From positions 73,708 through 137,707 of the forward strand of contig JAJZAT010000003.1 in assembly GCA_021799275.1 (NCBI GenBank): DNA of 64,000 nt, in the 5' to 3' direction. Origin of the DNA: Bacillota bacterium. Its GTDB lineage: Bacteria; Bacillota; Sulfobacillia; JAJZYS01; JAJYTV01. Positions 1 to 64,000 of the stretch are shown here, one piece after another; position 1 is the stretch's first letter, and each line of letters begins with the position of its first letter. The position numbers and the translations under genes are program-made. The notes under the pieces are model-generated. The model did not search any database and was not told the origin of the DNA. It was given only the letters and a program-made list of their open reading frames with translations.

Positions 1-1153
1 CGATCGCCTCGAAGCGGCTGCCCGCCAGCGGGTTCTGCAGGCAGGCGACGTCCTGCTCCGTTGTCAGCCGCTCGAAGCAGACATTGCACGAGATGCACGG
101 CCTGATGGGCGTAGAGAATTCGCCCGTGGCCTTGCGCACCCAGTAGGCATCCGCAAGCAATGCGCGACCGAGGGCCACGTAGTCGCACGCCCCCGCGGCG
201 AGCAGCGTCTCGACATCCCCGGGTTCGATGATGCGGCCGGCCAGGATCACCGGAATATCCACCGCCGCTTTGACGGGACCCGCATGGCGCGCCAGGTACC
301 CCCGCGGTACGGACGGCGGCTGGATGCAGAAACGCGAAAGATCGGGATGCTCGTTCGTGCCGCTCGAGAGGTCCAGCGCCGCCACGCCCTCCGCCTGGAG
401 AGCCCGGGCCAGTTCCGCCGCCTCCTCGGCCGTGTAGCCGTCAGGGGCGTGCTCCACCACGGAGATGCGCACCATGACGGTCAGGTCGGGCAGAGCGTCC
501 CGGATGCGCCGGATCGTCTCGCGCAGGAAGCGGCTGCGGTTGTCGAAGCTGCCGCCGTACTGGTCGACGCGGTGGTTGATGCGGCGGGAGAAGAACTGCT
601 GAAAGAGGTAGCCGTTTGCGGCATGGATCTCGACCCCGTCGTAACCGGCGCGCCAGAGCCGTCGGCTCGCGTCGACGAAGTCCCTTTGGATTGCCTCGAT
701 CTCCTCGACGGCGAGTGGCCGCACTGCATCGCCGGTATTCGGGTTCACCCAAGGCGAAGGGCCGACCGGCTCCATGTTCAGCACCGACCGGCGCAGCAGG
801 CCCCCACGATGGTTCAGTTGGCCGACCGCCACCGCTCCCTCCGCGTGGACCGCTTCGACGATCTCTCTCAGGCCAGGTATGAAGCGGTCGTGGAAGACCC
901 CGAGCGAGCGCGTATGGTTGCGGGCTCGTGCCGAAATCGACATGGCCTCGGTGATGATCATCGCCGCGCCGCCTCTGGCCCGCTCGGCGTAGTAGAGCTG
1001 GTCGCGGACCGAGGCCAGACCGTCCGACGTGCCGTAGTTCGTACCCATGGGCGCCAGGACGATACGGTTGCGCATCGGCATCCGCCCGATCGTGCCCGGC
1101 TGCGTAAGCCTGAGCGTCCCGCCCCCTGACGCCTGCGGCGCGGCGCTACGCAT
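1..1153 (-). CDS. Old Yellow Enzyme family NADH:flavin oxidoreductase, 3' end beyond window
   Basis: Manual reverse translation: MRSAAPQASGGGTLRLTQPGTIGRMPMRNRIVLAPMGTNYGTSDG...GYDGVEIHAANGYLFQQFFSRRINHRVDQYGGSFDNRSRF; OYE barrel motifs and Cys cluster (CISCNVCFERL). Open at window edge, so absent from ORF track. Confidence 0.88.
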   Translation of the reverse strand, partial: MRSAAPQASGGGTLRLTQPGTIGRMPMRNRIVLAPMGTNYGTSDGLASVRDQLYYAERARGGAAMIITEAMSISARARNHTRSLGVFHDRFIPGLREIVEAVHAEGAVAVGQLNHRGGLLRRSVLNMEPVGPSPWVNPNTGDAVRPLAVEEIEAIQRDFVDASRRLWRAGYDGVEIHAANGYLFQQFFSRRINHRVDQYGGSFDNRSRFLRETIRRIRDALPDLTVMVRISVVEHAPDGYTAEEAAELARALQAEGVAALDLSSGTNEHPDLSRFCIQPPSVPRGYLARHAGPVKAAVDIPVILAGRIIEPGDVETLLAAGACDYVALGRALLADAYWVRKATGEFSTPIRPCISCNVCFERLTTEQDVACLQNPLAGSRFEAI

Positions 1154-2318
1154 GTGGCGCCTCAGCGCACACTCGGGCCGGCACGAAGGCGTACCCCTCC
1201 ATCAGGCGCCTCGCCGTCCGGCCGAGCGTCGCTCGCAGCACCTTAGGCCCCTCCGGCCCAAACTCTACCTGGGACTCCGTCTCGATCACGCCAGCCGGAT
1301 GGCCGATGCGCAGCGCGACCGCGCCTCGCGCCTCGGGCCGCAAGACCTCATGCACCACGGTGCCCGGAACATGCGCTGCGACACCGGTGCAGGCGGTGGA
1401 GGTGCCGGCGTACGTCTTGTGTGTCACCTGCATGTACATTAGGCGCGAGACGACATCCACCTCGGCCGCCCGCACCTGGCCCTCGCCCAGATAGCGCGGG
1501 TAGTCCTTCGGCGGCGAGACGACGCCGATGATGGGCGTGGCCGGACTTTCGGCCTTGCCACGGGATGGTGCGGAGATCATGCCCATGCGGAACGCGGCCG
1601 CGGAGCGGATCCGCTCCAGCCTCTCCAGGAGCGCGGGACTCCTGTCGATCTCGTCCGGGGATTCGTCGCCGCGCATGCCGACGTCCGCGGCTCGGACAAA
1701 GACATGCGCATTACCGATGTCCACAAGCGACACCTCGAGGGTCCCCAGTCCCTCCACCGGCAGCCGGTCGACCGGCGATCCGGTGGGCAGGAGACGACCC
1801 GTGGCACCACCCGCGGTATCCCCTAGATCCAGCTGGATGCGGGCACCCGTGCCGGGAACGCCAGGAATGGCGTAGTCGCCCGTGTCCACCGGCTTGCCGT
1901 CGCAGACCGGAACCTCGATGCGGAGCACGCGATCGAGGTTCGTATTGTACGCGCGCACGACGGTGACCGGTTCCACGGCCCGAACGAGCCCCTCGTAGAC
2001 AGCGTAGTGGCCCACCGCTGACGATATGTTGCCGCACAAGCTGCGCAGGTCCACGACCGGCTCCGCGATCTCGACCTGCGCGAATGTGTAGTCGATGTCG
2101 ACGTCTGGCTTGCGCGGCGGCCCGATGATCGCCAGCTTGCTCGTCAGTGGATCGGCACCGCCAAGTCCGTCGATCTGACGCCTGTCCGGCGACCCGAACA
2201 AGGCGAGAATGACCTGGTGGCGCAGGGCCGGATCCCGCGGCAGATCCCCCTCCCGCAGGAAGAGAGCCTTGCTCGTGCCGCCTCGCATGATGACACACCG
2301 GATCGGCGAACTCTTCAT
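1146..2318 (-). CDS. PrpF-family isomerase (4-oxalomesaconate tautomerase-like)
   Basis: MKSSPIRCVIMRGGTSKALFLREGDLP...DGLGGADPLTSKLAII...LCGNISSAVGHYAV; PrpF family motifs. Stop overlaps start of the OYE gene. Confidence 0.88.
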   Translation of the reverse strand: MKSSPIRCVIMRGGTSKALFLREGDLPRDPALRHQVILALFGSPDRRQIDGLGGADPLTSKLAIIGPPRKPDVDIDYTFAQVEIAEPVVDLRSLCGNISSAVGHYAVYEGLVRAVEPVTVVRAYNTNLDRVLRIEVPVCDGKPVDTGDYAIPGVPGTGARIQLDLGDTAGGATGRLLPTGSPVDRLPVEGLGTLEVSLVDIGNAHVFVRAADVGMRGDESPDEIDRSPALLERLERIRSAAAFRMGMISAPSRGKAESPATPIIGVVSPPKDYPRYLGEGQVRAAEVDVVSRLMYMQVTHKTYAGTSTACTGVAAHVPGTVVHEVLRPEARGAVALRIGHPAGVIETESQVEFGPEGPKVLRATLGRTARRLMEGYAFVPARVCAEAPHA

Positions 2319-2366
2319 GTCGTTCCCCCCAAGACGCGACAGCGCCGCCGCCTGACACGCCCGGCG

Positions 2367-3167
2367 TCAGGCGTAGACATCCGGTCCGTAAAAGTGGTGC
2401 ACCTGCGCGAGCACGTCGCCCTCGGGCGGTCGGTAAGTCAACGCCTTGCTTGTGAAGGTGCCGAGCAGCCCACCCAGCTTCACAGCTGTCTCGCCCATCT
2501 TGATCAGACTGGGGATACCGTCCAGGATTGGTGCTCCATCGACCTCCCGGATGCCGAGGTAGCTCAAAAGGACCATGAGGGTTCCCCCCGCGGGAAACAG
2601 GACCTCCGCCCCCTGGGCAAGGCACGACCGGGCCGCCGTCCGAAACTGGTCAAGAATGGCCGCCTGTGCATCACCGGGGACGAATCCGGCCGCCAGCGAC
2701 GAGAGCCTGGTCACCCGCATCAGTTCGACGGCCGCCATCTGCTGCCAAAGCCCATAGCGCCGGACGTTCTCGAGGATCCGCGGAGTGAACTTCGGGTTGA
2801 CGGTAATGACGCCGTAACGGCGTCCCATCATGCAGGCCAAGTGCAGGTTCGTCTCGCACAGTCCGAGCACCGGGATGTGCAGAAGCTCGCGGCATTCGTC
2901 GACACCGGGGTCGAGAATATTGCCGAGCAGGAAGGCGTCGAAGCCGAGCTTCTCGGCCTGGATCGCGTTGTCGAGCACTTCGCGGGTGTCCCGGTATTCG
3001 AGATAGCGGTACTGGTCCGCAACGCCGCCACCGCGCTCGATGGCGTGGATTTCCACCTCTGTCCCGGGATCCGCGGACATGCGGACGGCCGCCCGCAGCG
3101 CTTCCCCGTACTGACCGCGCTCGCTCGCGCGCGCAAAGCTCTGGTACCAAAGCCGCACACCGTTCAC
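2367..3167 (-). CDS. Aspartate/glutamate (hydantoin) racemase-family protein
   Basis: MNGVRLWYQSFARASE...DAFLLGNILDPGVDECRELLHIPVLGLCETNLHLACMMGRRYGVIT; Asp/Glu racemase superfamily pattern. Confidence 0.75.
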   Translation of the reverse strand: MNGVRLWYQSFARASERGQYGEALRAAVRMSADPGTEVEIHAIERGGGVADQYRYLEYRDTREVLDNAIQAEKLGFDAFLLGNILDPGVDECRELLHIPVLGLCETNLHLACMMGRRYGVITVNPKFTPRILENVRRYGLWQQMAAVELMRVTRLSSLAAGFVPGDAQAAILDQFRTAARSCLAQGAEVLFPAGGTLMVLLSYLGIREVDGAPILDGIPSLIKMGETAVKLGGLLGTFTSKALTYRPPEGDVLAQVHHFYGPDVYA

Positions 3168-3196
3168 GCTCCTCGCAGGCGACCTTACCGCGATCG

Positions 3197-4576
3197 TCAG
3201 GAAGCCTTTCGGGTCGCGGCCTTACCGGCGATGCGGCCGAACACGGTGGCCTTGCCGAGCGAGGTGCCGGTCATGTAAGCGGCGCCATGGAAGCCGCCCA
3301 TGATCTCGCCGGCCGCATAGAGATGCGGGATCGGTTCGCCGAACACGTCGGTGACCTCGGCCTGGGGACTGACGGTGATGCCAGCGTAGGTAGCCACGAT
3401 GCCCGTGACGGACGGGTAGGCGTAGAAAGGCGGTCGGTCGATCTCGACGAGATCGCCAAAGCGGTGCGTCAGGTGTTTGCGCCCGAAGGGGTCCTCGCTG
3501 CCGCTGCGCACCATCTCGTTGTAGGTCCGCACGGTGTCCTCGAGTTGCGCCGCGGGCACCCCGATTTTGTCCGCCAGCTCGGCGAGAGTCGGGGCCGTCA
3601 CCATCAGGCCCTGCTCGAGGCGGCGGCCGAAATCGAAGATCGTGTAGCCAGGGATGGACGCATCCATGACTTTCTGGTCGAGGATCTGGAATGAGATCGC
3701 GTCCTCCTGCAACAGGCAGGCGTCCCCCAGGAGCTTGTAGTCGAGCGACTCGTTGACGAACCTGCGTGCCGACTTGTTGACGGCGATCGCTCCCTTGTAG
3801 ACGGCCTCGAGACCGAGGTGCTGCCCGACCTTGGTCTCAGGGAAGTTGCCGAACGTGCCCTTGACATACGGCATGTCCCGCAGGCCGGCACCGAGCTTCC
3901 ATGCCATCTTGAGACCGTCGCCGACATTGCCCAGTGCGCCAAGCAGGAGGGCCTTCTCCTTGCCCGGGGCGAACGCCGCGATCATCTCCTTGTTCTGGCC
4001 GAAGCCGCCGCTCGTGAGGACGACGCCGCGCGCGGCCTCCAGGAGGTACTCCGTCGCGCCCTGGCGGGCTCGGACACCGCTCACCCGCTTGCTCTCGGAA
4101 CCCTGGACGAGCCGCTCCGCCGCGCAACCGGTCACGATGTGGACGTTGGGGAGGCTCTCCGCCGTCCGGTGCAGGAGATCGACGACCATGCGCGGATTGG
4201 CGAGGTGCGAGCGCGGCACCGATTGTCCCGATGCCGCCTGGACGGACATGAACTCGACACCGCGCTCACGGAGCCAGTAGTAGGCGTCGAGCTGGCTGCG
4301 CGCGTACTGGGCGACCAGCTGCGGGTCGTTCTTGCCCTGACCAACCTCTAGGAGATCCTGGGTCAGCAATGCCTCGGAGTCTACGATGCCTCGCTCCTTC
4401 TGCATGTCGGTGCCGGCGAAGGCGAAGGAGCCACCCGCAAGCACGCTGCTGCCGCCAACCTCCGCCTGCTTCTCCATGAGCAGGACGTCCGCTCCTTCCT
4501 CCGCGGCCGACAATGCCGCGACATGCCCCCCAAGACCCCCACCAACCACCAGGACTTCGCACTCCAGCCGTTCCAT
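3197..4576 (-). CDS. FAD-dependent oxidoreductase, fumarate reductase/succinate dehydrogenase flavoprotein-like
   Basis: MERLECEVLVVGGGLGGHVAALSAAEEGADVLLMEKQAEVGGSSVLAGG (GxGxxG) and C-terminal AAGEIMGGFHGAAYMTGTSLGKATVFGRIAG. Start trimmed from ORF 3197..4744. Confidence 0.88.
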   Translation of the reverse strand: MERLECEVLVVGGGLGGHVAALSAAEEGADVLLMEKQAEVGGSSVLAGGSFAFAGTDMQKERGIVDSEALLTQDLLEVGQGKNDPQLVAQYARSQLDAYYWLRERGVEFMSVQAASGQSVPRSHLANPRMVVDLLHRTAESLPNVHIVTGCAAERLVQGSESKRVSGVRARQGATEYLLEAARGVVLTSGGFGQNKEMIAAFAPGKEKALLLGALGNVGDGLKMAWKLGAGLRDMPYVKGTFGNFPETKVGQHLGLEAVYKGAIAVNKSARRFVNESLDYKLLGDACLLQEDAISFQILDQKVMDASIPGYTIFDFGRRLEQGLMVTAPTLAELADKIGVPAAQLEDTVRTYNEMVRSGSEDPFGRKHLTHRFGDLVEIDRPPFYAYPSVTGIVATYAGITVSPQAEVTDVFGEPIPHLYAAGEIMGGFHGAAYMTGTSLGKATVFGRIAGKAATRKAS

Positions 4577-4639
4577 GTCTGCTCCCCCTAAGTCCCACCA
4601 AAGACGTATCCCGTGTGGTCGGCCTGTATTTCTGCATTC

Positions 4640-4649
4640 CTGTATACAG
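4640..4649. promoter_or_regulatory. Palindrome CTGTATACAG, candidate operator (GntR-like) upstream of the catabolic cluster
   Basis: Perfect 10-nt palindrome about 64 nt upstream of the flavoprotein start; TGTATACA-type sites are typical of GntR-family operators. Confidence 0.35.
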
Positions 4650-4700
4650 TTCCTGCGTCCGTTGCCGCGATTTCCATATGCGATTAGTCCTCGGGTGTCC

Positions 4701-4741
4701 GTGGAGGCTGCTGGCGCCGCCCTCCGCGGGCCAGCCTCCAC
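4701..4741. terminator. Hairpin downstream of spoVK-like gene
   Basis: GTGGAGGCTG (4701-4710) / CAGCCTCCAC (4732-4741), 10-bp perfect arms; no clear T-tract. Confidence 0.35.
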
Positions 4742-4748
4742 CAAGCCC

Positions 4749-5702
4749 CTAGGCGAAAAAGGCGCTGTCGGGCGCGACCCACGGTGGCGCGTCCCCCGCC
4801 GCCCGAGGGAGCACCGACTGGAGTTCGGGCAAGTCCGCTGCCTCTATGGTCGTCAGTTCGGCGCGCCGCCAGCTGCGCTGGCTATCCAGGCGAAGAGCCT
4901 GGCGGCGCAATCCCGCCTCCACCAGGTTACGCACCAGTCGGGCATTGCCGGTAAGGACCCCGCCGCGCCGCTCCGCTTCCTGGAGCAGGGCACGCATTCT
5001 CTCGCGGGCCCCCGGGTCGAAGTGGCAGTCCTGCTGCGAGAGCATTTCATCGGCGATCAAGAGGAGCTCTTCGGCGCAGTAGTCCGGGAAGTCGAGCAGG
5101 ATCGGCAGGCGCGACGAGAGTCCCGGGTTGCTGGCGACGAACCGGTCCATCTCGCGCGGGTAGCCGGCCAAGACCACGATGATCTCCGCGCGCCGGTCCT
5201 CGATCGACTTGACGAGCGTGTCAATCGCCTCGCGGCCAAAGTCCCGATCGCCGCCCCTGGCGAGGGCATAGGCCTCGTCGACGAAGAGAACCCCGCCCAA
5301 GGCGCGGCGGATCGCCGCACGCGTCTTCTGGGCCGTATGGCCAATGTATTCCCCTACAAGGTCGGCGCGCTCCACCTCGACGAGATGTCCGCGCTGCAGG
5401 AGGCCCGCGCCGTAGAGAATCCGGCCAAGATGCCGTGCCACCGTCGTCTTGCCGGTACCGGGGTTTCCCTTAAACACCATGTGGAGGGTCTGGGGCTGTG
5501 TGCGCAGGCCGGCCGCCTGCTTGCGGGCCATCACGCGCTGCAGGGCCAGGAGCTCGTCGACGGTCTTCTTCACCGGCTCGAGTCCGATCAAGCGCCTGAA
5601 CGACTGCAGGGCCTGCTCGCCCTCCAGGCGCCGCGCGACGTCAGCCCCGCCCTCCCGCCGAGCCGTTGCCCGCACCACCTGGATGCTTGGCCTGCGTGCC
5701 AT
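4749..5702 (-). CDS. spoVK: AAA+ ATPase of CbxX/CfqX family, stage V sporulation protein K-like
   Basis: MARRPSIQVV...LIGLEPVKKTVDELLALQ...HMVFKGNPGTGKTTVARHLGRILYGAGLLQRGHLVEVERADLVGEYIGHTAQKT...GGVLFVDEAYAL; Walker A/B and SpoVK pattern. Confidence 0.85.
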   Translation of the reverse strand: MARRPSIQVVRATARREGGADVARRLEGEQALQSFRRLIGLEPVKKTVDELLALQRVMARKQAAGLRTQPQTLHMVFKGNPGTGKTTVARHLGRILYGAGLLQRGHLVEVERADLVGEYIGHTAQKTRAAIRRALGGVLFVDEAYALARGGDRDFGREAIDTLVKSIEDRRAEIIVVLAGYPREMDRFVASNPGLSSRLPILLDFPDYCAEELLLIADEMLSQQDCHFDPGARERMRALLQEAERRGGVLTGNARLVRNLVEAGLRRQALRLDSQRSWRRAELTTIEAADLPELQSVLPRAAGDAPPWVAPDSAFFA

Positions 5703-5813
5703 GGAGACACCTCCCGCACGCTCCACTTCTTCGCCCGGCATGCAAGGGATCCTGGCCCGTCCCGACGCAGGGAAGCGGCAGTCTCTGCGCCGAATGCACT
5801 GTCCGGTGATGTG

Positions 5814-7019
5814 ATGACCACGGGACCGAGATCCAAGGTGCCCGCGCTACTGCTCCTGGTGCTCGCCACCGCCGCGCAGGTCGGCATGTCCACCATGCAG
5901 CAGGGAGTCGCGGTCCTCAGCTACGCTCTTGGCAAACCGCTCGCTCTCAACCTGGCCCAGACAGGCACGCTTGTAAGCGCAACGTCCATCGGCATCATGC
6001 TGGCCATGTTTTTCGGCGGCATGCTTATCGACCGCTATGGCGTTCGTCCCGTGCTCCTCTCCGCTTCGGTCGTGACCGTGCTGGCCGGCGCGATCATCGC
6101 CAGCCAGACAACCTATTTCGGGCTCGCCCTTTCGCTGACGGCGACTGGCCTGGGTCTCGGGGCCCTGCCGATCGCCGGCGCCCGCGTCATCTTCGACGGC
6201 TACGCCGGACGCTCGCGCGGCCTCGCGATGGGGATTCGCCAGACCGGCGTCCCGCTCGGGGCGGCCATCGCCGCGGCTCTGCTGCCGTCACTCGCGCTGA
6301 TCTACGGTCCACGCTTCCCCTGGCTTTGGCTGGCTCTGATCGCGGCCGTGCTCAATCTGATCCTGGCATCGGCAGCCCCAACCGCGCCGCGCTTGGCGCC
6401 GGCCGACCGGCCGCCGCTCGGAGGAGACCTGAGGCGTATCGCGCTGCCCGCCCTGCTCGCCTTCATGCTGGCATCGGGCCAGTATGGCCTCCTGACGTAC
6501 ACCGTGGTGTCGGTGCCCGGTGGTGTTGACCCTGCCACCGCCGGAATCCTCCTCGCGATCGCGCAGCTCGGCGGCGCCGCAGGGCGTGTCGGCTTTGGCC
6601 AGTTGAGCGACCGTCTGCGCAGCAGGTCGGCTGTCGTCGCCATGGCCGCCGTGCTCGGCGCGGTGGGCATCGCCGTCGCGACCCACCTGGGCGGCGTGCC
6701 GTTTGCGGTCCGCGGCGTAGCCTTCTTCTTCGCGGGTGCCGGGGCCATCGGCTGGAACGCGCTCGTCCTGACCTGGGGTGGAGAGCGGGTGTCGGGCGGG
6801 CGTTCGGGCCAGGCGATCGGGCTCATCGGCACGTCCGTCTTCGCGGGCTCCGCCGTCTGGCCGCCTCTCCTGGGACTCCTGGCCCAAGCGGGCGGCTTCG
6901 GCGTGGCCTGGTACGCTCTCTCCCTCCTGATCGCGCTCGCCGCGGTTCTGGCCTTCGCGGCAGGAACCTCGCGCGCTCCGGGGAACTCAAGGCTTGGCAG
7001 CCCGAACGGAGGTGCCTAA
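5814..7019 (+). CDS. MFS transporter
   Basis: C-terminal part of ORF 4386..7019; MTTGPRSKVPALLLLVLATAAQVGMSTMQQGVAVLSYALGK...FGGMLIDRYGVRPVLL; 12-TM-like. N-terminal ORF extension is antisense to spoVK and rejected. Confidence 0.85.
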   Translation: MTTGPRSKVPALLLLVLATAAQVGMSTMQQGVAVLSYALGKPLALNLAQTGTLVSATSIGIMLAMFFGGMLIDRYGVRPVLLSASVVTVLAGAIIASQTTYFGLALSLTATGLGLGALPIAGARVIFDGYAGRSRGLAMGIRQTGVPLGAAIAAALLPSLALIYGPRFPWLWLALIAAVLNLILASAAPTAPRLAPADRPPLGGDLRRIALPALLAFMLASGQYGLLTYTVVSVPGGVDPATAGILLAIAQLGGAAGRVGFGQLSDRLRSRSAVVAMAAVLGAVGIAVATHLGGVPFAVRGVAFFFAGAGAIGWNALVLTWGGERVSGGRSGQAIGLIGTSVFAGSAVWPPLLGLLAQAGGFGVAWYALSLLIALAAVLAFAAGTSRAPGNSRLGSPNGGA

Positions 7020-7024
7020 GTAGG

Positions 7025-8356
7025 ATGGATTGGCAGATTTCCTCCGAGGAGGTCCTTCGCGTCGCGCGCGCCCTGATCCGTGTCCGCTCGGTGCGCGAAG
7101 CGCCGCAGCCGGATGCCCCGTTCGGTCTCAGCGTGCGCAAGGCGTTCGATGCCTTCTTCGCCGAGGCGACCCGCCTCGGCCTGACGCGCCAGCACGACGA
7201 CAGCGGTTACGCGGCGGAGGTCGAGATCGGACAAGGGGACGAGATCGTGGGTGTGCTCGTCCACCTCGACGTCGTCGCCGAGGGTGACGGCTGGACCGTC
7301 CCACCTTACGCCGGCACGGTACAGGGAGGGCGGCTCTTTGGCCGCGGCGCGACCGACGACAAGGGACCGGCCGCCGCCGCGCTCATAGCCCTGGCCGCGG
7401 TCGCGGCCCAGGGCCCCAAGCTGCGGCGCAGGGTGCGGCTGATCGCCGGTGGCGACGAGGAGAGCTACTGGCAGTGCATGGAGCACTACCTCCAGCACCG
7501 CGAACGGCCGCAGGTCGGCTTCACCCCGGACGGCGACTTTCCGCTCGTGCATGGCGAGAAGGGCGGGCTCAGCCTGAGGTTGGAGCGTCCGGCCCAAGTG
7601 CCGCAGCGCTACGCCATCGAGGCGGGGCAGCAGCCGAACGTGGTGCCGGACCACGCCAGGATCGAACTCGCGCAGCCGATGTCGCCCGACGCCGTGCTCG
7701 AGACGGCGAAGGAACTTGGCGTGCAGGTGGTGCCGGACCTGGACGAACCGAAGCGCGTCTTCGACGTGGTGGGTGAGGCGGCCCATGCCTCGCAGCCCGA
7801 GCAGGGCGTGAACGCGATCCGCGAAGCCCACCGCCTGTTCGGACGGAACCTGCACGATCCCCTCCTGGACCTCCTCATCGCGGACGACTATGGCGAGGCC
7901 CTGGGCATCGCGAGCCAGGACGACCGGCTCGGGCGCCTGACCGCCAACCTCGGCGTAATCCGCCATGACGCCACGGGCACCAAGGCCTGGATCGACATTC
8001 GCTACCCCCTCGCGATCGAGGCGGATGAGATTGTAGAGCGCCTGAGGCGGAAACTCGCGCCGTTCGGGGTCGCCGTGACGGTGGAGTTCCAGGCGGCACC
8101 CCACTGGGTGCCGCCGGACGACTCTCTCGTCACCACCCTGCTCGGGGTCTACCGGCGCCACACGGACGATCCGACGCCGCCGCTCGTCATCGGCGGCCTC
8201 ACCTATGCCCGCACGCTCGGCCATGCCGTCGCTTTCGGCCCTCTGTTTCCGGGCCGCAAGGACGTCGCGCATCAGGCCGACGAGTCGGTATCGGTCGCGG
8301 ATCTCGAGCTCGCCGCGCGAATCTACGCCGACGCCATCCTGGCGCTCGCCACCTGA
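7025..8356 (+). CDS. M20 family dipeptidase (PepV/Sapep-like)
   Basis: MDWQISSEEVLRVARALIRVRSV...VGVLVHLDVVAEGDGWTVPPY...GRGATDDKGPAAAAL...ADESVSVADL; M20 metal ligands. Confidence 0.9.
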   Translation: MDWQISSEEVLRVARALIRVRSVREAPQPDAPFGLSVRKAFDAFFAEATRLGLTRQHDDSGYAAEVEIGQGDEIVGVLVHLDVVAEGDGWTVPPYAGTVQGGRLFGRGATDDKGPAAAALIALAAVAAQGPKLRRRVRLIAGGDEESYWQCMEHYLQHRERPQVGFTPDGDFPLVHGEKGGLSLRLERPAQVPQRYAIEAGQQPNVVPDHARIELAQPMSPDAVLETAKELGVQVVPDLDEPKRVFDVVGEAAHASQPEQGVNAIREAHRLFGRNLHDPLLDLLIADDYGEALGIASQDDRLGRLTANLGVIRHDATGTKAWIDIRYPLAIEADEIVERLRRKLAPFGVAVTVEFQAAPHWVPPDDSLVTTLLGVYRRHTDDPTPPLVIGGLTYARTLGHAVAFGPLFPGRKDVAHQADESVSVADLELAARIYADAILALAT

Positions 8357-8373
8357 GGCCACGGAACTACGAG

Positions 8374-8407
8374 GCAAGGGCCCGTCGCCTGCGCGACGGG
8401 CCCTTGC
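8374..8407. terminator. Bidirectional rho-independent-type terminator hairpin
   Basis: GCAAGGGCCCGTCGC (8374-8388), 4-nt loop, GCGACGGGCCCTTGC (8393-8407): 15-bp perfect stem between convergent genes. Confidence 0.75.
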
Positions 8408-8419
8408 GTGTCCGGTCGC

Positions 8420-10024
8420 TCAGTCGCCGGCCTCGATCGCCACGGCCCGCACGGCCTCGTCCGCCAGCTCGGTGTGGAGGCCGCTCGCCACGCCCCAGTA
8501 GTAGAAGACGAGCGCACCGACGACCACCACCACGAGGTCCGCCGGGTAGTGGATCATGCCATGGCCACCGTTCGCGGCGGCACCGAATCGCGCCGAGCCG
8601 AAGTACGACATGCCCAGCATGAAGAGGAGGTAGACGACAAGCCAGATGCCCGCTCCGATCGACTTGGCGTCAGGCCGCTCGATCTCCTTCGGCATGATCG
8701 CGGAGAAGACCAGGTACAGCACCACACCGACGAGCAGGGTAACAAGGAGCTTCCAGTCGGTGTTCCAGCCCGTCCAGTAGATGATCAGCGAAGCGACCAC
8801 GAAGCCGATCGGCGCGATCACCGACATACCGCCGAGCTTGTAGGGACGTTTGGCGTCCGGATGCGTGCGCCGCAATACCGCGGCGGACACCGGGCCGATC
8901 GCGTAGGTGAAGACGGTCGCCGACGAGACGAGTCCCACCAGGCTCTGCCACGCCGGGAACGGCAGCAGGAACAAAAGGCCGAGGATGAACGCCACCCAGA
9001 GGGACGCGTACGGGATGCCCGTCCGCTCGTCGATCCTCCCCAGCGCCTTCGGAAAGTAACGGTTCTGGGCCAACGCGTAGATGACGCGCGCTGTCGAGGC
9101 GATGTAGATGTTGCCCGTGCCGGCCGGCGAGATGACCGCGTCCGCATAGAGCAGGACCGCGAGCCAGCCGAGGTTCAGGGCCGTCGCCACCTCGGCCATC
9201 GGCGCCGAGAAGGACACCTTGGCCCAGCCGCCCGCGAGGGCGCCAGGCGCTACGCCGCCGATGAAGACGAGCTGCAGCAGCACGTAGAGCGCGATGCCGA
9301 TGCCGATCGCCGTGATGATGGCCCTGGGCACGTCGCGCTGCGGGTTCTTGGCCTCGCCGGCCAGGTCGACCGCCTGGCGGAAGCCGAGGTACGCGAACAC
9401 GACGCCGGAGGTCGCCACCGCCTGCAGGACGCCCGCGGTGCCACCGGGAGCGAAGCCGTGGCTTGTGAAGTTGCCCCAGTGCAGCCCACCGACCAGGAAG
9501 ATGATCACCGTGAGGGTCGGCATGATGAACTTCACGGCCGTCACCACGGTGTTGACGCGCGCGAAGAGCCGCACGCCGAAGTAGTTGATGAGGAAGAAGA
9601 TCAGCATCAGCACCGCTGCGAGCGCGATGCCGCCACCCTGGATCAGTCCCGTCGTCGGGTTGTAGATCGACGGGATGTAGTGCGACGCGTACTGCACCAC
9701 AGCCTCGGCTTCGATGGCCGGCACCGACGCGTAGGCGATCCACGCGCCCCAGCCCATGATGAAGCTCGTCAGGCTGCCATGGGAGTAGTGCGGATACCGG
9801 GCGATGCCGCCGGCCTCAGGCAGCATGCCGCCGAGTTCGGCGTAGACGAGTCCGACCAGCAGGACGGCGATACCGCCGATGACCCAGGAGATGATGGCTG
9901 AGGGACCGGCGGCGTTGGCCGCGTACAGGGATCCGAAGAGCCAGCCGGACCCGATGATGGCACCGAGGCTCGCCATCGTCAGATCTAGTCGACTCATCTC
10001 CTTCCTGAGCCCCTTGTTGATCAA
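8420..10024 (-). CDS. APC superfamily amino acid permease
   Basis: 534 aa; KEMSRLDLTMASLGAIIGSGWLFGSLYAANAAGPSAIISWVIGGIAVLLVGLVYAELG; TTG start with GGAGGG upstream. Confidence 0.9.
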   Translation of the reverse strand: MINKGLRKEMSRLDLTMASLGAIIGSGWLFGSLYAANAAGPSAIISWVIGGIAVLLVGLVYAELGGMLPEAGGIARYPHYSHGSLTSFIMGWGAWIAYASVPAIEAEAVVQYASHYIPSIYNPTTGLIQGGGIALAAVLMLIFFLINYFGVRLFARVNTVVTAVKFIMPTLTVIIFLVGGLHWGNFTSHGFAPGGTAGVLQAVATSGVVFAYLGFRQAVDLAGEAKNPQRDVPRAIITAIGIGIALYVLLQLVFIGGVAPGALAGGWAKVSFSAPMAEVATALNLGWLAVLLYADAVISPAGTGNIYIASTARVIYALAQNRYFPKALGRIDERTGIPYASLWVAFILGLLFLLPFPAWQSLVGLVSSATVFTYAIGPVSAAVLRRTHPDAKRPYKLGGMSVIAPIGFVVASLIIYWTGWNTDWKLLVTLLVGVVLYLVFSAIMPKEIERPDAKSIGAGIWLVVYLLFMLGMSYFGSARFGAAANGGHGMIHYPADLVVVVVGALVFYYWGVASGLHTELADEAVRAVAIEAGD

Positions 10025-10062
10025 GCGCGATTCCCTCCTTCATGCTGAAGCCTGACAAGCCA

Positions 10063-10170
10063 TCAAGGCCGTTGAAGCACTCGATACCTCCCCTCCGTAT
10101 CGATCTCGCCGACCGTCGCCAACACCGCGCACAGCCGACTTTGCCCACGTATATTCTTCGACCGGTCCAT
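10063..10170 (-). CDS. Possible 35-aa small ORF of unknown function
   Basis: GGAGGAACAATG: strong SD then MDRSKNIRGQSRLCAVLATVGEIDTEGRYRVLQRP. Below ORF track cutoff. Confidence 0.25.
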   Translation of the reverse strand: MDRSKNIRGQSRLCAVLATVGEIDTEGRYRVLQRP

Positions 10171-10251
10171 TGTTCCTCCAGTTTTCTGGATCTCATGGAC
10201 GTCTCTAGGCCAGTTGTGCCTGTCCGGTTGTCCCTTCGGCCCATCGCCGTC

Positions 10252-10288
10252 CGGACAAAAACGAAAGACGCCGGCCGCTTGGGCCGGC
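10252..10288 (-). terminator. Rho-independent terminator after miaA
   Basis: Minus strand GCCGGCC-N5-GGCCGGC followed by GTCTTTCGTTTTTG. Confidence 0.6.
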
Positions 10289-10303
10289 CGTGCGCTCCCC
10301 CCG

Positions 10304-11164
10304 CTACAGCATGGCCAGCAACTGACGCAGGCCCTCATCGGGACGCAGCCAGATTGTGTCCGGTTCGCGCCGCCACCAGGTCAGCTGACGCTTGGCGAGG
10401 CGCCGCGTCTCCATCTGCACCTGGCGCATGGCCTCTTCCGGACCCGTTTCGCCCCGCAGGTGGCGCAGGGCCTCGCGGTAGCCGATGGTCCGCTCCACCA
10501 GCGCCGAGGCCTGCGGGCCGCGGGTGACCAGCAGGCTTGTCTCGCGCAAAAGGTGAGGCCATAGGGTGAGGGCCCGCTCGTCGATCCTCGCGTAAAGCTG
10601 CGCGCGCGGCAGCTGCAGGCCGATCTTGAGGAAGCGCACCGGGGTGGCGCCCCCGCCGCCGCCAGCCGCGCGGGACCGCTCGATGACGCGTATCAGGCGC
10701 GGACGGTCCTGCGGCGAGAGCCTCCGCGCGCCAAGCGGGTCCACCGCCATGGCCTTCTCGTAGACCTCCGCGATGTCCGCCGCCTCGGCCCAGCGGCGCA
10801 CCTCGGGATCCGGCGGAGCGCCGAAGGCGTCCCACTCCCCGAGGGCTGCCCGCAGGTAGAGACCGGACCCGCCCGAGACGATCGGCACCGCCCCGCGCCG
10901 CTCGACCTCCCGGATCGCCTGCTGCGCCAGCAGCTGGTAGGTCGCGACCGTGATCCCCATGTCGGGGTCAGCGACGTCCAGGAGATGGTGCGGCACCCGC
11001 TCGCGCTCCTCGGCCGACGGCTTCGCGCTGCCGACGTCGAAGCCGCGATAGACCTGCACCGCGTCGGCGTTGACGATCTCGCCGCCGATCTCCGCGGCGA
11101 GCTGCAGGCAGAAGGCGCTCTTCCCCACCGCCGTGGGTCCGAAGACGGCGATTGGCCGGCTCAC
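10304..11164 (-). CDS. miaA: tRNA dimethylallyltransferase
   Basis: MSRPIAVFGPTAVGKSAFCLQLAAEIGGEIVNADAVQVYRGFDVGSAKPSAEERERVPHHLLDVADPD. Confidence 0.95.
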   Translation of the reverse strand: MSRPIAVFGPTAVGKSAFCLQLAAEIGGEIVNADAVQVYRGFDVGSAKPSAEERERVPHHLLDVADPDMGITVATYQLLAQQAIREVERRGAVPIVSGGSGLYLRAALGEWDAFGAPPDPEVRRWAEAADIAEVYEKAMAVDPLGARRLSPQDRPRLIRVIERSRAAGGGGGATPVRFLKIGLQLPRAQLYARIDERALTLWPHLLRETSLLVTRGPQASALVERTIGYREALRHLRGETGPEEAMRQVQMETRRLAKRQLTWWRREPDTIWLRPDEGLRQLLAML

Positions 11165-12894
11165 CGCCTGAGAAACCTCTGACGCAGCTCGTCGTAGCCG
11201 AGCCTCAGGTAGGTCGGCCGGCCGTGGGGGCAGAAGCGCGGCTCCCGGCAGTTCCAGAGCTGGCGGATAAGGCTCTGCTGCTCGATCGGGCTGAGACGGT
11301 CGTGTTCCTTGACGGACGCCCTGCAGGCCGCGAGCTCCCGGCGCACACGCTCCTCCCGCTCGATCGGGCCTTCCCCGCCCTGCGCGAGGGCGTCGAGAAG
11401 CTCCGGCAGCAGCGAGGGCGACGCCTCGCGGCCGAAGAGCCGCGGTACCGCGCGCACCAGGACATCCCGATCGCCGAAATGCTCCACCTCGAATCCGTAC
11501 CGGACAAGGTCCTCGAGATGATCCCCGAGCGTTTGGCTCTCCAGCGCGCTGAGGCGCACGACAAGGGGTGAGAGCAGCATCTGGGCCGCACGCACGTCCT
11601 GAAGTTCGAGCTGCTCGTAATGAATGCGCTCATGCGCCGCGTGCTGGTCGAAGAGATAGATCGCATCGCGATCGGCGGCGACGAGGAAGAGCCCGCCCGC
11701 CTGGCCGAGGGCGGCAGGGGCTTCGGTCAAAGTCTCCGGCGGCCGCTCGACCCCGGGCGCCCGGCCGTACCGCTCAAGCTCTTCCGCGAGGGTGAAGAGC
11801 GGGGCCTCCCTACCTGCGGCAACCTCTGCGGCGGACGGCAGGGCCATGCCGCCCGTGTCGGGCGGGGGCGCCGCGCCTGTGGCGACCGAGGGCGCCACAA
11901 CGGACCGCGGCTGAAAGCTCAGGGCGGCCGCAACGGCGTCGTGCAGGAGCGACGCCACCTCGCGCTCGCGGCGCAGTCGCACTTCGAGCTTCGCGGGATG
12001 GACGTTCACGTCGACATCGCCCGCCGGCACCTCGAGCCTCAGGCAGAAGACCGGGAACCTGCCCTTGAGCAGGCGCCCCTGGTAGGCGGCCTCGATCGCG
12101 TAGCGCAACCTGCCCGTCTCCACCGGCCGGCCACCAATGACGAGGAACTGCCACTGGCGGTTGCCGCGGTCGCGACCTGGGCGCGAGACGAGACCGTGGA
12201 CGCGACCCGCGTCCGCGCGCCCGTCCACCGGGACCAGGTTCTCCGCAACCTCGACGCCGAAGAGATCGGCGAACACTTCGCTCAGATTGCCGCTGCCACT
12301 GGTGCGCAAGGCCTCCTGGCCGTCCAGCGAGAGCGAGAACGCCACCTGCGGCGCCGCCATGGCCATACGCTCCAGCACGCCGATCACGCGCCGGGCCTCC
12401 GCCGGGGGCGGCAGCAGGAACTTGCGCCTTGCCGGCACCTGCCGGAAGAGGTCCCGGACCGCGACGCGCGTGCCGTGCGACATAGCGATGGGCGTCGGCG
12501 CCTGGAGCCTGCCGCCCTCCGCCTCGATCAGCATGCCGCCGCTCAGTTCCGGCGGTCGCGAGGCGATCTGAAGCCGCGAGACCGACGCGATCGACGGCAG
12601 CGCCTCGCCGCGGAAACCGTAGCTTGAGATCCCCGCGAGCTCGTCGATCGCTAGGAGCTTCGACGTCTGGTGGCGTCCGAGCGCCAGGGCAAGCTCCTCC
12701 GGGGCGATGCCGCCACCGTCGTCCGTCACCTCGACGAGGTCGATGCCGCCGCCCTCGAGGCGCACGAAGACATGCCGCGCGCCCGCGTCGACCGCGTTCT
12801 CCACCAGTTCCTTGACCACGGACGCGGGACGCTCCACCACCTCGCCGGCCGCGATCTGGTCGATCACGTCGGGGGGCAGCAGCCGGATCGGCAT
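11161..12894 (-). CDS. mutL: DNA mismatch repair protein MutL
   Basis: MPIRLLPPDVIDQIAAGEVVERPASVVKELVENAVDAGA...SYGFRGEALPSIASVSRL. Start overlaps mutS stop. Confidence 0.96.
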   Translation of the reverse strand: MPIRLLPPDVIDQIAAGEVVERPASVVKELVENAVDAGARHVFVRLEGGGIDLVEVTDDGGGIAPEELALALGRHQTSKLLAIDELAGISSYGFRGEALPSIASVSRLQIASRPPELSGGMLIEAEGGRLQAPTPIAMSHGTRVAVRDLFRQVPARRKFLLPPPAEARRVIGVLERMAMAAPQVAFSLSLDGQEALRTSGSGNLSEVFADLFGVEVAENLVPVDGRADAGRVHGLVSRPGRDRGNRQWQFLVIGGRPVETGRLRYAIEAAYQGRLLKGRFPVFCLRLEVPAGDVDVNVHPAKLEVRLRREREVASLLHDAVAAALSFQPRSVVAPSVATGAAPPPDTGGMALPSAAEVAAGREAPLFTLAEELERYGRAPGVERPPETLTEAPAALGQAGGLFLVAADRDAIYLFDQHAAHERIHYEQLELQDVRAAQMLLSPLVVRLSALESQTLGDHLEDLVRYGFEVEHFGDRDVLVRAVPRLFGREASPSLLPELLDALAQGGEGPIEREERVRRELAACRASVKEHDRLSPIEQQSLIRQLWNCREPRFCPHGRPTYLRLGYDELRQRFLRR

Positions 12895-15404
12895 CAGGGC
12901 ACCTCCTCGCACAGGCCCTTGAGCGCGGCGAGTTCCGCGAGGGCCTCGAGCGGCGTCATGCGCATCGGGTCCAGGCCGCGCAGCCGCTCGATCGCCGGGT
13001 GCGGCGGCACGTCGAACAGCGCGAGCTGGACGGCGCCGTCGGACGCGGCCGCGGCCACGGGCGCCTGCAACCGCTCCTCCGCGCGCGCGAGCACCGCTTC
13101 CGGCACACCCGCGAGACGAGCGACGTCGAGCCCGTACGAGCGGCTGGCCGCCCCCGAGACGATGCGGTGCAGGAACACGACCTTCCTGCCCTCCTCGGCC
13201 ACCGCGACCGTGAAGTTGCGGATGCCCCTCTCGCGTTCCGCGAGGCCGCAGAGCTCGAGGTAGTGCGTCGCGACGAGCGCGCGGCAGCGAACCACCGACG
13301 CGAGATATTCCGTCACGGCCGAGGCGATCGCGACGCCGTCCGCCGTACCGGTGCCGCGGCCCACCTCGTCCAGCACGACGAGGCTCTGCGCTGTCGCGTC
13401 GCGCAGGATCACCGCCACTTCAAGCATCTCCGCCATGAACGTGGATACGCCACGGGCCAGGTCATCCGAGGCCCCCACCCGCGTGAAGACGCGATCCGCG
13501 AGCCCGATCACGGCCCGTTCGGCCGGCACCAGCGATCCCGCCTGCGCCATGACCTGCAGCAGCGCGACCTGGCGCAGCACCGTCGACTTGCCGCCCATAT
13601 TCGGGCCGGTGATCAGGTGCAAGCGCTGGCCGCGAGCATCGAGCCTCGTGTCGTTCGGCACGAAGGCACCTTGCGGCAGGAGCGCCTCCACCACGGGATG
13701 GCGCGCGCCGACGAGGTCCAGGACAGGCTCGCGGCGCAGCTCGGGCCGCACGTAGCCGCGGCGCCTGCCCACCTCCGCCAGGGACTGCAACACGTCGAGC
13801 TCGGCGAGCGCAGCCGCCCTCGCCTGCACCGCGGGCGCCTCGGCCAGCACGGCCTGCCGCAGGTTCTCGAGCACCGCCGCCTCGAGCGCCTGCAGTTCCC
13901 GCTCGGCGCGAGCGATGAGTTCCTCCTGGCGGCGCAGCTCGTCCGTGACGAAGCGCTCGCCGCTCGCGATGGTCTGCCGGCGCTCCCAATGCGCGGGCAC
14001 CAGCTGGAGATTCGCCCGCGTCACCTCGATGTAGTAGCCGAAAACCTTGTTGAACCCGACCTTGAGCGTGCGGATGCCGGTCTCCTCGCGCGCCCTGCGC
14101 TCGAAGTCGACGAGGTACTCCTTGGCCCCGTCCTTGGCCGCGCGCAGACGGTCGATCTCGTCCGAGAAGCCCTGGCGCACAAAATTGCCGTCGCGTGCCA
14201 AGGCGGGTGGCTCGTCCTGCAGCGCGGCCCCGATCTCCGCCGCGACCGCGAGCGGCTCGCGCAGGACCTCGCCGATCGCCAAAAGCCGCTCGCCGCCGTC
14301 CTCGGGCAACCCTGCCGCGAGCTCTGGGCCGAGTGCGAGCGTCGCCGCGAGCGCGACGAAGTCGCGGGGGCCGGCGCTGCCGGCACCGAGCTTCGCGAGC
14401 AGCCGCTCCATGTCGCGCGCCCGCGAGAGCAGGTCGCGCAGGCGCGCGCGGCTGAGACCATCCTCGAAGAGCGCGACCACCGCCTCCTGGCGCGCCGCGA
14501 TCTCGGCGAGGTCCGAGAGGGGCCGCTCGAGCCATTCGCGCAGGAGCCTGCGCCCTGCGACGCTGCGCGTATCGTCGAGCACCCAGAGGAGGCTGCCCTG
14601 GCGCTGGCCGTCGAGCCGCTCGACGATCTCGAGGTTGCGCCTGGTCGCGGGATCGAGGCCAAGTCCCCGCTCCACCTCGTAGAGATGGGGCTCCTCGAGG
14701 TGGCGCAGGGCGCCGCGTTGCGTCTCGAGGAGGTAGGCATGCCCAAGGAGCGCGGCCCTCGCCGCGGCCGGCGGCAGGCGATGCAGGGCGTCGCCGAGCG
14801 CCTCGCGACTCTCCGCGAGGGCTGCCGCGCCGGGCATCGGCGCCCGCGGCACGTCGTAAAACTCGGGGCATTCCACGCCGTCCGCCAGGAGTTCCGCGAC
14901 GCCGTGCCGCTCGAGCTCCCGTACGGCTCCCCTCAGTCCCCGCTCGCCATGCTCGCCGCGCAAGGCGGCGACGCGGAAGTTGCCGTGGCCGAGGTCCAGG
15001 AGGCCGATGCCTGCGGCGGCGTCCACCTGCGTCAGCACGCCAAGCCAGCGCCTGGGGGCCTCCTCCGCCTCGCCCGCGTAAGTGGACGGCGTCACCACCC
15101 GCACCACCTCGCGCCGCACCAGGCCCTTGGCCTGCTTCGGGTCCTCCATCTGCTCACAGACGGCGACGCGGTAGCCGAGATCGACAAGGCGGCCGAGATA
15201 GGTCTCGGCCGCGTGGTAGGGCACGCCGCACATCGGCGTCTCCTTGTCGCGCGACGTGAGCACGAGATCGAGCAGGTTCGATACGAGCCGCGCGTCCTCG
15301 TCGAACAGTTCGTAAAAGTCGCCCAAGCGGAAGAAGAGAAGCGCGTCGGGGTGCTGCGCCTTGATCCGCCGGTATTGCTGCATCACCGGCGTCGACTCCG
15401 CCAC
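12894..15404 (-). CDS. mutS: DNA mismatch repair protein MutS
   Basis: MAESTPVMQQYRRIKAQHPDALLFFRLGDFYELFDEDA...ITGPNMGGKSTVLRQVALLQVMAQAGSLVPA. Confidence 0.97.
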   Translation of the reverse strand: MAESTPVMQQYRRIKAQHPDALLFFRLGDFYELFDEDARLVSNLLDLVLTSRDKETPMCGVPYHAAETYLGRLVDLGYRVAVCEQMEDPKQAKGLVRREVVRVVTPSTYAGEAEEAPRRWLGVLTQVDAAAGIGLLDLGHGNFRVAALRGEHGERGLRGAVRELERHGVAELLADGVECPEFYDVPRAPMPGAAALAESREALGDALHRLPPAAARAALLGHAYLLETQRGALRHLEEPHLYEVERGLGLDPATRRNLEIVERLDGQRQGSLLWVLDDTRSVAGRRLLREWLERPLSDLAEIAARQEAVVALFEDGLSRARLRDLLSRARDMERLLAKLGAGSAGPRDFVALAATLALGPELAAGLPEDGGERLLAIGEVLREPLAVAAEIGAALQDEPPALARDGNFVRQGFSDEIDRLRAAKDGAKEYLVDFERRAREETGIRTLKVGFNKVFGYYIEVTRANLQLVPAHWERRQTIASGERFVTDELRRQEELIARAERELQALEAAVLENLRQAVLAEAPAVQARAAALAELDVLQSLAEVGRRRGYVRPELRREPVLDLVGARHPVVEALLPQGAFVPNDTRLDARGQRLHLITGPNMGGKSTVLRQVALLQVMAQAGSLVPAERAVIGLADRVFTRVGASDDLARGVSTFMAEMLEVAVILRDATAQSLVVLDEVGRGTGTADGVAIASAVTEYLASVVRCRALVATHYLELCGLAERERGIRNFTVAVAEEGRKVVFLHRIVSGAASRSYGLDVARLAGVPEAVLARAEERLQAPVAAAASDGAVQLALFDVPPHPAIERLRGLDPMRMTPLEALAELAALKGLCEEVP

Positions 15405-15422
15405 TAGATCACTCCTGATCCT

Positions 15423-15710
15423 TCAGGCGCCGCAGCTGCTGCAGCCGCCATCCTGTCGCTGCTCCGGCGAGAGGTGCCCGGTCAGAGGGAAGAGGAACAC
15501 GCTCGTGACCTGCTGCAGGAGCCGTTCCGCCCTGTACTTCGCGTCGGCGTAGGCCTGCACGCGCGGATCCGGGTCGTCCGGATCGATCGGGCCAAGGGCA
15601 AGCGGGCCGAGTTCCGCCTCGCGTGCCAGGAGATCAAGCACTTCCTTGGAATCCGAGACGGCGTCGGCGAGTTCCTGCGCCAGGCGCAGAATCTCGAGTC
15701 TCGACTTCAC
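15423..15710 (-). CDS. YlbF/YmcA (RicA)-family protein
   Basis: 95 aa; MKSRLEILRLAQELADAVSDSKEVLDLLAREAEL...C-terminal GCSSCGA; located between miaB and mutS as ymcA is in Bacillus. Confidence 0.6.
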   Translation of the reverse strand: MKSRLEILRLAQELADAVSDSKEVLDLLAREAELGPLALGPIDPDDPDPRVQAYADAKYRAERLLQQVTSVFLFPLTGHLSPEQRQDGGCSSCGA

Positions 15711-17032
15711 ACGGCCTCGCCCTCCAGGGTCCAGGTGTTCACGGACGCGATGCGCACGGCGGCCAGCTGGCCGGCCTGCTCGGCGACGCCTGGGAAGACG
15801 ACGGGCTGATTGAGCCGCGTCCTCCCCATCAGGCGCTGCCCGTTCTTCTTGGACACACCCTCGCAGAGTACCTCCACGGTCTTGCCGATCTGGCGCCGGT
15901 TCGCCTCCAGCGACAGGGCGTCGGTGACCTCGATCAGGCGCCCGAGGCGCTCCTTCTTCACGGCGAGAGGGATCTGCTCCGGGAAGGCCGCGGCCGGTGT
16001 GCCGCGCCGCGGCGAGAACATGAAGGTGAAGGACTTGTCGAACCGCAGCTGCCGGCAGAGGTCGAGCGTCTCCTCGAAGTCCGATTCGGTCTCGCCCGGG
16101 AAGCCGACGATCAGGTCGGTGGTGATGGAGGCCTCGGGCACGGTCCGACGGATGCGCTCGATCAGGTCGACATAGCGCTCGCGCGTGTAGCCGCGCGCCA
16201 TGCGCTTCAGCATATGCGGGCTGCCGGACTGCACGGGCACATGGAAGTGCTCGCAGACCTTGCGCGACGACGCGATGGCGTCGATCATCTCCTGGGTGAA
16301 ATCGCGGGGATGGCTCGTCGTGTAGCGGACGCGCTCGAGTCCGTCGACCTTGTCGAGTTCGGCGATCAGCGTCGCGAAGCTTTCGGCGCCGGGCAGATCC
16401 TTGCCATAGGCATTGACGTTCTGCCCTAGAAGCGTCACCTCGCGCACGCCGTCCCGCACCAGGGACTCGACCTCCGACCGGATCTCCCTAAGCGGGCGGG
16501 ACATCTCCCGACCGCGCACGTACGGCACGATGCAGTAGGTGCAGCGCTTGTCGCAGCCGCGCAGGATCGTCACCCACGCCGTGACGCCTCCCTCGCGCAC
16601 GCCACGGGGGAAGATCGGCATCTCCTCCGGCTCCGCGGCGACGTCGACCACCGTCGTCTGCGCGGTGCGCGCGTGCAGGAAGAGTTCGGGGAAGCGGTGC
16701 AGGTTGTGCGTGCCCATGACGAGGTTGACGTAGGGGTAGCGCTTCGCGAGCGCCGGCCCTACGCCCGGCTGCTGGGTCATGCAGCCGGCGATGCCGATGA
16801 CGAGTTCGGGGCGCTCGGCCTTGAGGAGCTTGAGCTCGCCCAGCTTGCCGTACACCTTGTCCTCGGCCGACTCGCGCACGCAGCAAGTGTTGAGCAGCAC
16901 CACGTCCGCGTCCTGGACCGACGGGATGCTTTCGTAACCGAGCTCCTCCAGATAGGCGAGGAGGATCTCGCTGTCGTTCTCGTTCATCTGGCAGCCATAG
17001 GTTTCGACGTGGCACTTTGGCCTGAGATCCAT
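15707..17032 (-). CDS. miaB: tRNA-2-methylthio-N6-dimethylallyladenosine synthase
   Basis: MDLRPKCHVETYGCQMNENDSEI...LRGCDKRCTYCIVPYVRGREMSRP (radical SAM CxxxCxxC) plus TRAM tail. Start trimmed from 17077. Confidence 0.96.
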   Translation of the reverse strand: MDLRPKCHVETYGCQMNENDSEILLAYLEELGYESIPSVQDADVVLLNTCCVRESAEDKVYGKLGELKLLKAERPELVIGIAGCMTQQPGVGPALAKRYPYVNLVMGTHNLHRFPELFLHARTAQTTVVDVAAEPEEMPIFPRGVREGGVTAWVTILRGCDKRCTYCIVPYVRGREMSRPLREIRSEVESLVRDGVREVTLLGQNVNAYGKDLPGAESFATLIAELDKVDGLERVRYTTSHPRDFTQEMIDAIASSRKVCEHFHVPVQSGSPHMLKRMARGYTRERYVDLIERIRRTVPEASITTDLIVGFPGETESDFEETLDLCRQLRFDKSFTFMFSPRRGTPAAAFPEQIPLAVKKERLGRLIEVTDALSLEANRRQIGKTVEVLCEGVSKKNGQRLMGRTRLNQPVVFPGVAEQAGQLAAVRIASVNTWTLEGEAV

Positions 17033-17424
17033 GCCGCCATATCCCCCCAAAAGCCGGGCTAATGCCAAGTATACCATTGGGCTCGGGGAGCCCCGCGGAG
17101 CGGCCGGCGCATTTGTGCACAGGTTTTTCTACAGCATACACAGCCCCGCCGCGGGACTCTAGACGACACCCGGGGCCTAGAAGAGCCCTCATTCGACAGA
17201 AAGCCCCAGGAATGTTCCACCGAGGGCCCAAGAACGCTGTCAAACCGGCGCCACATGGCCGTGCCGACACCACAAGGCCGCTCCCCGAGAGCTGCCGATC
17301 CGCGTCACCTCGCGCCGTCTCGTGTTGCAGACCGTCGCACCGACCTTGTCCGCCCGGGCCTTGGCGCAAGGCAGGTACGACGCCTTCGCGGCGCGAAGTG
17401 GCGGCATTCGGGAGGACCTGCACT

Positions 17425-18126
17425 TTGTCGATACTGGCGCATGAACTCGGACCCTTCGTCAATGGACTTGCGACGGTGGTCGGGTCGCTGCTCGGTCTCC
17501 TCTTTCGACGCATCCCGGCGAAGGTGCGCGATCTCGTCCAGCAGGTGCTCGGCGCCGCCGCGGCTCTGATCGGCATCTCGATGGCCCTCGAGAAGCCCAA
17601 CTTTCTCATCGTCATCGCCTCGCTCGCGATCGGCGCCGCGATCGGCCAGTCGCTGGAGCTCGAGGAACGCCTGGAGCGGTTCGCCGAGCGGCTGCGTCAG
17701 CGCTTCGGCGGCCAGGGCGGCTTCGTCGAGGGCTTCATGCTCGCGACCTTGGTCTGGTGCATCGGCGCGATGGCGGTCCTCGGGGCGATCCAGAGCGGAC
17801 TCACCGGCCACAACACGATCCTCTACACGAAGTCCGCCCTCGACGGCACCAGCGCGATCTTCTTCGCCGCGGCCTTCGGCCCCGGCGTCGTGCTGGCCTC
17901 GGGCTCGGTCTTCCTCTACGAGGCGATCATCGCTGCCCTCGCGACGCTCGTCGCGCCGCTGCTCGGCAGCGCCGTGATCGCGCCCCTGACCTATGTCGGC
18001 GGGGTTCTGATCGCTCTTATCGGCCTCAACATGCTGGGCGCGACGAAGATCCGCGTGGGCAACCTCCTGCCGGCGATCCTGATCGCGATGGTGATCGGTG
18101 GCGTCGTGGCCCAGGTGCACCTCTAG
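17425..18126 (+). CDS. DUF554 family membrane protein
   Basis: GGAGG-N9-TTG start; LSILAHELGPFVNGLATVVGSLLGLLFRRIPAKVRDLVQQVLGAAAALIGISMAL...; DUF554 (YdfK/YqgA) pattern. Confidence 0.85.
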   Translation: MSILAHELGPFVNGLATVVGSLLGLLFRRIPAKVRDLVQQVLGAAAALIGISMALEKPNFLIVIASLAIGAAIGQSLELEERLERFAERLRQRFGGQGGFVEGFMLATLVWCIGAMAVLGAIQSGLTGHNTILYTKSALDGTSAIFFAAAFGPGVVLASGSVFLYEAIIAALATLVAPLLGSAVIAPLTYVGGVLIALIGLNMLGATKIRVGNLLPAILIAMVIGGVVAQVHL

Positions 18127-18166
18127 GAGCCGTCCTCCGAAACGTTTGGCGGAAGGGTTGGTCTTC

Positions 18167-18985
18167 GTGATCGCCGACCAGCACCTGCACCTCGAGCGCG
18201 GGCTCTACAGCCCGGAGACCTACCCCGTGAGCTGGCTCGAGCGATATCTCGAGACAGGGCGTGCCCGCGGAGTCGGGCGACTTGGCGTCGTCGAGCACGG
18301 CTACCGCTTCCTCGAGGCGAAGGGCCTGCTGCCGGGAGCCTGGGCCGAGGGTCGCTGCCGTTACCACCTCGAGCCGTACCTCTCGTTCGTCGAGCGGGTG
18401 AAGACGCTCGGTCTGCCCGTCTCCTTCGGCATCGAGATGGACTACGTCCCGGGCGCGGAAGCTGGCATCGAGCGCTTCCTCGCCCGTTATCCCTGGGACT
18501 TCGTGCTGGGCTCGGTCCACTTCGTTGACGGCGTCGGCGTCGATCTCGAGACGGACGAGCCGCGGAGGCTCGAGATGGGTACGGGGAAGCTCTGGCAGCG
18601 CTACTTCTCGCTCAGCCGCGACGCGGCCACCTCCGGCCTCTTCGACGTCCTCACGCACCCGGATCTGCCCAAGATCTTCGGGGTCAGGGCCCCCTTCCCG
18701 CTCGACGAGGAGTTTCGGCGGACCGCCGAGACGCTGGCCGAGGCCGGCATGGCGATCGAGTGCAACACGGCGGGTCTGCGCAAGAAGGTCGCCGAGATCT
18801 ATCCCGTGCCCGCCTATCTCGCCGCCGCCCGCAAGGCCGGCGTACCCGTGAGCCTCGGCTCGGACGCCCACGAGCCCGAAAACGTCGGCTACGGCTTCGG
18901 GGAGGGTATCGATCTGCTCCGCTCCTACGGCTACGGCGAAGCCGTCCACTTCATCGGCCGTCGGCGCATCGCCTCGAGCATCTGA
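18167..18985 (+). CDS. PHP domain phosphoesterase (histidinol-phosphatase family)
   Basis: GTG start; VIADQHLHLERGLYSPETYPVSWLERYLETG...FGIEMDYVPG...VLTHPDLPKIFG...SLGSDAHEPENVGYGF. Confidence 0.88.
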   Translation: MIADQHLHLERGLYSPETYPVSWLERYLETGRARGVGRLGVVEHGYRFLEAKGLLPGAWAEGRCRYHLEPYLSFVERVKTLGLPVSFGIEMDYVPGAEAGIERFLARYPWDFVLGSVHFVDGVGVDLETDEPRRLEMGTGKLWQRYFSLSRDAATSGLFDVLTHPDLPKIFGVRAPFPLDEEFRRTAETLAEAGMAIECNTAGLRKKVAEIYPVPAYLAAARKAGVPVSLGSDAHEPENVGYGFGEGIDLLRSYGYGEAVHFIGRRRIASSI

Positions 18986-19005
18986 AGCGCCGGAGGGGGA
19001 GGACA

Positions 19006-19407
19006 TTGGCAGAAGGACCTCCGCGCATCCGTCAGGCGCTCGACGAAGCGCTCGGTTTCACGGTGATCGAGGATACCGGTACGGCCGTGGCGGCGGAGTT
19101 GCCCCTCCAGGGCCTCGCCGTCAACAGTCTCGGCCAGGCGCACGGCGGAGCCCTCGTGTCCGTCGCCGACGCCCTGATGGCGAACCTCTGCGGCCCGCCC
19201 ATGGACCTGCGCGGCGTCCAGCAGGCCGTGACCGTCGACCTCCACGTCCATTTCCTGCGTCCCGCCCGCGGCGAGCCGCTGCGCTTCGTGGCGGAGCTGC
19301 TGCAGCGGGGAAACCGCCTCGCCTTCGCCGAGTGCCGCGTTCAGGACGGCGAGGGCCGCCTCGCCGCGCACATCACGGCGAGCTACGCCTTGCGCCCGAA
19401 GGACTGA
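19006..19407 (+). CDS. PaaI-family hotdog thioesterase
   Basis: TTG start after GGGGGAGG; GQAHGGALVSVADALMANLCGP...VTVDLHVHFLRPARGEPLRFVAELLQRGNRLAFAECRV. Confidence 0.85.
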   Translation: MAEGPPRIRQALDEALGFTVIEDTGTAVAAELPLQGLAVNSLGQAHGGALVSVADALMANLCGPPMDLRGVQQAVTVDLHVHFLRPARGEPLRFVAELLQRGNRLAFAECRVQDGEGRLAAHITASYALRPKD

Positions 19408-19416
19408 CCGGGCGGG

Positions 19417-21423
19417 CTATTCGGCGATCGCTTCCACCTTCGCACGCACGCTGTAGAACGTGGCGCCGCCACCGTAGTCCGCGAGTTCCTGCGAGGTGAG
19501 CTGGTTGATGTTGCGCCCGTTTGCCTCGTGGTTCCAGCGCACGGCATAGCTGACGACGGTTCCGGGCTGGGGCACGTCGCTCGCGACAGCCGTCAGGACC
19601 ACCTCACCGCGCTCGTTGTGGACGCGCACCCGCGACCCGGCGGTGACGCCCAGCCGACGCATGTCCTCCTCCACCATCAGCAGCTCGGGCACGGGATGTC
19701 CCTGCCGCAGCGTCGCCACGTTGCCGAAGCTCGACTTGATCGTCTCCCGCGAGGAAGGCGTCAGGAGGTGGAAGTCGTCGGTCCCCGCCCCGGCGGGTGG
19801 GGTGACCTGCCTCAAGGCGCCGGGTGGCGGCATGAGGCGCATCCGCCCCCCGGGCAGGGCAACCGGGGTGTCGATGAAGGGCCGCGTCCCGACACCGAGG
19901 CGAAGCTTCTGCACGGGCGTCTCCATCAGGCGTTCGAGGGTGATCCCTTCAAGCCACGGGTGGCTCGTCGCCAGGGCCTCGCGCAGCAGCGAAAGATCGT
20001 CCTGCTGCAGTTCCTCGTCCTCGAGGCCGAGGGCACGCGCGAGGCGGCGGAAGAACTCGGGGTTCGAGACCGCTTCTCCGGGCGGCGGCGCGGCCGGGCG
20101 GTTCAGCTGCACGTAGCGGTGCCAGTAGGACGTGTGCAGGTCCCAGACCTCCATCGCCATCGCGGCCGGCAGCACGAAGTCCGCGTACTTCGCGGTGTCG
20201 GTCATCATCTGCTCGTGCACGACCGTGAAGAGGTCCTCACGCGCGAGCCCTCGCAGCACCTGGCTCTGATCGGGCGCCGTCGCCGCGGGGTTCGCGTTGT
20301 AGACGACGAGAGCGCGCACGGCAGGGTCGGCGTGACCGGTCAGCACATCGCCCAGCTGCAGCATGTTGACAGGCCGCGTCTTGCGCTCGGGTCCCGAGAG
20401 CGAGCGCAGCGGAAAAGCCCCGCCGTTGCTCAGAAGAAGGCCCCCGCCGACGTCCCGCCAAGCGCCCGTGAGGATCGAGAGGGCAGCGATGGCCCAGACC
20501 GCCCCGGCGCTGTGCCCCTGCCGCTGCACGCCGTAGCCCGGCCGCAGCAGGAGCGGCCGCACCGATCCGATCCGGTCGGCGAGCTCGGCGATCGCCGCCT
20601 CGGCGAGGCCGGTGACCTCCGCCGTGCGGCCGAGCGTCCAGGGCTCCGCGGCGGCGCGGTATTCCGCGAATCCCACCGTCCGCTGCTCGATGAACTCGCG
20701 GTCGTAGCGGCCGGACACGACCAGCTCCCGCCCGAGTCCGAGGGCGAGCCAGAGATCGGTGCCGGGTCTTGGCTGCAGATGCCTGCCGTACCGCTTCGCG
20801 GTGTCGGTCCTGAGCGGGTCGATCGTCCAGATCTCGCCGCCCGCCTTGCGGCTCTCGTCGAGCAGCGGGATCTCGTGCACATTCGTCGCCATCGGGTTCT
20901 GTCCCCAGAGCAGCACGAGGCGGGCCGACGGGATCGCCTCCGGGTCCGGTCCCATCGCCTTGCCGAACACCCAGCGCAAAGCCGCGTTGCCCGAAGCCGT
21001 GCAGATCGTGCGCTCGAGCCGCGAGGCGCCGATCCGGCGCCAGAGGCGCTCGTCCAGGGCGCCGCCGCCGAGAGCGCCCATGTTGCCTGCGAAATGGTAG
21101 GGCAGGATCGCCTCGCCGCCGGCGGCCGCAATGATCTCACGGAGGCGCTCAGCGATCTCCGCCATCGCCTCGTCCCAGGAGACCCTCTCGAATCGTCCCG
21201 CTCCCTTCGGGCCCGTCCGCCTCAAGGGGTGGAGCACGCGGTCCGGGTGGTAGAGGCGTTCCATGTAGTGGTTCACCTTGAAGCAGAGGAAGCCCCTTGT
21301 GGTCGGATGATCGGGATCTCCCTCGATGCGGCGGATGACGCCGTCCTGGGCGTACACCCTGAGACCGCATGTATCGTAACAGTCGTGCGGGCAGGCGCCG
21401 TGCACGACGACCTCGGCGGACAA
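19417..21423 (-). CDS. Molybdopterin-dependent oxidoreductase (formate dehydrogenase/DMSO reductase superfamily)
   Basis: ACPHDCYDTCGLRVYAQDGVIRRIEGDPDHPTTRGFLCFK (4Fe-4S motif), LWGQNPMATNVHE, C-terminal molydopterin dinucleotide-binding domain. Confidence 0.93.
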   Translation of the reverse strand: MSAEVVVHGACPHDCYDTCGLRVYAQDGVIRRIEGDPDHPTTRGFLCFKVNHYMERLYHPDRVLHPLRRTGPKGAGRFERVSWDEAMAEIAERLREIIAAAGGEAILPYHFAGNMGALGGGALDERLWRRIGASRLERTICTASGNAALRWVFGKAMGPDPEAIPSARLVLLWGQNPMATNVHEIPLLDESRKAGGEIWTIDPLRTDTAKRYGRHLQPRPGTDLWLALGLGRELVVSGRYDREFIEQRTVGFAEYRAAAEPWTLGRTAEVTGLAEAAIAELADRIGSVRPLLLRPGYGVQRQGHSAGAVWAIAALSILTGAWRDVGGGLLLSNGGAFPLRSLSGPERKTRPVNMLQLGDVLTGHADPAVRALVVYNANPAATAPDQSQVLRGLAREDLFTVVHEQMMTDTAKYADFVLPAAMAMEVWDLHTSYWHRYVQLNRPAAPPPGEAVSNPEFFRRLARALGLEDEELQQDDLSLLREALATSHPWLEGITLERLMETPVQKLRLGVGTRPFIDTPVALPGGRMRLMPPPGALRQVTPPAGAGTDDFHLLTPSSRETIKSSFGNVATLRQGHPVPELLMVEEDMRRLGVTAGSRVRVHNERGEVVLTAVASDVPQPGTVVSYAVRWNHEANGRNINQLTSQELADYGGGATFYSVRAKVEAIAE

Positions 21424-21450
21424 CGTACTCCCCCTGTCGCGACGAAACGG

Positions 21451-22761
21451 CTACTCCCTCGGCGATCCGGCCGGGTGCGGCTCGCCCTCCTGTTCGAGAT
21501 AGAGCTGGCGGGATTCCTGGTCATAGGCAAAGATTTCGGCGTAGCGGCCCCAGTCGATCAAGGTGTCGACCTGCCGCTCGGCCTCGTCGACACCGTAGCT
21601 CTGCTCCATCGCGTCGACGAAGAACTCGCGGTTCATGCGCCCGTTCGACTTCTGTCCGAGCACTTTCGCGATCTGCGCGATCGCGGGACAGCGCTCGAGA
21701 GCCTGGGTGCGGAAGATCTCCTTGCGCTCGAGGAGGCTCGCGGCGGCGTAGCGACGCCCTTCCTCCGTCAGCTCGATGTCGCCCTCCTGCACCTTCGCGA
21801 GACCCAGGAGCTCCAGGGCCTCGACGATCGGCAGGAGGTCGTCGACCTCGAACTGCAGCTCCTCGCCAAGGCGGTAGATGTCCTCGCGCGGCGCGTCCTC
21901 GAGGAGCTCCACGAGACCGTTCAAGGCGCCCGAACGCACCGCCGGGATGGGATCCGGCCGGCGGCGCCCCTGCGCCGCCGCGGACTCCACCTGGCGCTGG
22001 GTGAGGAGCGAGTAGATCTGGTCGACGAGCGCGGCGAAGCGCCGGTCCTCGCGGTCTCGCCAGTGCGGCAGGGTAATCGGCACCTCCGCCCGCACCTCGG
22101 CGGGATCCCGCGACAGCACGACCGCCCGGTCGGCCAGATAGACGGCCTCTTCGATCGAGTGCGTCACGATCACGACCGCCTTGGTCGGGATGCGGTGCTC
22201 GAGCCAAAGCTCCAGGAGGTCGCGCCTCAGGTTCTCGGCCGTCAGGACGTCGAGCGCGGAGAAGGGCTCGTCCATCAGCAGAACGTCCGGATCGACCACA
22301 AGCGCGCGGGCAAAGCCGACGCGCTGGCGCATGCCCCCCGAAAGCTCCTTCGGGAAGGCGCCCTCGAAACCGTCGAGGCCGATCATGTCGATCACCCGAA
22401 GCGCCCGCTCGCGCCGTTCGGCCTCCGGCAGTCCCCGGGCTCTCAGACCGAGCTCCACGTTCTCCTGCACCGTGAGCCACGGGAAGAGGGCGAACGACTG
22501 GAACACCATCGCCACGCCGTCGCCGCCGCGCTCCGCCATCGCGCCCTGGTAGCCCAGCCTGCCACGCGTCGGCGCGACGAGACCGGCAATGATGCGCAGG
22601 AGGGTCGACTTGCCGGAGCCTGACGGGCCCAGCACCGCCAGCACCTCGCCCTCGCGCACGGCGAGGTCGATGCCGCGCAGGACCTGCTTGGCGCCGCCGC
22701 CAGGCATATCGTAGATCTTGTCGATGTGCTCCGCGACGATCAGCGGCTGCGGCACGGTCAT
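21451..22761 (-). CDS. NitT/TauT-type ABC transporter ATP-binding protein with C-terminal AAA-associated domain
   Basis: LGPSGSGKSTLLRIIAG, LSGGMRQRVGFARAL, LLMDEPFSALD; about 200-aa C-terminal extension (YRLGEELQFEVDDLLPIVEALELLGLA...). Confidence 0.92.
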   Translation of the reverse strand: MTVPQPLIVAEHIDKIYDMPGGGAKQVLRGIDLAVREGEVLAVLGPSGSGKSTLLRIIAGLVAPTRGRLGYQGAMAERGGDGVAMVFQSFALFPWLTVQENVELGLRARGLPEAERRERALRVIDMIGLDGFEGAFPKELSGGMRQRVGFARALVVDPDVLLMDEPFSALDVLTAENLRRDLLELWLEHRIPTKAVVIVTHSIEEAVYLADRAVVLSRDPAEVRAEVPITLPHWRDREDRRFAALVDQIYSLLTQRQVESAAAQGRRRPDPIPAVRSGALNGLVELLEDAPREDIYRLGEELQFEVDDLLPIVEALELLGLAKVQEGDIELTEEGRRYAAASLLERKEIFRTQALERCPAIAQIAKVLGQKSNGRMNREFFVDAMEQSYGVDEAERQVDTLIDWGRYAEIFAYDQESRQLYLEQEGEPHPAGSPRE

Positions 22762-22767
22762 CGCCTC

Positions 22768-24477
22768 CTAATCGAGATGATAGCGCGTCTCCGCCAGGCG
22801 GTAGAGCGGGCGCCAGACCAGACGGTTCATCGCGATGACCAGGAGCGACATCACCGCGATGCCGAGTAGCACGTGCGCGCCCTGGCCCTGCGCCGTCGCG
22901 AGCGTGATGTAGGCGCCAAGCCCGTGCGCCACCAGGGTGTGGTGCTGCCAGCTCGCCACCTCGGCGACGATCGAGGCGTTCCAGGCACCGCCGGCCGCCG
23001 TCACACCGCCCGTGACGAGCGAGGGGAAGATGGCCGGCAGGATCAGTCGGCGCCAGCGCAGGGCTCCCCTGAGGCCGAAGATGCGTCCGGCCTCCTTGAG
23101 GTCCTGCGGGATGGCCATGCTGCCCGCGATGACATTGAAGAGGATGTACCACTGCGTGCCCAGCATCATCAGCGGGATCGCGCCGATGTCGAGCCCGGCG
23201 TGGATCCTCAGAAGCCACGCGACGACGATCGGGAACAGCATGTTCGCGGGGAAGGACGCGGCGATCTGCGCGAGCGGTTGCGCCCAGCGCCCGATGCGCG
23301 GGCTGAGGCCGATCGCGACCCCGACGGGCACCGTCCAGACGGCGCCGAGCAGGACGGCCACGGTCACCCTGAACCAGGTCAGGATGCCGAGCCAGCCGAC
23401 GTGCAGCACCTGAGCGAGGGCGATGCCCTTGAGGAGGTGCCAGCCCGTGCGCAGAGCGAGGCCCAGCACCAGCAGGCCGAGCAGCGTGAAGACGCCGCGC
23501 CACACGAGGCTCGCCCCGGCCCGGCCGATCTCCCGCGCCATCGGCCGCGAGAATCTGCGCCAGATGGCCTCCCAGGCCGGGTGGAGCAGGCGCTGCAGCC
23601 CCTCGACCAGCACCGACCTGCGCAGGATCGTCAGCACGAACGACGTGGGTCCGTCGGCGGAGGGCGTCTGCTCGAGCTTGAAGCGCTGCGACCAGGCGAT
23701 GATCGGCCGCCAGAAGAGCTGGTCCACGAGCACGATCAGAAGGATCATGATCGCCACGGCCGCGATCATGGCGGGGACGTCACCGCGCTGCTCGGCGAGC
23801 GCCATGTAGGAGCCGATCCCCGGCAATATGACCTGCCGCCCGGAGAAGGTCACGGTCTCCGACGCGGCGAGAAAGAACCATGAGCCGCCGAAGGACAACA
23901 TGCTGTTGAGCACCAGCGTGATGGCGGAACTCGGCAATTCGAGGTACCATAGCCGCGACCAGCGGCCGAGGCGGTAGACGTGCGACGCCTCCTCGAGGTC
24001 GCGCGGCAAGGTCACGAGTGTGTGATAGAAGGCAAAGGTCATGTTCCAGGCCTGCGCCGTGAAGATGGCGAAGACGGCGGCGATCTCGAGCCCGAGCGAG
24101 CTGCCTGGGAAGAGTCCGGCGAAGAAGGCCAGGGTGGCCGATAGGAAGCCGAGCACCGGCACCGACTGCAGGATGTCGAGCAGCGGCACCAGGACACGGC
24201 CGGCCCAGGGGCTCTTCGCGGCGACATAGCCGTAGCCCATGGCGAAGATCAGGGAAGCGAGGAAGGCGATGAAGATGCGCAGCAGGCTCTCGCCAGCGTA
24301 CAACGGCAACTGCGACGGGCTCAGCGAGATGGTTCCGAGCGTGTGCATCGGCGCCGCCATGCGGCCGCCCAGGCGCAGCACCGCAAGCAGCAGCAGAAGC
24401 ACCGCCGCGAAGACGAGCAGGTCGACCCAGCCCAGGCGGACGCGGCGAGCGATGCCGGGAGCAGGAAACCAGCTCAC
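22768..24477 (-). CDS. Fused two-domain ABC transporter permease (NitT/TauT type)
   Basis: GTG start with GGGGAGG; about 569 aa with two permease cores carrying EAA-like loops (LPRDLEEASHVYRLGRWSRLWYLELPS; IPQDLKEAGRIFGLRGALRWRRLILPAIFPSL). Trimmed from ORF 22768..25359. Confidence 0.88.
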   Translation of the reverse strand: MSWFPAPGIARRVRLGWVDLLVFAAVLLLLLAVLRLGGRMAAPMHTLGTISLSPSQLPLYAGESLLRIFIAFLASLIFAMGYGYVAAKSPWAGRVLVPLLDILQSVPVLGFLSATLAFFAGLFPGSSLGLEIAAVFAIFTAQAWNMTFAFYHTLVTLPRDLEEASHVYRLGRWSRLWYLELPSSAITLVLNSMLSFGGSWFFLAASETVTFSGRQVILPGIGSYMALAEQRGDVPAMIAAVAIMILLIVLVDQLFWRPIIAWSQRFKLEQTPSADGPTSFVLTILRRSVLVEGLQRLLHPAWEAIWRRFSRPMAREIGRAGASLVWRGVFTLLGLLVLGLALRTGWHLLKGIALAQVLHVGWLGILTWFRVTVAVLLGAVWTVPVGVAIGLSPRIGRWAQPLAQIAASFPANMLFPIVVAWLLRIHAGLDIGAIPLMMLGTQWYILFNVIAGSMAIPQDLKEAGRIFGLRGALRWRRLILPAIFPSLVTGGVTAAGGAWNASIVAEVASWQHHTLVAHGLGAYITLATAQGQGAHVLLGIAVMSLLVIAMNRLVWRPLYRLAETRYHLD

Positions 24478-24558
24478 GCTGCACCTCCCCTGCCTGCCGC
24501 CCGGATGCTTGCGGCAGGGAGCCTGGCCATTATACCGAAGCGTCGGCCATGTCGAAAC

Positions 24559-26091
24559 ATGCGGGTGGCCTCGGTGACCTGCGACTGGGCCGCGCTGCAG
24601 GAGCTGGCCCTTGAACTCTCGGGGCTGCGTGGCGCCCGCGTCGACCGGGTAGACCTCGATGAACGTCGGCTGGTGCTGGTGCTGCGCCATCGCGAGACGT
24701 TCGGTCTCGCCTTCGACACCCGCCAGGAGATCGCGCCCGTCTACCGCGAGGCGGTGGGAGGCCGCCGCGGCGGCGGTGCGCCTCCGGCCGAGCAGCTCCT
24801 GCGCCGACATCTCGAGGGTGCAAGGCTCAAGGGCGCGCGCAGCCCGTTCGGCGAGCGCCTGCTTCAGGTCTGCCTTGAGGGCCGCGACCGCTTCGGCGAC
24901 CCGCGGAATCTCTACCTGGTGGCCGAGTTCTTCGGCACGCACCCCGATCTCCTGCTCGTCGCGGAGGGGCACGTCGTCTGGGCGCTCTATGCGCGCCGCC
25001 GGGATCCTGGCTCCCCTTACACCCTCCCGGGACCGAGGCTCCTGCCGCCCTCGCGGCGCCTCCCCGCCTATCGTCTCCCGCCCGACGAAATCATGCGCCT
25101 CGCCGCCGCGGGCCGCTTCTCGCCCGTCCTCGTGGAGCTTGACGGCCAGCCGACGCAAGCCCTGCCCTTCGCTCCGCGGGACGGGGCGACGAAGGAGCTT
25201 CCGGATCTGCTCCACGGTCTCTCCCTGGTCGCGGCGCACGAGATCCGGCGCCGGCGCGAGCATGACCTCAGGCAGAGCCTCAGCCGGGCCCTCGCGCAGC
25301 GCATCGCCGCGCGCGAGACCGCCCTCGCACGCAAGGAGGAGGAGTACCTCGAGACCCATGGCGCCGAGGACCTGAGGCTAGACGGCGAGAGTCTCAAGGC
25401 GGGCCTGCACCTCGTCGGGGCCGGCCAGGGCGAGGCGCTGCTGCCGGACGTGGAGGAGCCGGATCGCCTGCGGCGCGTCACGCTCGATCCGCAGCTCGGT
25501 CCCAGCGAGAACATGGCCCTGATCTTCCGCCGCTACCGCAAGCTCAAAAGCCGACAGAGCTATCTCGGCGGGGACCTCGAGCGCCTGCGCGAGGAACTGG
25601 GGGAACTGGAGCGGCTGCGCGAGGAGGTCGCGAGGGCTGACGGGCTGCAGGCCCTCGAGGACCTGCGTCCCGCCATCGTGGCCACACGCGAGGGCAGCCG
25701 GCAGGGCAAGGACCAGGGACCTTTGCGTTTTCGCACCGCCGGCGGGCACGAGGTCCTGGTCGGACGCAGCGCCAAGGAGAACGACCAGCTGACCCGTTCC
25801 GCGCGGCCAAGCGACCTCTGGTTCCACACCAAGGACAGGCAGGGGGCGCACTGCATCCTGCGTCCCTTGCCCGGGCGCGCCGTCGGCGCCCCGGACCGGC
25901 TCGAGGCGGCGCTCCTGGCGGCCTACTATTCGAAGCAGCGGCGCTCGAGCCAGGTGCCGGTCGACTACACCTTTGTCCGTCATGTGCGCAGGCCGCGCGG
26001 GGCCGCGCCCGGATTCGTCCTCTACGACCACCACGAGACGCTCTTCGTCACGCCGAGCGACGAGGCGATCGCCCGCATCAGGGACCGGTGA
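24559..26091 (+). CDS. rqcH: NFACT/fibronectin-binding A family, RqcH ribosome quality control protein
   Basis: MRVASVTCDWAALQELALELSGLRGARVDRV...NPRNLYLVAEFFGTHPDLLLV-like segment and C-terminal NFACT-R (VGRSAKENDQLTRSARPSDLWFHTKDRQGAHCIL). Confidence 0.88.
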   Translation: MRVASVTCDWAALQELALELSGLRGARVDRVDLDERRLVLVLRHRETFGLAFDTRQEIAPVYREAVGGRRGGGAPPAEQLLRRHLEGARLKGARSPFGERLLQVCLEGRDRFGDPRNLYLVAEFFGTHPDLLLVAEGHVVWALYARRRDPGSPYTLPGPRLLPPSRRLPAYRLPPDEIMRLAAAGRFSPVLVELDGQPTQALPFAPRDGATKELPDLLHGLSLVAAHEIRRRREHDLRQSLSRALAQRIAARETALARKEEEYLETHGAEDLRLDGESLKAGLHLVGAGQGEALLPDVEEPDRLRRVTLDPQLGPSENMALIFRRYRKLKSRQSYLGGDLERLREELGELERLREEVARADGLQALEDLRPAIVATREGSRQGKDQGPLRFRTAGGHEVLVGRSAKENDQLTRSARPSDLWFHTKDRQGAHCILRPLPGRAVGAPDRLEAALLAAYYSKQRRSSQVPVDYTFVRHVRRPRGAAPGFVLYDHHETLFVTPSDEAIARIRDR

Positions 26092-27193
26092 GGTAGCTCC
26101 AGATGCTCGGATCCTCGAGCCCGAGGCGCCAGAGCACGATGCCGCGCAGGCCGTAGCCCGACGCCAGCCGGACCTTGCTCTCGAAGTCCGTGAGGCCGGC
26201 GTAGTAGGCGATGTGGCGCACGCCGTCCTGCCAGTAGACGAGGTCCTGCGCGGACGGCGACTCGCCGTGCTGCAGCGCGATCTGGCGGAATGCCGCGAAC
26301 GAGAGGCCCTGGGCTGTGCTCGAGCCGCCCCAGTCGTAGCCGTAGAGGGGTATGCCGAGCACGACGCGCCGCGGCGGGATGGTGCGCGCAGCGAAGTTCG
26401 CCACCTGCTGCACCCACGCGGTGCTGTCGATCGGGCCGGCGCTGCCTCCGGCGTAGTGCTGGTCGTAGGCCATGACCATGACGAGGTCGGCCTCCTTGCC
26501 GAGCGCCTTGTAGTCGTAGGCGCCGGTCCAGGAGTTCCCGGGCTCGTCCTGGGTCTCCGCGGGCACGGAAAGTGTCAGGTAGTAGCCGTAGCGGTGCAAG
26601 AGATCCGCAATCTGCCCGACAAAGCTCGTGTAGGCCTGCCGATCGTTCGGCGGCACGCCCTCGAAGTCGAGATTGATCCCGTCGAAGCCTTCCGTCTCGC
26701 ACAGGCCCAGGAGGCTTTCCATGGCGCGGCGGGAGGCCACGGGACTCTGCAGCAGGGGACCCAGGACCTGTCCACCGTACTGGTTCTGCTGGACGAGCGC
26801 GAAGACCCAGAGATCGTGGTCCCGCGCGTACTGCAGCACCCGCTCGTCGGGCTGTCCGGTGATCGCGCCGTTGGCCCAGATGGTGTACCAGTCGGGCACG
26901 ATGCCGGACAGGAGATGTGCGTCCTGCTCCAAGGTCTTGTAGCCGGCTCCGCCGGCGCCGCCCTCGTAGTAGCCGAGCACCAGGGGCGTCGGCAGCCCGG
27001 CCGCGTGCGGTGCCCCGAGCACGACCGGCGCAGGCGCCACGCCATGGCCACCTACCGGCGAGAAGAGCGCGTCGACCTCATGGGCCACGCGTCCCAGCAC
27101 CTCATGTTGCAAGAAGGCCCCCGCCGCAATGATCGCACCGACCAGTACGGCGAGGGCAAGGACTTGCCTTATGTCGATGAAGCCGCGCCGCAC
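26078..27193 (-). CDS. Glycoside hydrolase family 18 protein (spore/cell-wall type)
   Basis: Signal anchor then PLVLGYYEGG...CETEGFDGINLDFEGVPPNDRQAYTSFV (DxxDxE-type catalytic motif); ADLVMVMAYDQHYAGG. Confidence 0.88.
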   Translation of the reverse strand: MRRGFIDIRQVLALAVLVGAIIAAGAFLQHEVLGRVAHEVDALFSPVGGHGVAPAPVVLGAPHAAGLPTPLVLGYYEGGAGGAGYKTLEQDAHLLSGIVPDWYTIWANGAITGQPDERVLQYARDHDLWVFALVQQNQYGGQVLGPLLQSPVASRRAMESLLGLCETEGFDGINLDFEGVPPNDRQAYTSFVGQIADLLHRYGYYLTLSVPAETQDEPGNSWTGAYDYKALGKEADLVMVMAYDQHYAGGSAGPIDSTAWVQQVANFAARTIPPRRVVLGIPLYGYDWGGSSTAQGLSFAAFRQIALQHGESPSAQDLVYWQDGVRHIAYYAGLTDFESKVRLASGYGLRGIVLWRLGLEDPSIWSYLTGP

Positions 27194-27259
27194 GGGCTTC
27201 CCCCCACCTTCAGGGTTCGCCCATGCCTATGCGCCAGGGTGCCGTCCCATGCGGGTCGC

Positions 27260-27661
27260 CTAGGCGTCTGGTCGCCTGGCCACCGCCTCGATCTCCACGA
27301 GCTGGTCCTGGTAGCCGAGAAAGGTGACGCCGAGCAGGGTACTGGGCGCGGGGTGCGCTTCGAAGAACGCCTCCACGACCCGCCAGGCCTCGATGAGATC
27401 GCGGCGTTCCCGGGCGGCCACATAGACCGTCGTCTTCAGGACGTCCGCGAGCCCGCAGCCTGCCTCGGCGAGGGCACGCTCCAGGTTGTCACAGGCCCGC
27501 TGCATCTGCGCCGGGACGTCCCCCGGGCCAACGACAGCACCTTCCTCGTCCAGCGGGCAGGCACCGGCTGTAAAGACGAGGCCCGTCCCCTCCGCGACCG
27601 CGGCGTACGCATACGGTGCGCCCGGATAGAGAACGCCTGGTCCTACCAGCGACACAGCCAT
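27260..27661 (-). CDS. RidA family protein
   Basis: MAVSLVGPGVLYPGAPYAYAAVAEGTGLVFTAGACPLDEEGAVVGPGDVPAQMQRACDNLERALAEAGCGLADVLKTTVYV. Confidence 0.9.
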   Translation of the reverse strand: MAVSLVGPGVLYPGAPYAYAAVAEGTGLVFTAGACPLDEEGAVVGPGDVPAQMQRACDNLERALAEAGCGLADVLKTTVYVAARERRDLIEAWRVVEAFFEAHPAPSTLLGVTFLGYQDQLVEIEAVARRPDA

Positions 27662-27851
27662 CTGCGTCACGCTCCTCTGCTGAACATCCAGGCACTCTTC
27701 GCAACCTCGGTACAGCACGAACCCGCGCCCGTGAGGAGCAGGCCGAAGGGCTTCGGCAAGCGCCCGGAACCCTGCGCGGGTTCTGCGTCGCCCAAGGCTG
27801 TGCGAGCCACTCCCCAAGGCAGACGGATGCCGAGGGTACGCAAGCGGCCCT

Positions 27852-28103
27852 TCAGGCCCGGCTCGCTCCCCCTTCGGCCAGGATGGCCTCCTCGTAGGCT
27901 CCCGGGTCGAAACCGACCAGCACCCGGTCGCCGAACTGGGTGACCGGCACCGTCCGCGCGTCCGTGAGCTGGCGCATTTCCCGCATATATCTGCTGCTCG
28001 TGAGGATGTTCCGCTCCTCCCACTTGACTCCTCTCGCCGAGAGGAAACGCCGCGCCTGGGCGCAGTGCGGTCAGAGCGGAACGACGTACATGACGACCGA
28101 CAT
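27852..28103 (-). CDS. Candidate selenocysteine-containing glutaredoxin (in-frame TGA at first active-site Cys position)
   Basis: Manual translation: MSVVMYVVPL-U(TGA 28073..28071)-PHCAQARRFLSARGVKWEERNILTSSRYMREMRQLTDARTVPVTQFGDRVLVGFDPGAYEEAILAEGGASRA*; Grx fold motifs (C/U-PxC, TVPV, GF/D). Hairpin TCCTCTC-GGC-GAGAGGA (28045..28029) 32 nt 3' of the TGA. Confidence 0.8.
28029..28045 (-). promoter_or_regulatory. Candidate bacterial SECIS stem-loop
   Basis: 7-bp perfect stem, loop GGC with G first; 32 nt between TGA and loop. Confidence 0.6.
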
Positions 28104-28160
28104 CTTGGAACCTGCCTCCCTCCGCCGTCTCCGACATGCTGGGCCAATTGGCCCCGGCGC

Positions 28161-29144
28161 TCACTCGACCTGCAGCGCCAGCTTGAGCGTATTCCCGCCA
28201 GCGGTGATAACGACCGGCCAGTTGCCCGGCGTCGTCCGGCTGCCGACTTTCCACGACCAGGCGACGTGGCCCTCGCCGTCCGCCTGCTTCGCCACGAGAC
28301 CGGCTGCCCGGCTCGGCCCGCTCGCGTACAGGGCCTCGATCGCCGCCGTCACTCCCGGAGTCGTGCGGATCTCCACGCTGGCGTACTGGCCCGGCGCCAC
28401 CCGAAGCATCGAGGCGACAACCGCCAGCCCCTTGGCGGAACCCGTGAGGCCAGTGCTGCCGCCGGTCTCCGCACTTCCCTTCGGGCAGTCCCGGTCGCCG
28501 TTGCCGCAGATCCCAGTGGTGACGGACGCGGCGGCCGCCGCCTTGGTGAACGCGATCGTGCCACGGCCGTTGACGATCCAGGCCGGGTGGATCTCGTTCC
28601 AGTCGTGGTCCTTGTCGTCCACCCAGGCACCCCAGACGGTGATGGCCTGCCCAACCGCCGGCACCCGGACGTGCGGCTGATCCATGGGGATGATCTCGAC
28701 GACGAGGTTGCCGCCTTGGTATCGGTCGTTGCCGCGTGAGAGCAGTCCCTTGTACCTCGGTGCCAGCCGCACGTCCAGATGCCAGTCGTGGTCGGCCTCC
28801 CGCCGCTCGCTCACGACGACTCCGGCCGCCGTCCTGCAAAAAGACAGCAGCTTGAACCGGTAGGTATGGTAGACGCCCGCGGACCAGTCGGGGCGACACT
28901 GTGGGCGAGCGTGGCTCGCAGCGATGGACGCGAAGGCTTTCGCCGAGTCCACCGGCGACAGCGCCAAAGACCGCAAGCCGGCGCCGGCCGCCTGCGCCGG
29001 CCCGACGGCCGCAAGCACCAAGGTCAGGGCCCCTAGGGCCACCGGCAGACGCCGCGCCAGCCTACGCGGCCGCAGGCCGCTGCGCAAGGCCGCAAGAACG
29101 AGGCCGGCGGAGAGGAACAGCCATACCGCGATCGACACCGACAC
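28161..29144 (-). CDS. Exported protein of unknown function
   Basis: GTG start; N-terminal hydrophobic segments and ..VGPAQAAG signal-like site; contains TVWGAWVDDKDHDWNEIHPAWIV and CGNGDRDCPKG. Confidence 0.6.
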   Translation of the reverse strand: MSVSIAVWLFLSAGLVLAALRSGLRPRRLARRLPVALGALTLVLAAVGPAQAAGAGLRSLALSPVDSAKAFASIAASHARPQCRPDWSAGVYHTYRFKLLSFCRTAAGVVVSERREADHDWHLDVRLAPRYKGLLSRGNDRYQGGNLVVEIIPMDQPHVRVPAVGQAITVWGAWVDDKDHDWNEIHPAWIVNGRGTIAFTKAAAAASVTTGICGNGDRDCPKGSAETGGSTGLTGSAKGLAVVASMLRVAPGQYASVEIRTTPGVTAAIEALYASGPSRAAGLVAKQADGEGHVAWSWKVGSRTTPGNWPVVITAGGNTLKLALQVE

Positions 29145-29188
29145 GCGACCATCTCCTGATTCTCCGGGGGGCGTCCGCAAGGCGCTAC

Positions 29189-29222
29189 GCGAACCACCCA
29201 GCCGCAGGGCCGGGTGGTTCGC
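29189..29222. terminator. Hairpin terminator between nfo and adjacent exported-protein gene
   Basis: GCGAACCACCC (29189-29199) / GGGTGGTTCGC (29212-29222), 11-bp perfect arms. Confidence 0.6.
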
Positions 29223-29238
29223 ATCGCGCGCCCATGCT

Positions 29239-30084
29239 CTACCCTGCCAGTTCCTTGGCGATCGCGATCTCCGCGCCATACTCCTTCCAGTCGTCCACCG
29301 GCGTCTCGAGGATCAGCGGCAGGCTGCGAATGAACTCGTTGCGCAGGATGGCCCCAATGCCGTCGCGTCCGATCTGGCCCTGGCCGAGCTTCTCGTGCCG
29401 GTCCCGGTGGGAGCCGAGGGGCTGCTTCGAGTCGTTGAGGTGCATGGCGCGGACGTGCTCGAGGCCGACGATGTCCTCGAGCTCCCCCACCATGTGCGCA
29501 ACGCCTGCCGGCGTACGCAGGTCGTAACCCGCGGCGAACAGGTGGCAGCTGTCGAGGCAGACGCCGAGACGCTGGTCCTGCACGCGGTCGAGCACCTCGC
29601 GGATCTGCTGGAACGTGCAGCCCACTTCGCTGCCCTGGCCGGACATCGTCTCGATCAGCAGCATCGTCTCGCCGGTCGGCACCGCAAGCACGTCCTTGAG
29701 CGTCGCGACCAGCCTGTCGATCCCCGCTTCGGGCCCGTCCCCCTGGTGGCTCCCGGGATGGAAGTTGAGGAACTCGCCACCGAAGCTGCCCGCGCGCAGG
29801 AGGTCCTCGCGCAGCACCATGCGGGCGAACTCCGCCACCTTCGGGTCGCGGCCGGCCGGATTGACCGTGTACGGCAGGTGCCCGACCGTGTCGCGCACGT
29901 CGGTTTCACGGCTCAGCACCTTGAAGCGCTCCGCCTCTTCCGCGGGGATCTGGCGCGCCGCGCCGCCGCGCGGGTTCCGCGTGAAGTACGCGAAGGTGTT
30001 GGCGCCGATCGCCTGCGCGTCGGCAATCGCCTTCGACAGGCCCTGGCTGATCGAAAGATGCGCCCCAAGCCTCAGTTGCGTCAT
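29239..30084 (-). CDS. nfo: Deoxyribonuclease IV (endonuclease IV)
   Basis: MTQLRLGAHLSISQGLSKAIADAQAIGANTFAYFTRNPRG...FLNFHPGSH...MLLIETMSGQGSEVG...GVCLDSCHLFAAGYDL. Confidence 0.95.
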   Translation of the reverse strand: MTQLRLGAHLSISQGLSKAIADAQAIGANTFAYFTRNPRGGAARQIPAEEAERFKVLSRETDVRDTVGHLPYTVNPAGRDPKVAEFARMVLREDLLRAGSFGGEFLNFHPGSHQGDGPEAGIDRLVATLKDVLAVPTGETMLLIETMSGQGSEVGCTFQQIREVLDRVQDQRLGVCLDSCHLFAAGYDLRTPAGVAHMVGELEDIVGLEHVRAMHLNDSKQPLGSHRDRHEKLGQGQIGRDGIGAILRNEFIRSLPLILETPVDDWKEYGAEIAIAKELAG

Positions 30085-30941
30085 GAGGCGTAGTCGTAGA
30101 AGCCGGCGCCAGACTTGCGGCCCATGCGGCCGGCCCGCACCAGCTGGTGCAGCAGCAGCGGCGGCTTGTAGGCCGGATCGCCGAACTCCCGGTAGAAGTA
30201 GTCCATCACGGCGTAGCAGACGTCAACGCCGGTGAAGTCGAGCAGGGTGAAGGGACCCATCGGATGGTTGAGGCCGAGCTTCACGGCGGTGTCGACGTCC
30301 TCGACGCTCGCGACGCCCTCCTCCACCACCTTGCAGGCCTCCGCGAGGAACGGCATCAGCACGCGGTTGACGACGAAGCCCGGCTGGTCCTTCTGCACCG
30401 CGATCGGCGTCTTGCCGAGCTGCGTGGCGAACGCCTGGGCCTCGGCCATGGTCGCGTCGCTCGTGTTGTAGCCGCGCACCACCTCGACGAGCTTCATCAC
30501 CTGCGCCGGGTTGAAGAAGTGCAGGCCGCAGGTGCGGTCGGGGCGCGCCGTGACGCGGCCGATCTCGGTGATCGACATCGAGGAGGTGTTCGTGGCGAGG
30601 ATCACGCCGGGTCGCGCCACCTCGTCGAGGCGGCGGAAGATCGCCTTCTTGGCCTCGAGATCCTCGTAGATCGCCTCGACGCAGAGGTCCGCGCTGCCGA
30701 GGGCGTCGAGATCCTGCTCGAAGCTCAGCCGCGCGAACGTCTGCGCGGCCGCCTCCTCGGTCAGCCGTCCCTTGGCGACCGACCGCCGGTCGATTTCCCG
30801 GATGTAGTCCTGCGCGCGCGCAAGCTGCCGCGCATCCGTCTCCACCACGGTGACCTTCAGTCCCGACTGCGCCGCGACGTGCGCGATGCCCGATCCCATC
30901 GTGCCGGCGCCGACGACGCCTAGGGTGCGAATCTCCGCCAT
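30081..30941 (-). CDS. hbd: 3-hydroxybutyryl-CoA dehydrogenase
   Basis: MAEIRTLGVVGAGTMGSGIAHVAAQSGLKVTVVE...GLHFFNPAQVMKLVEVVRG...DQPGFVVNRVLMPFLAEA. ATGA overlap with nfo. Confidence 0.95.
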   Translation of the reverse strand: MAEIRTLGVVGAGTMGSGIAHVAAQSGLKVTVVETDARQLARAQDYIREIDRRSVAKGRLTEEAAAQTFARLSFEQDLDALGSADLCVEAIYEDLEAKKAIFRRLDEVARPGVILATNTSSMSITEIGRVTARPDRTCGLHFFNPAQVMKLVEVVRGYNTSDATMAEAQAFATQLGKTPIAVQKDQPGFVVNRVLMPFLAEACKVVEEGVASVEDVDTAVKLGLNHPMGPFTLLDFTGVDVCYAVMDYFYREFGDPAYKPPLLLHQLVRAGRMGRKSGAGFYDYAS

Positions 30942-30956
30942 GGTGCTCCTCCTCGC

Positions 30957-32126
30957 TCAGCTACGTTCGATCGCCATCGCGATGCCCTGGCCGCCGCCGA
31001 TGCAGAGCGACGCCACGCCGCGCCGCAGACCCCGGCGCCGCAGCTGGTACGCGAGCGTCAGCAGCAGGCGAGCTCCGCTCGCCCCCACGGGATGGCCGAG
31101 CGCGACGGCCCCACCCTGCACGTTGGTGCGCTCGCGCGGCAGCGCAAGCTCCTTCTCCACCGCGAGGTACTGCGCCGCGAACGCCTCGTTCACCTCGAAG
31201 AGGTCGACCTCGTCGAGGCTCCAGCCGGCCATCTTGAGCGCGCCCCGGATCGCCTCGACCGGCCCGATGCCCATATAGCGCGGATCGACGCCGACGGAGG
31301 CGTACCCGGCGATGCGCGCGAGCGGCTGGGCGCCCGCCCTCGTCACCGCTTCCTCGCCCGCCACGACGACGGCCGCGGCGCCGTCGTTGATGCCCGAGGC
31401 GTTCCCCGCCGTCACCGTGCCGTTCTGGCGGAAGCGCGCCGGGAGCTTCTGCAGCTTCTCCATGCTGGTTTCGCGCGGATGCTCATCGCGGGTCACGTCG
31501 CCCTTCCTGGTCTCGACGGGCACGATCTCCTCGGCCATGAGGCCGTCCGCCATGGCCCGGAGCGCCCGCTGGTGGCTCTCGAGGCTGAAGGCGTCCTGCG
31601 CTTCGCGGGAGATCTCGTAGCGCTCCGCGAGGTTCTCCGCCGTGTCTGCCATCGCGCAGCCGCAGTAATCGTCCGTCAGGGTGTCCCAGAGGGCGTCCAG
31701 CACCTGCGCGCCACCGAGGCCCCAGCCGAACCGCACCCCCTGCAGATGGTAAGGCGCGTTCGACATCGACTCCGTGCCGCCGGCCAACGCCGCCTGCGCC
31801 TCGCCGAGCACGATCGCCTTGTAGGCCTGGACCGCAGCTTCGAGGCCGCTGCCGCAGAGCCGGTTGACCGTCAGGGCCGGCACCCGCTCGTCAAGGCCGG
31901 ACTTGAGCGCCACATGGCGCGACAGATAGGCGGCGCCGCGGCCCGCCTGGATGACGTTGCCGAAGAAGCACGCGTCGATGGCGTCGGACGCGAAACCGCT
32001 GCGCGCGATCGCCCCCTTGGCCGCGTGCACCCCGAGGTCCAGCGCGGAGACGTCCTTCAATCCCCCACCGAAGCTGCCGAACGCCGTGCGCGCCCCCTCG
32101 ACCACATAGACGCGGGCTGCGGCCAT
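30957..32126 (-). CDS. Acetyl-CoA acetyltransferase (thiolase)
   Basis: MAAARVYVVEGARTAFGSFGGGLKDVSALDLGVHAA...NRLCGSGLEAAVQA...GGAVALGHPVGASGARLL...SLCIGGGQGIAMAIE. Trimmed from ORF 30957..33260. Confidence 0.95.
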   Translation of the reverse strand: MAAARVYVVEGARTAFGSFGGGLKDVSALDLGVHAAKGAIARSGFASDAIDACFFGNVIQAGRGAAYLSRHVALKSGLDERVPALTVNRLCGSGLEAAVQAYKAIVLGEAQAALAGGTESMSNAPYHLQGVRFGWGLGGAQVLDALWDTLTDDYCGCAMADTAENLAERYEISREAQDAFSLESHQRALRAMADGLMAEEIVPVETRKGDVTRDEHPRETSMEKLQKLPARFRQNGTVTAGNASGINDGAAAVVVAGEEAVTRAGAQPLARIAGYASVGVDPRYMGIGPVEAIRGALKMAGWSLDEVDLFEVNEAFAAQYLAVEKELALPRERTNVQGGAVALGHPVGASGARLLLTLAYQLRRRGLRRGVASLCIGGGQGIAMAIERS

Positions 32127-32611
32127 CACTCCGCCTCCTCCTTGCGATGCTTCTCCCGGAGCCGCAGGCGCTCGGTCCGCCGCTCGGCCGCCTGACGGAA
32201 GCGCAGGCGTTCCTCGTCGGTCTCGAGCTCGAGCCGGGGCACCTCGGTCGGCGCGCCCTGCTCGTCCACGGCGACCATGGTCAGATAGGCCGTCGACGTC
32301 CGGCGCCGCTCCCCTGTCAGGAGATTCTCCGAAAAAACCGCCACCTGCGCTTCCATGGAGCTGCGGCCGACCCAGTTGAGCCAGGACCGCACGACGATCG
32401 CCTCGCCGACGTGCACCGGTCCCTTGAACTCCAGGCTGTCGGCCGACGCCGTGACGACATTGCAGCGCGCATGCCGAAAGCAGGTGATCGATGCCGCGAT
32501 GTCCATGAGCTGCATGACGCGCCCGCCGAAGATCGTCCCGAGCGGGTTCGCGTCGTTCGGCATGACGATCTCCGTCATCTCCACGCGCGAGTCCGACACA
32601 TGCCTCGCCAA
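32126..32611 (-). CDS. Acyl-CoA thioesterase (hotdog)
   Basis: EMTEIVMPNDANPLGTIFGGRVMQLMDIAASITCFRHARCNVVTASADSLEFKGPVHVGE. Confidence 0.92.
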   Translation of the reverse strand: MARHVSDSRVEMTEIVMPNDANPLGTIFGGRVMQLMDIAASITCFRHARCNVVTASADSLEFKGPVHVGEAIVVRSWLNWVGRSSMEAQVAVFSENLLTGERRRTSTAYLTMVAVDEQGAPTEVPRLELETDEERLRFRQAAERRTERLRLREKHRKEEAE

Positions 32612-32741
32612 TATACCACCACCAAACTGAAGCTACCGTTTCCCAGGGGTGAACACAAGGAGCGCGAACCGGGAGCCCTGCGCCCGAAATCGACGCGAAA
32701 CGCCTCGCGCTCATGGTAGGATCGGCGTGGAGGGATGCGCC

Positions 32742-33371
32742 ATGTCGGACGGACGCCTGCCGGAGCGACTCGCGGAGGTGATCGCCCAGCGCCATTGCAC
32801 CGCACCGGACGTGCCACTGCCGTCCGAGCGGCGTCTCGCGGGGGAACTCGGAGCCAGCCGCGCCATGGTGCGCGAGGCCCTTGCCATTCTGCGCGCGCAG
32901 GGCCAGATCCGCGGCGATGGCGGGCACCCTGCCGTGGCGGCGGTGATCCAGGTGCACCCGGAGCCGCCGCTTGCCGACCGCGCGGCGATGCTGGAGGCGC
33001 GCAGCGTGCTGGAAGGCGAGGTGGCGGCACTGGCCGCCCTGAGGACAGGCCCTGAGGAGTATGCGCGTCTCAGGGACCGCCTGCGCGCCCTCTTCGCGGC
33101 CGAGTCGCCCGAAGCCGCCTGGCGGGCCGAGGCCGATCTCCACCGGGACCTCCTGGCCGCGGCCGGCAACCCCATCCTGGAAAGTCTTTGCCTGCCCCTG
33201 CTCGAGGCGGCCTACCGCGAGCCGCCCGAGGCCACCGGGCCCGAGCGGCTGCGCGCGCACCAGCGCCTGATCGCCGCGATCGGTCGGCAGCAGCCTCAGC
33301 TGGCGCGCGACATGGTGCTTGAGCTCCTGGTCCCGCGGGAAGTGTCGCCTGGGGTCACAGGTAGCGATTGA
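32742..33371 (+). CDS. GntR family transcriptional regulator (FCD-type)
   Basis: PLPSERRLAGELGASRAMVREALAILRAQGQI HTH plus LEARSVLEGEVAALAALR...ADLHRDLLAAAGNPILESLC. Confidence 0.85.
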   Translation: MSDGRLPERLAEVIAQRHCTAPDVPLPSERRLAGELGASRAMVREALAILRAQGQIRGDGGHPAVAAVIQVHPEPPLADRAAMLEARSVLEGEVAALAALRTGPEEYARLRDRLRALFAAESPEAAWRAEADLHRDLLAAAGNPILESLCLPLLEAAYREPPEATGPERLRAHQRLIAAIGRQQPQLARDMVLELLVPREVSPGVTGSD

Positions 33372-35322
33372 ACCAGTCCAGGATCGCCCGGTAGCGGTGC
33401 ACCCTGTGCCAGGGCTTGCCGCTGCGGCTCATGCCATGGCTCTCCCCCGGATAGCGGAGCATCTCCACCGTCCTGCCCAGAAGGCGCAGGACGGTGAACA
33501 GTTGCTCGCCCTGCTCGATCGGCAGGCGCATGTCCTGCTCCTGATGCTCGATCAGGAGCGGCGTGCGAATCTCGGACGCGTAGGTGAGCGGGGACTGCTG
33601 CAGGTAGGGCACGGGATCCTCCCACCAGAGCGGGCCATATTGCGGCACCCGTTCGAAGCCGGTGTCGGATGTCCCCATGGCGCTCATGCGGTTGACGACG
33701 GACCGCATCGTCACAGCCGCGCGGAAACGCCTCGTGTGCGAGATCGCCCAGTTCACCATGAAGCCGCCGTAGCTGCCGCCGGCGATGCCGAGCCGCAGCG
33801 GCGAGAGCCGCGGATAGCGGCGCAGGGCCTCGTCCAGGGCCGCCATGACGTCCCTATAGTCCTTGTCGCCCCAGCGGCCGACGATGGCGCTGCAGAACCC
33901 TTCGCCGTAGCCCTGGCTGCCGCGGGGGTTCGTGAACAGCACGGCGTAGCCCGCCGCCCGCAGGAGCTGGAACTCGAGGTGCAGGCGCATGCCGTACATG
34001 CTCATAGGGCCGCCGTGCACCTCCACCACGAGCGGCACGCCGACCTCCTCGCCGTCGGGCATGAGCAGCCAGCAGTCGATCTTCGGGCCGCCTTCCGCCC
34101 GGGCCAGGAAATGTTCGGGCCTCCTGACCGACTTGCGCAGGTCCTCCGGCAGGCTGCCCGCGGCGAGCAGGCGTTCCTCCCCCGCCTGGGCCAGCGCGAT
34201 CGCGGACACCTCGTCGAAATCGGCATAGGCGATGGCGAAGCCGACCTCCGGATGATGGTCGAAGGCGTAGATCACCCGCTCACCGGTGACGAGCGGACGT
34301 AGGCCGCCGTCCCCGAGCTGCCAGATGCCGACCCGGCCTTCATCCGAGACCTGCGCGTAGACCGAGCCGCCGTGGGCGACGAGGCGCATGCCGCCCGGCG
34401 CCCCGAGATCGGTGCCGCTCTGGTCCCCGAGGGAGCGGTCCAGGGCGCGGCTGAGGCAGCGCACCCCCTCCCCCTCGCTCCAGGCGTAGAGGCGGGTGTG
34501 GCCGTAGCCGAGGTCGATCGGGTCGTCCGCCGCGAAGTAGATGGTCCCTCCATCCTCCGCGAAGGTGTGGGCCATGACGCCGAGACGTCCGTCGGTGAGG
34601 CGTCGCGCGGTGCGCAGGCCGAGGTCGTAGAGGTAGACGTCCTCGAGGCCAGGCCGCCGTTCGGCGTCCGGACGGCGGTAGGACAGGAAGGCGATCTTCG
34701 TCCCGTCCGGCGACACCACGGGATCCTGGCAATCGAAGGCGCCGCTCTGCAGGATGTCGATCCGGCCTTCGGCAAGGTCCATCAGGGCGAGCGCCTTGCG
34801 CGTATCGGGCAGGAAGCCCTCGCCGTCGAGCTTGTGGTAGAGCGACTTGATCCGGCGGACATCCTGATTGAAGCGGATGTACGCATCGTCGCTCTCCGGC
34901 CGCTTGCCCGAGCGCAGGCGTTCGTCCTTGAGCGGCACGCTGAGGACGAGCCGGTCCGGCCCGAGCCACGCGAAGTCCGAGACGCCGTAGGTGAGGTCCG
35001 TGAGGACCCGCGGCTCGCCGCCATCCGATGGCATCAGCCAGAGCTGCGCCGGCCCGTCGGTGCGCCGCAGGAAGGCGATCATCCGGCCATCCGGCGAGAA
35101 GAGGGGGTGCTGGTCCGAGGGCCCCGAGGTCATGGGCCTTGTGTCCCCCGACACGATGTCGAGACGCAAGATGCGGCTCTTCTGACGGTTCTCGTCGGGG
35201 ACAAAGAAGGACTCGGTGACGAGCAGGCTCCTGCCGGCCGGGTCGAAGACCGGTTGGCCGATCGCGCGGATGCCCATCAGGACCTGCGGGTCCAGTGCCC
35301 CAGAGCGCTCTAGGTTGTTCAT
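33355..35322 (-). CDS. S9 family (acylaminoacyl/prolyl oligopeptidase-like) peptidase
   Basis: WD40-like N-terminus; FTNPRGSQGYGEGF...LRLGIAGGSYGGFMVNWAISHT (GGSYGG) ...LLIEHQEQDMRLPIEQGEQLFTVLR...GESHGMSRSGKP. Confidence 0.92.
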   Translation of the reverse strand: MNNLERSGALDPQVLMGIRAIGQPVFDPAGRSLLVTESFFVPDENRQKSRILRLDIVSGDTRPMTSGPSDQHPLFSPDGRMIAFLRRTDGPAQLWLMPSDGGEPRVLTDLTYGVSDFAWLGPDRLVLSVPLKDERLRSGKRPESDDAYIRFNQDVRRIKSLYHKLDGEGFLPDTRKALALMDLAEGRIDILQSGAFDCQDPVVSPDGTKIAFLSYRRPDAERRPGLEDVYLYDLGLRTARRLTDGRLGVMAHTFAEDGGTIYFAADDPIDLGYGHTRLYAWSEGEGVRCLSRALDRSLGDQSGTDLGAPGGMRLVAHGGSVYAQVSDEGRVGIWQLGDGGLRPLVTGERVIYAFDHHPEVGFAIAYADFDEVSAIALAQAGEERLLAAGSLPEDLRKSVRRPEHFLARAEGGPKIDCWLLMPDGEEVGVPLVVEVHGGPMSMYGMRLHLEFQLLRAAGYAVLFTNPRGSQGYGEGFCSAIVGRWGDKDYRDVMAALDEALRRYPRLSPLRLGIAGGSYGGFMVNWAISHTRRFRAAVTMRSVVNRMSAMGTSDTGFERVPQYGPLWWEDPVPYLQQSPLTYASEIRTPLLIEHQEQDMRLPIEQGEQLFTVLRLLGRTVEMLRYPGESHGMSRSGKPWHRVHRYRAILDWFNRYL

Positions 35323-35380
35323 GTGTTTCCCATTCCGCACGTGCGGCGGGCCTCCTGCAGGGAGGCGGCCGCGCGCCTGC

Positions 35381-36127
35381 TCAGCGGGCGAAAGCCTGCC
35401 AGAACGGCTCCTTGGACTGGTCACGGTCGTGGCCGAAGAAGACGGCGGCATCCTCGGCTTCCGCGACCGCACGCAGCCGGTCGACGCTCGCCTGCCCCTG
35501 GGCCCTGTCCGTCATGGCGCCCAGGATGTCGTCCTGCCAGTTGCGCCGCGTATACACCGCGTCGATCGTCAGGAGCAGCGGGCGCACGCCTTGAGGCCGC
35601 AGCAAAAGCGACATGTGGCCCGGCGTATGGCCCGGTGTGTGGACGAGCCTGACGCCCGGCATCGGCTCCGCCCCGTCCTGCACGGTCTCGTAGCGCAGGC
35701 CGAGATCGATCCACTCCGGGAGCTCGGGATCCTGCCGCAGGGCCTGCAGTTCGTCCGTGTGGATCAGGATGCGGGTGCCCTGGAAGATACCGCTGCCGCC
35801 CGCGTGGTCGAAGTGCCTATGCGTGAAGATGACGCCGTCGATGTCTTGCGGGTGCAGGCCCTGGCGGTCCAGCACCTCAGCCACCATGTCGCCACTCTGC
35901 ATCTGCGGCATGATGAGGTCTCCCGGCTCCATCTCGCCGAAGTAGCGCTCGTTGCCGACGCAGCCCCTCGGCATGCCCGTATCCACCAGCAGGAGGCCGT
36001 CGTCTCCCCGCAAGAGGTAGGCCCAGATCGGGATCCGCACCACGTCGCCCACGGGATGGCCCGTTACGAGCTGCGATTGGTCGATGAGGCAGTAGCCCAT
36101 GTTCAGAAACCGCACGTCGCGCAGCAT
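35381..36127 (-). CDS. MBL-fold metallohydrolase (N-acyl homoserine lactonase family)
   Basis: GVIFTHRHFDHAGGSGIF (HxHxDH type), HTPGHTPGHMSLLL, TIDAVYTRRNW, FFGHD. Confidence 0.85.
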   Translation of the reverse strand: MLRDVRFLNMGYCLIDQSQLVTGHPVGDVVRIPIWAYLLRGDDGLLLVDTGMPRGCVGNERYFGEMEPGDLIMPQMQSGDMVAEVLDRQGLHPQDIDGVIFTHRHFDHAGGSGIFQGTRILIHTDELQALRQDPELPEWIDLGLRYETVQDGAEPMPGVRLVHTPGHTPGHMSLLLRPQGVRPLLLTIDAVYTRRNWQDDILGAMTDRAQGQASVDRLRAVAEAEDAAVFFGHDRDQSKEPFWQAFAR

Positions 36128-36795
36128 GGCAAGCCTCCGTTTCCGCTGTCCCGCAGGGGCAACATGCCATGGGGTTGGCGATCGGGCGCTGCCGCTCCTG
36201 CCGCCTGCCAGCGCGTTGCGCTAGTCCGCCGCCTGCGGGTCGAGGGCCCAAGCCATCGGCCCATCGGATCGACACGCGTCTCGAGACGGCAAGCGGCGCC
36301 GGGATGCTGGGCCAGATCGCCAGACCCAGCAGATCCATGGGAGCGGTTGCCCGTTTCGGGCTCGGTGAGGTTTGCCTCGCGGACGACGACGCCGAGTTCA
36401 GGCCCGTTTCGCTTTTGGCGGCTTCCTGCGGCTGGCAGCGGTGGGGCCACCTGCGACGTCCGAACGGCCACGACGGTTCGTCGCTGCCGAACACCGAGCC
36501 GGTGGTCGCTGAAGCTAGCTCCGTCGGGCATCCGGGGTGCCCGCACGCAGCCTGCGACAACACCCAGACGCTGCTATCCCTGATTCCACGCGGTGGTAGT
36601 CCCGAGATCCCTCCAGCCACTCGGCAGGGTTCGACGTTTTCCGACTGGACATGTCGAATGAGGCCAATGGCCCATGTAGCCTCCCTCTAGCGGAGTTAGC
36701 CTCTGGATAATCGATACCACCTATGGACGTCCGCCGGGTGACCGGTCCCGCGTACAGATGGCGGTGGTCGTGAAGACGAGAGGGAGGCAGGAACA

Positions 36796-36891
36796 ATGGC
36801 GGGAAACGTGTGGCCGAACTTCGTCGTTGAGGGCCTCCTGCTGCTGGCGTTCATCGGCGCGCTCGTTCTGAGATACCCGCACCATGAGTAG
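36796..36891 (+). CDS. 31-aa single-TM small protein at head of cytochrome b operon
   Basis: GGAGGCAGGAACA-ATG; MAGNVWPNFVVEGLLLLAFIGALVLRYPHHE; stop overlaps the cytochrome b start. Confidence 0.6.
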   Translation: MAGNVWPNFVVEGLLLLAFIGALVLRYPHHE

Positions 36892-37525
36892 GCGGGACCA
36901 CGGGTCCGCCAACTGGACCGCAGCGGTGCGCAAGCAGGCGGAAACCTTCACCTGGGACATGCTGCTGCCCACGGAGCAGCCGATCTACGTGCGATCCGTG
37001 GTATACAGCTTCGGCGCTCTCACCCTTGGCGCCCTGGTGGTCGTGGTCCTGAGCGGCATCGTCCTCGCCGCGAACGGCCCCTTCTGGTGGCAGACGCCAG
37101 GCGCCGGCGCGTTCATGCGCGGAATCCACTACTGGGGCGTCCAGGCGTTCTTCTTCTTCATGATCCTGCACCTGACGGCGCAGTTCTTCATGGGCTCCTG
37201 GCGTCTTGGCCGACAAGGCACCTGGGTTCTCGGCGTCCTCAGCTTCGCCGTGTCGGTGGTCACCGCGTTCACCGGCTACCTGTCGCGCGGGGACTTCTTC
37301 TCGCAGTGGAACCAGGTGCAGTCGAAGGACGCCTTCAACGGCGCCGGCATCGGCGGCTGGTTCAACGTCCTCAACAACGGCCAGATCTACGGACTGCACA
37401 TCGCCGTCCTGCCCGCGATCCTGATCGCCATGGTCAGCCTGCACCTCCTGCTCGTGCGCAGGCACGGCGTGGTGCCGCCCTACCCTGCCGAGAATGAGCG
37501 GTTGGAAAGGGGGCCCGCCCGATGA
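36884..37525 (+). CDS. b6-type cytochrome b N-terminal domain protein
   Basis: HYWGVQAFFFFMILH (H-x13-H) and HIAVLPAILIAMVSLH (H-x14-H); FTGYLSRGDFF; four-helix cytochrome b6 arrangement. Confidence 0.88.
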   Translation: MSRRDHGSANWTAAVRKQAETFTWDMLLPTEQPIYVRSVVYSFGALTLGALVVVVLSGIVLAANGPFWWQTPGAGAFMRGIHYWGVQAFFFFMILHLTAQFFMGSWRLGRQGTWVLGVLSFAVSVVTAFTGYLSRGDFFSQWNQVQSKDAFNGAGIGGWFNVLNNGQIYGLHIAVLPAILIAMVSLHLLLVRRHGVVPPYPAENERLERGPAR

Positions 37526-38511
37526 GGCGCTACCTGACGGACCCTGAGAAGTATCCCCAGACGCGCTTCGACCTGGTGAAGGAAGCCGTGATCAGCGGCC
37601 TCGTGGTGCTGGTCCTCGTGGTCATCGCGTCCGCCGCCCTCGGCGTGCCCTACGTCAAGCCCCTCACCATCCAGCAGGTGGCCACCTCGGAGCCGGTGCT
37701 CTTCCTGCAGACGGCGGCGCACGAACTCGACGACACATCGGCGATCGCGCAGTACGGTCCGCCCTACAACAACGGGACCGGCAGCCTGCAGGCGATCGGC
37801 TCCTTCCATCCGCAGACGCTCCTCGGCGTCACCACGCCGATCAACCCGGCACAGGTCGATGTGCTACGGCCCCTCTCCATGGCGGTACCCCTTGACCCTG
37901 CGCTGAAGCCCGCGCTGTCACGGTGGGCCGCGGCGTCGCGCAGCCAGCAGGACGCCTGGGTCAACGCCTACCTGCAAGCCCTTTCCCGCGCAAGCGCGGC
38001 CGGCAGTTCGGTCCAGGTGCCAATGGCCGCCGACGGCCCGGTTCCCGCCATGCTCTCCGCCCTCAGGGCCCTCGGCTCAGGCGGGCTCATGTCGGGCGCG
38101 CTCGACCGCCTCAACCCCGTGTACCGCTACGACGTGGCCCCCAGCCTCCTGTTCCTGCAAGGGACGGCCCTGCAGCAGATGGCGCAGAAGTATGACCTTC
38201 TCGGCGGCGAGTGGGGCATCATGCACGACGAACTCAACTACCCAGGGCCCTGGTGGCTGACACCCTACACCGCCCTCTACCAGATCCCGCCCTACTCAAC
38301 ATCCCCAGCAGGCGACCTGATGGCCGCGTACAGCATGCTGATCATCCTGCTGCTTCTCCTGGCCATTCCGTTCCTGCCGGGCGTGCGCGAACTGCCGAAC
38401 AAGCTGCGCGTCTACCGCCTGGTCTGGCGGGACTGGTACCACAGCGTCGAGCGGGGACCCGGCGCCGCCACGCGCAGCGCGCAGGCCGAACAGAGGAGGC
38501 AGGCGACATGA
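37522..38511 (+). CDS. Membrane-anchored cytochrome b-associated protein of unknown function
   Basis: 329 aa, one TM near N-terminus (VISGLVVLVLVVIASAAL), large extramembrane domain, one C-terminal TM (YSMLIILLLLLAIPFLPGVRELP); ATGA overlap with cytochrome b gene. Confidence 0.65.
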   Translation: MRRYLTDPEKYPQTRFDLVKEAVISGLVVLVLVVIASAALGVPYVKPLTIQQVATSEPVLFLQTAAHELDDTSAIAQYGPPYNNGTGSLQAIGSFHPQTLLGVTTPINPAQVDVLRPLSMAVPLDPALKPALSRWAAASRSQQDAWVNAYLQALSRASAAGSSVQVPMAADGPVPAMLSALRALGSGGLMSGALDRLNPVYRYDVAPSLLFLQGTALQQMAQKYDLLGGEWGIMHDELNYPGPWWLTPYTALYQIPPYSTSPAGDLMAAYSMLIILLLLLAIPFLPGVRELPNKLRVYRLVWRDWYHSVERGPGAATRSAQAEQRRQAT

Positions 38512-38750
38512 GGGGCGTGCTCTTTCCCGTGCTGTGGTTTGGCGGGCTCGGCCTCGGCACCCTTGGCACGGGTTTCCTCTACGAGGCCGCCACGCGCGGC
38601 AGCGGCGGCGACCTTGTCCTGGGTCTCTTGCTCTTCCTGCCGGGACTCTACATCGCGGGCACGGTGCTGGCGCGCGCCCGGCTGGCCTACCGCGCCGCGA
38701 AAAACCGTCATCCGGGCGCAGAGCGCACGTCGGCGCAGGCGACGCCCTGA
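38508..38750 (+). CDS. Small (80 aa) two-TM membrane protein of the cytochrome b operon
   Basis: MRGVLFPVLWFGGLGLGTLGTGFLYEAATRGSGGDLVLGLLLFLPGLYIAGTVLARARLAYRAAK; ATGA overlap with preceding gene. Confidence 0.7.
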   Translation: MRGVLFPVLWFGGLGLGTLGTGFLYEAATRGSGGDLVLGLLLFLPGLYIAGTVLARARLAYRAAKNRHPGAERTSAQATP

Positions 38751-38835
38751 AGCCCGCATGTGCTGAGCGCCCGCGACCGCGGCAACCGAGGTAGCGGATC
38801 AGCTAGCGACGGTGCATCCGAACGACATCCCACCG

Positions 38836-38873
38836 GGTCCGGGGTGCGGCCACACAGGGCCGCGCCCCGGACC
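38836..38873 (+). terminator. Strong hairpin after cytochrome b operon
   Basis: GGTCCGGGGTGCGGCC-ACACAG-GGCCGCGCCCCGGACC, 16-bp stem (one wobble), followed by TCTCGTT. Confidence 0.6.
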
Positions 38874-38982
38874 TCTCGTTGGTCTCTTTCCCTGCTGACA
38901 ACGGCATATTTGTCGGATTGCACGCTATCGTAGACCGCGGGCCCGTGCGACACAGTTCTGCCCGCGGGAGGTATGAACGAGC

Positions 38983-40185
38983 GTGGACCTAGATCCGGCT
39001 GAAGTCATGTCCCTGCTTGAGGCGGTGCAACCGGACGTCCTCGGCTGGCGGCGACACCTGCACGCTCATCCCGAAGTCTCGTTCCACGAGCGCGAGACGG
39101 CCGAATTCGTGTACCAGACGCTTCAGCGGTTTGAGGGTCTTGAGCTCACCCGGCCCACCGAGTTTAGCGTCGTCGCCCGACTCGTGGGCACGGCGCCCGG
39201 CCCCGTCCTGGCGATGCGCGCCGACATCGACGCGCTGCCGATCACCGAGGAGAACGAGATCGAGTTCGGGTCCCAGAACCCGGGCGCTATGCACGCCTGC
39301 GGTCACGACGCGCATACCGCGATGCTGCTCGGCACGGCCAAGGTGCTCTGCGCTCTGCGCGACCGGCTCCAGGGCGAGATACGCTTCGTCTTCCAGCCGG
39401 CCGAGGAGCTGCCCCCCGGCGGGGCGCAGCCGCTCTGCGACAGCGGCGCGATCGACGGTGTCGACGCCGTGATCGGCGCGCATGTCTGGACTCCCCTGCC
39501 GGTCGGCACGGTGGCCGTGAAGAGCGGTCCCATGATGGCGTCGTCCGACACCTTCGATCTTGTCATCCGCGGGCGCGGCGGGCACGCGGCCCAGCCCCAC
39601 CTGGGCGTGGACTGCGTCGCAGTCGCCGCCCAGGCCATCGTCAACCTGCAGCAGGTCGTCTCGCGCGCCACCGACCCTCTGAAGCCCCTCGTCGTCTCGA
39701 TCACGAAGATCCACGCCGGGACCACCAGCAACGTGATCCCCGACGAGGCGGAACTCGCCGGCACGGTGCGCTCCTTCGACCCCGAGCAGAGGCGGCAGGT
39801 ACCCGGCATCATGGAGCGCGTCCTGCGTGGCGTGACGCAAGCCCATGGCGCCGAGTACGACCTTCGCTACCAGTTTGGCTACCGGCCGGTGATCAACGAC
39901 CCCAGGGTCTCCGCCTGGGTCGAGGAGGCGCTTCTCGCCGAATTCGGCCGGGATGCCGTCGTGGCGCCCGAGCCGAGCATGGGCGGCGAGGACTTCTCCG
40001 CCTACCTGACCAAGGCCCCGGGGACCTTCTTCCTCATCGGCGCGGGCAACGCCGCCAAGGGCCTCGCCTACCCCCACCACAACGCCCGCTTCAATATCGA
40101 CGAAGACGCACTACGGATCGGCACCAGGGCGGAAGTGCACGCGGCCCTGCACCTGCTCGAGCAGTTGCGTGCGGCCGGTCGCTGA
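38983..40185 (+). CDS. M20 family amidohydrolase (hippurate hydrolase/IAA-amino acid hydrolase-like)
   Basis: WRRHLHAHPEVSFHERETAEFV...AMRADIDALPITEENEIEFGSQNPGAMHACGHDAHTAMLLG. GTG start. Confidence 0.92.
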   Translation: MDLDPAEVMSLLEAVQPDVLGWRRHLHAHPEVSFHERETAEFVYQTLQRFEGLELTRPTEFSVVARLVGTAPGPVLAMRADIDALPITEENEIEFGSQNPGAMHACGHDAHTAMLLGTAKVLCALRDRLQGEIRFVFQPAEELPPGGAQPLCDSGAIDGVDAVIGAHVWTPLPVGTVAVKSGPMMASSDTFDLVIRGRGGHAAQPHLGVDCVAVAAQAIVNLQQVVSRATDPLKPLVVSITKIHAGTTSNVIPDEAELAGTVRSFDPEQRRQVPGIMERVLRGVTQAHGAEYDLRYQFGYRPVINDPRVSAWVEEALLAEFGRDAVVAPEPSMGGEDFSAYLTKAPGTFFLIGAGNAAKGLAYPHHNARFNIDEDALRIGTRAEVHAALHLLEQLRAAGR

Positions 40186-40213
40186 TTCCTCTGAAGGAAC
40201 GGAGGCGGTACAC

Positions 40214-40414
40214 GTGGCGATTCGCTGGCTGGCCATCCTCCCGCCGCTCGCCTTCCTGGTGGGCGTCCTGTTTGCCAACTCGGTCACGCCGTATGTCCTG
40301 GGCCTGCCATTCCTCTGGTTCTACATCTCCGCCTGCGTCGTGTTCACTGCGCTCGTGATGATCGTCGTCTACGTGCTGGATCCGGCCAACAAAGGGCCGG
40401 AACTCCAGGACTAG
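40214..40414 (+). CDS. Small membrane protein, DUF3311-like symporter partner
   Basis: GGAGG-N8-GTG; VAIRWLAILPPLAFLVGVLFANSVTPYVLGLPFLWFYISACVVFTALVMIVVYVLDPANK; immediately upstream of SSF gene. Confidence 0.75.
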   Translation: MAIRWLAILPPLAFLVGVLFANSVTPYVLGLPFLWFYISACVVFTALVMIVVYVLDPANKGPELQD

Positions 40415-40423
40415 AAGGAGGGG

Positions 40424-41878
40424 ATGAGGTTGCACAGTGCGGCTCTGGTCATCATCTTCCTGACGGTCGTCATAGCGCTCATCCTCGGTCTCCTGGCCGC
40501 CCGCGGCAAGCAGATGAACCTGCAGCAGTGGACGGTGGCGGGCCGCAGCTTCGGCGCCCTCTTCGTCTTCCTGCTGATGGCGGGCGACATCTACACGACG
40601 TTCACGTTCCTCGGCGGCAGCGGCTGGTCGTACGGGGTGGGCGGGCCGACGCTCTACATCCTGAGCTACGGCTCGCTTGCGTACGTCCTCGCCTACTTCA
40701 TGCTGCCGCGCATCTGGCGCTACGCGAAGACGCACAACCTCATCTCCCAGCCGGACTACTTCGAGCAGCGCTTCCAGAGTAAGGGCCTCTCCATGCTGGT
40801 CGCGCTCGTCGGCGTCGTCGCCATCATCCCGTACCTGCAGTCGCAGTTCACCGGTCTCGGCCTGATCGTGGAGATCGCGTCCTACGGCAGCATCAGCGCC
40901 GTCTGGGGCATGGTCATCGCGATGTTCGTCATCGCCATCTACGTCACGCTGAGCGGCGTGCGCGGCTCCGCCTGGACCGCCGCCCTCAAGGACATCGTGC
41001 TCCTGGCCGTGGTGCTGTTCATCGGCATCGCCCTGCCCCTCCACGTCGGCGGCTTCTCCGCCATGTTCCACAAGATCGACGCCCTGAAGCCCGGCTTCCT
41101 GACCTTCGGCTCCACCGCGCAGGGCATCCCCTGGTTCATCTCCACGGTGCTGATGACGGCGGTCGGCTTCTACATGTGGCCGCACGCCTTCGGAGCCGTC
41201 TACACCGCCAAGAACGAGCGCGTGTTCCGCAACAACGCCATGTTCCTGCCGCTCTACCAGCTCATCCTGCTGTTCGTCTTCTTCGTCGGCTTCGCCGCCA
41301 TCCTGATCGTGCCGGGCCTGACCAACTCGAACCTCGCCCTGATGTCCGCCGTGACCAAGGTCTACGCGCCCTGGTTCGTCGGCGTCATCGGCGGCGCTGG
41401 CATGCTGGCGGCCCTCGTGCCCGGCTCGCTCATGCTGATCGGCGCGAGTACCCTCCTGGCGGAGAACATCTACCGGCCCTTGAGCCGCAGCGCGACCCCC
41501 TCCCAGGTGCAGCTCGTCGCGCGCGTCCTTGTATGGGTCATCGCCGCCATCACCCTCTTCTTCTCGGCGAACAGCAACGCCACGATCGTCGCCCTGCTGC
41601 TGATGGGCTACAACTTCGTGACGCAGTTCTTCCCCGCCGTGATCCTCGGCATCTTCACGCAGCGCGGCGCCAACCGGATCGGCGCCATCTCCGGCATCGT
41701 GGTCGGCGTGATCCTGGTCGCGATCTTCGCCCTCACGGGCACGTCGATCATCTGGGGCCTCAACTCCGGCTTCCTGGCGGTCATCGCGAACGCGATCGTC
41801 GTGCTCGCCGTGTCCGCTGCCACGCCGAGCTCGGCGGTGGTCGAGTCTCCATCGGCGAAGGCCACCCCGGCCGACTGA
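40424..41878 (+). CDS. Sodium:solute symporter (SSF) family transporter
   Basis: MRLHSAALVIIFLTVVIALILGLLAARGKQMNLQQWTVAGRSFGALFVFLLMAGDIYTTFTFLGGSGWSYGVG. Confidence 0.92.
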   Translation: MRLHSAALVIIFLTVVIALILGLLAARGKQMNLQQWTVAGRSFGALFVFLLMAGDIYTTFTFLGGSGWSYGVGGPTLYILSYGSLAYVLAYFMLPRIWRYAKTHNLISQPDYFEQRFQSKGLSMLVALVGVVAIIPYLQSQFTGLGLIVEIASYGSISAVWGMVIAMFVIAIYVTLSGVRGSAWTAALKDIVLLAVVLFIGIALPLHVGGFSAMFHKIDALKPGFLTFGSTAQGIPWFISTVLMTAVGFYMWPHAFGAVYTAKNERVFRNNAMFLPLYQLILLFVFFVGFAAILIVPGLTNSNLALMSAVTKVYAPWFVGVIGGAGMLAALVPGSLMLIGASTLLAENIYRPLSRSATPSQVQLVARVLVWVIAAITLFFSANSNATIVALLLMGYNFVTQFFPAVILGIFTQRGANRIGAISGIVVGVILVAIFALTGTSIIWGLNSGFLAVIANAIVVLAVSAATPSSAVVESPSAKATPAD

Positions 41879-41903
41879 GTCCTGTCTTCTCCCGATCGCA
41901 CAA

Positions 41904-41940
41904 GCGGGCGGAGGAAGCCGAAAAGGCTTCCTCCGCCCGC
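41904..41940 (+). terminator. Rho-independent-type terminator
   Basis: GCGGGCGGAGGAAGCC-GAAAA-GGCTTCCTCCGCCCGC, 16-bp perfect stem. Confidence 0.75.
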
Positions 41941-42066
41941 TTCCTGGTCAGGGCCGTTGGCCGCTGGACGCGCGGGACTCCTGCCCACCTTTGGTCCAAT
42001 GGTCCGTGCCCAAACGTCGCACAAGGACTATAATCGACCCAGTTCCTACGGAAAGGGGGCGAGCCG

Positions 42067-42270
42067 ATGGATCTCCTGTCACCAGTCCATCTGGTGATCA
42101 TCCTGGTGGTCGCGCTGCTCATCTTTGGCCCCAAGCGACTTCCCGAGATCGGCTCGGGCCTCGGCAAGACGATCCGGGAGTTCCGCAAATCGATGAACGA
42201 CATCCAGCAGGACGCGGGCCTCGACCAGAAGGCCAGCGCGCAAGAGCCGGACACGACCAAGCAGGACTGA
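42067..42270 (+). CDS. tatA: Sec-independent translocase TatA
   Basis: MDLLSPVHLVIILVVALLIFGPKRLPEIGSGLGKTIREFRKSM; FGPKRLPE motif. Confidence 0.93.
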   Translation: MDLLSPVHLVIILVVALLIFGPKRLPEIGSGLGKTIREFRKSMNDIQQDAGLDQKASAQEPDTTKQD

Positions 42271-42327
42271 CCGGGACATGCCCGCGCGGGGCCGACTGAG
42301 CGCGTGGCTTCCGGCAGGCAGACCGAC

Positions 42328-42364
42328 AGGCGGAGGGCGGCGACCATGTCGCTGTCCTCCGCCT
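42328..42364. terminator. Hairpin between convergent tatA and pyrE
   Basis: AGGCGGAGG (42328-42336) / CCTCCGCCT (42356-42364) with additional inner pairing. Confidence 0.55.
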
Positions 42365-42399
42365 TTGCCTATGGTGCGGTCCCCGGCCCAGGGGGCCGA

Positions 42400-42969
42400 T
42401 CAGGCCTTGGGGCGCTCGAGCGGTCTGCCCTCACGGCAGAGCGGGCAGTCGTCGGGGGTGTAGGATGGGATCTCGAGCGTCATGAGCGCCTTGAGGGGCA
42501 CGCCGAGATCCACCTTGCCGCCGGTGCGGTCGGCGATGATGCCGACGCCACGCACGTCCGCCTGCGCCGCCTTGCAGATGTCGAGCACCTTCTGCACCGA
42601 GCCGCCGGTCGAGACGGCGTCCTCCACGACGAGCACCCGCTCGCCGGCCCGCAGGGCGAAGCCGCGCTTGAAGGCCATGCGCTCGCCGTCCTTCTCGGCG
42701 AAGATCGACCGCACGCCGAGGGCCCTCGCCACCTCGTGCGCCAGGATCACGCCGCCCATCGCCGGCCCGACCACCGTCTCGATGTCCTGCCGCTTGAAGA
42801 GTTCTGCCACCGCCTGTCCGAGTTCCGTGGCCGCCCGCGGCAGGGAGAAGGCCGGCGCGAAGAGGAGGAAGCGGCTCGAGTGCCGGCCGGAGGTGAGGAG
42901 AAAGTGTCCTTCGCGCAACACCCCCCACGCCGTGAGCCGCTCGAGCCAATACCCTTGGTCCCGCATCAC
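42400..42969 (-). CDS. pyrE: Orotate phosphoribosyltransferase
   Basis: HFLLTSGRHSSRFLLFAPAFS...VVGPAMGGVILAHEVARAL...VLVVEDAVSTGGSVQKVL. Confidence 0.95.
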   Translation of the reverse strand: MMRDQGYWLERLTAWGVLREGHFLLTSGRHSSRFLLFAPAFSLPRAATELGQAVAELFKRQDIETVVGPAMGGVILAHEVARALGVRSIFAEKDGERMAFKRGFALRAGERVLVVEDAVSTGGSVQKVLDICKAAQADVRGVGIIADRTGGKVDLGVPLKALMTLEIPSYTPDDCPLCREGRPLERPKA

Positions 42970-43667
42970 TCGGTCTCCCCTTCCGCGATCTCCTCGACGA
43001 AAGCTCCGGCGGCGGCGGCGGGATCCTGGGCTTCCGTGATGGCTCGCCCGACGATGATCAGGTGCGCGCCAGCCCTCCGCGCCATGGCCGGCGTCACCAC
43101 GCGCCGTTGATCCTGGCGCCCGTCCACGGCCCGGCGCACGCCCGGCACCGCAAGCGTCGCCCCTGGGAACAGGCGCCTGAGCTCGGGGGCCTCCTCGCCC
43201 GAGGTGACGTAGCCGTCGACGCCGGCCTCCTGGCCGATGCGCGCCAGACGCAGCACGATGTCCTTGGGCGTTCCCCGCCAGCCGACGGACTCGGCCGTCG
43301 ACTCGTCGATGCTCGTGAGGAGCGTCACGGCGAGGAGCCGCACCTCGTCGCCCGCCGCTTCCTTGGCCGCGCGCAGCATGGCGGCGCCGCCCGAGGCGTG
43401 GACGTTGACGTAGCGCACGCCGAGGTCGCGCACCGCCCGAACCCCGCGCGCCACGGTCTGCGGGATGTCGTGCAGCTTGAGGTCGAGAAAGACCGGACGA
43501 CCCAGCGCGACCACCTCGCGCACGACGGGCGGACCGCCCTGGTTGAAGAGATCCATGCCCACCTTGAACCCTCCGACCTCGGGCGCCACCTGGCGGGCCA
43601 GAGCGAGCGCACTCTCGGGGCTCATCTGGTCCAGGGCGACGAAGAGGTATTCGCGCGCCTCACGCAT
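42966..43667 (-). CDS. pyrF: Orotidine 5'-phosphate decarboxylase
   Basis: YLFVALDQMSPESALALARQV...PVFLDLKLHDIPQTVARGVRAV...IIVGRAITEAQDPAAAA. Confidence 0.95.
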   Translation of the reverse strand: MREAREYLFVALDQMSPESALALARQVAPEVGGFKVGMDLFNQGGPPVVREVVALGRPVFLDLKLHDIPQTVARGVRAVRDLGVRYVNVHASGGAAMLRAAKEAAGDEVRLLAVTLLTSIDESTAESVGWRGTPKDIVLRLARIGQEAGVDGYVTSGEEAPELRRLFPGATLAVPGVRRAVDGRQDQRRVVTPAMARRAGAHLIIVGRAITEAQDPAAAAGAFVEEIAEGETE

Positions 43668-44592
43668 CCTGTGTCCTCCTTTTCGCATCGGGATTGGCCG
43701 CGGCCCACGCCTCGCCCACCGAGGCGAATCCGGCCGCCTCGAGCTCCCGCTCGAGTTCCCCGATGATGCGGGGCGGCGCCAGAGGATCGCGGAACACGGC
43801 CGTCCCCACGGCTACGGCCCTGGCGCCGGCCATCAGGTACTCGAGCGCGTCGCGGCCGCTCTCGATGCCGCCCATGCCGATCACGGGGATGTCGAGGCTG
43901 CGCGCGAGGTCGTAGACGATCCTGAGCCCGACCGGTTTGACGGCGGGCCCCGAGAGACCGCCCGTTCGGTTCGCGATCACGGGGCGGCGGCGCACGACGT
44001 CGATCGCCATGCCGAGCACGGTGTTGATCGCGGAGAGCGAATCGGCGCCCGCCTCCGCGCAGGCCCGGCCGAGCGCCACGGGATCCGTGACGTTCGGCGA
44101 GATCTTGACGATCAGCGGCAGGCTGGTGGCCTGCCGCACCCTGGCCACCAGACCCGCGGCCCGATCGGGGTCCTGGGAAAAGAGCAGGCCGTCCGCGACG
44201 TTCGGGCAGGAGATGTTGAGCTCGATCGCCGCGACGCCGCTCTGCCCGTCGACGCCGCGTACGACGGCCAGGAAGCCTTCCTCGTCGTGGCCGACGACGT
44301 TCACGATCACCCTGGTGTCGTACTGGCGCAGGAAGGGCAGGTCGACCGTGAGGAAATGGTCGAGGCCCGGGTTCTGCAGTCCGATCGCGTTGAGCATGCC
44401 ACCCGGTGCGCGGGCGATGCGGATGGGCGGGTTGCCGGACCAGGGTTCGCGCGAGACGCCCTTCACCATCACGCCGCCCAGGAGCGAGAGGTCGTAGAGC
44501 TCCGCGGCCTCGCGCCCGTAGCCGAAGGTGCCCGAGGCCGTCAGGACGGGGTTCTTGAAGGCGATCCCCGCAACCTCTGTCGCGAGTCCCAT
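43660..44592 (-). CDS. pyrD: Dihydroorotate dehydrogenase B catalytic subunit
   Basis: [76 protein letters not shown]. Confidence 0.95.
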   Translation of the reverse strand: MGLATEVAGIAFKNPVLTASGTFGYGREAAELYDLSLLGGVMVKGVSREPWSGNPPIRIARAPGGMLNAIGLQNPGLDHFLTVDLPFLRQYDTRVIVNVVGHDEEGFLAVVRGVDGQSGVAAIELNISCPNVADGLLFSQDPDRAAGLVARVRQATSLPLIVKISPNVTDPVALGRACAEAGADSLSAINTVLGMAIDVVRRRPVIANRTGGLSGPAVKPVGLRIVYDLARSLDIPVIGMGGIESGRDALEYLMAGARAVAVGTAVFRDPLAPPRIIGELERELEAAGFASVGEAWAAANPDAKRRTQDA

Positions 44593-45374
44593 CAGAGCTT
44601 CACCTCGTCCCAGCGGAAGACGGGACCCTCCCGGCAGACGCGGGCGTAGATACCGTAGGGGCCGAGTTCGGGGTCGGGACTGCTGCGCTCCACCGCGCAG
44701 CCGAGGCAAACCCCGTAACCACAGGCCATCGCCGCCTCGAGCGCCAGATAGGTGTCTTGAAGCGGCCTGCGCTCCGCGAACGCCTGGACCGCCCGCAGCA
44801 TGGGCTCCGGGCCGCAGGCGAAGACCGCGTCGGCCTCCATGTCCTCGAGGAGGTCCGTCACGGGACCGTGGTATCCGCGCGAGCCGTCGTCGGTCGCCGT
44901 GCGCACCTCGATCCCGAGCCCCTGGAGCTCGGACTGTCCGAGGAGCCCGGAGCGCGTCCTGGCGCCGATCAGCGCGGTCACGTCGCAGCCCCGCTGGCGC
45001 AGGGCGCGGCCGAGCGACCAGAGCGGCGGCACGCCCACCCCTCCGCCGACGAGCACTGCCCGCAGCGGCCGCTCTGGCAGCGGAAAGCCATGCCCGAGCG
45101 GCCCCATGGCCTGCAGGCGGTCCCGGGCCCTGAGCTGCCCGAGCGCCGCGGTGCCCGGGCCGACGATGCGGAAGAGGAAGCTCATCCGCCGCGGCGAGAA
45201 GGTGCGGAAGAAGGAGAGCGGCCTCGGCAGGTAGGTATCGCGCCCGTCGCCGGCCGACAGCATGTAGAACTGACCGGGCTCCGGCTCTTCGTCCTCAGGG
45301 AACTCGAGCACCAGTTCGACGCAGTCCGGCGCCGGCTGCAGCCGCTCCACCACGCGGACGTCCTGCGGCCTCAC
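44592..45374 (-). CDS. pyrK: Dihydroorotate dehydrogenase B electron transfer subunit
   Basis: GTG start overlapping carB stop; [11 protein letters not shown]...[10 protein letters not shown]...[14 protein letters not shown]...[16 protein letters not shown] (2Fe-2S). Confidence 0.93.
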
Positions 45375-48300
45375 GGCAGGTCCGCCGCGAAGTAGTCCTG
45401 CAGGGCCCGCACCTCCATGCTGCGCGGCTTCGCCATCACGCCGAGCATCGCTTGCGCGGTGTCGAGCGAGGTGACGCAGGGCACGCCGTGCTCCACCGCC
45501 GTCCTGCGGATCTGGAAGCCGTCCCGCTGGGGGCTCCTGCCCTGCGTGAACGTGTTGACCACGAGGTCGATGTCGCCGGAGCGGATGCGCTCGAGGATGT
45601 CGGGGGCCGCCTCGCCAATCTTCGGCACCTCCTCCACCTCGACGCCGGCCGCCCTCAGGGCGGCCGCGGTGCCGCGGGTCGCGTAGAGCCTCGCCCCGGC
45701 GCGGTAGAGGTCGGCCGCCAGCGGCAGCACCTCCTCCTTGTCGCGGTCGGCGATCGTCAAGAGAACCCGCGGACGCTCGGGGACGCGGTAGCCCGCCGCG
45801 GCGAATGCCTTGATGAGCGCCTGCGAGAACTCGGGGTCGATGCCGAGCACCTCGCCCGTGGACTTCATCTCCGGTCCCAGCGTCGCGTCGACGCGCCTGA
45901 GCTTGGCCCACGAGAAGACTGGGCACTTGATGCCGACGTGCGGGCTCTTCGGCCAGAGGCCCGGCGTGATGCCCTGCTTGCGCAGGCTCCGGCCGAGGGC
46001 GACCTGCGTCGCGATGGCCGCGAGCGGCACGCCCGCGACCTTCATGAGATACGGCAGGGTGCGGGACGCGCGCGGGTTCGCCTCGATCACATAGAGCTGT
46101 CCCTCGTAGGCGACGAACTGGACGTTCAGGAGCCCGCGCGTTTCGAGCCCGAGCGCCAGGCGCCGCGTCGCTTCGCAGATCTCTTCCTCCATCCGCTCGT
46201 CGATGCCCGGCGCCGGGTAGACGGCGATCGAGTCGCCCGAGTGCACCCCAGCCCGCTCGATGTGCTGCATGATGCCGCCGACGAGCACGTCCTCGCCGTC
46301 CGCCACCGCGTCCACCTCGAGTTCGAGGCCCGGCAGGTACTGGTCGACGAGGATCGGCCGGCCGGGCATGGCTCCTGCGGCCCGCTCGAGGTACTCGCCG
46401 AGGTCTTCGGGACCGTAGCAGATCTCCATCGCGCGGCCGCCGAGCACGAACGACGGGCGCACCAGCACGGGGTAGCCGATCTCGCCCGCCACCTTGAGCG
46501 CGGCCGCGGCGTCGAGCACCGTCTCCCCCCGCGGCCGCCTGAGTTCGAGCCGCTGCAGGAGCGCGTCGAACTGGCGGCGGTCCTCCGCCGCGTCGATGCC
46601 CTGCGCCTGCGTGCCGAGGATCGGAATGCCGGCCGCCTGCAGGCTGCTCGCGAGGTTGATCGCGGTCTGGCCGCCGAACTGCACCAGGACGCCCTCCACA
46701 TGCTCGCGCTCCGCGATCTCCTGCACGTCCTCGAACCCGAGCGGCTCGAAGTACAGGCGGTCGGACTGGGTCCAGTCGGTGGAGACGGTCTCCGGGTTCG
46801 AGTTGATCATGATCGAGCGCCGCCCGGTCCCTCGGAGAGCCCCGAGGGCATGCACCGCCGAGCAGTCGAACTCGATGCCCTGCCCGATTCTGATCGGACC
46901 CGAGCCGAGGACGAGGACCGAGCGCTCCCCCTGCGGCACCGGCGCCTCGTCCTCCATCTCGTAGCTCGAGTAGTAGTACGGCGTCTCGGCGTCGAACTCG
47001 GCCGCGCAGGTGTCGACCATTTTGTAGGTCGGGACGATGCCGTGCTCCTGGCGCAGCCGCCGCACGTCGGCGGCGTCCCTCGCCCAGAGCTCCGCGATGA
47101 CGCGGTCGGAGAAGCCGTCGCGCTTCGCCGCGCGCAAGAGCTCGACGTCGCCTGGACGCGCGGCGAGTTCCCCTTCGAGCGCGACGATGCGGGCGAGCTC
47201 GCGCAGGAAGTGGCGGTCGATCGCCGTGAGGCCCCAGAGTTCCTCGATCTCGTGGCCGCGCCGCATGAGCTCCGCCACCGCGAAGAGGCGCCGGTCGTCC
47301 GGAGTCTGCGCGAGGGCGCAAAGCTCCTCGTCCGACTTGCCCGCGAGCTCCTTGAGCTGCAGGTGGTAGGTGCCGATCTCGAGCGAACGCACCGCCTTCA
47401 GGAGCGCGGCGCGCAGGGTGCGGCCGATCGCCATCACCTCGCCCGTCGCCTGCATCTGCGTGCCGAGGCGCCGGTCCGCCTGGGCGAACTTGTCGAACGG
47501 CCAGCGCGGAATCTTGACGACGACGTAGTCGAGCGCCGGCTCGAAGAGGGCGGAGGTTCTGCCCGTGACGGGGTTGCGCAGCTCGTCGAGCGTGAGCCCG
47601 AGGGCGAGCTTCGCGGCGAGCTTGGCGATCGGGTAGCCCGTGGCCTTCGAGGCGAGGGCGCTCGAGCGGCTGACGCGCGGGTTCACCTCGATGACCCGGT
47701 ACTCCCCGGTGACCGGGTGCAGGCCGAACTGCACGTTGCAGCCGCCCTCGACCTCTAGCGCGCGGATGATGCGCAGCGCGGCCGAGCGCAGCACCTGGTA
47801 GTCGCGATCCGTCAGGGTCAGGCTGGGGGCCACGACGATCGAGTCGCCGGTGTGCACCCCGACCGGGTCGATGTTCTCCATGTTGCAGACCGTGATCGCC
47901 TGGTCCAGGCGATCGCGCATGACCTCGTACTCGACTTCCTTCCAGCCCTGGATCGACTCTTCGACAAGGCACTGGTGGATCGGCGAGAGCGCAAGCCCGC
48001 GCGCCAGGACCGCCTCGAGCTCGGATTCGTCCGGGGCGATGCCGCCGCCGGTGCCGCCGAGGGTGTAGGCCGGCCGCACGATCACGGGGTAGCCGACCTC
48101 CCGCGCGAACGCGACGCCGTCCCCGATGCTCTCCACCGTGCGGCTCTGCGGAATCGGCTCGCCGAGCTCCAGCATGAGGGCGCGGAAGGCCTCGCGGTCC
48201 TCGGCCCGCTTGATCGCGGCGACGCCCGTGCCGAGGAGGCGCACGCCGTGGCGCTCCAGCACCCCGGACTCCTCGAGCTGCACTGCCAGGTTCAGCCCGA

Positions 48301-48580
48301 CCTGCCCGCCCAGGGTGGGCAGGAGGCCGTCGGGGCGCTCGCGGGCGATGATGCGCTCGAGGTACTCCGGCAGCAGCGGCTCGAGGTAGACGCGGTCGGC
48401 GATGCCGGGGTCCGTCATGATGGTGGCCGGGTTCGAATTGACCAGCACCACCTCGACGCCCTCCTCGCGCAGGGACTGGCAGGCTTGCGTCCCCGCGTAG
48501 TCGAACTCGGCCGCCTGCCCGATCACGATCGGGCCAGAGCCGATCACCAGAACCTTGCGCGGCAGTCCCTGCCGGCCCAT
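45371..48580 (-). CDS. carB: Carbamoyl-phosphate synthase large subunit
   Basis: [58 protein letters not shown]...; two ATP-grasp halves. Confidence 0.97.
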
Positions 48581-49644
48581 CAGGCGACACCTCCCAGCGA
48601 TGCGACGAAGCGCCTCAGCGTGTCGCGGGCTTCCCACGGTCCGGGTCCCGCCTCCGGGTGGTACTGCACCGACAGGACCGGCCGTCCCGTGTGCCGGAGG
48701 CCCTCGACGGTGCCGTCGTTGAGATGCCGCTCCGTGACGATGAGTGGAGTTCCGACGAGGCTCTCCTCCGCCACCGCATAGCCGTGGTTCTGGCTCGTCA
48801 CCTCGCCGGGGCGTCCCTCGCCGTGCCCGACCGGGTGGTTCGCGCCGCGGTGGCCGAACGGCAGCTTGAACGTCTTCCCGCCGTAGCCGAGCGCCAGGAG
48901 CTGATGGCCGAGGCAGATGCCGAGCGTCGGCCAGCGGTCCGCGACCTGCCTCGCCTTCGCGGCGAACTCGGGCATGAGCGACGGGTCGCCGGGACCGTTC
49001 GAGAGCACGACGCCCTGGGCACCGGCGCCTTCGATCTCGGCGAGCGGCGCGTCGGGCGACACGACGAACACCCTGGCGCCGGCGGCCTGGAGCTGCCGCA
49101 GGATGTCGGACTTGAGGCCGAAGTCGAGAACGGCCACGACGGGACCGTCGCCCTCGCGCGAGAACCAGTAGCTCGCGCGGGTGGCCATCTCGCGCACGAG
49201 CTGGCAGGACGTCTCGGGCACCGCGCCGCGCGCGGCCAAGGCGATCCTGCCGGCCATCGTGCCGGCCTTGCGCAGATGCCGCGTCAAGGCGCGGGTGTCC
49301 ACGTCCGAGAGGATCGGCACGCCGGCCTCCTGCAGGAAGGGGACGATGCCGAGCTGGCTCGTCGCGTGGCTCGGCTCCTCCTGCAGCGAGCGCACGACGA
49401 GGCCGCGCAGGGTCGGGCGCGGCGCCTCGAGCCGGCCGGGGTCGATGCCGTAGACGCCGATCTCCGGGAAGGTCATGACCACGATCTGCCCCGCGTAGGA
49501 AGCGTCGGTCGCGATCTCTCCGTATCCAGTCATCGCGGTCGTGAAGACGACCTCGCCGACCACGTCATCCGGTCCCTTGAGGCTACCGGGAAAAATCCGT
49601 CCGTCCTCGAGTTCGAGCACGGCCAAGACACGATCAGTCCGCAA
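48580..49644 (-). CDS. carA: Carbamoyl-phosphate synthase small subunit
   Basis: [62 protein letters not shown]...[12 protein letters not shown]. Start codon (TTG 49644) uncertain. Confidence 0.94.
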
Positions 49645-50905
49645 CCGGATGCCACCTGCCTTCCGTGATGATGCCAAGCGCCCTGCCCTGGAGGGTTCGC
49701 CCCAGGAGGGCCGAGTTGCCGCTTCTCGAACGCAGCGTTCCCGGTCCCACCGTCCAGCGGGCGGTGAGGTCGAAGACGCTGAGTCGGGCCTCCTGGCCCT
49801 CGCGCACCGCGACCGCCTTGAGGCCGAAGACGGCGCGCGGTCCCGCCGTCATCGCCGTCACGAGCCGCTCGAGCGGGAGGTGTCCCTCCTGCACGAGACC
49901 GCTGTAGAGCGAGCTGAACGCCGTCTCGAGTCCGATCACGCCGTTTGGCGCCGCGAGCATGCCCTGGCTCTTCTCCTGGGCCGTGTGCGGGGCGTGGTCG
50001 GTCGCGATGCAGTCGATCAGTCCCTCCCGCAGCGCCTCGCGCAAAGCCTCGCGGTCGGAGACCTCCCTGAGCGGCGGGTTCATCTTCGCGAGGCTCCCGA
50101 GCTCCGCCACCGCCTCGTCCGTCAGGAGGAGATGGTGCGGCGTCACCTCGCCGCTTACCGCGAGGCCGTCCTCGCGGCCCCTGCGCAGAAGAGCGAGGGT
50201 CTCCTTGGTCGATACGTGCGCGACGTGCAGCCGGCCGCCGACATCGCGCAAGAGCTCGAGGTCGCGCGCGACAATCGAGGATTCCGCGCTGCGCGGCTGG
50301 CCGGGGAGCCCGAGCCGGTACGAGACCTTTCCCTCGTGCATCACGCCCGAGCCGGCGAGGTCCGGATCCTCGGCATGGCTGACGATCAGTGCGCCGAAGG
50401 CCTGCGCGTACTGCAGCGCGAGCCGCATCACCGTGCTGCGCGCGACACCGTGTCCGTCGTCGGAGAACGCGACGGCGCCCTCGCCGAGGAGCGCGCCGAA
50501 CTCCGTCAGATCCGCTCCCGCCTGGCCCTTGGTCATGGCGGCGATCTGGTGCATGCGCACCGGGTGGCCGGCCGCCCGCCCGAGCACCTGGCGCAGGAGC
50601 CAGGCGTCGTCGATCGGCGGCCGGGTGTTCGGCATGGCGCAGACATCGGTGAAGCCGCCGGCGAGCGCCGCCCGCAGGCCGGAGTCGATGTCCTCCTTCT
50701 GCGTCTGACCCGGCTCGCGCAGATGGACGTGCACGTCGCAGAGGCCCGGCGTCACGACAGCCCCCTCGGCCTCGACCGTCGCGTCGCCGTGCGGCAGACC
50801 ATGGCCGATCGCGGCGATGACGCCGTCCTCGACCAACAGGTCCGCGACGCGGTCGAGACCCGCGGCCGGGTCGAAGAGGCGCACGCCTCTCAGGTCAACG
50901 CGCAT
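49634..50905 (-). CDS. pyrC: Dihydroorotase
   Basis: VTPGLCDVHVHLREPGQTQKEDIDSGLRAALAGGFTDVCAMPNTRPPID...CIATDHAPHTAQEKS. Confidence 0.96.
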   Translation of the reverse strand: MRVDLRGVRLFDPAAGLDRVADLLVEDGVIAAIGHGLPHGDATVEAEGAVVTPGLCDVHVHLREPGQTQKEDIDSGLRAALAGGFTDVCAMPNTRPPIDDAWLLRQVLGRAAGHPVRMHQIAAMTKGQAGADLTEFGALLGEGAVAFSDDGHGVARSTVMRLALQYAQAFGALIVSHAEDPDLAGSGVMHEGKVSYRLGLPGQPRSAESSIVARDLELLRDVGGRLHVAHVSTKETLALLRRGREDGLAVSGEVTPHHLLLTDEAVAELGSLAKMNPPLREVSDREALREALREGLIDCIATDHAPHTAQEKSQGMLAAPNGVIGLETAFSSLYSGLVQEGHLPLERLVTAMTAGPRAVFGLKAVAVREGQEARLSVFDLTARWTVGPGTLRSRSGNSALLGRTLQGRALGIITEGRWHPVAD

Positions 50906-51818
50906 CGAGCATCGCCTCCATCAGGGCTGCGCGCATTGCGACGCCGCATGCGATCTGGCGGTGGATCAGGCTGCGCGGATCGTAGATGACTTCGGCGTCC
51001 AGCTCGACGCCGCGGTTCTGCGGCCCTGGATGGAGCACCAGCGCGTCCGGGCGCAAGCGCCCGAGACGCTCCGCCGTGAGGCCCCACTCCCGCCGATACT
51101 CGCCGAGCGACGGCAGGTAGCCGCGCTCCATGCGCTCCTGCTGGAGCCGCAGAACCATCACGAGATCGGCTTCCCGCAGGCCGTCCTCCAGGGTCACCAG
51201 CCGCGCGCCGAGCGCCGGCGCGAGGCCGGGCGGCAGGAGCGTCGGCGGGCCCGCGAGATAGATCTCCGCGCCGAGCATCGCGAAGCCGTCCGCCGCGGAG
51301 CGCGCGACGCGGCTGTGCAGGATGTCGCCGACGATCAGGAGGCGCGCTCCCTGAATCTCGCGGCCGGCGAGACGTACCGCGAGGAGATCGGCCAGGGCCT
51401 GCGTCGGGTGCTGGCGCCAGCCGTCGCCCGCGTTGACGAGCGGGATGCCGACGTCCGGCAGCTCCGCAAGCGCGCCGGGCTCCGGCGTGCGCACGGCGGC
51501 GATCACCGCGCCGAGCGCACGAAGGGTGTGCAGGGTGTCCTCCAGGGTCTCACCCTTCTGGATGCTCGAGCCCTCGCGGCCGACCTGCAGCGTGTCTAGC
51601 CCCAGCCGGCGCCCGGCCTCCTGGAACGAGTTCCTGGTGCGCGTGGAGTTCTCGTAGAAGACGGTCGCGACGGCTCCCTGGAACTGCTCGGCGGGCTGCC
51701 CCTCGAAGAGCTCGCGCCCACGGACGAGCAGCCGGTCGAGTTCGCCCGCATCGAGGTCCCGCATCGTGACGAGGCGATCCTGGCGCAGGCGGACGGGCGA
51801 CTTCAGGCGACCTGGCAT
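50895..51818 (-). CDS. pyrB: Aspartate carbamoyltransferase
   Basis: VATVFYENSTRTRNSFQEAGRRLG...HPTQALADLLAVRL...VLHPGPQNRGVELDAEVIYDPRSLIHRQI. Confidence 0.96.
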   Translation of the reverse strand: MPGRLKSPVRLRQDRLVTMRDLDAGELDRLLVRGRELFEGQPAEQFQGAVATVFYENSTRTRNSFQEAGRRLGLDTLQVGREGSSIQKGETLEDTLHTLRALGAVIAAVRTPEPGALAELPDVGIPLVNAGDGWRQHPTQALADLLAVRLAGREIQGARLLIVGDILHSRVARSAADGFAMLGAEIYLAGPPTLLPPGLAPALGARLVTLEDGLREADLVMVLRLQQERMERGYLPSLGEYRREWGLTAERLGRLRPDALVLHPGPQNRGVELDAEVIYDPRSLIHRQIACGVAMRAALMEAMLDAR

Positions 51819-51851
51819 CCCTTTCCCTCCCTGCGCGCCACCGAAACCGAA

Positions 51852-51885
51852 ACGCCCTTCCCCGCTCATCGGCGGGAAAGGGCGT
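51852..51885 (-). terminator. Attenuator terminator in pyrR-pyrB intergenic region
   Basis: Minus strand ACGCCCTTTCCCGCCGATGAGCGGGGAAGGGCGTTTCGGTTTCGG. Confidence 0.7.
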
Positions 51886-51904
51886 GGCAAAATCCACCTA
51901 AGCA

Positions 51905-51938
51905 CCCTTGCCGGCCTCACGGGACCGAACTTAAAGGG
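51905..51938 (-). promoter_or_regulatory. PyrR-binding RNA element (anti-antiterminator)
   Basis: Minus strand CCCTTTAAGTTCGGTCCCGTGAGGCCGGCAAGGG: contains the conserved GUCCnGnGAGGC PyrR loop flanked by CCCUU/AAGGG pairing. Confidence 0.82.
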
Positions 51939-51945
51939 ACGCGCT

Positions 51946-52470
51946 CTATTCCTCGGTATTGTCTCGCTCGAGCACGACCTCGTCAAGCCCGTCGGTCTCG
52001 GAAAGCCGCACGAACACGCGTTCGCGTTGCGCCGTGGGCACGTTCTTCCCCACGAAGTCTGCGCGAATCGGCAGTTCGCGATGCCCGCGGTCCACCATGA
52101 CCAGCAGGAGAACGCGCTGCGGCCGGCCCCAGTCGACGATGGCGTCGAGCGCCGCGCGCACCGTGCGCCCGGTGTGCAGCACATCGTCCACGAGCACGAC
52201 CGACTTGCCGGCGACGGGCATGCCCGGCGCCGGACCGGTGCCGCTGCGGCGGTCGTCTCGGTACGGCCCGATCTCGACGCGTGCCACGGGCGGCCTGCGG
52301 CCCTCGATCTGCTCGATGAAGGACGCGAGACGCTGCGCGAGGGGCTCGCCTCGGCTCGGGATGCCGACGAGGATCAGGTCCTGCGGCCCGCCGAGCTGCT
52401 CCAGAATCTCGTGCGCCATCCGCCAGAGCGCGCGACGCATCGCGTCGGCGTCAAGAATCCTCGCGGCCAA
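51946..52470 (-). CDS. pyrR: Bifunctional pyr operon regulator/uracil phosphoribosyltransferase
   Basis: [43 protein letters not shown]...[21 protein letters not shown]. Confidence 0.95.
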
Positions 52471-53401
52471 TCCGCTCGACCACCTCTCCGAAATCGAGAT
52501 GCTGCGCCCGGCAAAGATCCTCGAGATGCCTCAGCATGTCCTGCGGCCAGGGCGCGAAGAACGAAAGTTCCGCCATCGTGACGGGATGCTGGAGGCGCAG
52601 GCGCACGGCGTGCAGGAGCTGCCCCGGGCCCTGGGGGTCGCGACCGTAGACGGGATCGCCCACCACCGGCAGCCCGATCGACTGCAGGTGCACGCGGATC
52701 TGGTGCGTGCGCCCGGTCTCGAGCTGGAGGCGCAGCCAGCTTTCGCGCCCGAAGCTCTCGCGCAGCCGCCAGTGCGTCACCGCCTCGCGCCCGCCCTGGA
52801 CCACGCCGAAGCGCTGGCGGTCCCCTGGGCGCCGGCCGATCGGTCGGGCCACCGTGCCCGCCGCGAGCTTGGGGGTGCCGTAAACGAGCGCGTCGTAGGT
52901 GCGGTGCACGGCGCGCCCTGCGATCATGCGCTGCAGGCGGCGGAACGCGAGCTCGCTCTTGGCCACGAGCATCAGGCCGGACGTGTCCTTGTCGAGGCGG
53001 TGGACGATGCCGGGACGCATCTCATCTCCGCCCGGCAGCTCCCCCACGTGATGCAGCACGGCGTTGACGAGGGTGCCGTCGCGGTGGCCCGCGGCGGGAT
53101 GCACCACCTGGCCGCGCGGCTTCACGACCACCATGAGGTGCTCGTCCTCGAAGACGACGGCGAGCGGCAGGTCCTGGGGGAGCGCGTGCAGGTGCTCGGG
53201 CTCGCGGGGCGGCCAGGAGATCTCCTCTCCCGGCGATACCTTGCGCGACGGGTGGGCCGCATGGCCGCCCAGCCTGGCTAAGCCCTGCCGGATCACGATT
53301 TGCGCCTGGTTGCGCGTGAGGCCCGAGAGACTCGACAGCGCGACGTCGAAGCGCTCGCCCGCGAGCTCCTGGGGTACCCGGGCGGTCAGTTCTGGCGCCA
53401 T
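52451..53401 (-). CDS. RluA/RluD family pseudouridine synthase
   Basis: [40 protein letters not shown] (S4) ...[26 protein letters not shown] (HRLDxxTSG). Trimmed from fused ORF 52451..54433. Confidence 0.94.
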
Positions 53402-53811
53402 AGGGCCACGATCAGCACGATCGCGCCGAGGGTGATGCCGATGTCCGCCACGTTGAACACGTAGGGCCAGAGCCGCACGTCGATGAAGTCGATGACGCTG
53501 TGCTGCATGATGCGGTCGTAAAGATTGCCGAGCGCCCCGCCCAGGACGCCGCCGACGCCCAGCTGCACGACGATCGAGGGACTGCGGCGCAAGAGGACGA
53601 TCAGGCCGATAATCGCGGCCAGGGCGACCACGATGAGCCCGGCTGTGGCGCCGGAGAGCATGCCGAAGGCCGCGCCCCGGTTCTCGACGAGCGTCCAGTC
53701 GACGAGCGGCAGGACAGGGACGCTCGCGCCGAGCACCAGATGGGTCACGGCCCAGGTCTTGGTGATGCGGTCCAGGATGAAGACCACGATGGCCACGAGA
53801 ATGGCGATCAA
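53386..53811 (-). CDS. lspA: Lipoprotein signal peptidase
   Basis: TTG start overlapping upstream TGA; DRITKTWAVTHLVLGASVPVLPLVDWTLVENRGAAFGML...LGGALGNLYDRIMQHSVIDFIDV...FNVADIGITLG. Confidence 0.93.
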   Translation of the reverse strand: MIAILVAIVVFILDRITKTWAVTHLVLGASVPVLPLVDWTLVENRGAAFGMLSGATAGLIVVALAAIIGLIVLLRRSPSIVVQLGVGGVLGGALGNLYDRIMQHSVIDFIDVRLWPYVFNVADIGITLGAIVLIVALWRQN

Positions 53812-54452
53812 ATGTCCGGATCGACCTCCCTGCTGCGGACGCGCAGCGGTTCGCCCTCGGAATCGATGAGCAGCTCGACGCCTTCGACGGCGTTGCGCAG
53901 CTCCATGGAATCGACGTAAGCCTCGTCGCTGCGGATGGCGGGCGGCACATCCTGCGGCGTGTTGGCGTTGCCCCAAGCGGCCATGGACTGCCAGGTGTCC
54001 TCGCCGTCGAACTCGACTTCATCCTTGCCGTCGCGGAAGGAATGCGCGAACATCTCGCGGTCACGCGGCAGGGCGTGCCCGACGGGCGGCCGCCTGCGAT
54101 TGCGCTCGACTTCCTCCGTGGCGCAGCGGGCGCAGGTCTCCGCCCAGGGCAGGGCCTCAAGGCGTTCCGGCTCGATCCTGCCGCCGCAGCGTACGCAGCG
54201 GCCGTAGCTGCCAGCCCTGAGGCGATGCTGCGCGTCTTCCACCTTCTCGAGCTGCGAGCGCAGGCCCTCGAGAAGTCCGTAGTCCTTCTCCCGTTCGTAG
54301 AGTTCGCTCGCGCTGTCTGCGAGTTCGTTGTCGTAGCTCGAAAGCTCCTGCGTCGACTCCTTGAACGACATCGCGAGCCCGTCGTCCTGCAATTCGTCGA
54401 TGCGCCCCAGCAGTTCCTGCCTGCGCCGCTCAAGCCTTGCCTCGATCTCCAA
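53808..54452 (-). CDS. TraR/DksA-type zinc finger protein (YteA family)
   Basis: RLRAGSYGRCVRCGGRIEPERLEALPWAETCARCATE; TTG start TTGGAGATCGAG. Confidence 0.85.
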   Translation of the reverse strand: MEIEARLERRRQELLGRIDELQDDGLAMSFKESTQELSSYDNELADSASELYEREKDYGLLEGLRSQLEKVEDAQHRLRAGSYGRCVRCGGRIEPERLEALPWAETCARCATEEVERNRRRPPVGHALPRDREMFAHSFRDGKDEVEFDGEDTWQSMAAWGNANTPQDVPPAIRSDEAYVDSMELRNAVEGVELLIDSEGEPLRVRSREVDPDI

Positions 54453-54483
54453 TGAAGTCCTACCTCCCGCCGCCCGCTCCCGT

Positions 54484-54556
54484 GCCAAGACGCGCACGAG
54501 CCGGCGATGATCTTGCCGAACAGGGGTAGGTTGTCCAGGAAGCTTGAGCTCGAGCG
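54484..54556 (-). pseudogene. Degenerate fragment duplicating the C-terminal coding segment of the neighbouring DUF5665 gene
   Basis: Minus strand encodes SSSSFLDNLPLFGKIIAG then, after a 1-nt shift, LVRVLARE; parallels SSSFLDNLPVVGRVIAELVRIVE in the intact gene. Confidence 0.55.
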
Positions 54557-54581
54557 AATGGAGCCTTCGCGGCGGCCCCGC

Positions 54582-54920
54582 CTACCTGCGCACGGAGCCC
54601 ATCTGCAACTCGTGCTCGACGATGCGCACGAGCTCGGCGATCACCCTGCCGACCACCGGCAGGTTGTCGAGGAACGACGAACTCAGGATGTAGATGAGCA
54701 AGGCGCCCAGGATGGCGAAGCCGACGGCCATGCCGACGCCACGCGCGGTCCCCGCGGCGAAGTTGAGCCAGAGCATGCGCCAGGGGCGGCGGTAGAGGTC
54801 GACGTAGGCGCCCAGGTTGACCGACTCCATGTAGGCGGCGATCCGCTCGATCAGCTCGGGGTGCACCTCGGCGGCCTTGGCGGACGAGCCCGCCGTCGGC
54901 CTCTGCCGTTCCTCGGACAT
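54582..54920 (-). CDS. DUF5665 domain membrane protein
   Basis: MSEERQRPTAGSSAKAAEVHPELIERIAAYMESVNLGAYVDLYRRPWRMLWLNFAAGTARGVGMAVGFAILGALLIYILSSSFLDNLPVVGRVIAELVRIVE. Confidence 0.8.
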   Translation of the reverse strand: MSEERQRPTAGSSAKAAEVHPELIERIAAYMESVNLGAYVDLYRRPWRMLWLNFAAGTARGVGMAVGFAILGALLIYILSSSFLDNLPVVGRVIAELVRIVEHELQMGSVRR

Positions 54921-57631
54921 CAGGCGACAACCGATCGGCAGCGTCCGCAGAGGTCGTCCTCGACGTCCTCGCGGTGCAGCCAGCAGCGCTCGCACCGCGG
55001 TGCCGCCGCTGCCTCGACGGCCACCGAGCGCTCGCCCTGCTGGACCCGCACGTGCGAGACGATGCAGAGGTCCGCTAGCAGCTCCCGCTCGCGCTCCGCA
55101 AGGTCGCCTAGGCCGCCCGGGGGCAGCGAGAAGACGAGATCCGCGTCGGTCGACTTGCCGATGCGCTTGTCCGCCCGCGCGAGCTCGAGCGCCTTGAGCC
55201 CTTCATCGCGCAGGTCGAGGAGCAGGCTGAACTTCTGCTCGAGCCCTTCGTCGAGGGCATAGTCGGCGGCCCGCGGGAAGTCCGCGAGATGTACCGACCA
55301 GGCCTCGTCCTTCGCTCCGGGCAGGTAGGACCAGACTTCGTCCGCCGTGAAGCAGAGGATCGGCGCGAAGAGGCGCGCCAGGGCCGACGCCGCATGCCAG
55401 ATGAAACTCTGGGCGGCACGGCGGGAGCGGTCCGCGCGGCCGCCGCAGTAGAGCAGGTCCTTGCGCACGTCGAGGTAGAGGCTCGAGAGATCGACCGCGC
55501 AGAAGTTGAGCCCGTGGTAGTAGATGGCCTGGTACTGGTACTGGCTGTACGCCCGCTCGCAGGTCTCGATCAGGCGGCCAAGCCGGCCTCGCATGTAGCC
55601 CTCGAGGCCATCGAGCTCCGCGAGCGGGACCATGTCGGTCGCCGGGTCGAAGTCCTGCAGGTTGCCAAGCAGGAAACGCCACGTGTTGCGGATCTTGCGG
55701 TAGCCTTCGGCCACCTGGCCGAGGATCTCCTGGTTGACGTGCACGTCGGCCGTGAAGTCGGCGCTCGTCGCCCAGAGCCGCAGGATATCCGCGCCGTACT
55801 TGTCGAGGATCTCCGAGGGACGCACGACGTTGCCCAAAGACTTCGACATCTTGCGCCCTTCGCCGTCCACGACGAAGCCGTGGCAGAGCACCGCGCGGTA
55901 GGGAGGCTCTCCCTGCGTGGCGACCGCCGTCGTCAGGGACGAATTGAACCAGCCGCGGAACTGGTCCGGGCCCTCGAGGTAGAGGTCGGCGGGCCAGTGG
56001 AGCTCAGGACGCGTCTGCAGCACGGCGGCGTGCGACGAACCCGAGTCGAACCAGACGTCGAGGATGTCCTTCTCCTTGCGGAAGCTCCCGCCGCCGCAGT
56101 GCGGGCAGCGCTGGCCGGCGGGCAGGAGTTGCTCGGCGCTCATCTGCCACCAGGCGTCGGCGCCCTTCTCCTGCACGATGTCGGCGACGCAGACGACCGT
56201 CTCGCGCGTCACCAGCACCTCGCCGCAGCCCTCGCAGTAGAAGGCCGGGATCGGCACGCCCCACACCCGCTGGCGCGAGATGCACCAGTCGGCGCGCTCA
56301 GCCGTCATCTGGCGCATGCGCGCCTCTCCCCAGGCGGGCACCCACTGCACCTTCTCCGTCGCGTGCAGGATCTCGTCACGGATCGACTCGACCGAGCCGA
56401 ACCACTGCTCGGTCGCACGGAACAGCACGGGGCCCCGGCAGCGCCAGCAGTGCGGGTACTGGTGGCGGATCTCCTCGGAGCGCAGGAGCCTGCCGCGCTC
56501 CCGCACGTACTCGAGGATCTTCGGCTGCGCCTCGTCGTAGCGCAGGCCCTCAAAAGGCCCGGCGAGCGCGTTGAAGACACCGTGGTCGTCCACGGGCACG
56601 GTCACCGGCAGCCCGTACTGCCGGCCCATCTCGAAGTCCTCCTCGCCGTGTCCCGGCGCGGTGTGCACGGCGCCCGTGCCGTCCTCCGCCGTCACGTGCT
56701 CGCCGTAAACGACGGGCACCCGCCGGTCGAAGACCGGGTGGCCGAGAAGCGCTCCTTCGAGCTCCCGGGCCGGTACCTGCCGCAGCTTCGGGCCGAGGCC
56801 GAGCTTCTCCCTGAGACGCTCCTCCGCGGCCACGGCGATGACGACGGGTCCGTGCCCGCTCTCGTAGAGGCCATACACGAGATCCGGATGCAGCGCCACC
56901 GCCTCGTTGGCGGGCAGCGTCCAGGGCGTCGTCGTCCAGATCACGAGGCCCGCCCCCAGGAGGTCCTCCGCCTTGGGTGCCGCCTCGATCGGGAAGCTGA
57001 CGTAGATCGATGGCGACGAGACATCCTTGTACTCGATCTCCGCCTCCGCCAGGGCCGTCTCGTCGACGGGGCACCAGTGCACGGACTTGAAGCCCTTGTA
57101 GACGAGGCCGCGCTCATACATCTCGCCGAACACCCGCAGCTCCTGCGCCTCGTAGACGGCGTTCATCGTGACGTAGGGGTTCCGCCAATCGCCGAGCACC
57201 CCAAGGCGCTTGAACTGCTCCGTCATCTGGGCGATGTGGCGCTCGGCGAAGGCCCGGCAAGCCTGGCGCAAGGCGAGGTCGTCGAGGCTGTGGCGGTCGC
57301 GGCGCATCTCGCGCAGGGCGAGCATCTCGATCGGCAGCCCGTGCGTATCCCAGCCGGGCACGTACGGCGACGGCCTGCCCTGCATCGTCTGGAAGCGCGT
57401 CACGGTGTCCTTCAGGACCTTGTTGATCGCCGTGCCCATGTGGATGTCGCCGTTGGCGTAGGGCGGGCCGTCGTGCAGGATGAAGGGCTCGGCTCCCGCG
57501 CGCAGCTTGAGCGCGGCCTCGTAGAGGCCCTGCTCCTGCCAGTAGGCGAGCCAGCCGGGCTCACGCTCCGGCAGATTCGCGCGCATGGGGAACTCCGTCT
57601 TGGGCAGCAGAACCGTCTCACGATAGTCCAT
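54920..57631 (-). CDS. ileS: Isoleucyl-tRNA synthetase
   Basis: HDGPPYANGDIHMGTAINKVLKDTVTRFQTMQG, KMSKSLGNVV, C-terminal zinc finger CERCWLHREDVEDDLCGRC. Confidence 0.97.
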   Translation of the reverse strand: MDYRETVLLPKTEFPMRANLPEREPGWLAYWQEQGLYEAALKLRAGAEPFILHDGPPYANGDIHMGTAINKVLKDTVTRFQTMQGRPSPYVPGWDTHGLPIEMLALREMRRDRHSLDDLALRQACRAFAERHIAQMTEQFKRLGVLGDWRNPYVTMNAVYEAQELRVFGEMYERGLVYKGFKSVHWCPVDETALAEAEIEYKDVSSPSIYVSFPIEAAPKAEDLLGAGLVIWTTTPWTLPANEAVALHPDLVYGLYESGHGPVVIAVAAEERLREKLGLGPKLRQVPARELEGALLGHPVFDRRVPVVYGEHVTAEDGTGAVHTAPGHGEEDFEMGRQYGLPVTVPVDDHGVFNALAGPFEGLRYDEAQPKILEYVRERGRLLRSEEIRHQYPHCWRCRGPVLFRATEQWFGSVESIRDEILHATEKVQWVPAWGEARMRQMTAERADWCISRQRVWGVPIPAFYCEGCGEVLVTRETVVCVADIVQEKGADAWWQMSAEQLLPAGQRCPHCGGGSFRKEKDILDVWFDSGSSHAAVLQTRPELHWPADLYLEGPDQFRGWFNSSLTTAVATQGEPPYRAVLCHGFVVDGEGRKMSKSLGNVVRPSEILDKYGADILRLWATSADFTADVHVNQEILGQVAEGYRKIRNTWRFLLGNLQDFDPATDMVPLAELDGLEGYMRGRLGRLIETCERAYSQYQYQAIYYHGLNFCAVDLSSLYLDVRKDLLYCGGRADRSRRAAQSFIWHAASALARLFAPILCFTADEVWSYLPGAKDEAWSVHLADFPRAADYALDEGLEQKFSLLLDLRDEGLKALELARADKRIGKSTDADLVFSLPPGGLGDLAERERELLADLCIVSHVRVQQGERSVAVEAAAAPRCERCWLHREDVEDDLCGRCRSVVA

Positions 57632-57659
57632 GGCAGTAGCCTCCCCTGTTTCTGGAATA

Positions 57660-57915
57660 AAAAGCGGTGACAGCCTGCACGAGGGCGGGCTGTCACCGCG
57701 ATACCACCTTGTTTCCCCGACCGGGGTCGGGCTCAAAGCGCGTAACGCGCGCCTCGCGTCGCCGGCTACCTCGCCGCCCTTGGGCGGCGCCTCGCCGCGA
57801 ACCTTGGAAGTGATCTTCGCGCCCTGCCGCCGTCCCGGCTCGCACCAGTTCCGGTTCGCTGCACTTTGGCCCGGGCGTTACTCTCTTCCGCATCGGTCTC
57901 CCCCGCCATGACGGG
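57660..57915 (-). promoter_or_regulatory. T-box leader of ileS (Ile specifier ATC)
   Basis: Minus strand: CGGAAGAGAGTAACG, GAACTGGTGCGAGCCGG, candidate specifier GAAG-ATC-ACTTCC (57814..57812), T-box CAAGGTGGTATCGCGG, then GCGGTGACAGCC/GGCTGTCACCGC terminator with CTTTTTATT. Confidence 0.88.
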
Positions 57916-57996
57916 GCTCAATTGTGGCAAACCGCGAACAGAAAGGCTCTTAGCGTGACTTTACCGTGGGCGCCGAGGTCGGTCAAGCGCGAGGCT

Positions 57997-58167
57997 TCAT
58001 CGCGATGGCCGGTGAAAGATCGCCCTGAGGAGGGACCCGAGCTTCCCGATGCCTCTGCCGGAGCCGTCCTCCCGCTCGGGCACGACCAGCGTCTGCTCGT
58101 CGCGCTGCGCCTGCTCGCTGAGGAACTCCTGCGCGCGAATGTTCTCCATCTGCTGGAACGGCTCCAT
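57997..58167 (-). CDS. Possible 56-aa small ORF of unknown function
   Basis: AGGTGACACCGC-ATG; MEPFQQMENIRAQEFLSEQAQRDEQTLVVPEREDGSGRGIGKLGSLLRAIFHRPSR, lies just upstream of the ileS T-box. Confidence 0.35.
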   Translation of the reverse strand: MEPFQQMENIRAQEFLSEQAQRDEQTLVVPEREDGSGRGIGKLGSLLRAIFHRPSR

Positions 58168-58296
58168 GCGGTGTCACCTCACCGGCGATTCACGAACGCG
58201 ACCTTCACTGCGGAGCGACTCTGCCACGAGAATATGCGTATCTTCCAGTTCCGGCAATCGAAATGGGTATGGGGCTGGGACATGGCTCCGAAAAGC

Positions 58297-59526
58297 TCAG
58301 GGAGACGCCTCCACCGCCGCTGTGCTGCGCCCACACGCCGATACGGCGAGGCTCAGGGCGGCGGCGGCGAACATGAGGCCGCTGCCAGCCGCCAGCCAGG
58401 TTGCCGCTGACGCAGGTCGCCAGACACTGCCCGCGACAAGCGCTCCGAGCGGAGACGCGGCATAGAGAAAGGTGCGGATATAGGCTAGCACGACGGGCCG
58501 CTCCTGCTCGCCGGTCGCGTCGAAGCGCAGCCGTAGGACCCACGTGGCGGTGGACGCGCCGATCGCGCCGGAGATGCCGAGGGCCACGAACGCGAAGAGC
58601 GGACGGTGCAACCCGGGCAAGAGCAGCAGCGACGCAAGGCTCGCAACCATCTCCCACGCCGTCACTTTGCGCAGGAGGTCACCACGTTGGGCGCCCGCCA
58701 GCGTGACGCTGCCGAGGACGCCGCCAAACGCGCCCACGCCCAGGAGCGCGCCATAAAGCCAGGCCGGTCCCCGCCAGAACGTATGGACGATGAGCGGCAG
58801 GAATACGCCTTGCAGCCCACCGACCAGGTTGAGCACCCAGAAGAGCAGTGTCGGAAGCAGCAGTGCGCGCTGGCCTACGACAATCCGCCAGACATCCCGC
58901 ATGCCCGCTTGCGGCGCACCGAGCGTCGCGGGCTGCGCCAGCCCGTCGGGCGGACGGAGAGGGAGCGTCAGGAGATTGAGCGCGAGGCCCAGGAAGACCA
59001 TCGCTCCCGCGAGCGAGATGGCTGGCAGGCCCGTCGCCGTGACGACCAGGCCGGCCATGAGTGGCCCGGCAATGGCGCTCAGGTTCCAGCCAAGCTGCTC
59101 CGCCTGCATGGCGCGCCCGACGTCCTGCCCCGCCAGGAGCCGCGGCCAGAGGCTCGGTCCGCCGGCTGAAGAAGCCATCAGGAAGAGCGCGGTCCAAGCC
59201 GCAGCGAGATCGAATGCCCATAGCGGAATCGCGCTACGAGCTGCCAGTAGAAGCGCAGCGCCGAGTAGAGCGTAAGCAAACGCGCGCGCGACGAGATCGA
59301 GCACCATCACCGTCTGGACGCTGGCGCGGCGAAACAGTTGCGCCAGGAGCGCACCGCCGATCAGGACCGGGGCGGCGGCGAAGAACTGGTACCAGCCCAC
59401 TGCCCGTGGCGACCAACCCGCCAGATACCACGTCGCCGCCACCTGCAGGATCTCCCCCAAAATGCCGGCGCCAAGGTCGCCGAACCAGTACCGTCGGTAG
59501 GCGGCCAAGCCGAATATGCGCCACAT
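58297..59526 (-). CDS. MFS exporter (EntS-like/drug efflux type)
   Basis: MWRIFGLAAYRRYWFGDLGAGILGEILQVAATWYLAGWSPRAVGWYQFFAAAPVLIGGALLAQLFRRASVQTVMV; about 12 TM. Confidence 0.85.
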   Translation of the reverse strand: MWRIFGLAAYRRYWFGDLGAGILGEILQVAATWYLAGWSPRAVGWYQFFAAAPVLIGGALLAQLFRRASVQTVMVLDLVARAFAYALLGAALLLAARSAIPLWAFDLAAAWTALFLMASSAGGPSLWPRLLAGQDVGRAMQAEQLGWNLSAIAGPLMAGLVVTATGLPAISLAGAMVFLGLALNLLTLPLRPPDGLAQPATLGAPQAGMRDVWRIVVGQRALLLPTLLFWVLNLVGGLQGVFLPLIVHTFWRGPAWLYGALLGVGAFGGVLGSVTLAGAQRGDLLRKVTAWEMVASLASLLLLPGLHRPLFAFVALGISGAIGASTATWVLRLRFDATGEQERPVVLAYIRTFLYAASPLGALVAGSVWRPASAATWLAAGSGLMFAAAALSLAVSACGRSTAAVEASP

Positions 59527-59532
59527 AGACAC

Positions 59533-59576
59533 AAAAACCCCCTCGTGGTCTGTCATGACGACGGGCACACGAGGGG
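59533..59576 (-). terminator. Intrinsic terminator/attenuator located immediately before the MFS start codon
   Basis: Minus strand CCCCTCGTG (59576..59568) ... CACGAGGGG (59547..59539) G TTTTT (59537..59533) GTGTCT-ATG(59526). Confidence 0.7.
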
Positions 59577-59601
59577 TCTAAATGCTCGGCTGAACGATCG
59601 T

Positions 59602-59634
59602 GGGGTTCCGCCTCATCATCGTCGGCGGGACCCC
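59602..59634 (-). promoter_or_regulatory. Leader hairpin upstream of the MFS attenuator
   Basis: Minus strand GGGGTCCCGCC-N11-GGCGGAACCCC (one mismatch). Confidence 0.5.
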
Positions 59635-59663
59635 CTTTGCCAAACATTGGACTCTGCAGCGCC

Positions 59664-59692
59664 ATCGTAGCATCCGGGCGAGAGTCCGACAA
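59664..59692 (-). promoter_or_regulatory. Sigma70/SigA-type promoter for MFS leader
   Basis: Minus strand TTGTCG-N17-TACGAT with extended -10 TGC immediately before. Confidence 0.6.
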
Positions 59693-59773
59693 CATGCGCA
59701 ATCGACCCCGCCAGAGGAAGCTCAGTGGCGGTGACGAAGTTCCATCCAGACAATCCAGTGGGAGGCCCGTTCC

Positions 59774-60136
59774 ATGGCGCATGTCGACGTGGCACCCGAC
59801 CGGCTGCAGATCACGCTCAGCCTTGGCGATGAGATCCTCTCGCTGCACGGCGCCTTCCATATCCCGTACAGCCACATCGCCTCCGTCTCCATGGATCCCG
59901 TCCCGGAAGCGTTCTTCCGCGGGCTACGCATCGGCACGAACCTGCCGGGCGTCAAGACGGCCGGCACCTTCATCACGGGCGACGGCACCATCGTCTACGA
60001 CTTCCACGACCCGGACCACTGCCTCACGCTGAACCTCGGCCACGAGACCTACCGACAGGTCGTCGTCGAGGTGGACCGCGACCAGGATCGCGAGAGTCTT
60101 GCCTCCGCGATCCGCCGGCACATCGAGGGCCGCTGA
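59774..60136 (+). CDS. Hypothetical protein
   Basis: MAHVDVAPDRLQITLSLGDEILSLHGAFHIPYSHIASVSMDPVPEAFFRGLRIGTNLPGVKTAGTFITGDGTIVYDFHDPDHCLTLNLGHETYRQVVVEV; PH-like appearance. Confidence 0.75.
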   Translation: MAHVDVAPDRLQITLSLGDEILSLHGAFHIPYSHIASVSMDPVPEAFFRGLRIGTNLPGVKTAGTFITGDGTIVYDFHDPDHCLTLNLGHETYRQVVVEVDRDQDRESLASAIRRHIEGR

Positions 60137-60144
60137 GGCGGGTT

Positions 60145-60174
60145 TTGGGCGGAGGGCGCCACAGGGCCTATAAT
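60145..60174 (+). promoter_or_regulatory. Promoter of LigB-like gene
   Basis: TTGGGC-N18-TATAAT. Confidence 0.45.
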
Positions 60175-60208
60175 GGTGCGGACATGACGCGCCTTGGGAG
60201 GCCCCTTC

Positions 60209-60997
60209 ATGCGTAACCTCGTTGCCCTCCTGGTACCGCCCGAGATCAGCGGCGACAAGTCGCTCGCCGACAGCATCCAGAACGTGCAGTCGCTCCTCGC
60301 CGCCGCGCGTCCGGACCTCCTCGTCGCCATCGACGCGGGCTGGCGCTCGCGCGCGTTCGCAGTCGGGCAGGTCGAACCGCCCCGCGGCGCGGGCGGCCTC
60401 TACCGCAACCCGTCCGTGCGCGCCATGGCCCAGACCCTGATCGACACGGCGATCGAGTTCGGCCTGCCCGCCTTTGCCGAGGATGCGCCCCTGACGCAGG
60501 AAACCGCCGACGTGCTGCGCCATCTCTGGCCGGCCGAAGACCTCCCCGTCCTGGCGCTTGGCGTGGCGACCGCCTCGCCGGCGCTCCTGCAGGAGTTCGG
60601 CCAGGCGATCGTCGCCTCGGGCCAGCACCTCGGCCTCAGGGTCGTGACGATCTGCGTCGGCGCCATCGCTCGCGATCACCAGGCGGAGCACGACCGGCGC
60701 GAGAACCCGGCCGTCCGCAAGTTCGGCGAGGAGGTGCTGGAGCGCCTTGCCCGCAGCGGCGGCGAGGAGCTCTTCGAGATCGACGGCGGGCTCTGGGTCC
60801 AGGCCCATCCCGAGACAGACCTTGGACACCTCGCGCTCCTCCTGGGTACCACCGGCGTCGAGACCGAATGCGAGGTGCTCGGCCGCTCGGCCGGTCCCGG
60901 TGTCTTCTCGGCCACGGTCGCCTTCTTCCGGGCGGAGGGCTTCCAGCTCGCGGCGACCAGGGACTACGACGCCACCGACCACCCGAAACCGTTGTGA
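60209..60997 (+). CDS. LigB/MEMO-like (class III extradiol dioxygenase subunit B fold) protein
   Basis: MRNLVALLVPPEISGDKSLADSIQNVQSLLAAARPDLLVAIDAGWRSRAFAVGQVEPPRGAGGLYRNPSVRAMAQTLIDTAIEFGLPAFAED. Confidence 0.6.
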   Translation: MRNLVALLVPPEISGDKSLADSIQNVQSLLAAARPDLLVAIDAGWRSRAFAVGQVEPPRGAGGLYRNPSVRAMAQTLIDTAIEFGLPAFAEDAPLTQETADVLRHLWPAEDLPVLALGVATASPALLQEFGQAIVASGQHLGLRVVTICVGAIARDHQAEHDRRENPAVRKFGEEVLERLARSGGEELFEIDGGLWVQAHPETDLGHLALLLGTTGVETECEVLGRSAGPGVFSATVAFFRAEGFQLAATRDYDATDHPKPL

Positions 60998-61013
60998 TCG
61001 GCGATCCCAGCGC

Positions 61014-61046
61014 AAAGCAGCCAGGGGGCCTTCCCCTGGCTGCTTT
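61014..61046. terminator. Bidirectional rho-independent-type terminator
   Basis: AAAGCAGCCAGGGG-GCCTT-CCCCTGGCTGCTTT, 14-bp perfect stem with A/T flanks. Confidence 0.8.
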
Positions 61047-61061
61047 CGTCGGATAGCGCCT

Positions 61062-61706
61062 CTACGCGGCCTTGCGCCCGCCGCGCCGCACGGCGCCCCG
61101 GATGGCGAGGGCGATGAAGAGGAGCGGCAGCGCAACGCCGAGCCCCGCAAGGATATTCGCGATCCAGCCCCCTGGCTGGCCGAGTTCGAGCATCCAGCGT
61201 TCCGTGAAGCCGGCTGACAGGTTCTTGGCGCTGAAGCTCACCAGCGACTGACCGCCCACCTCGACCCTCCCGCCGAGCGAGAACGGCGCCATGCCGAGCC
61301 CCGACGGGTGCACCGAAGGGCCTGTCAGCATGAGCACCCTCGCGATCGGCGCCTCGGTGTGCCAGACGAAGAGGAGGTCCCGGTTCGTGGCGGTCGGGAT
61401 GGCGTAGCGCACGCTCACCTGGCCGCTCGCGCTCTGGACGCGGACCGCCGTACGCCGGGGCGAAAGCCGGTAGCTGCCGCCAGTCACCCGCAGGCTCGTC
61501 GCCCCCGCGGCCAGAGGCACCGACACCTCGCCCCCCGCAGTCGCCGCGGCGATCTCGTAGACCTGCAGCGCCCCATGCGCGTAGGTGACCGCCATCTCGA
61601 GCGCCGAAAGCGGCCGCGGGACGGGAGCGGCGGCCTGCGCCGGCCCCGCGAGCAGCCCTAGGCAGACGACCGCCCAAGGCAACAGGAGCAGAGACCGCCG
61701 CCTCAT
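61062..61706 (-). CDS. Exported, C-terminally anchored protein in cytochrome c biogenesis cluster
   Basis: Signal peptide MRRRSLLLLPWAVVCLGLLAGPAQAAA; C-terminal TM and RRGGRKAA; overlaps next gene. Confidence 0.65.
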   Translation of the reverse strand: MRRRSLLLLPWAVVCLGLLAGPAQAAAPVPRPLSALEMAVTYAHGALQVYEIAAATAGGEVSVPLAAGATSLRVTGGSYRLSPRRTAVRVQSASGQVSVRYAIPTATNRDLLFVWHTEAPIARVLMLTGPSVHPSGLGMAPFSLGGRVEVGGQSLVSFSAKNLSAGFTERWMLELGQPGGWIANILAGLGVALPLLFIALAIRGAVRRGGRKAA

Positions 61707-61903
61707 GCCTCTTCCTCCCGCTCTGCCGTTGCGTATTCCTCGGCGCTGATCTTCCCCGTGCGCAGGTCCTCCTCGAGGGCCGAACGCAGCGACGGCCGCG
61801 CCTCGTCGTGCGGCGTCTCGGTTGAGGCCCCCGGCCGCAGGAGCGGCAGCACGGCAAGCAGCACGACGGCCAGGGCGACCAGGATCAGGGTCAGGCGATC
61901 CAT
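61703..61903 (-). CDS. Small membrane protein (CcmI/SHOCT-like) in cytochrome c biogenesis cluster
   Basis: MDRLTLILVALAVVLLAVLPLLRPGASTETPHDEARPSLRSALEEDLRTGKISAEEYATAEREEEA. Confidence 0.7.
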   Translation of the reverse strand: MDRLTLILVALAVVLLAVLPLLRPGASTETPHDEARPSLRSALEEDLRTGKISAEEYATAEREEEA

Positions 61904-63882
61904 GCCTTCGCCTCCTTGGTCACGGGATGCCCCTTGGCGCCGCCGCGCACGTCCGCGAGCGAGAGCAGGATGCCGAGCACCACGACGAGGGCCCCTGCCC
62001 AGATCCAACTGACGAGCGGCTCGACGATGAGGAGCAGCGTCGCCTCCTGCCCCTGCCAACCCGAGAGCACGGTGTAGACGTCGGCGAAGGGGCCCGAGGC
62101 CAAGGCCGGCAGCCCGTTCGCCTGCGCCGGCCCCGTCACCTGCGGGTAGAAGGTCTGCGAGGGGCGGAGCGTCACGGCGCCACCGAAACTCGAGACGGTG
62201 AGCTCGGCCGCCACGGTGCGCTCTCCCCGCGGATAGCCGGTGGTGAGCCCCGTCAGCCGCACCGTATAGGCGCCGATCCGGGCTGTCTGGCCCGGCCGCA
62301 AGGTCACGGTCTTCTGCACGGACTGCAGCGTCGAGAAGCCGATACCCGCGGCCAGGACCAGGATGCCGAGGTGGACGATGTAGCCGCCGTACCGCCGGCG
62401 ATTCTGACCGAGGAAGCCAAGGGCCGCGCGCAACGGCCCCTCCTTGCGCCCTTGGCGCCTTGCGCGCCAGCCGAGGTAGAACTCGCGCAGCAGGGTCGCA
62501 GCCGCGAGCCAGAGTCCGCCTACCAGCACCGCGAGACCGGCGGAACCCGTGAGGACAAGGACCGCGAGCAGGCCGAGAACCCCCAGGACGAAGGGCGCCG
62601 CAAGGCCGCGCAGGGTGCGCCGCAAGGTGGTCGATCGCCAGGGGATCAGAGGGCAGATGCCCATCAGCACGATGATCCCGATCGCGATCGGCGCGGAGAC
62701 GGCGTCGTAGAACGGTGGTCCCACCGTCACCGGCAGGCCGCCCGTAGCCTGGCTGATCAAGGGGTAGAGGGTGCCCCAGAGGATCGCCACCGCGAGGCCG
62801 ACGAGCAGCACGTTGTTGACGAGGAAGCTGCCTTCCTTCGAGACGACACCGGCCGCCTGCGCGGTGTCCCGCAGCAGCTCCCGGCGGTAGACGATGAGGA
62901 TGACACTGAGGACGGCGGCCACCGCGAGGTAGCTCAGGAAGTACGGCCAGACGCCGTTCTCGTTCGAGAAGGTGTGGACCGAGTTGACGATGCCCGAGCG
63001 CGTGATGAACGTGCCCAGGATGGTCAGGAGGAACGTGGCGACCACCAGGATGACATTCCAGGCCCGCATCAGGCCGCGCCGCTGCTGTACGTTCGCGGAA
63101 TGCAGGAACGCGGTCGCGGTCACCCAAGGCAGGAAGGCCGCGTTTTCGACGGGGTCCCACGCCCAGTAGCCACCCCAGCCCAGCACCCGATAGGACCAGT
63201 GCGCGCCGAGCGTGATGCCGGCGCTCAGGAAGAGCCAGGCGACAAGGGTCGTGCGGCGGGTCTGCAGAAGCCAGCCGAGGTCGCGCCTGCCCAGCAGCAG
63301 AGCGGCCATGGCATAGGCGAAGGGCACCGTAAGGCCGACGTAGCCCGCATAGAGCAGCAGCGGGTGGATCATCATCTCGGGATACTGCAGCAGAGGATTG
63401 AGCCCGGCGCCTTCGTAGACCTGGCCCGTGCTCTGGGCGAACGGGCTCGAGACGAAGTTGACGACGTAGATGTAGAAGAGCGCCACGAGCTCCATCACCG
63501 CGATCGCCGGCCCCTGGAGTTCTGGGTCGTGGCGTGGCGGGCGCAGCGTCGCGTAGAGGATGTAGAGCGCCAGCACGAGGAGCCAGAGCAGGAGCGAGCC
63601 CGAAAAGCCGCTCCAGAACGCCGAGATCTTGTAGGCAAGGGGCAGGGTGCGCGACGTCTCCTGGGCCACCGCGAGCAGGCTGAACTGGTCCGTCACGAGG
63701 GCACGCCAGAGCACCGTCGCCGCCGCGATCACGCTCAGGGAGAAGCCGATCGCCGCGCCGCGGGCGCTCTCCGTCAGCCTCGGGATGCGCTTCATGTGCC
63801 CGATGGCGTAGGCCACCACCGAATAGAGCGCCGCGATCCCCGCGAGACGCAAGAGATCCGTGCCTAGGCTCGCGAGAGAGAT
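61891..63882 (-). CDS. ccmF: Cytochrome c-type biogenesis protein CcmF (heme lyase)
   Basis: SAFWSGFSGSLLLWLLVLALY...AHWSYRVLGWGGYWAWDPVENAAFLPWVTATAFLHSANVQQRRGLMRAWNV (WWD-type motif). Start codon uncertain (ATC 63882 vs TTG 63852). Confidence 0.9.
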   Translation of the reverse strand: MSLASLGTDLLRLAGIAALYSVVAYAIGHMKRIPRLTESARGAAIGFSLSVIAAATVLWRALVTDQFSLLAVAQETSRTLPLAYKISAFWSGFSGSLLLWLLVLALYILYATLRPPRHDPELQGPAIAVMELVALFYIYVVNFVSSPFAQSTGQVYEGAGLNPLLQYPEMMIHPLLLYAGYVGLTVPFAYAMAALLLGRRDLGWLLQTRRTTLVAWLFLSAGITLGAHWSYRVLGWGGYWAWDPVENAAFLPWVTATAFLHSANVQQRRGLMRAWNVILVVATFLLTILGTFITRSGIVNSVHTFSNENGVWPYFLSYLAVAAVLSVILIVYRRELLRDTAQAAGVVSKEGSFLVNNVLLVGLAVAILWGTLYPLISQATGGLPVTVGPPFYDAVSAPIAIGIIVLMGICPLIPWRSTTLRRTLRGLAAPFVLGVLGLLAVLVLTGSAGLAVLVGGLWLAAATLLREFYLGWRARRQGRKEGPLRAALGFLGQNRRRYGGYIVHLGILVLAAGIGFSTLQSVQKTVTLRPGQTARIGAYTVRLTGLTTGYPRGERTVAAELTVSSFGGAVTLRPSQTFYPQVTGPAQANGLPALASGPFADVYTVLSGWQGQEATLLLIVEPLVSWIWAGALVVVLGILLSLADVRGGAKGHPVTKEAKAWIA

Positions 63883-63934
63883 GGCCCACTCCTCCTTCGG
63901 CCGGGGTTGCAGCCCATTATACCCAACCAGGTGC

Positions 63935-64000
63935 TCAGACTTCTGGCCACCCGACCCGGCGGACCTCCTCGCCCAGCGCCCGCAGGCGCTCGGCCGAGAC
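63935..64000 (-). CDS. 3' end of an unidentified upstream CDS
   Basis: Open frame to window edge with nearly all codons G/C-ending: ...VSAERLRALGEEVRRVGWPEV*. Confidence 0.5.
   Translation of the reverse strand, partial: VSAERLRALGEEVRRVGWPEV

Follow-up and report, generated by a model that had tools for sequence, protein, structure and literature searches.

A cytochrome b6-type operon with a putative derived subunit IV and its relatives in Rieske-free genomes

Four overlapping genes at the locus

The window, which is the whole 64-kb stretch of Bacillota DNA that was analysed, carries four ORFs of 31, 213, 329 and 80 aa on its forward strand (Table 1). As the earlier note had described, each start overlaps the stop of the preceding ORF, and the first and last encode a single-TM peptide and a two-TM protein. 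The same note had placed a strong terminator at the end of the operon. A strong hairpin was indeed present there (-43.6 kcal/mol, z = -5.9), but the T tract 3' of it was weak. dN/dS against three near relatives was 0-0.13 for ORF1, 0.12-0.16 for ORF2 and 0.18-0.23 for ORF3, and that of ORF4 against two relatives was 0.3-0.5, indicating less constraint. The low values (up to 0.23) indicate that ORF1-ORF3 are real genes under constraint, ORF4 being looser. A motif scan revealed no Rieske or CxxCH motif in the four proteins, where none had been seen by eye before, or among the ORFs of the window as a whole.

ORF1 showed 63-100% identity in near relatives, a TM peptide preceded cytochrome b at the corresponding site in most other loci, and the counterpart of ORF1 in fused homologues was the N-terminal helix. 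In seven loci, ORF1, cytochrome b and ORF3 were joined in a single open frame (about 585-620 aa), and the fusion loci comprised L013, L015, L016, L017, L021, L023, L024 and more. This fusion into a single chain gives direct evidence for a unit of all three, in which ORF1 may, by analogy, be a PetG/L/N-like small subunit acting as a single-TM helper. ORF4 was seen only in Bacillota relatives (tblastn) and had no family match in Pfam or NCBIfam; we propose that it is accessory.

The neighbourhood comparison revealed no consistently linked gene beyond the operon. A gene for a metallo-beta-lactamase-fold hydrolase lay near it, at varying distance, in the window, in close relatives and at both copies of Alicyclobacillus mengziensis. 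Histidine kinase and response regulator genes were directly beside the operon in L130 and L131 (class relatives G056 and G017), and two-component genes were also near it in L021 and L024. The second Alicyclobacillus copy was followed by an FTR1 iron permease gene (L014:11513-12382), and Kdp-like genes lay downstream of the first.

Table 1 Features of the operon, with related loci outside it. Positions are those of the window unless a locus is named.
Feature	Position	Strand	Description and basis
ORF1	36796..36891	+	31-aa single-TM peptide
ORF2	36884..37525	+	213 aa, b6-type di-heme cytochrome b N-domain (predicted), 4 TM helices
ORF3	37522..38511	+	329 aa, putative derived subunit IV with large outside insert
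ORF3 helix E counterpart	37573..37641	+	residues 18-40; AF2 helix 18-40, hhalign
ORF3 insert	37678..38220	+	about residues 53-233; predicted extracytoplasmic, mostly helical
AQYGPPYNN signature	37747..37773	+	ORF3 residues 76-84, near-invariant
YPGPWWL, PEWY-region counterpart without Glu	38239..38259	+	family alignment, hhalign
ORF3 helix F counterpart	38311..38379	+	residues 264-286; AF2 helix 264-284, hhalign
ORF4	38508..38750	+	80-aa two-TM protein
G+C-rich hairpin, strong, terminator-like	38836..38873 (about)	+	folding energy
Metallo-beta-lactamase-fold hydrolase	35381-36127; L014:13010-13900; L009:763-1521		
Divergent fusions	L121:9123-10532; L122:9307-10779; L123:9906-11306; L132:8653-10200		

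The cytochrome b subunit and its partner ORF3

ORF2 matched PF13631 (E 5e-15, 56.3 bits) and PF00033 (E 8e-11, 42.5 bits), both above the curated cut-offs (27 and 27.2, respectively). Among PDB sequences it matched cytochrome b/b6 chains (best E 8.7e-10), the best of which were actinobacterial QcrB / bc1 cytochrome b, and its best NCBIfam match was ExtP (NF040969; 6e-20, 71.9 bits), below the cut-off of 290. The heme ligands H82-x13-H96 and H172-x14-H187, bis-His on helices B and D, were kept in 27 of 27 relatives covering them (H187 in 26 of 26, one row being truncated). The PF13631 match and these conserved histidines confirm the b6-type N-domain that had been recognised from its two His motifs, and on this sequence evidence ORF2 is a b6-type di-heme cytochrome b and a member of the cytochrome b superfamily. 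In b6 of the b6f complex, a Cys binds heme ci. The residue at this site, directly after the invariant Tyr41, was Ser, Val, Ile or Tyr and never Cys in all 27 aligned sequences, in agreement with the Ser reported for ORF2. The outer cd loop of the ORF2 family had an invariant set of its own, W142, K148, D149 and N152.

ORF3 had been taken for a bitopic protein that does not look like subunit IV, and neither description held. Two membrane spans flank its soluble part. No match to ORF3 was found in Pfam (none to PF00032 at E 1), NCBIfam or PDB sequences, and Foldseek returned no PDB fold match to its AF2 model. When full ORF3 with its insert was aligned with the cytochrome b C-domain (hhalign), only the second arm was aligned, weakly (P 0.0035). 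With the insert (~180 aa) removed, at a cut picked post hoc with the sequence already in view, which is a weakness of this test, both arms aligned collinearly with cytochrome b, from helix E through the PEWY/ef region to helix F (P 1.4e-5, score 36.0, probability 80%). This score was above those of 297 of 300 block-shuffled (local column) controls, and the 3 shuffles that reached 36.0 were all among the mildest (block 8). Real membrane-protein decoys, windows from COX1, MMPL, MFS, kinase and cytochrome b N-domains, scored at best 21.0 in 117 trials. The match held for most, not all, insert boundaries and was weaker for some. Because the insert-removed arms match helices E and F above the decoys, we conclude that ORF3 is in all probability a derived subunit IV that keeps these two helices, the homology being remote. 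A profile match to subunit IV, the result that the earlier note had said would speak against its reading, was found in a weak, remote and insert-removed form but not as a direct Pfam match, and the operon partners are less novel than had been claimed, since ORF3 resembles subunit IV.

The third hydrophobic helix (helix G of subunit IV) was absent from ORF3 in both the family alignment (28 sequences) and the AF2 model. The PEWY-type motif of bc1/b6f contains the proton-accepting Glu at Qo; in the family it was replaced by YPGPWW, PGQPW or PGAWW, with loss of this Glu. The PEWY region was also variable in conventional cytochromes b of the same class. Common to the ORF3 relatives are AQYGPPYNN, a WG pair that does not vary and, ahead of the last helix, a PG..W motif. 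ORF3 contains neither Cys nor a conserved His, which makes it unlikely that the insert binds a metal cofactor. From cytochrome b topology, we infer that the insert lies on the outer face. AF2 models were moderate (pLDDT 71 and 68), and the fusion model matched bc1/b6f cytochromes b (Foldseek, E 6e-6) with low TM-scores and with its C-terminal part unplaced.

To our knowledge, a Rieske protein is a defining part of every known bc1/b6f complex, and we know of no characterised b6/IV or bc1 complex that does not split quinol electrons between the Rieske cluster and heme bL. Like the b6 plus subunit IV arrangement of b6f / qcrBC-type systems, the operon has a split arrangement, with a four-helix di-heme protein ahead of one that resembles subunit IV, a ~30-aa single-TM small subunit and the H-x13-H and H-x14-H spacings. 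Unlike them, it has no Rieske protein, cytochrome f/c or heme-ci Cys, has lost the PEWY Glu, has in ORF3 an outside insert of ~180 aa that separates helix E from the PEWY-like loop, is without the third helix of subunit IV, and has a rewritten outer cd loop in ORF2. It also differs from actinobacterial QcrB / bc1 cytochrome b, in which the N and C halves are one chain and a Rieske protein is present. ExtP, the b cytochrome of a selenite/tellurite operon, is likewise a b-type cytochrome outside bc1, but its partners differ. Superoxide oxidase CybB and cytochrome b561 resemble the operon by analogy, as Rieske-free membrane cytochromes b that use quinone, but they are without a subunit IV-like partner such as ORF3. 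The complex encoded by the operon is a variant of the cytochrome b kind, distinct from the bc1/b6f complex. We found no paper describing a Rieske-free b6/IV complex.

Distribution of the family and Rieske content of carrier genomes

Relatives were found at 27 loci in the species collection, from Bacillota, Actinomycetota, Chloroflexota, Dormibacterota and one Saccharibacteria record. Alicyclobacillus mengziensis has two copies of the operon, and several of the 27 loci came from bog, fen or palsa samples according to record titles. In a search of relatives, 18 of 61 genomes carried the family, the window's own genome included, and plasmid records gave no relative. Cytochrome b adjoined ORF3 at every locus with enough sequence. 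In the phylogenetic tree, 56 family cytochromes b stood apart from 29 conventional ones from the same class, with a support of 1.0 and no misplacement. By this tree the family cytochrome b is a clean deep clade separate from the conventional ones sampled.

A divergent branch consists of cytochrome b-ORF3 fusions of ~470-515 aa from reduced genomes. These have GAWWL in place of PEWY and no AQYGPPYNN motif. Two members, L122 and L132, are near NqrB/NqrF-like, ApbE, FMN-binding or ferric-reductase-like genes, and one member of the branch is near an NDH-2-like gene.

The reduced-genome class of L021, which appears to be Saccharibacteria-like, was searched for Rieske, cytochrome c and oxidase genes. 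Rieske PF00355 was found in none of its 195 genomes, with control genomes positive, while 16 of the 195 carried the ORF3 family. The genomes of L021 and L023 (0.8 and 0.9 Mb) had no Rieske protein, and 17 reduced-type carriers all lacked PF13442, the sole heme-c family searched. Heme-copper oxidase exceeded the cut-off in 67 of the 195 genomes, and in 12 of 16 carriers vs 55 of 179 non-carriers (Fisher p = 0.0007, uncorrected for kinship). At L021, a bo3-type cyo operon lay 3 kb from the cytochrome b fusion, and the fusion shared a stretch of 10 kb with this cyoABCDE-like operon and a two-component system (gene names by eye except COX1). Two relatives of the window's genome, each of 1.6 Mb, had oxidase and cytochrome b ~17 kb apart on one contig. 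Cupredoxin was considered as an outside partner and set aside, with 8 of 16 carriers vs 57 of 179 others (by-eye count) giving no clear link.

Most non-reduced carriers have Rieske proteins somewhere in the genome. In the window's genome, a conventional transmembrane Rieske gene lies on another contig directly before a conventional cytochrome b-c gene, a second Rieske is of the small soluble type, and the single PF00032 site is away from the operon. The conventional cytochrome b there (G000:C47, L030) has a C-terminal heme-c domain (CAVCH). The absence of a recognisable Rieske protein noted earlier for the operon thus extends to the window, but not to the genome. The transmembrane Rieske protein is already partnered, given its position next to the conventional cytochrome b-c gene, and the operon is an addition to this pair.

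In L024 (Acidimicrobiaceae), a DoxX-Rieske fusion gene (PF07681 + PF00355; 6109-7503) lies ~1.5 kb upstream of the cytochrome b fusion, with a NAGPA-domain gene between them and ApbE, ferric-reductase-like and Nuo51-like genes downstream. Given this gene, some lineages may have a Rieske partner. The motif scan gave no further convincing Rieske-like ORF near the loci that it covered.

Proposed function and alternatives

We favour, with moderate confidence, the view that the operon product is a member of the cytochrome b superfamily that carries electrons across the membrane, linked to quinone and independent of a Rieske protein. Independence of a Rieske protein is highly probable, because none of the 195 reduced-class genomes has one while 16 carry the family. 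A link to quinone is likely, and a net electron flow from quinol outward is a tentative suggestion. In such a carrier, ORF2 would bind two b hemes and the complex would pass electrons to or from the quinone pool, in all likelihood at an inner site near heme bH. Electrons would cross the membrane singly via bL to an outer-face pocket, where the ORF3 insert would fill the docking place of the Rieske protein and serve an outer-face partner. This partner might be a second quinone or, outside the cytoplasm, a molecule that accepts or donates single electrons. Electron bifurcation would not be expected at the outer site, because there is no Rieske cluster. If quinone reacts at both sites, the transfer would either consume proton-motive force or depend on it as its driving force; with some other molecule at the outer site, the complex would connect the quinone pool with the cell exterior. 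The suggestion of an uncharacterised quinol-oxidising complex without Rieske is upheld only in part: its Rieske-free setting (none of 195 genomes, 16 carriers) and the lack of a description found agree with it, but its ORF3 partner resembles subunit IV, and quinol oxidation is no more than a possible activity.

The aerobic oxidase associated with the family and the charged, invariant K148-D149 in the outer loop of ORF2 could also suit an outer-face quinone-linked scavenger, like CybB or cytochrome b561/lipocalin, that moves electrons between the quinone pool and radicals. The minimal chemistry would be the same as that of Rieske-free, quinone-exchanging membrane cytochromes b, as described in the available text of PMC11869295 and PMC9113575. 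However, the protein is homologous to cytochrome b6/IV rather than b561 (PF01292 matched ORF2 with 26.3 bits, below the cut-off of 30.1), and the neighbourhood comparison gave no consistent link to detoxification genes, which makes this explanation unlikely. Alternatively, this could be a quinol:acceptor complex of the conventional bc type that is served by a Rieske protein from another locus, in which case the ORF3 insert would help it dock. The Rieske genes of most non-reduced carriers, the L024 fusion gene and the kinship of ORF3 with subunit IV agree with this, but the reduced class has carriers and no Rieske protein, the motif scan near the loci gave only the L024 case, and in the window's genome one Rieske protein is beside its conventional cytochrome b-c and the other is of the small soluble type; we consider this quite unlikely. 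That the complex anchors a larger dehydrogenase, or a flavin-based chain for extracytoplasmic electron transfer, in the membrane is improbable, since the flavin-transfer genes in question (ApbE, FMN-binding, NqrB/NqrF-like, ferric-reductase-like) are near three members, the divergent L122 and L132 and also L024, but are not general, no shared cluster emerged from the neighbourhood comparison, and the window operon stands alone.

Beyond the Rieske-independent carrier that we favour, we tentatively suggest, at somewhat less than even chances, a class of respiratory complex with a cytochrome b6/subunit IV framework, one that converts or spends energy without Rieske, either with quinone on both faces or from quinone to an extracytoplasmic partner via the ORF3 insert, and that works in minimal-genome bacteria alongside a bo3-type quinol oxidase. 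Cultured strains with members (Alicyclobacillus mengziensis, Actinospica acidithermotolerans and Streptomyces malaysiense) make this testable. The respiratory chain proposed for Saccharibacteria comprises NADH dehydrogenase II, bo3 oxidase, a blue-copper protein and an NQR-like protein, and the available text of that proposal mentions no such cytochrome (PMC6031116). If true, a conserved, fused, multi-phylum relative in Rieske-free genomes would be another use of the cytochrome b scaffold, would inform the order in which the parts of bc complexes were gained, and would supply a missing component of the still sketchy Saccharibacteria respiratory chain.
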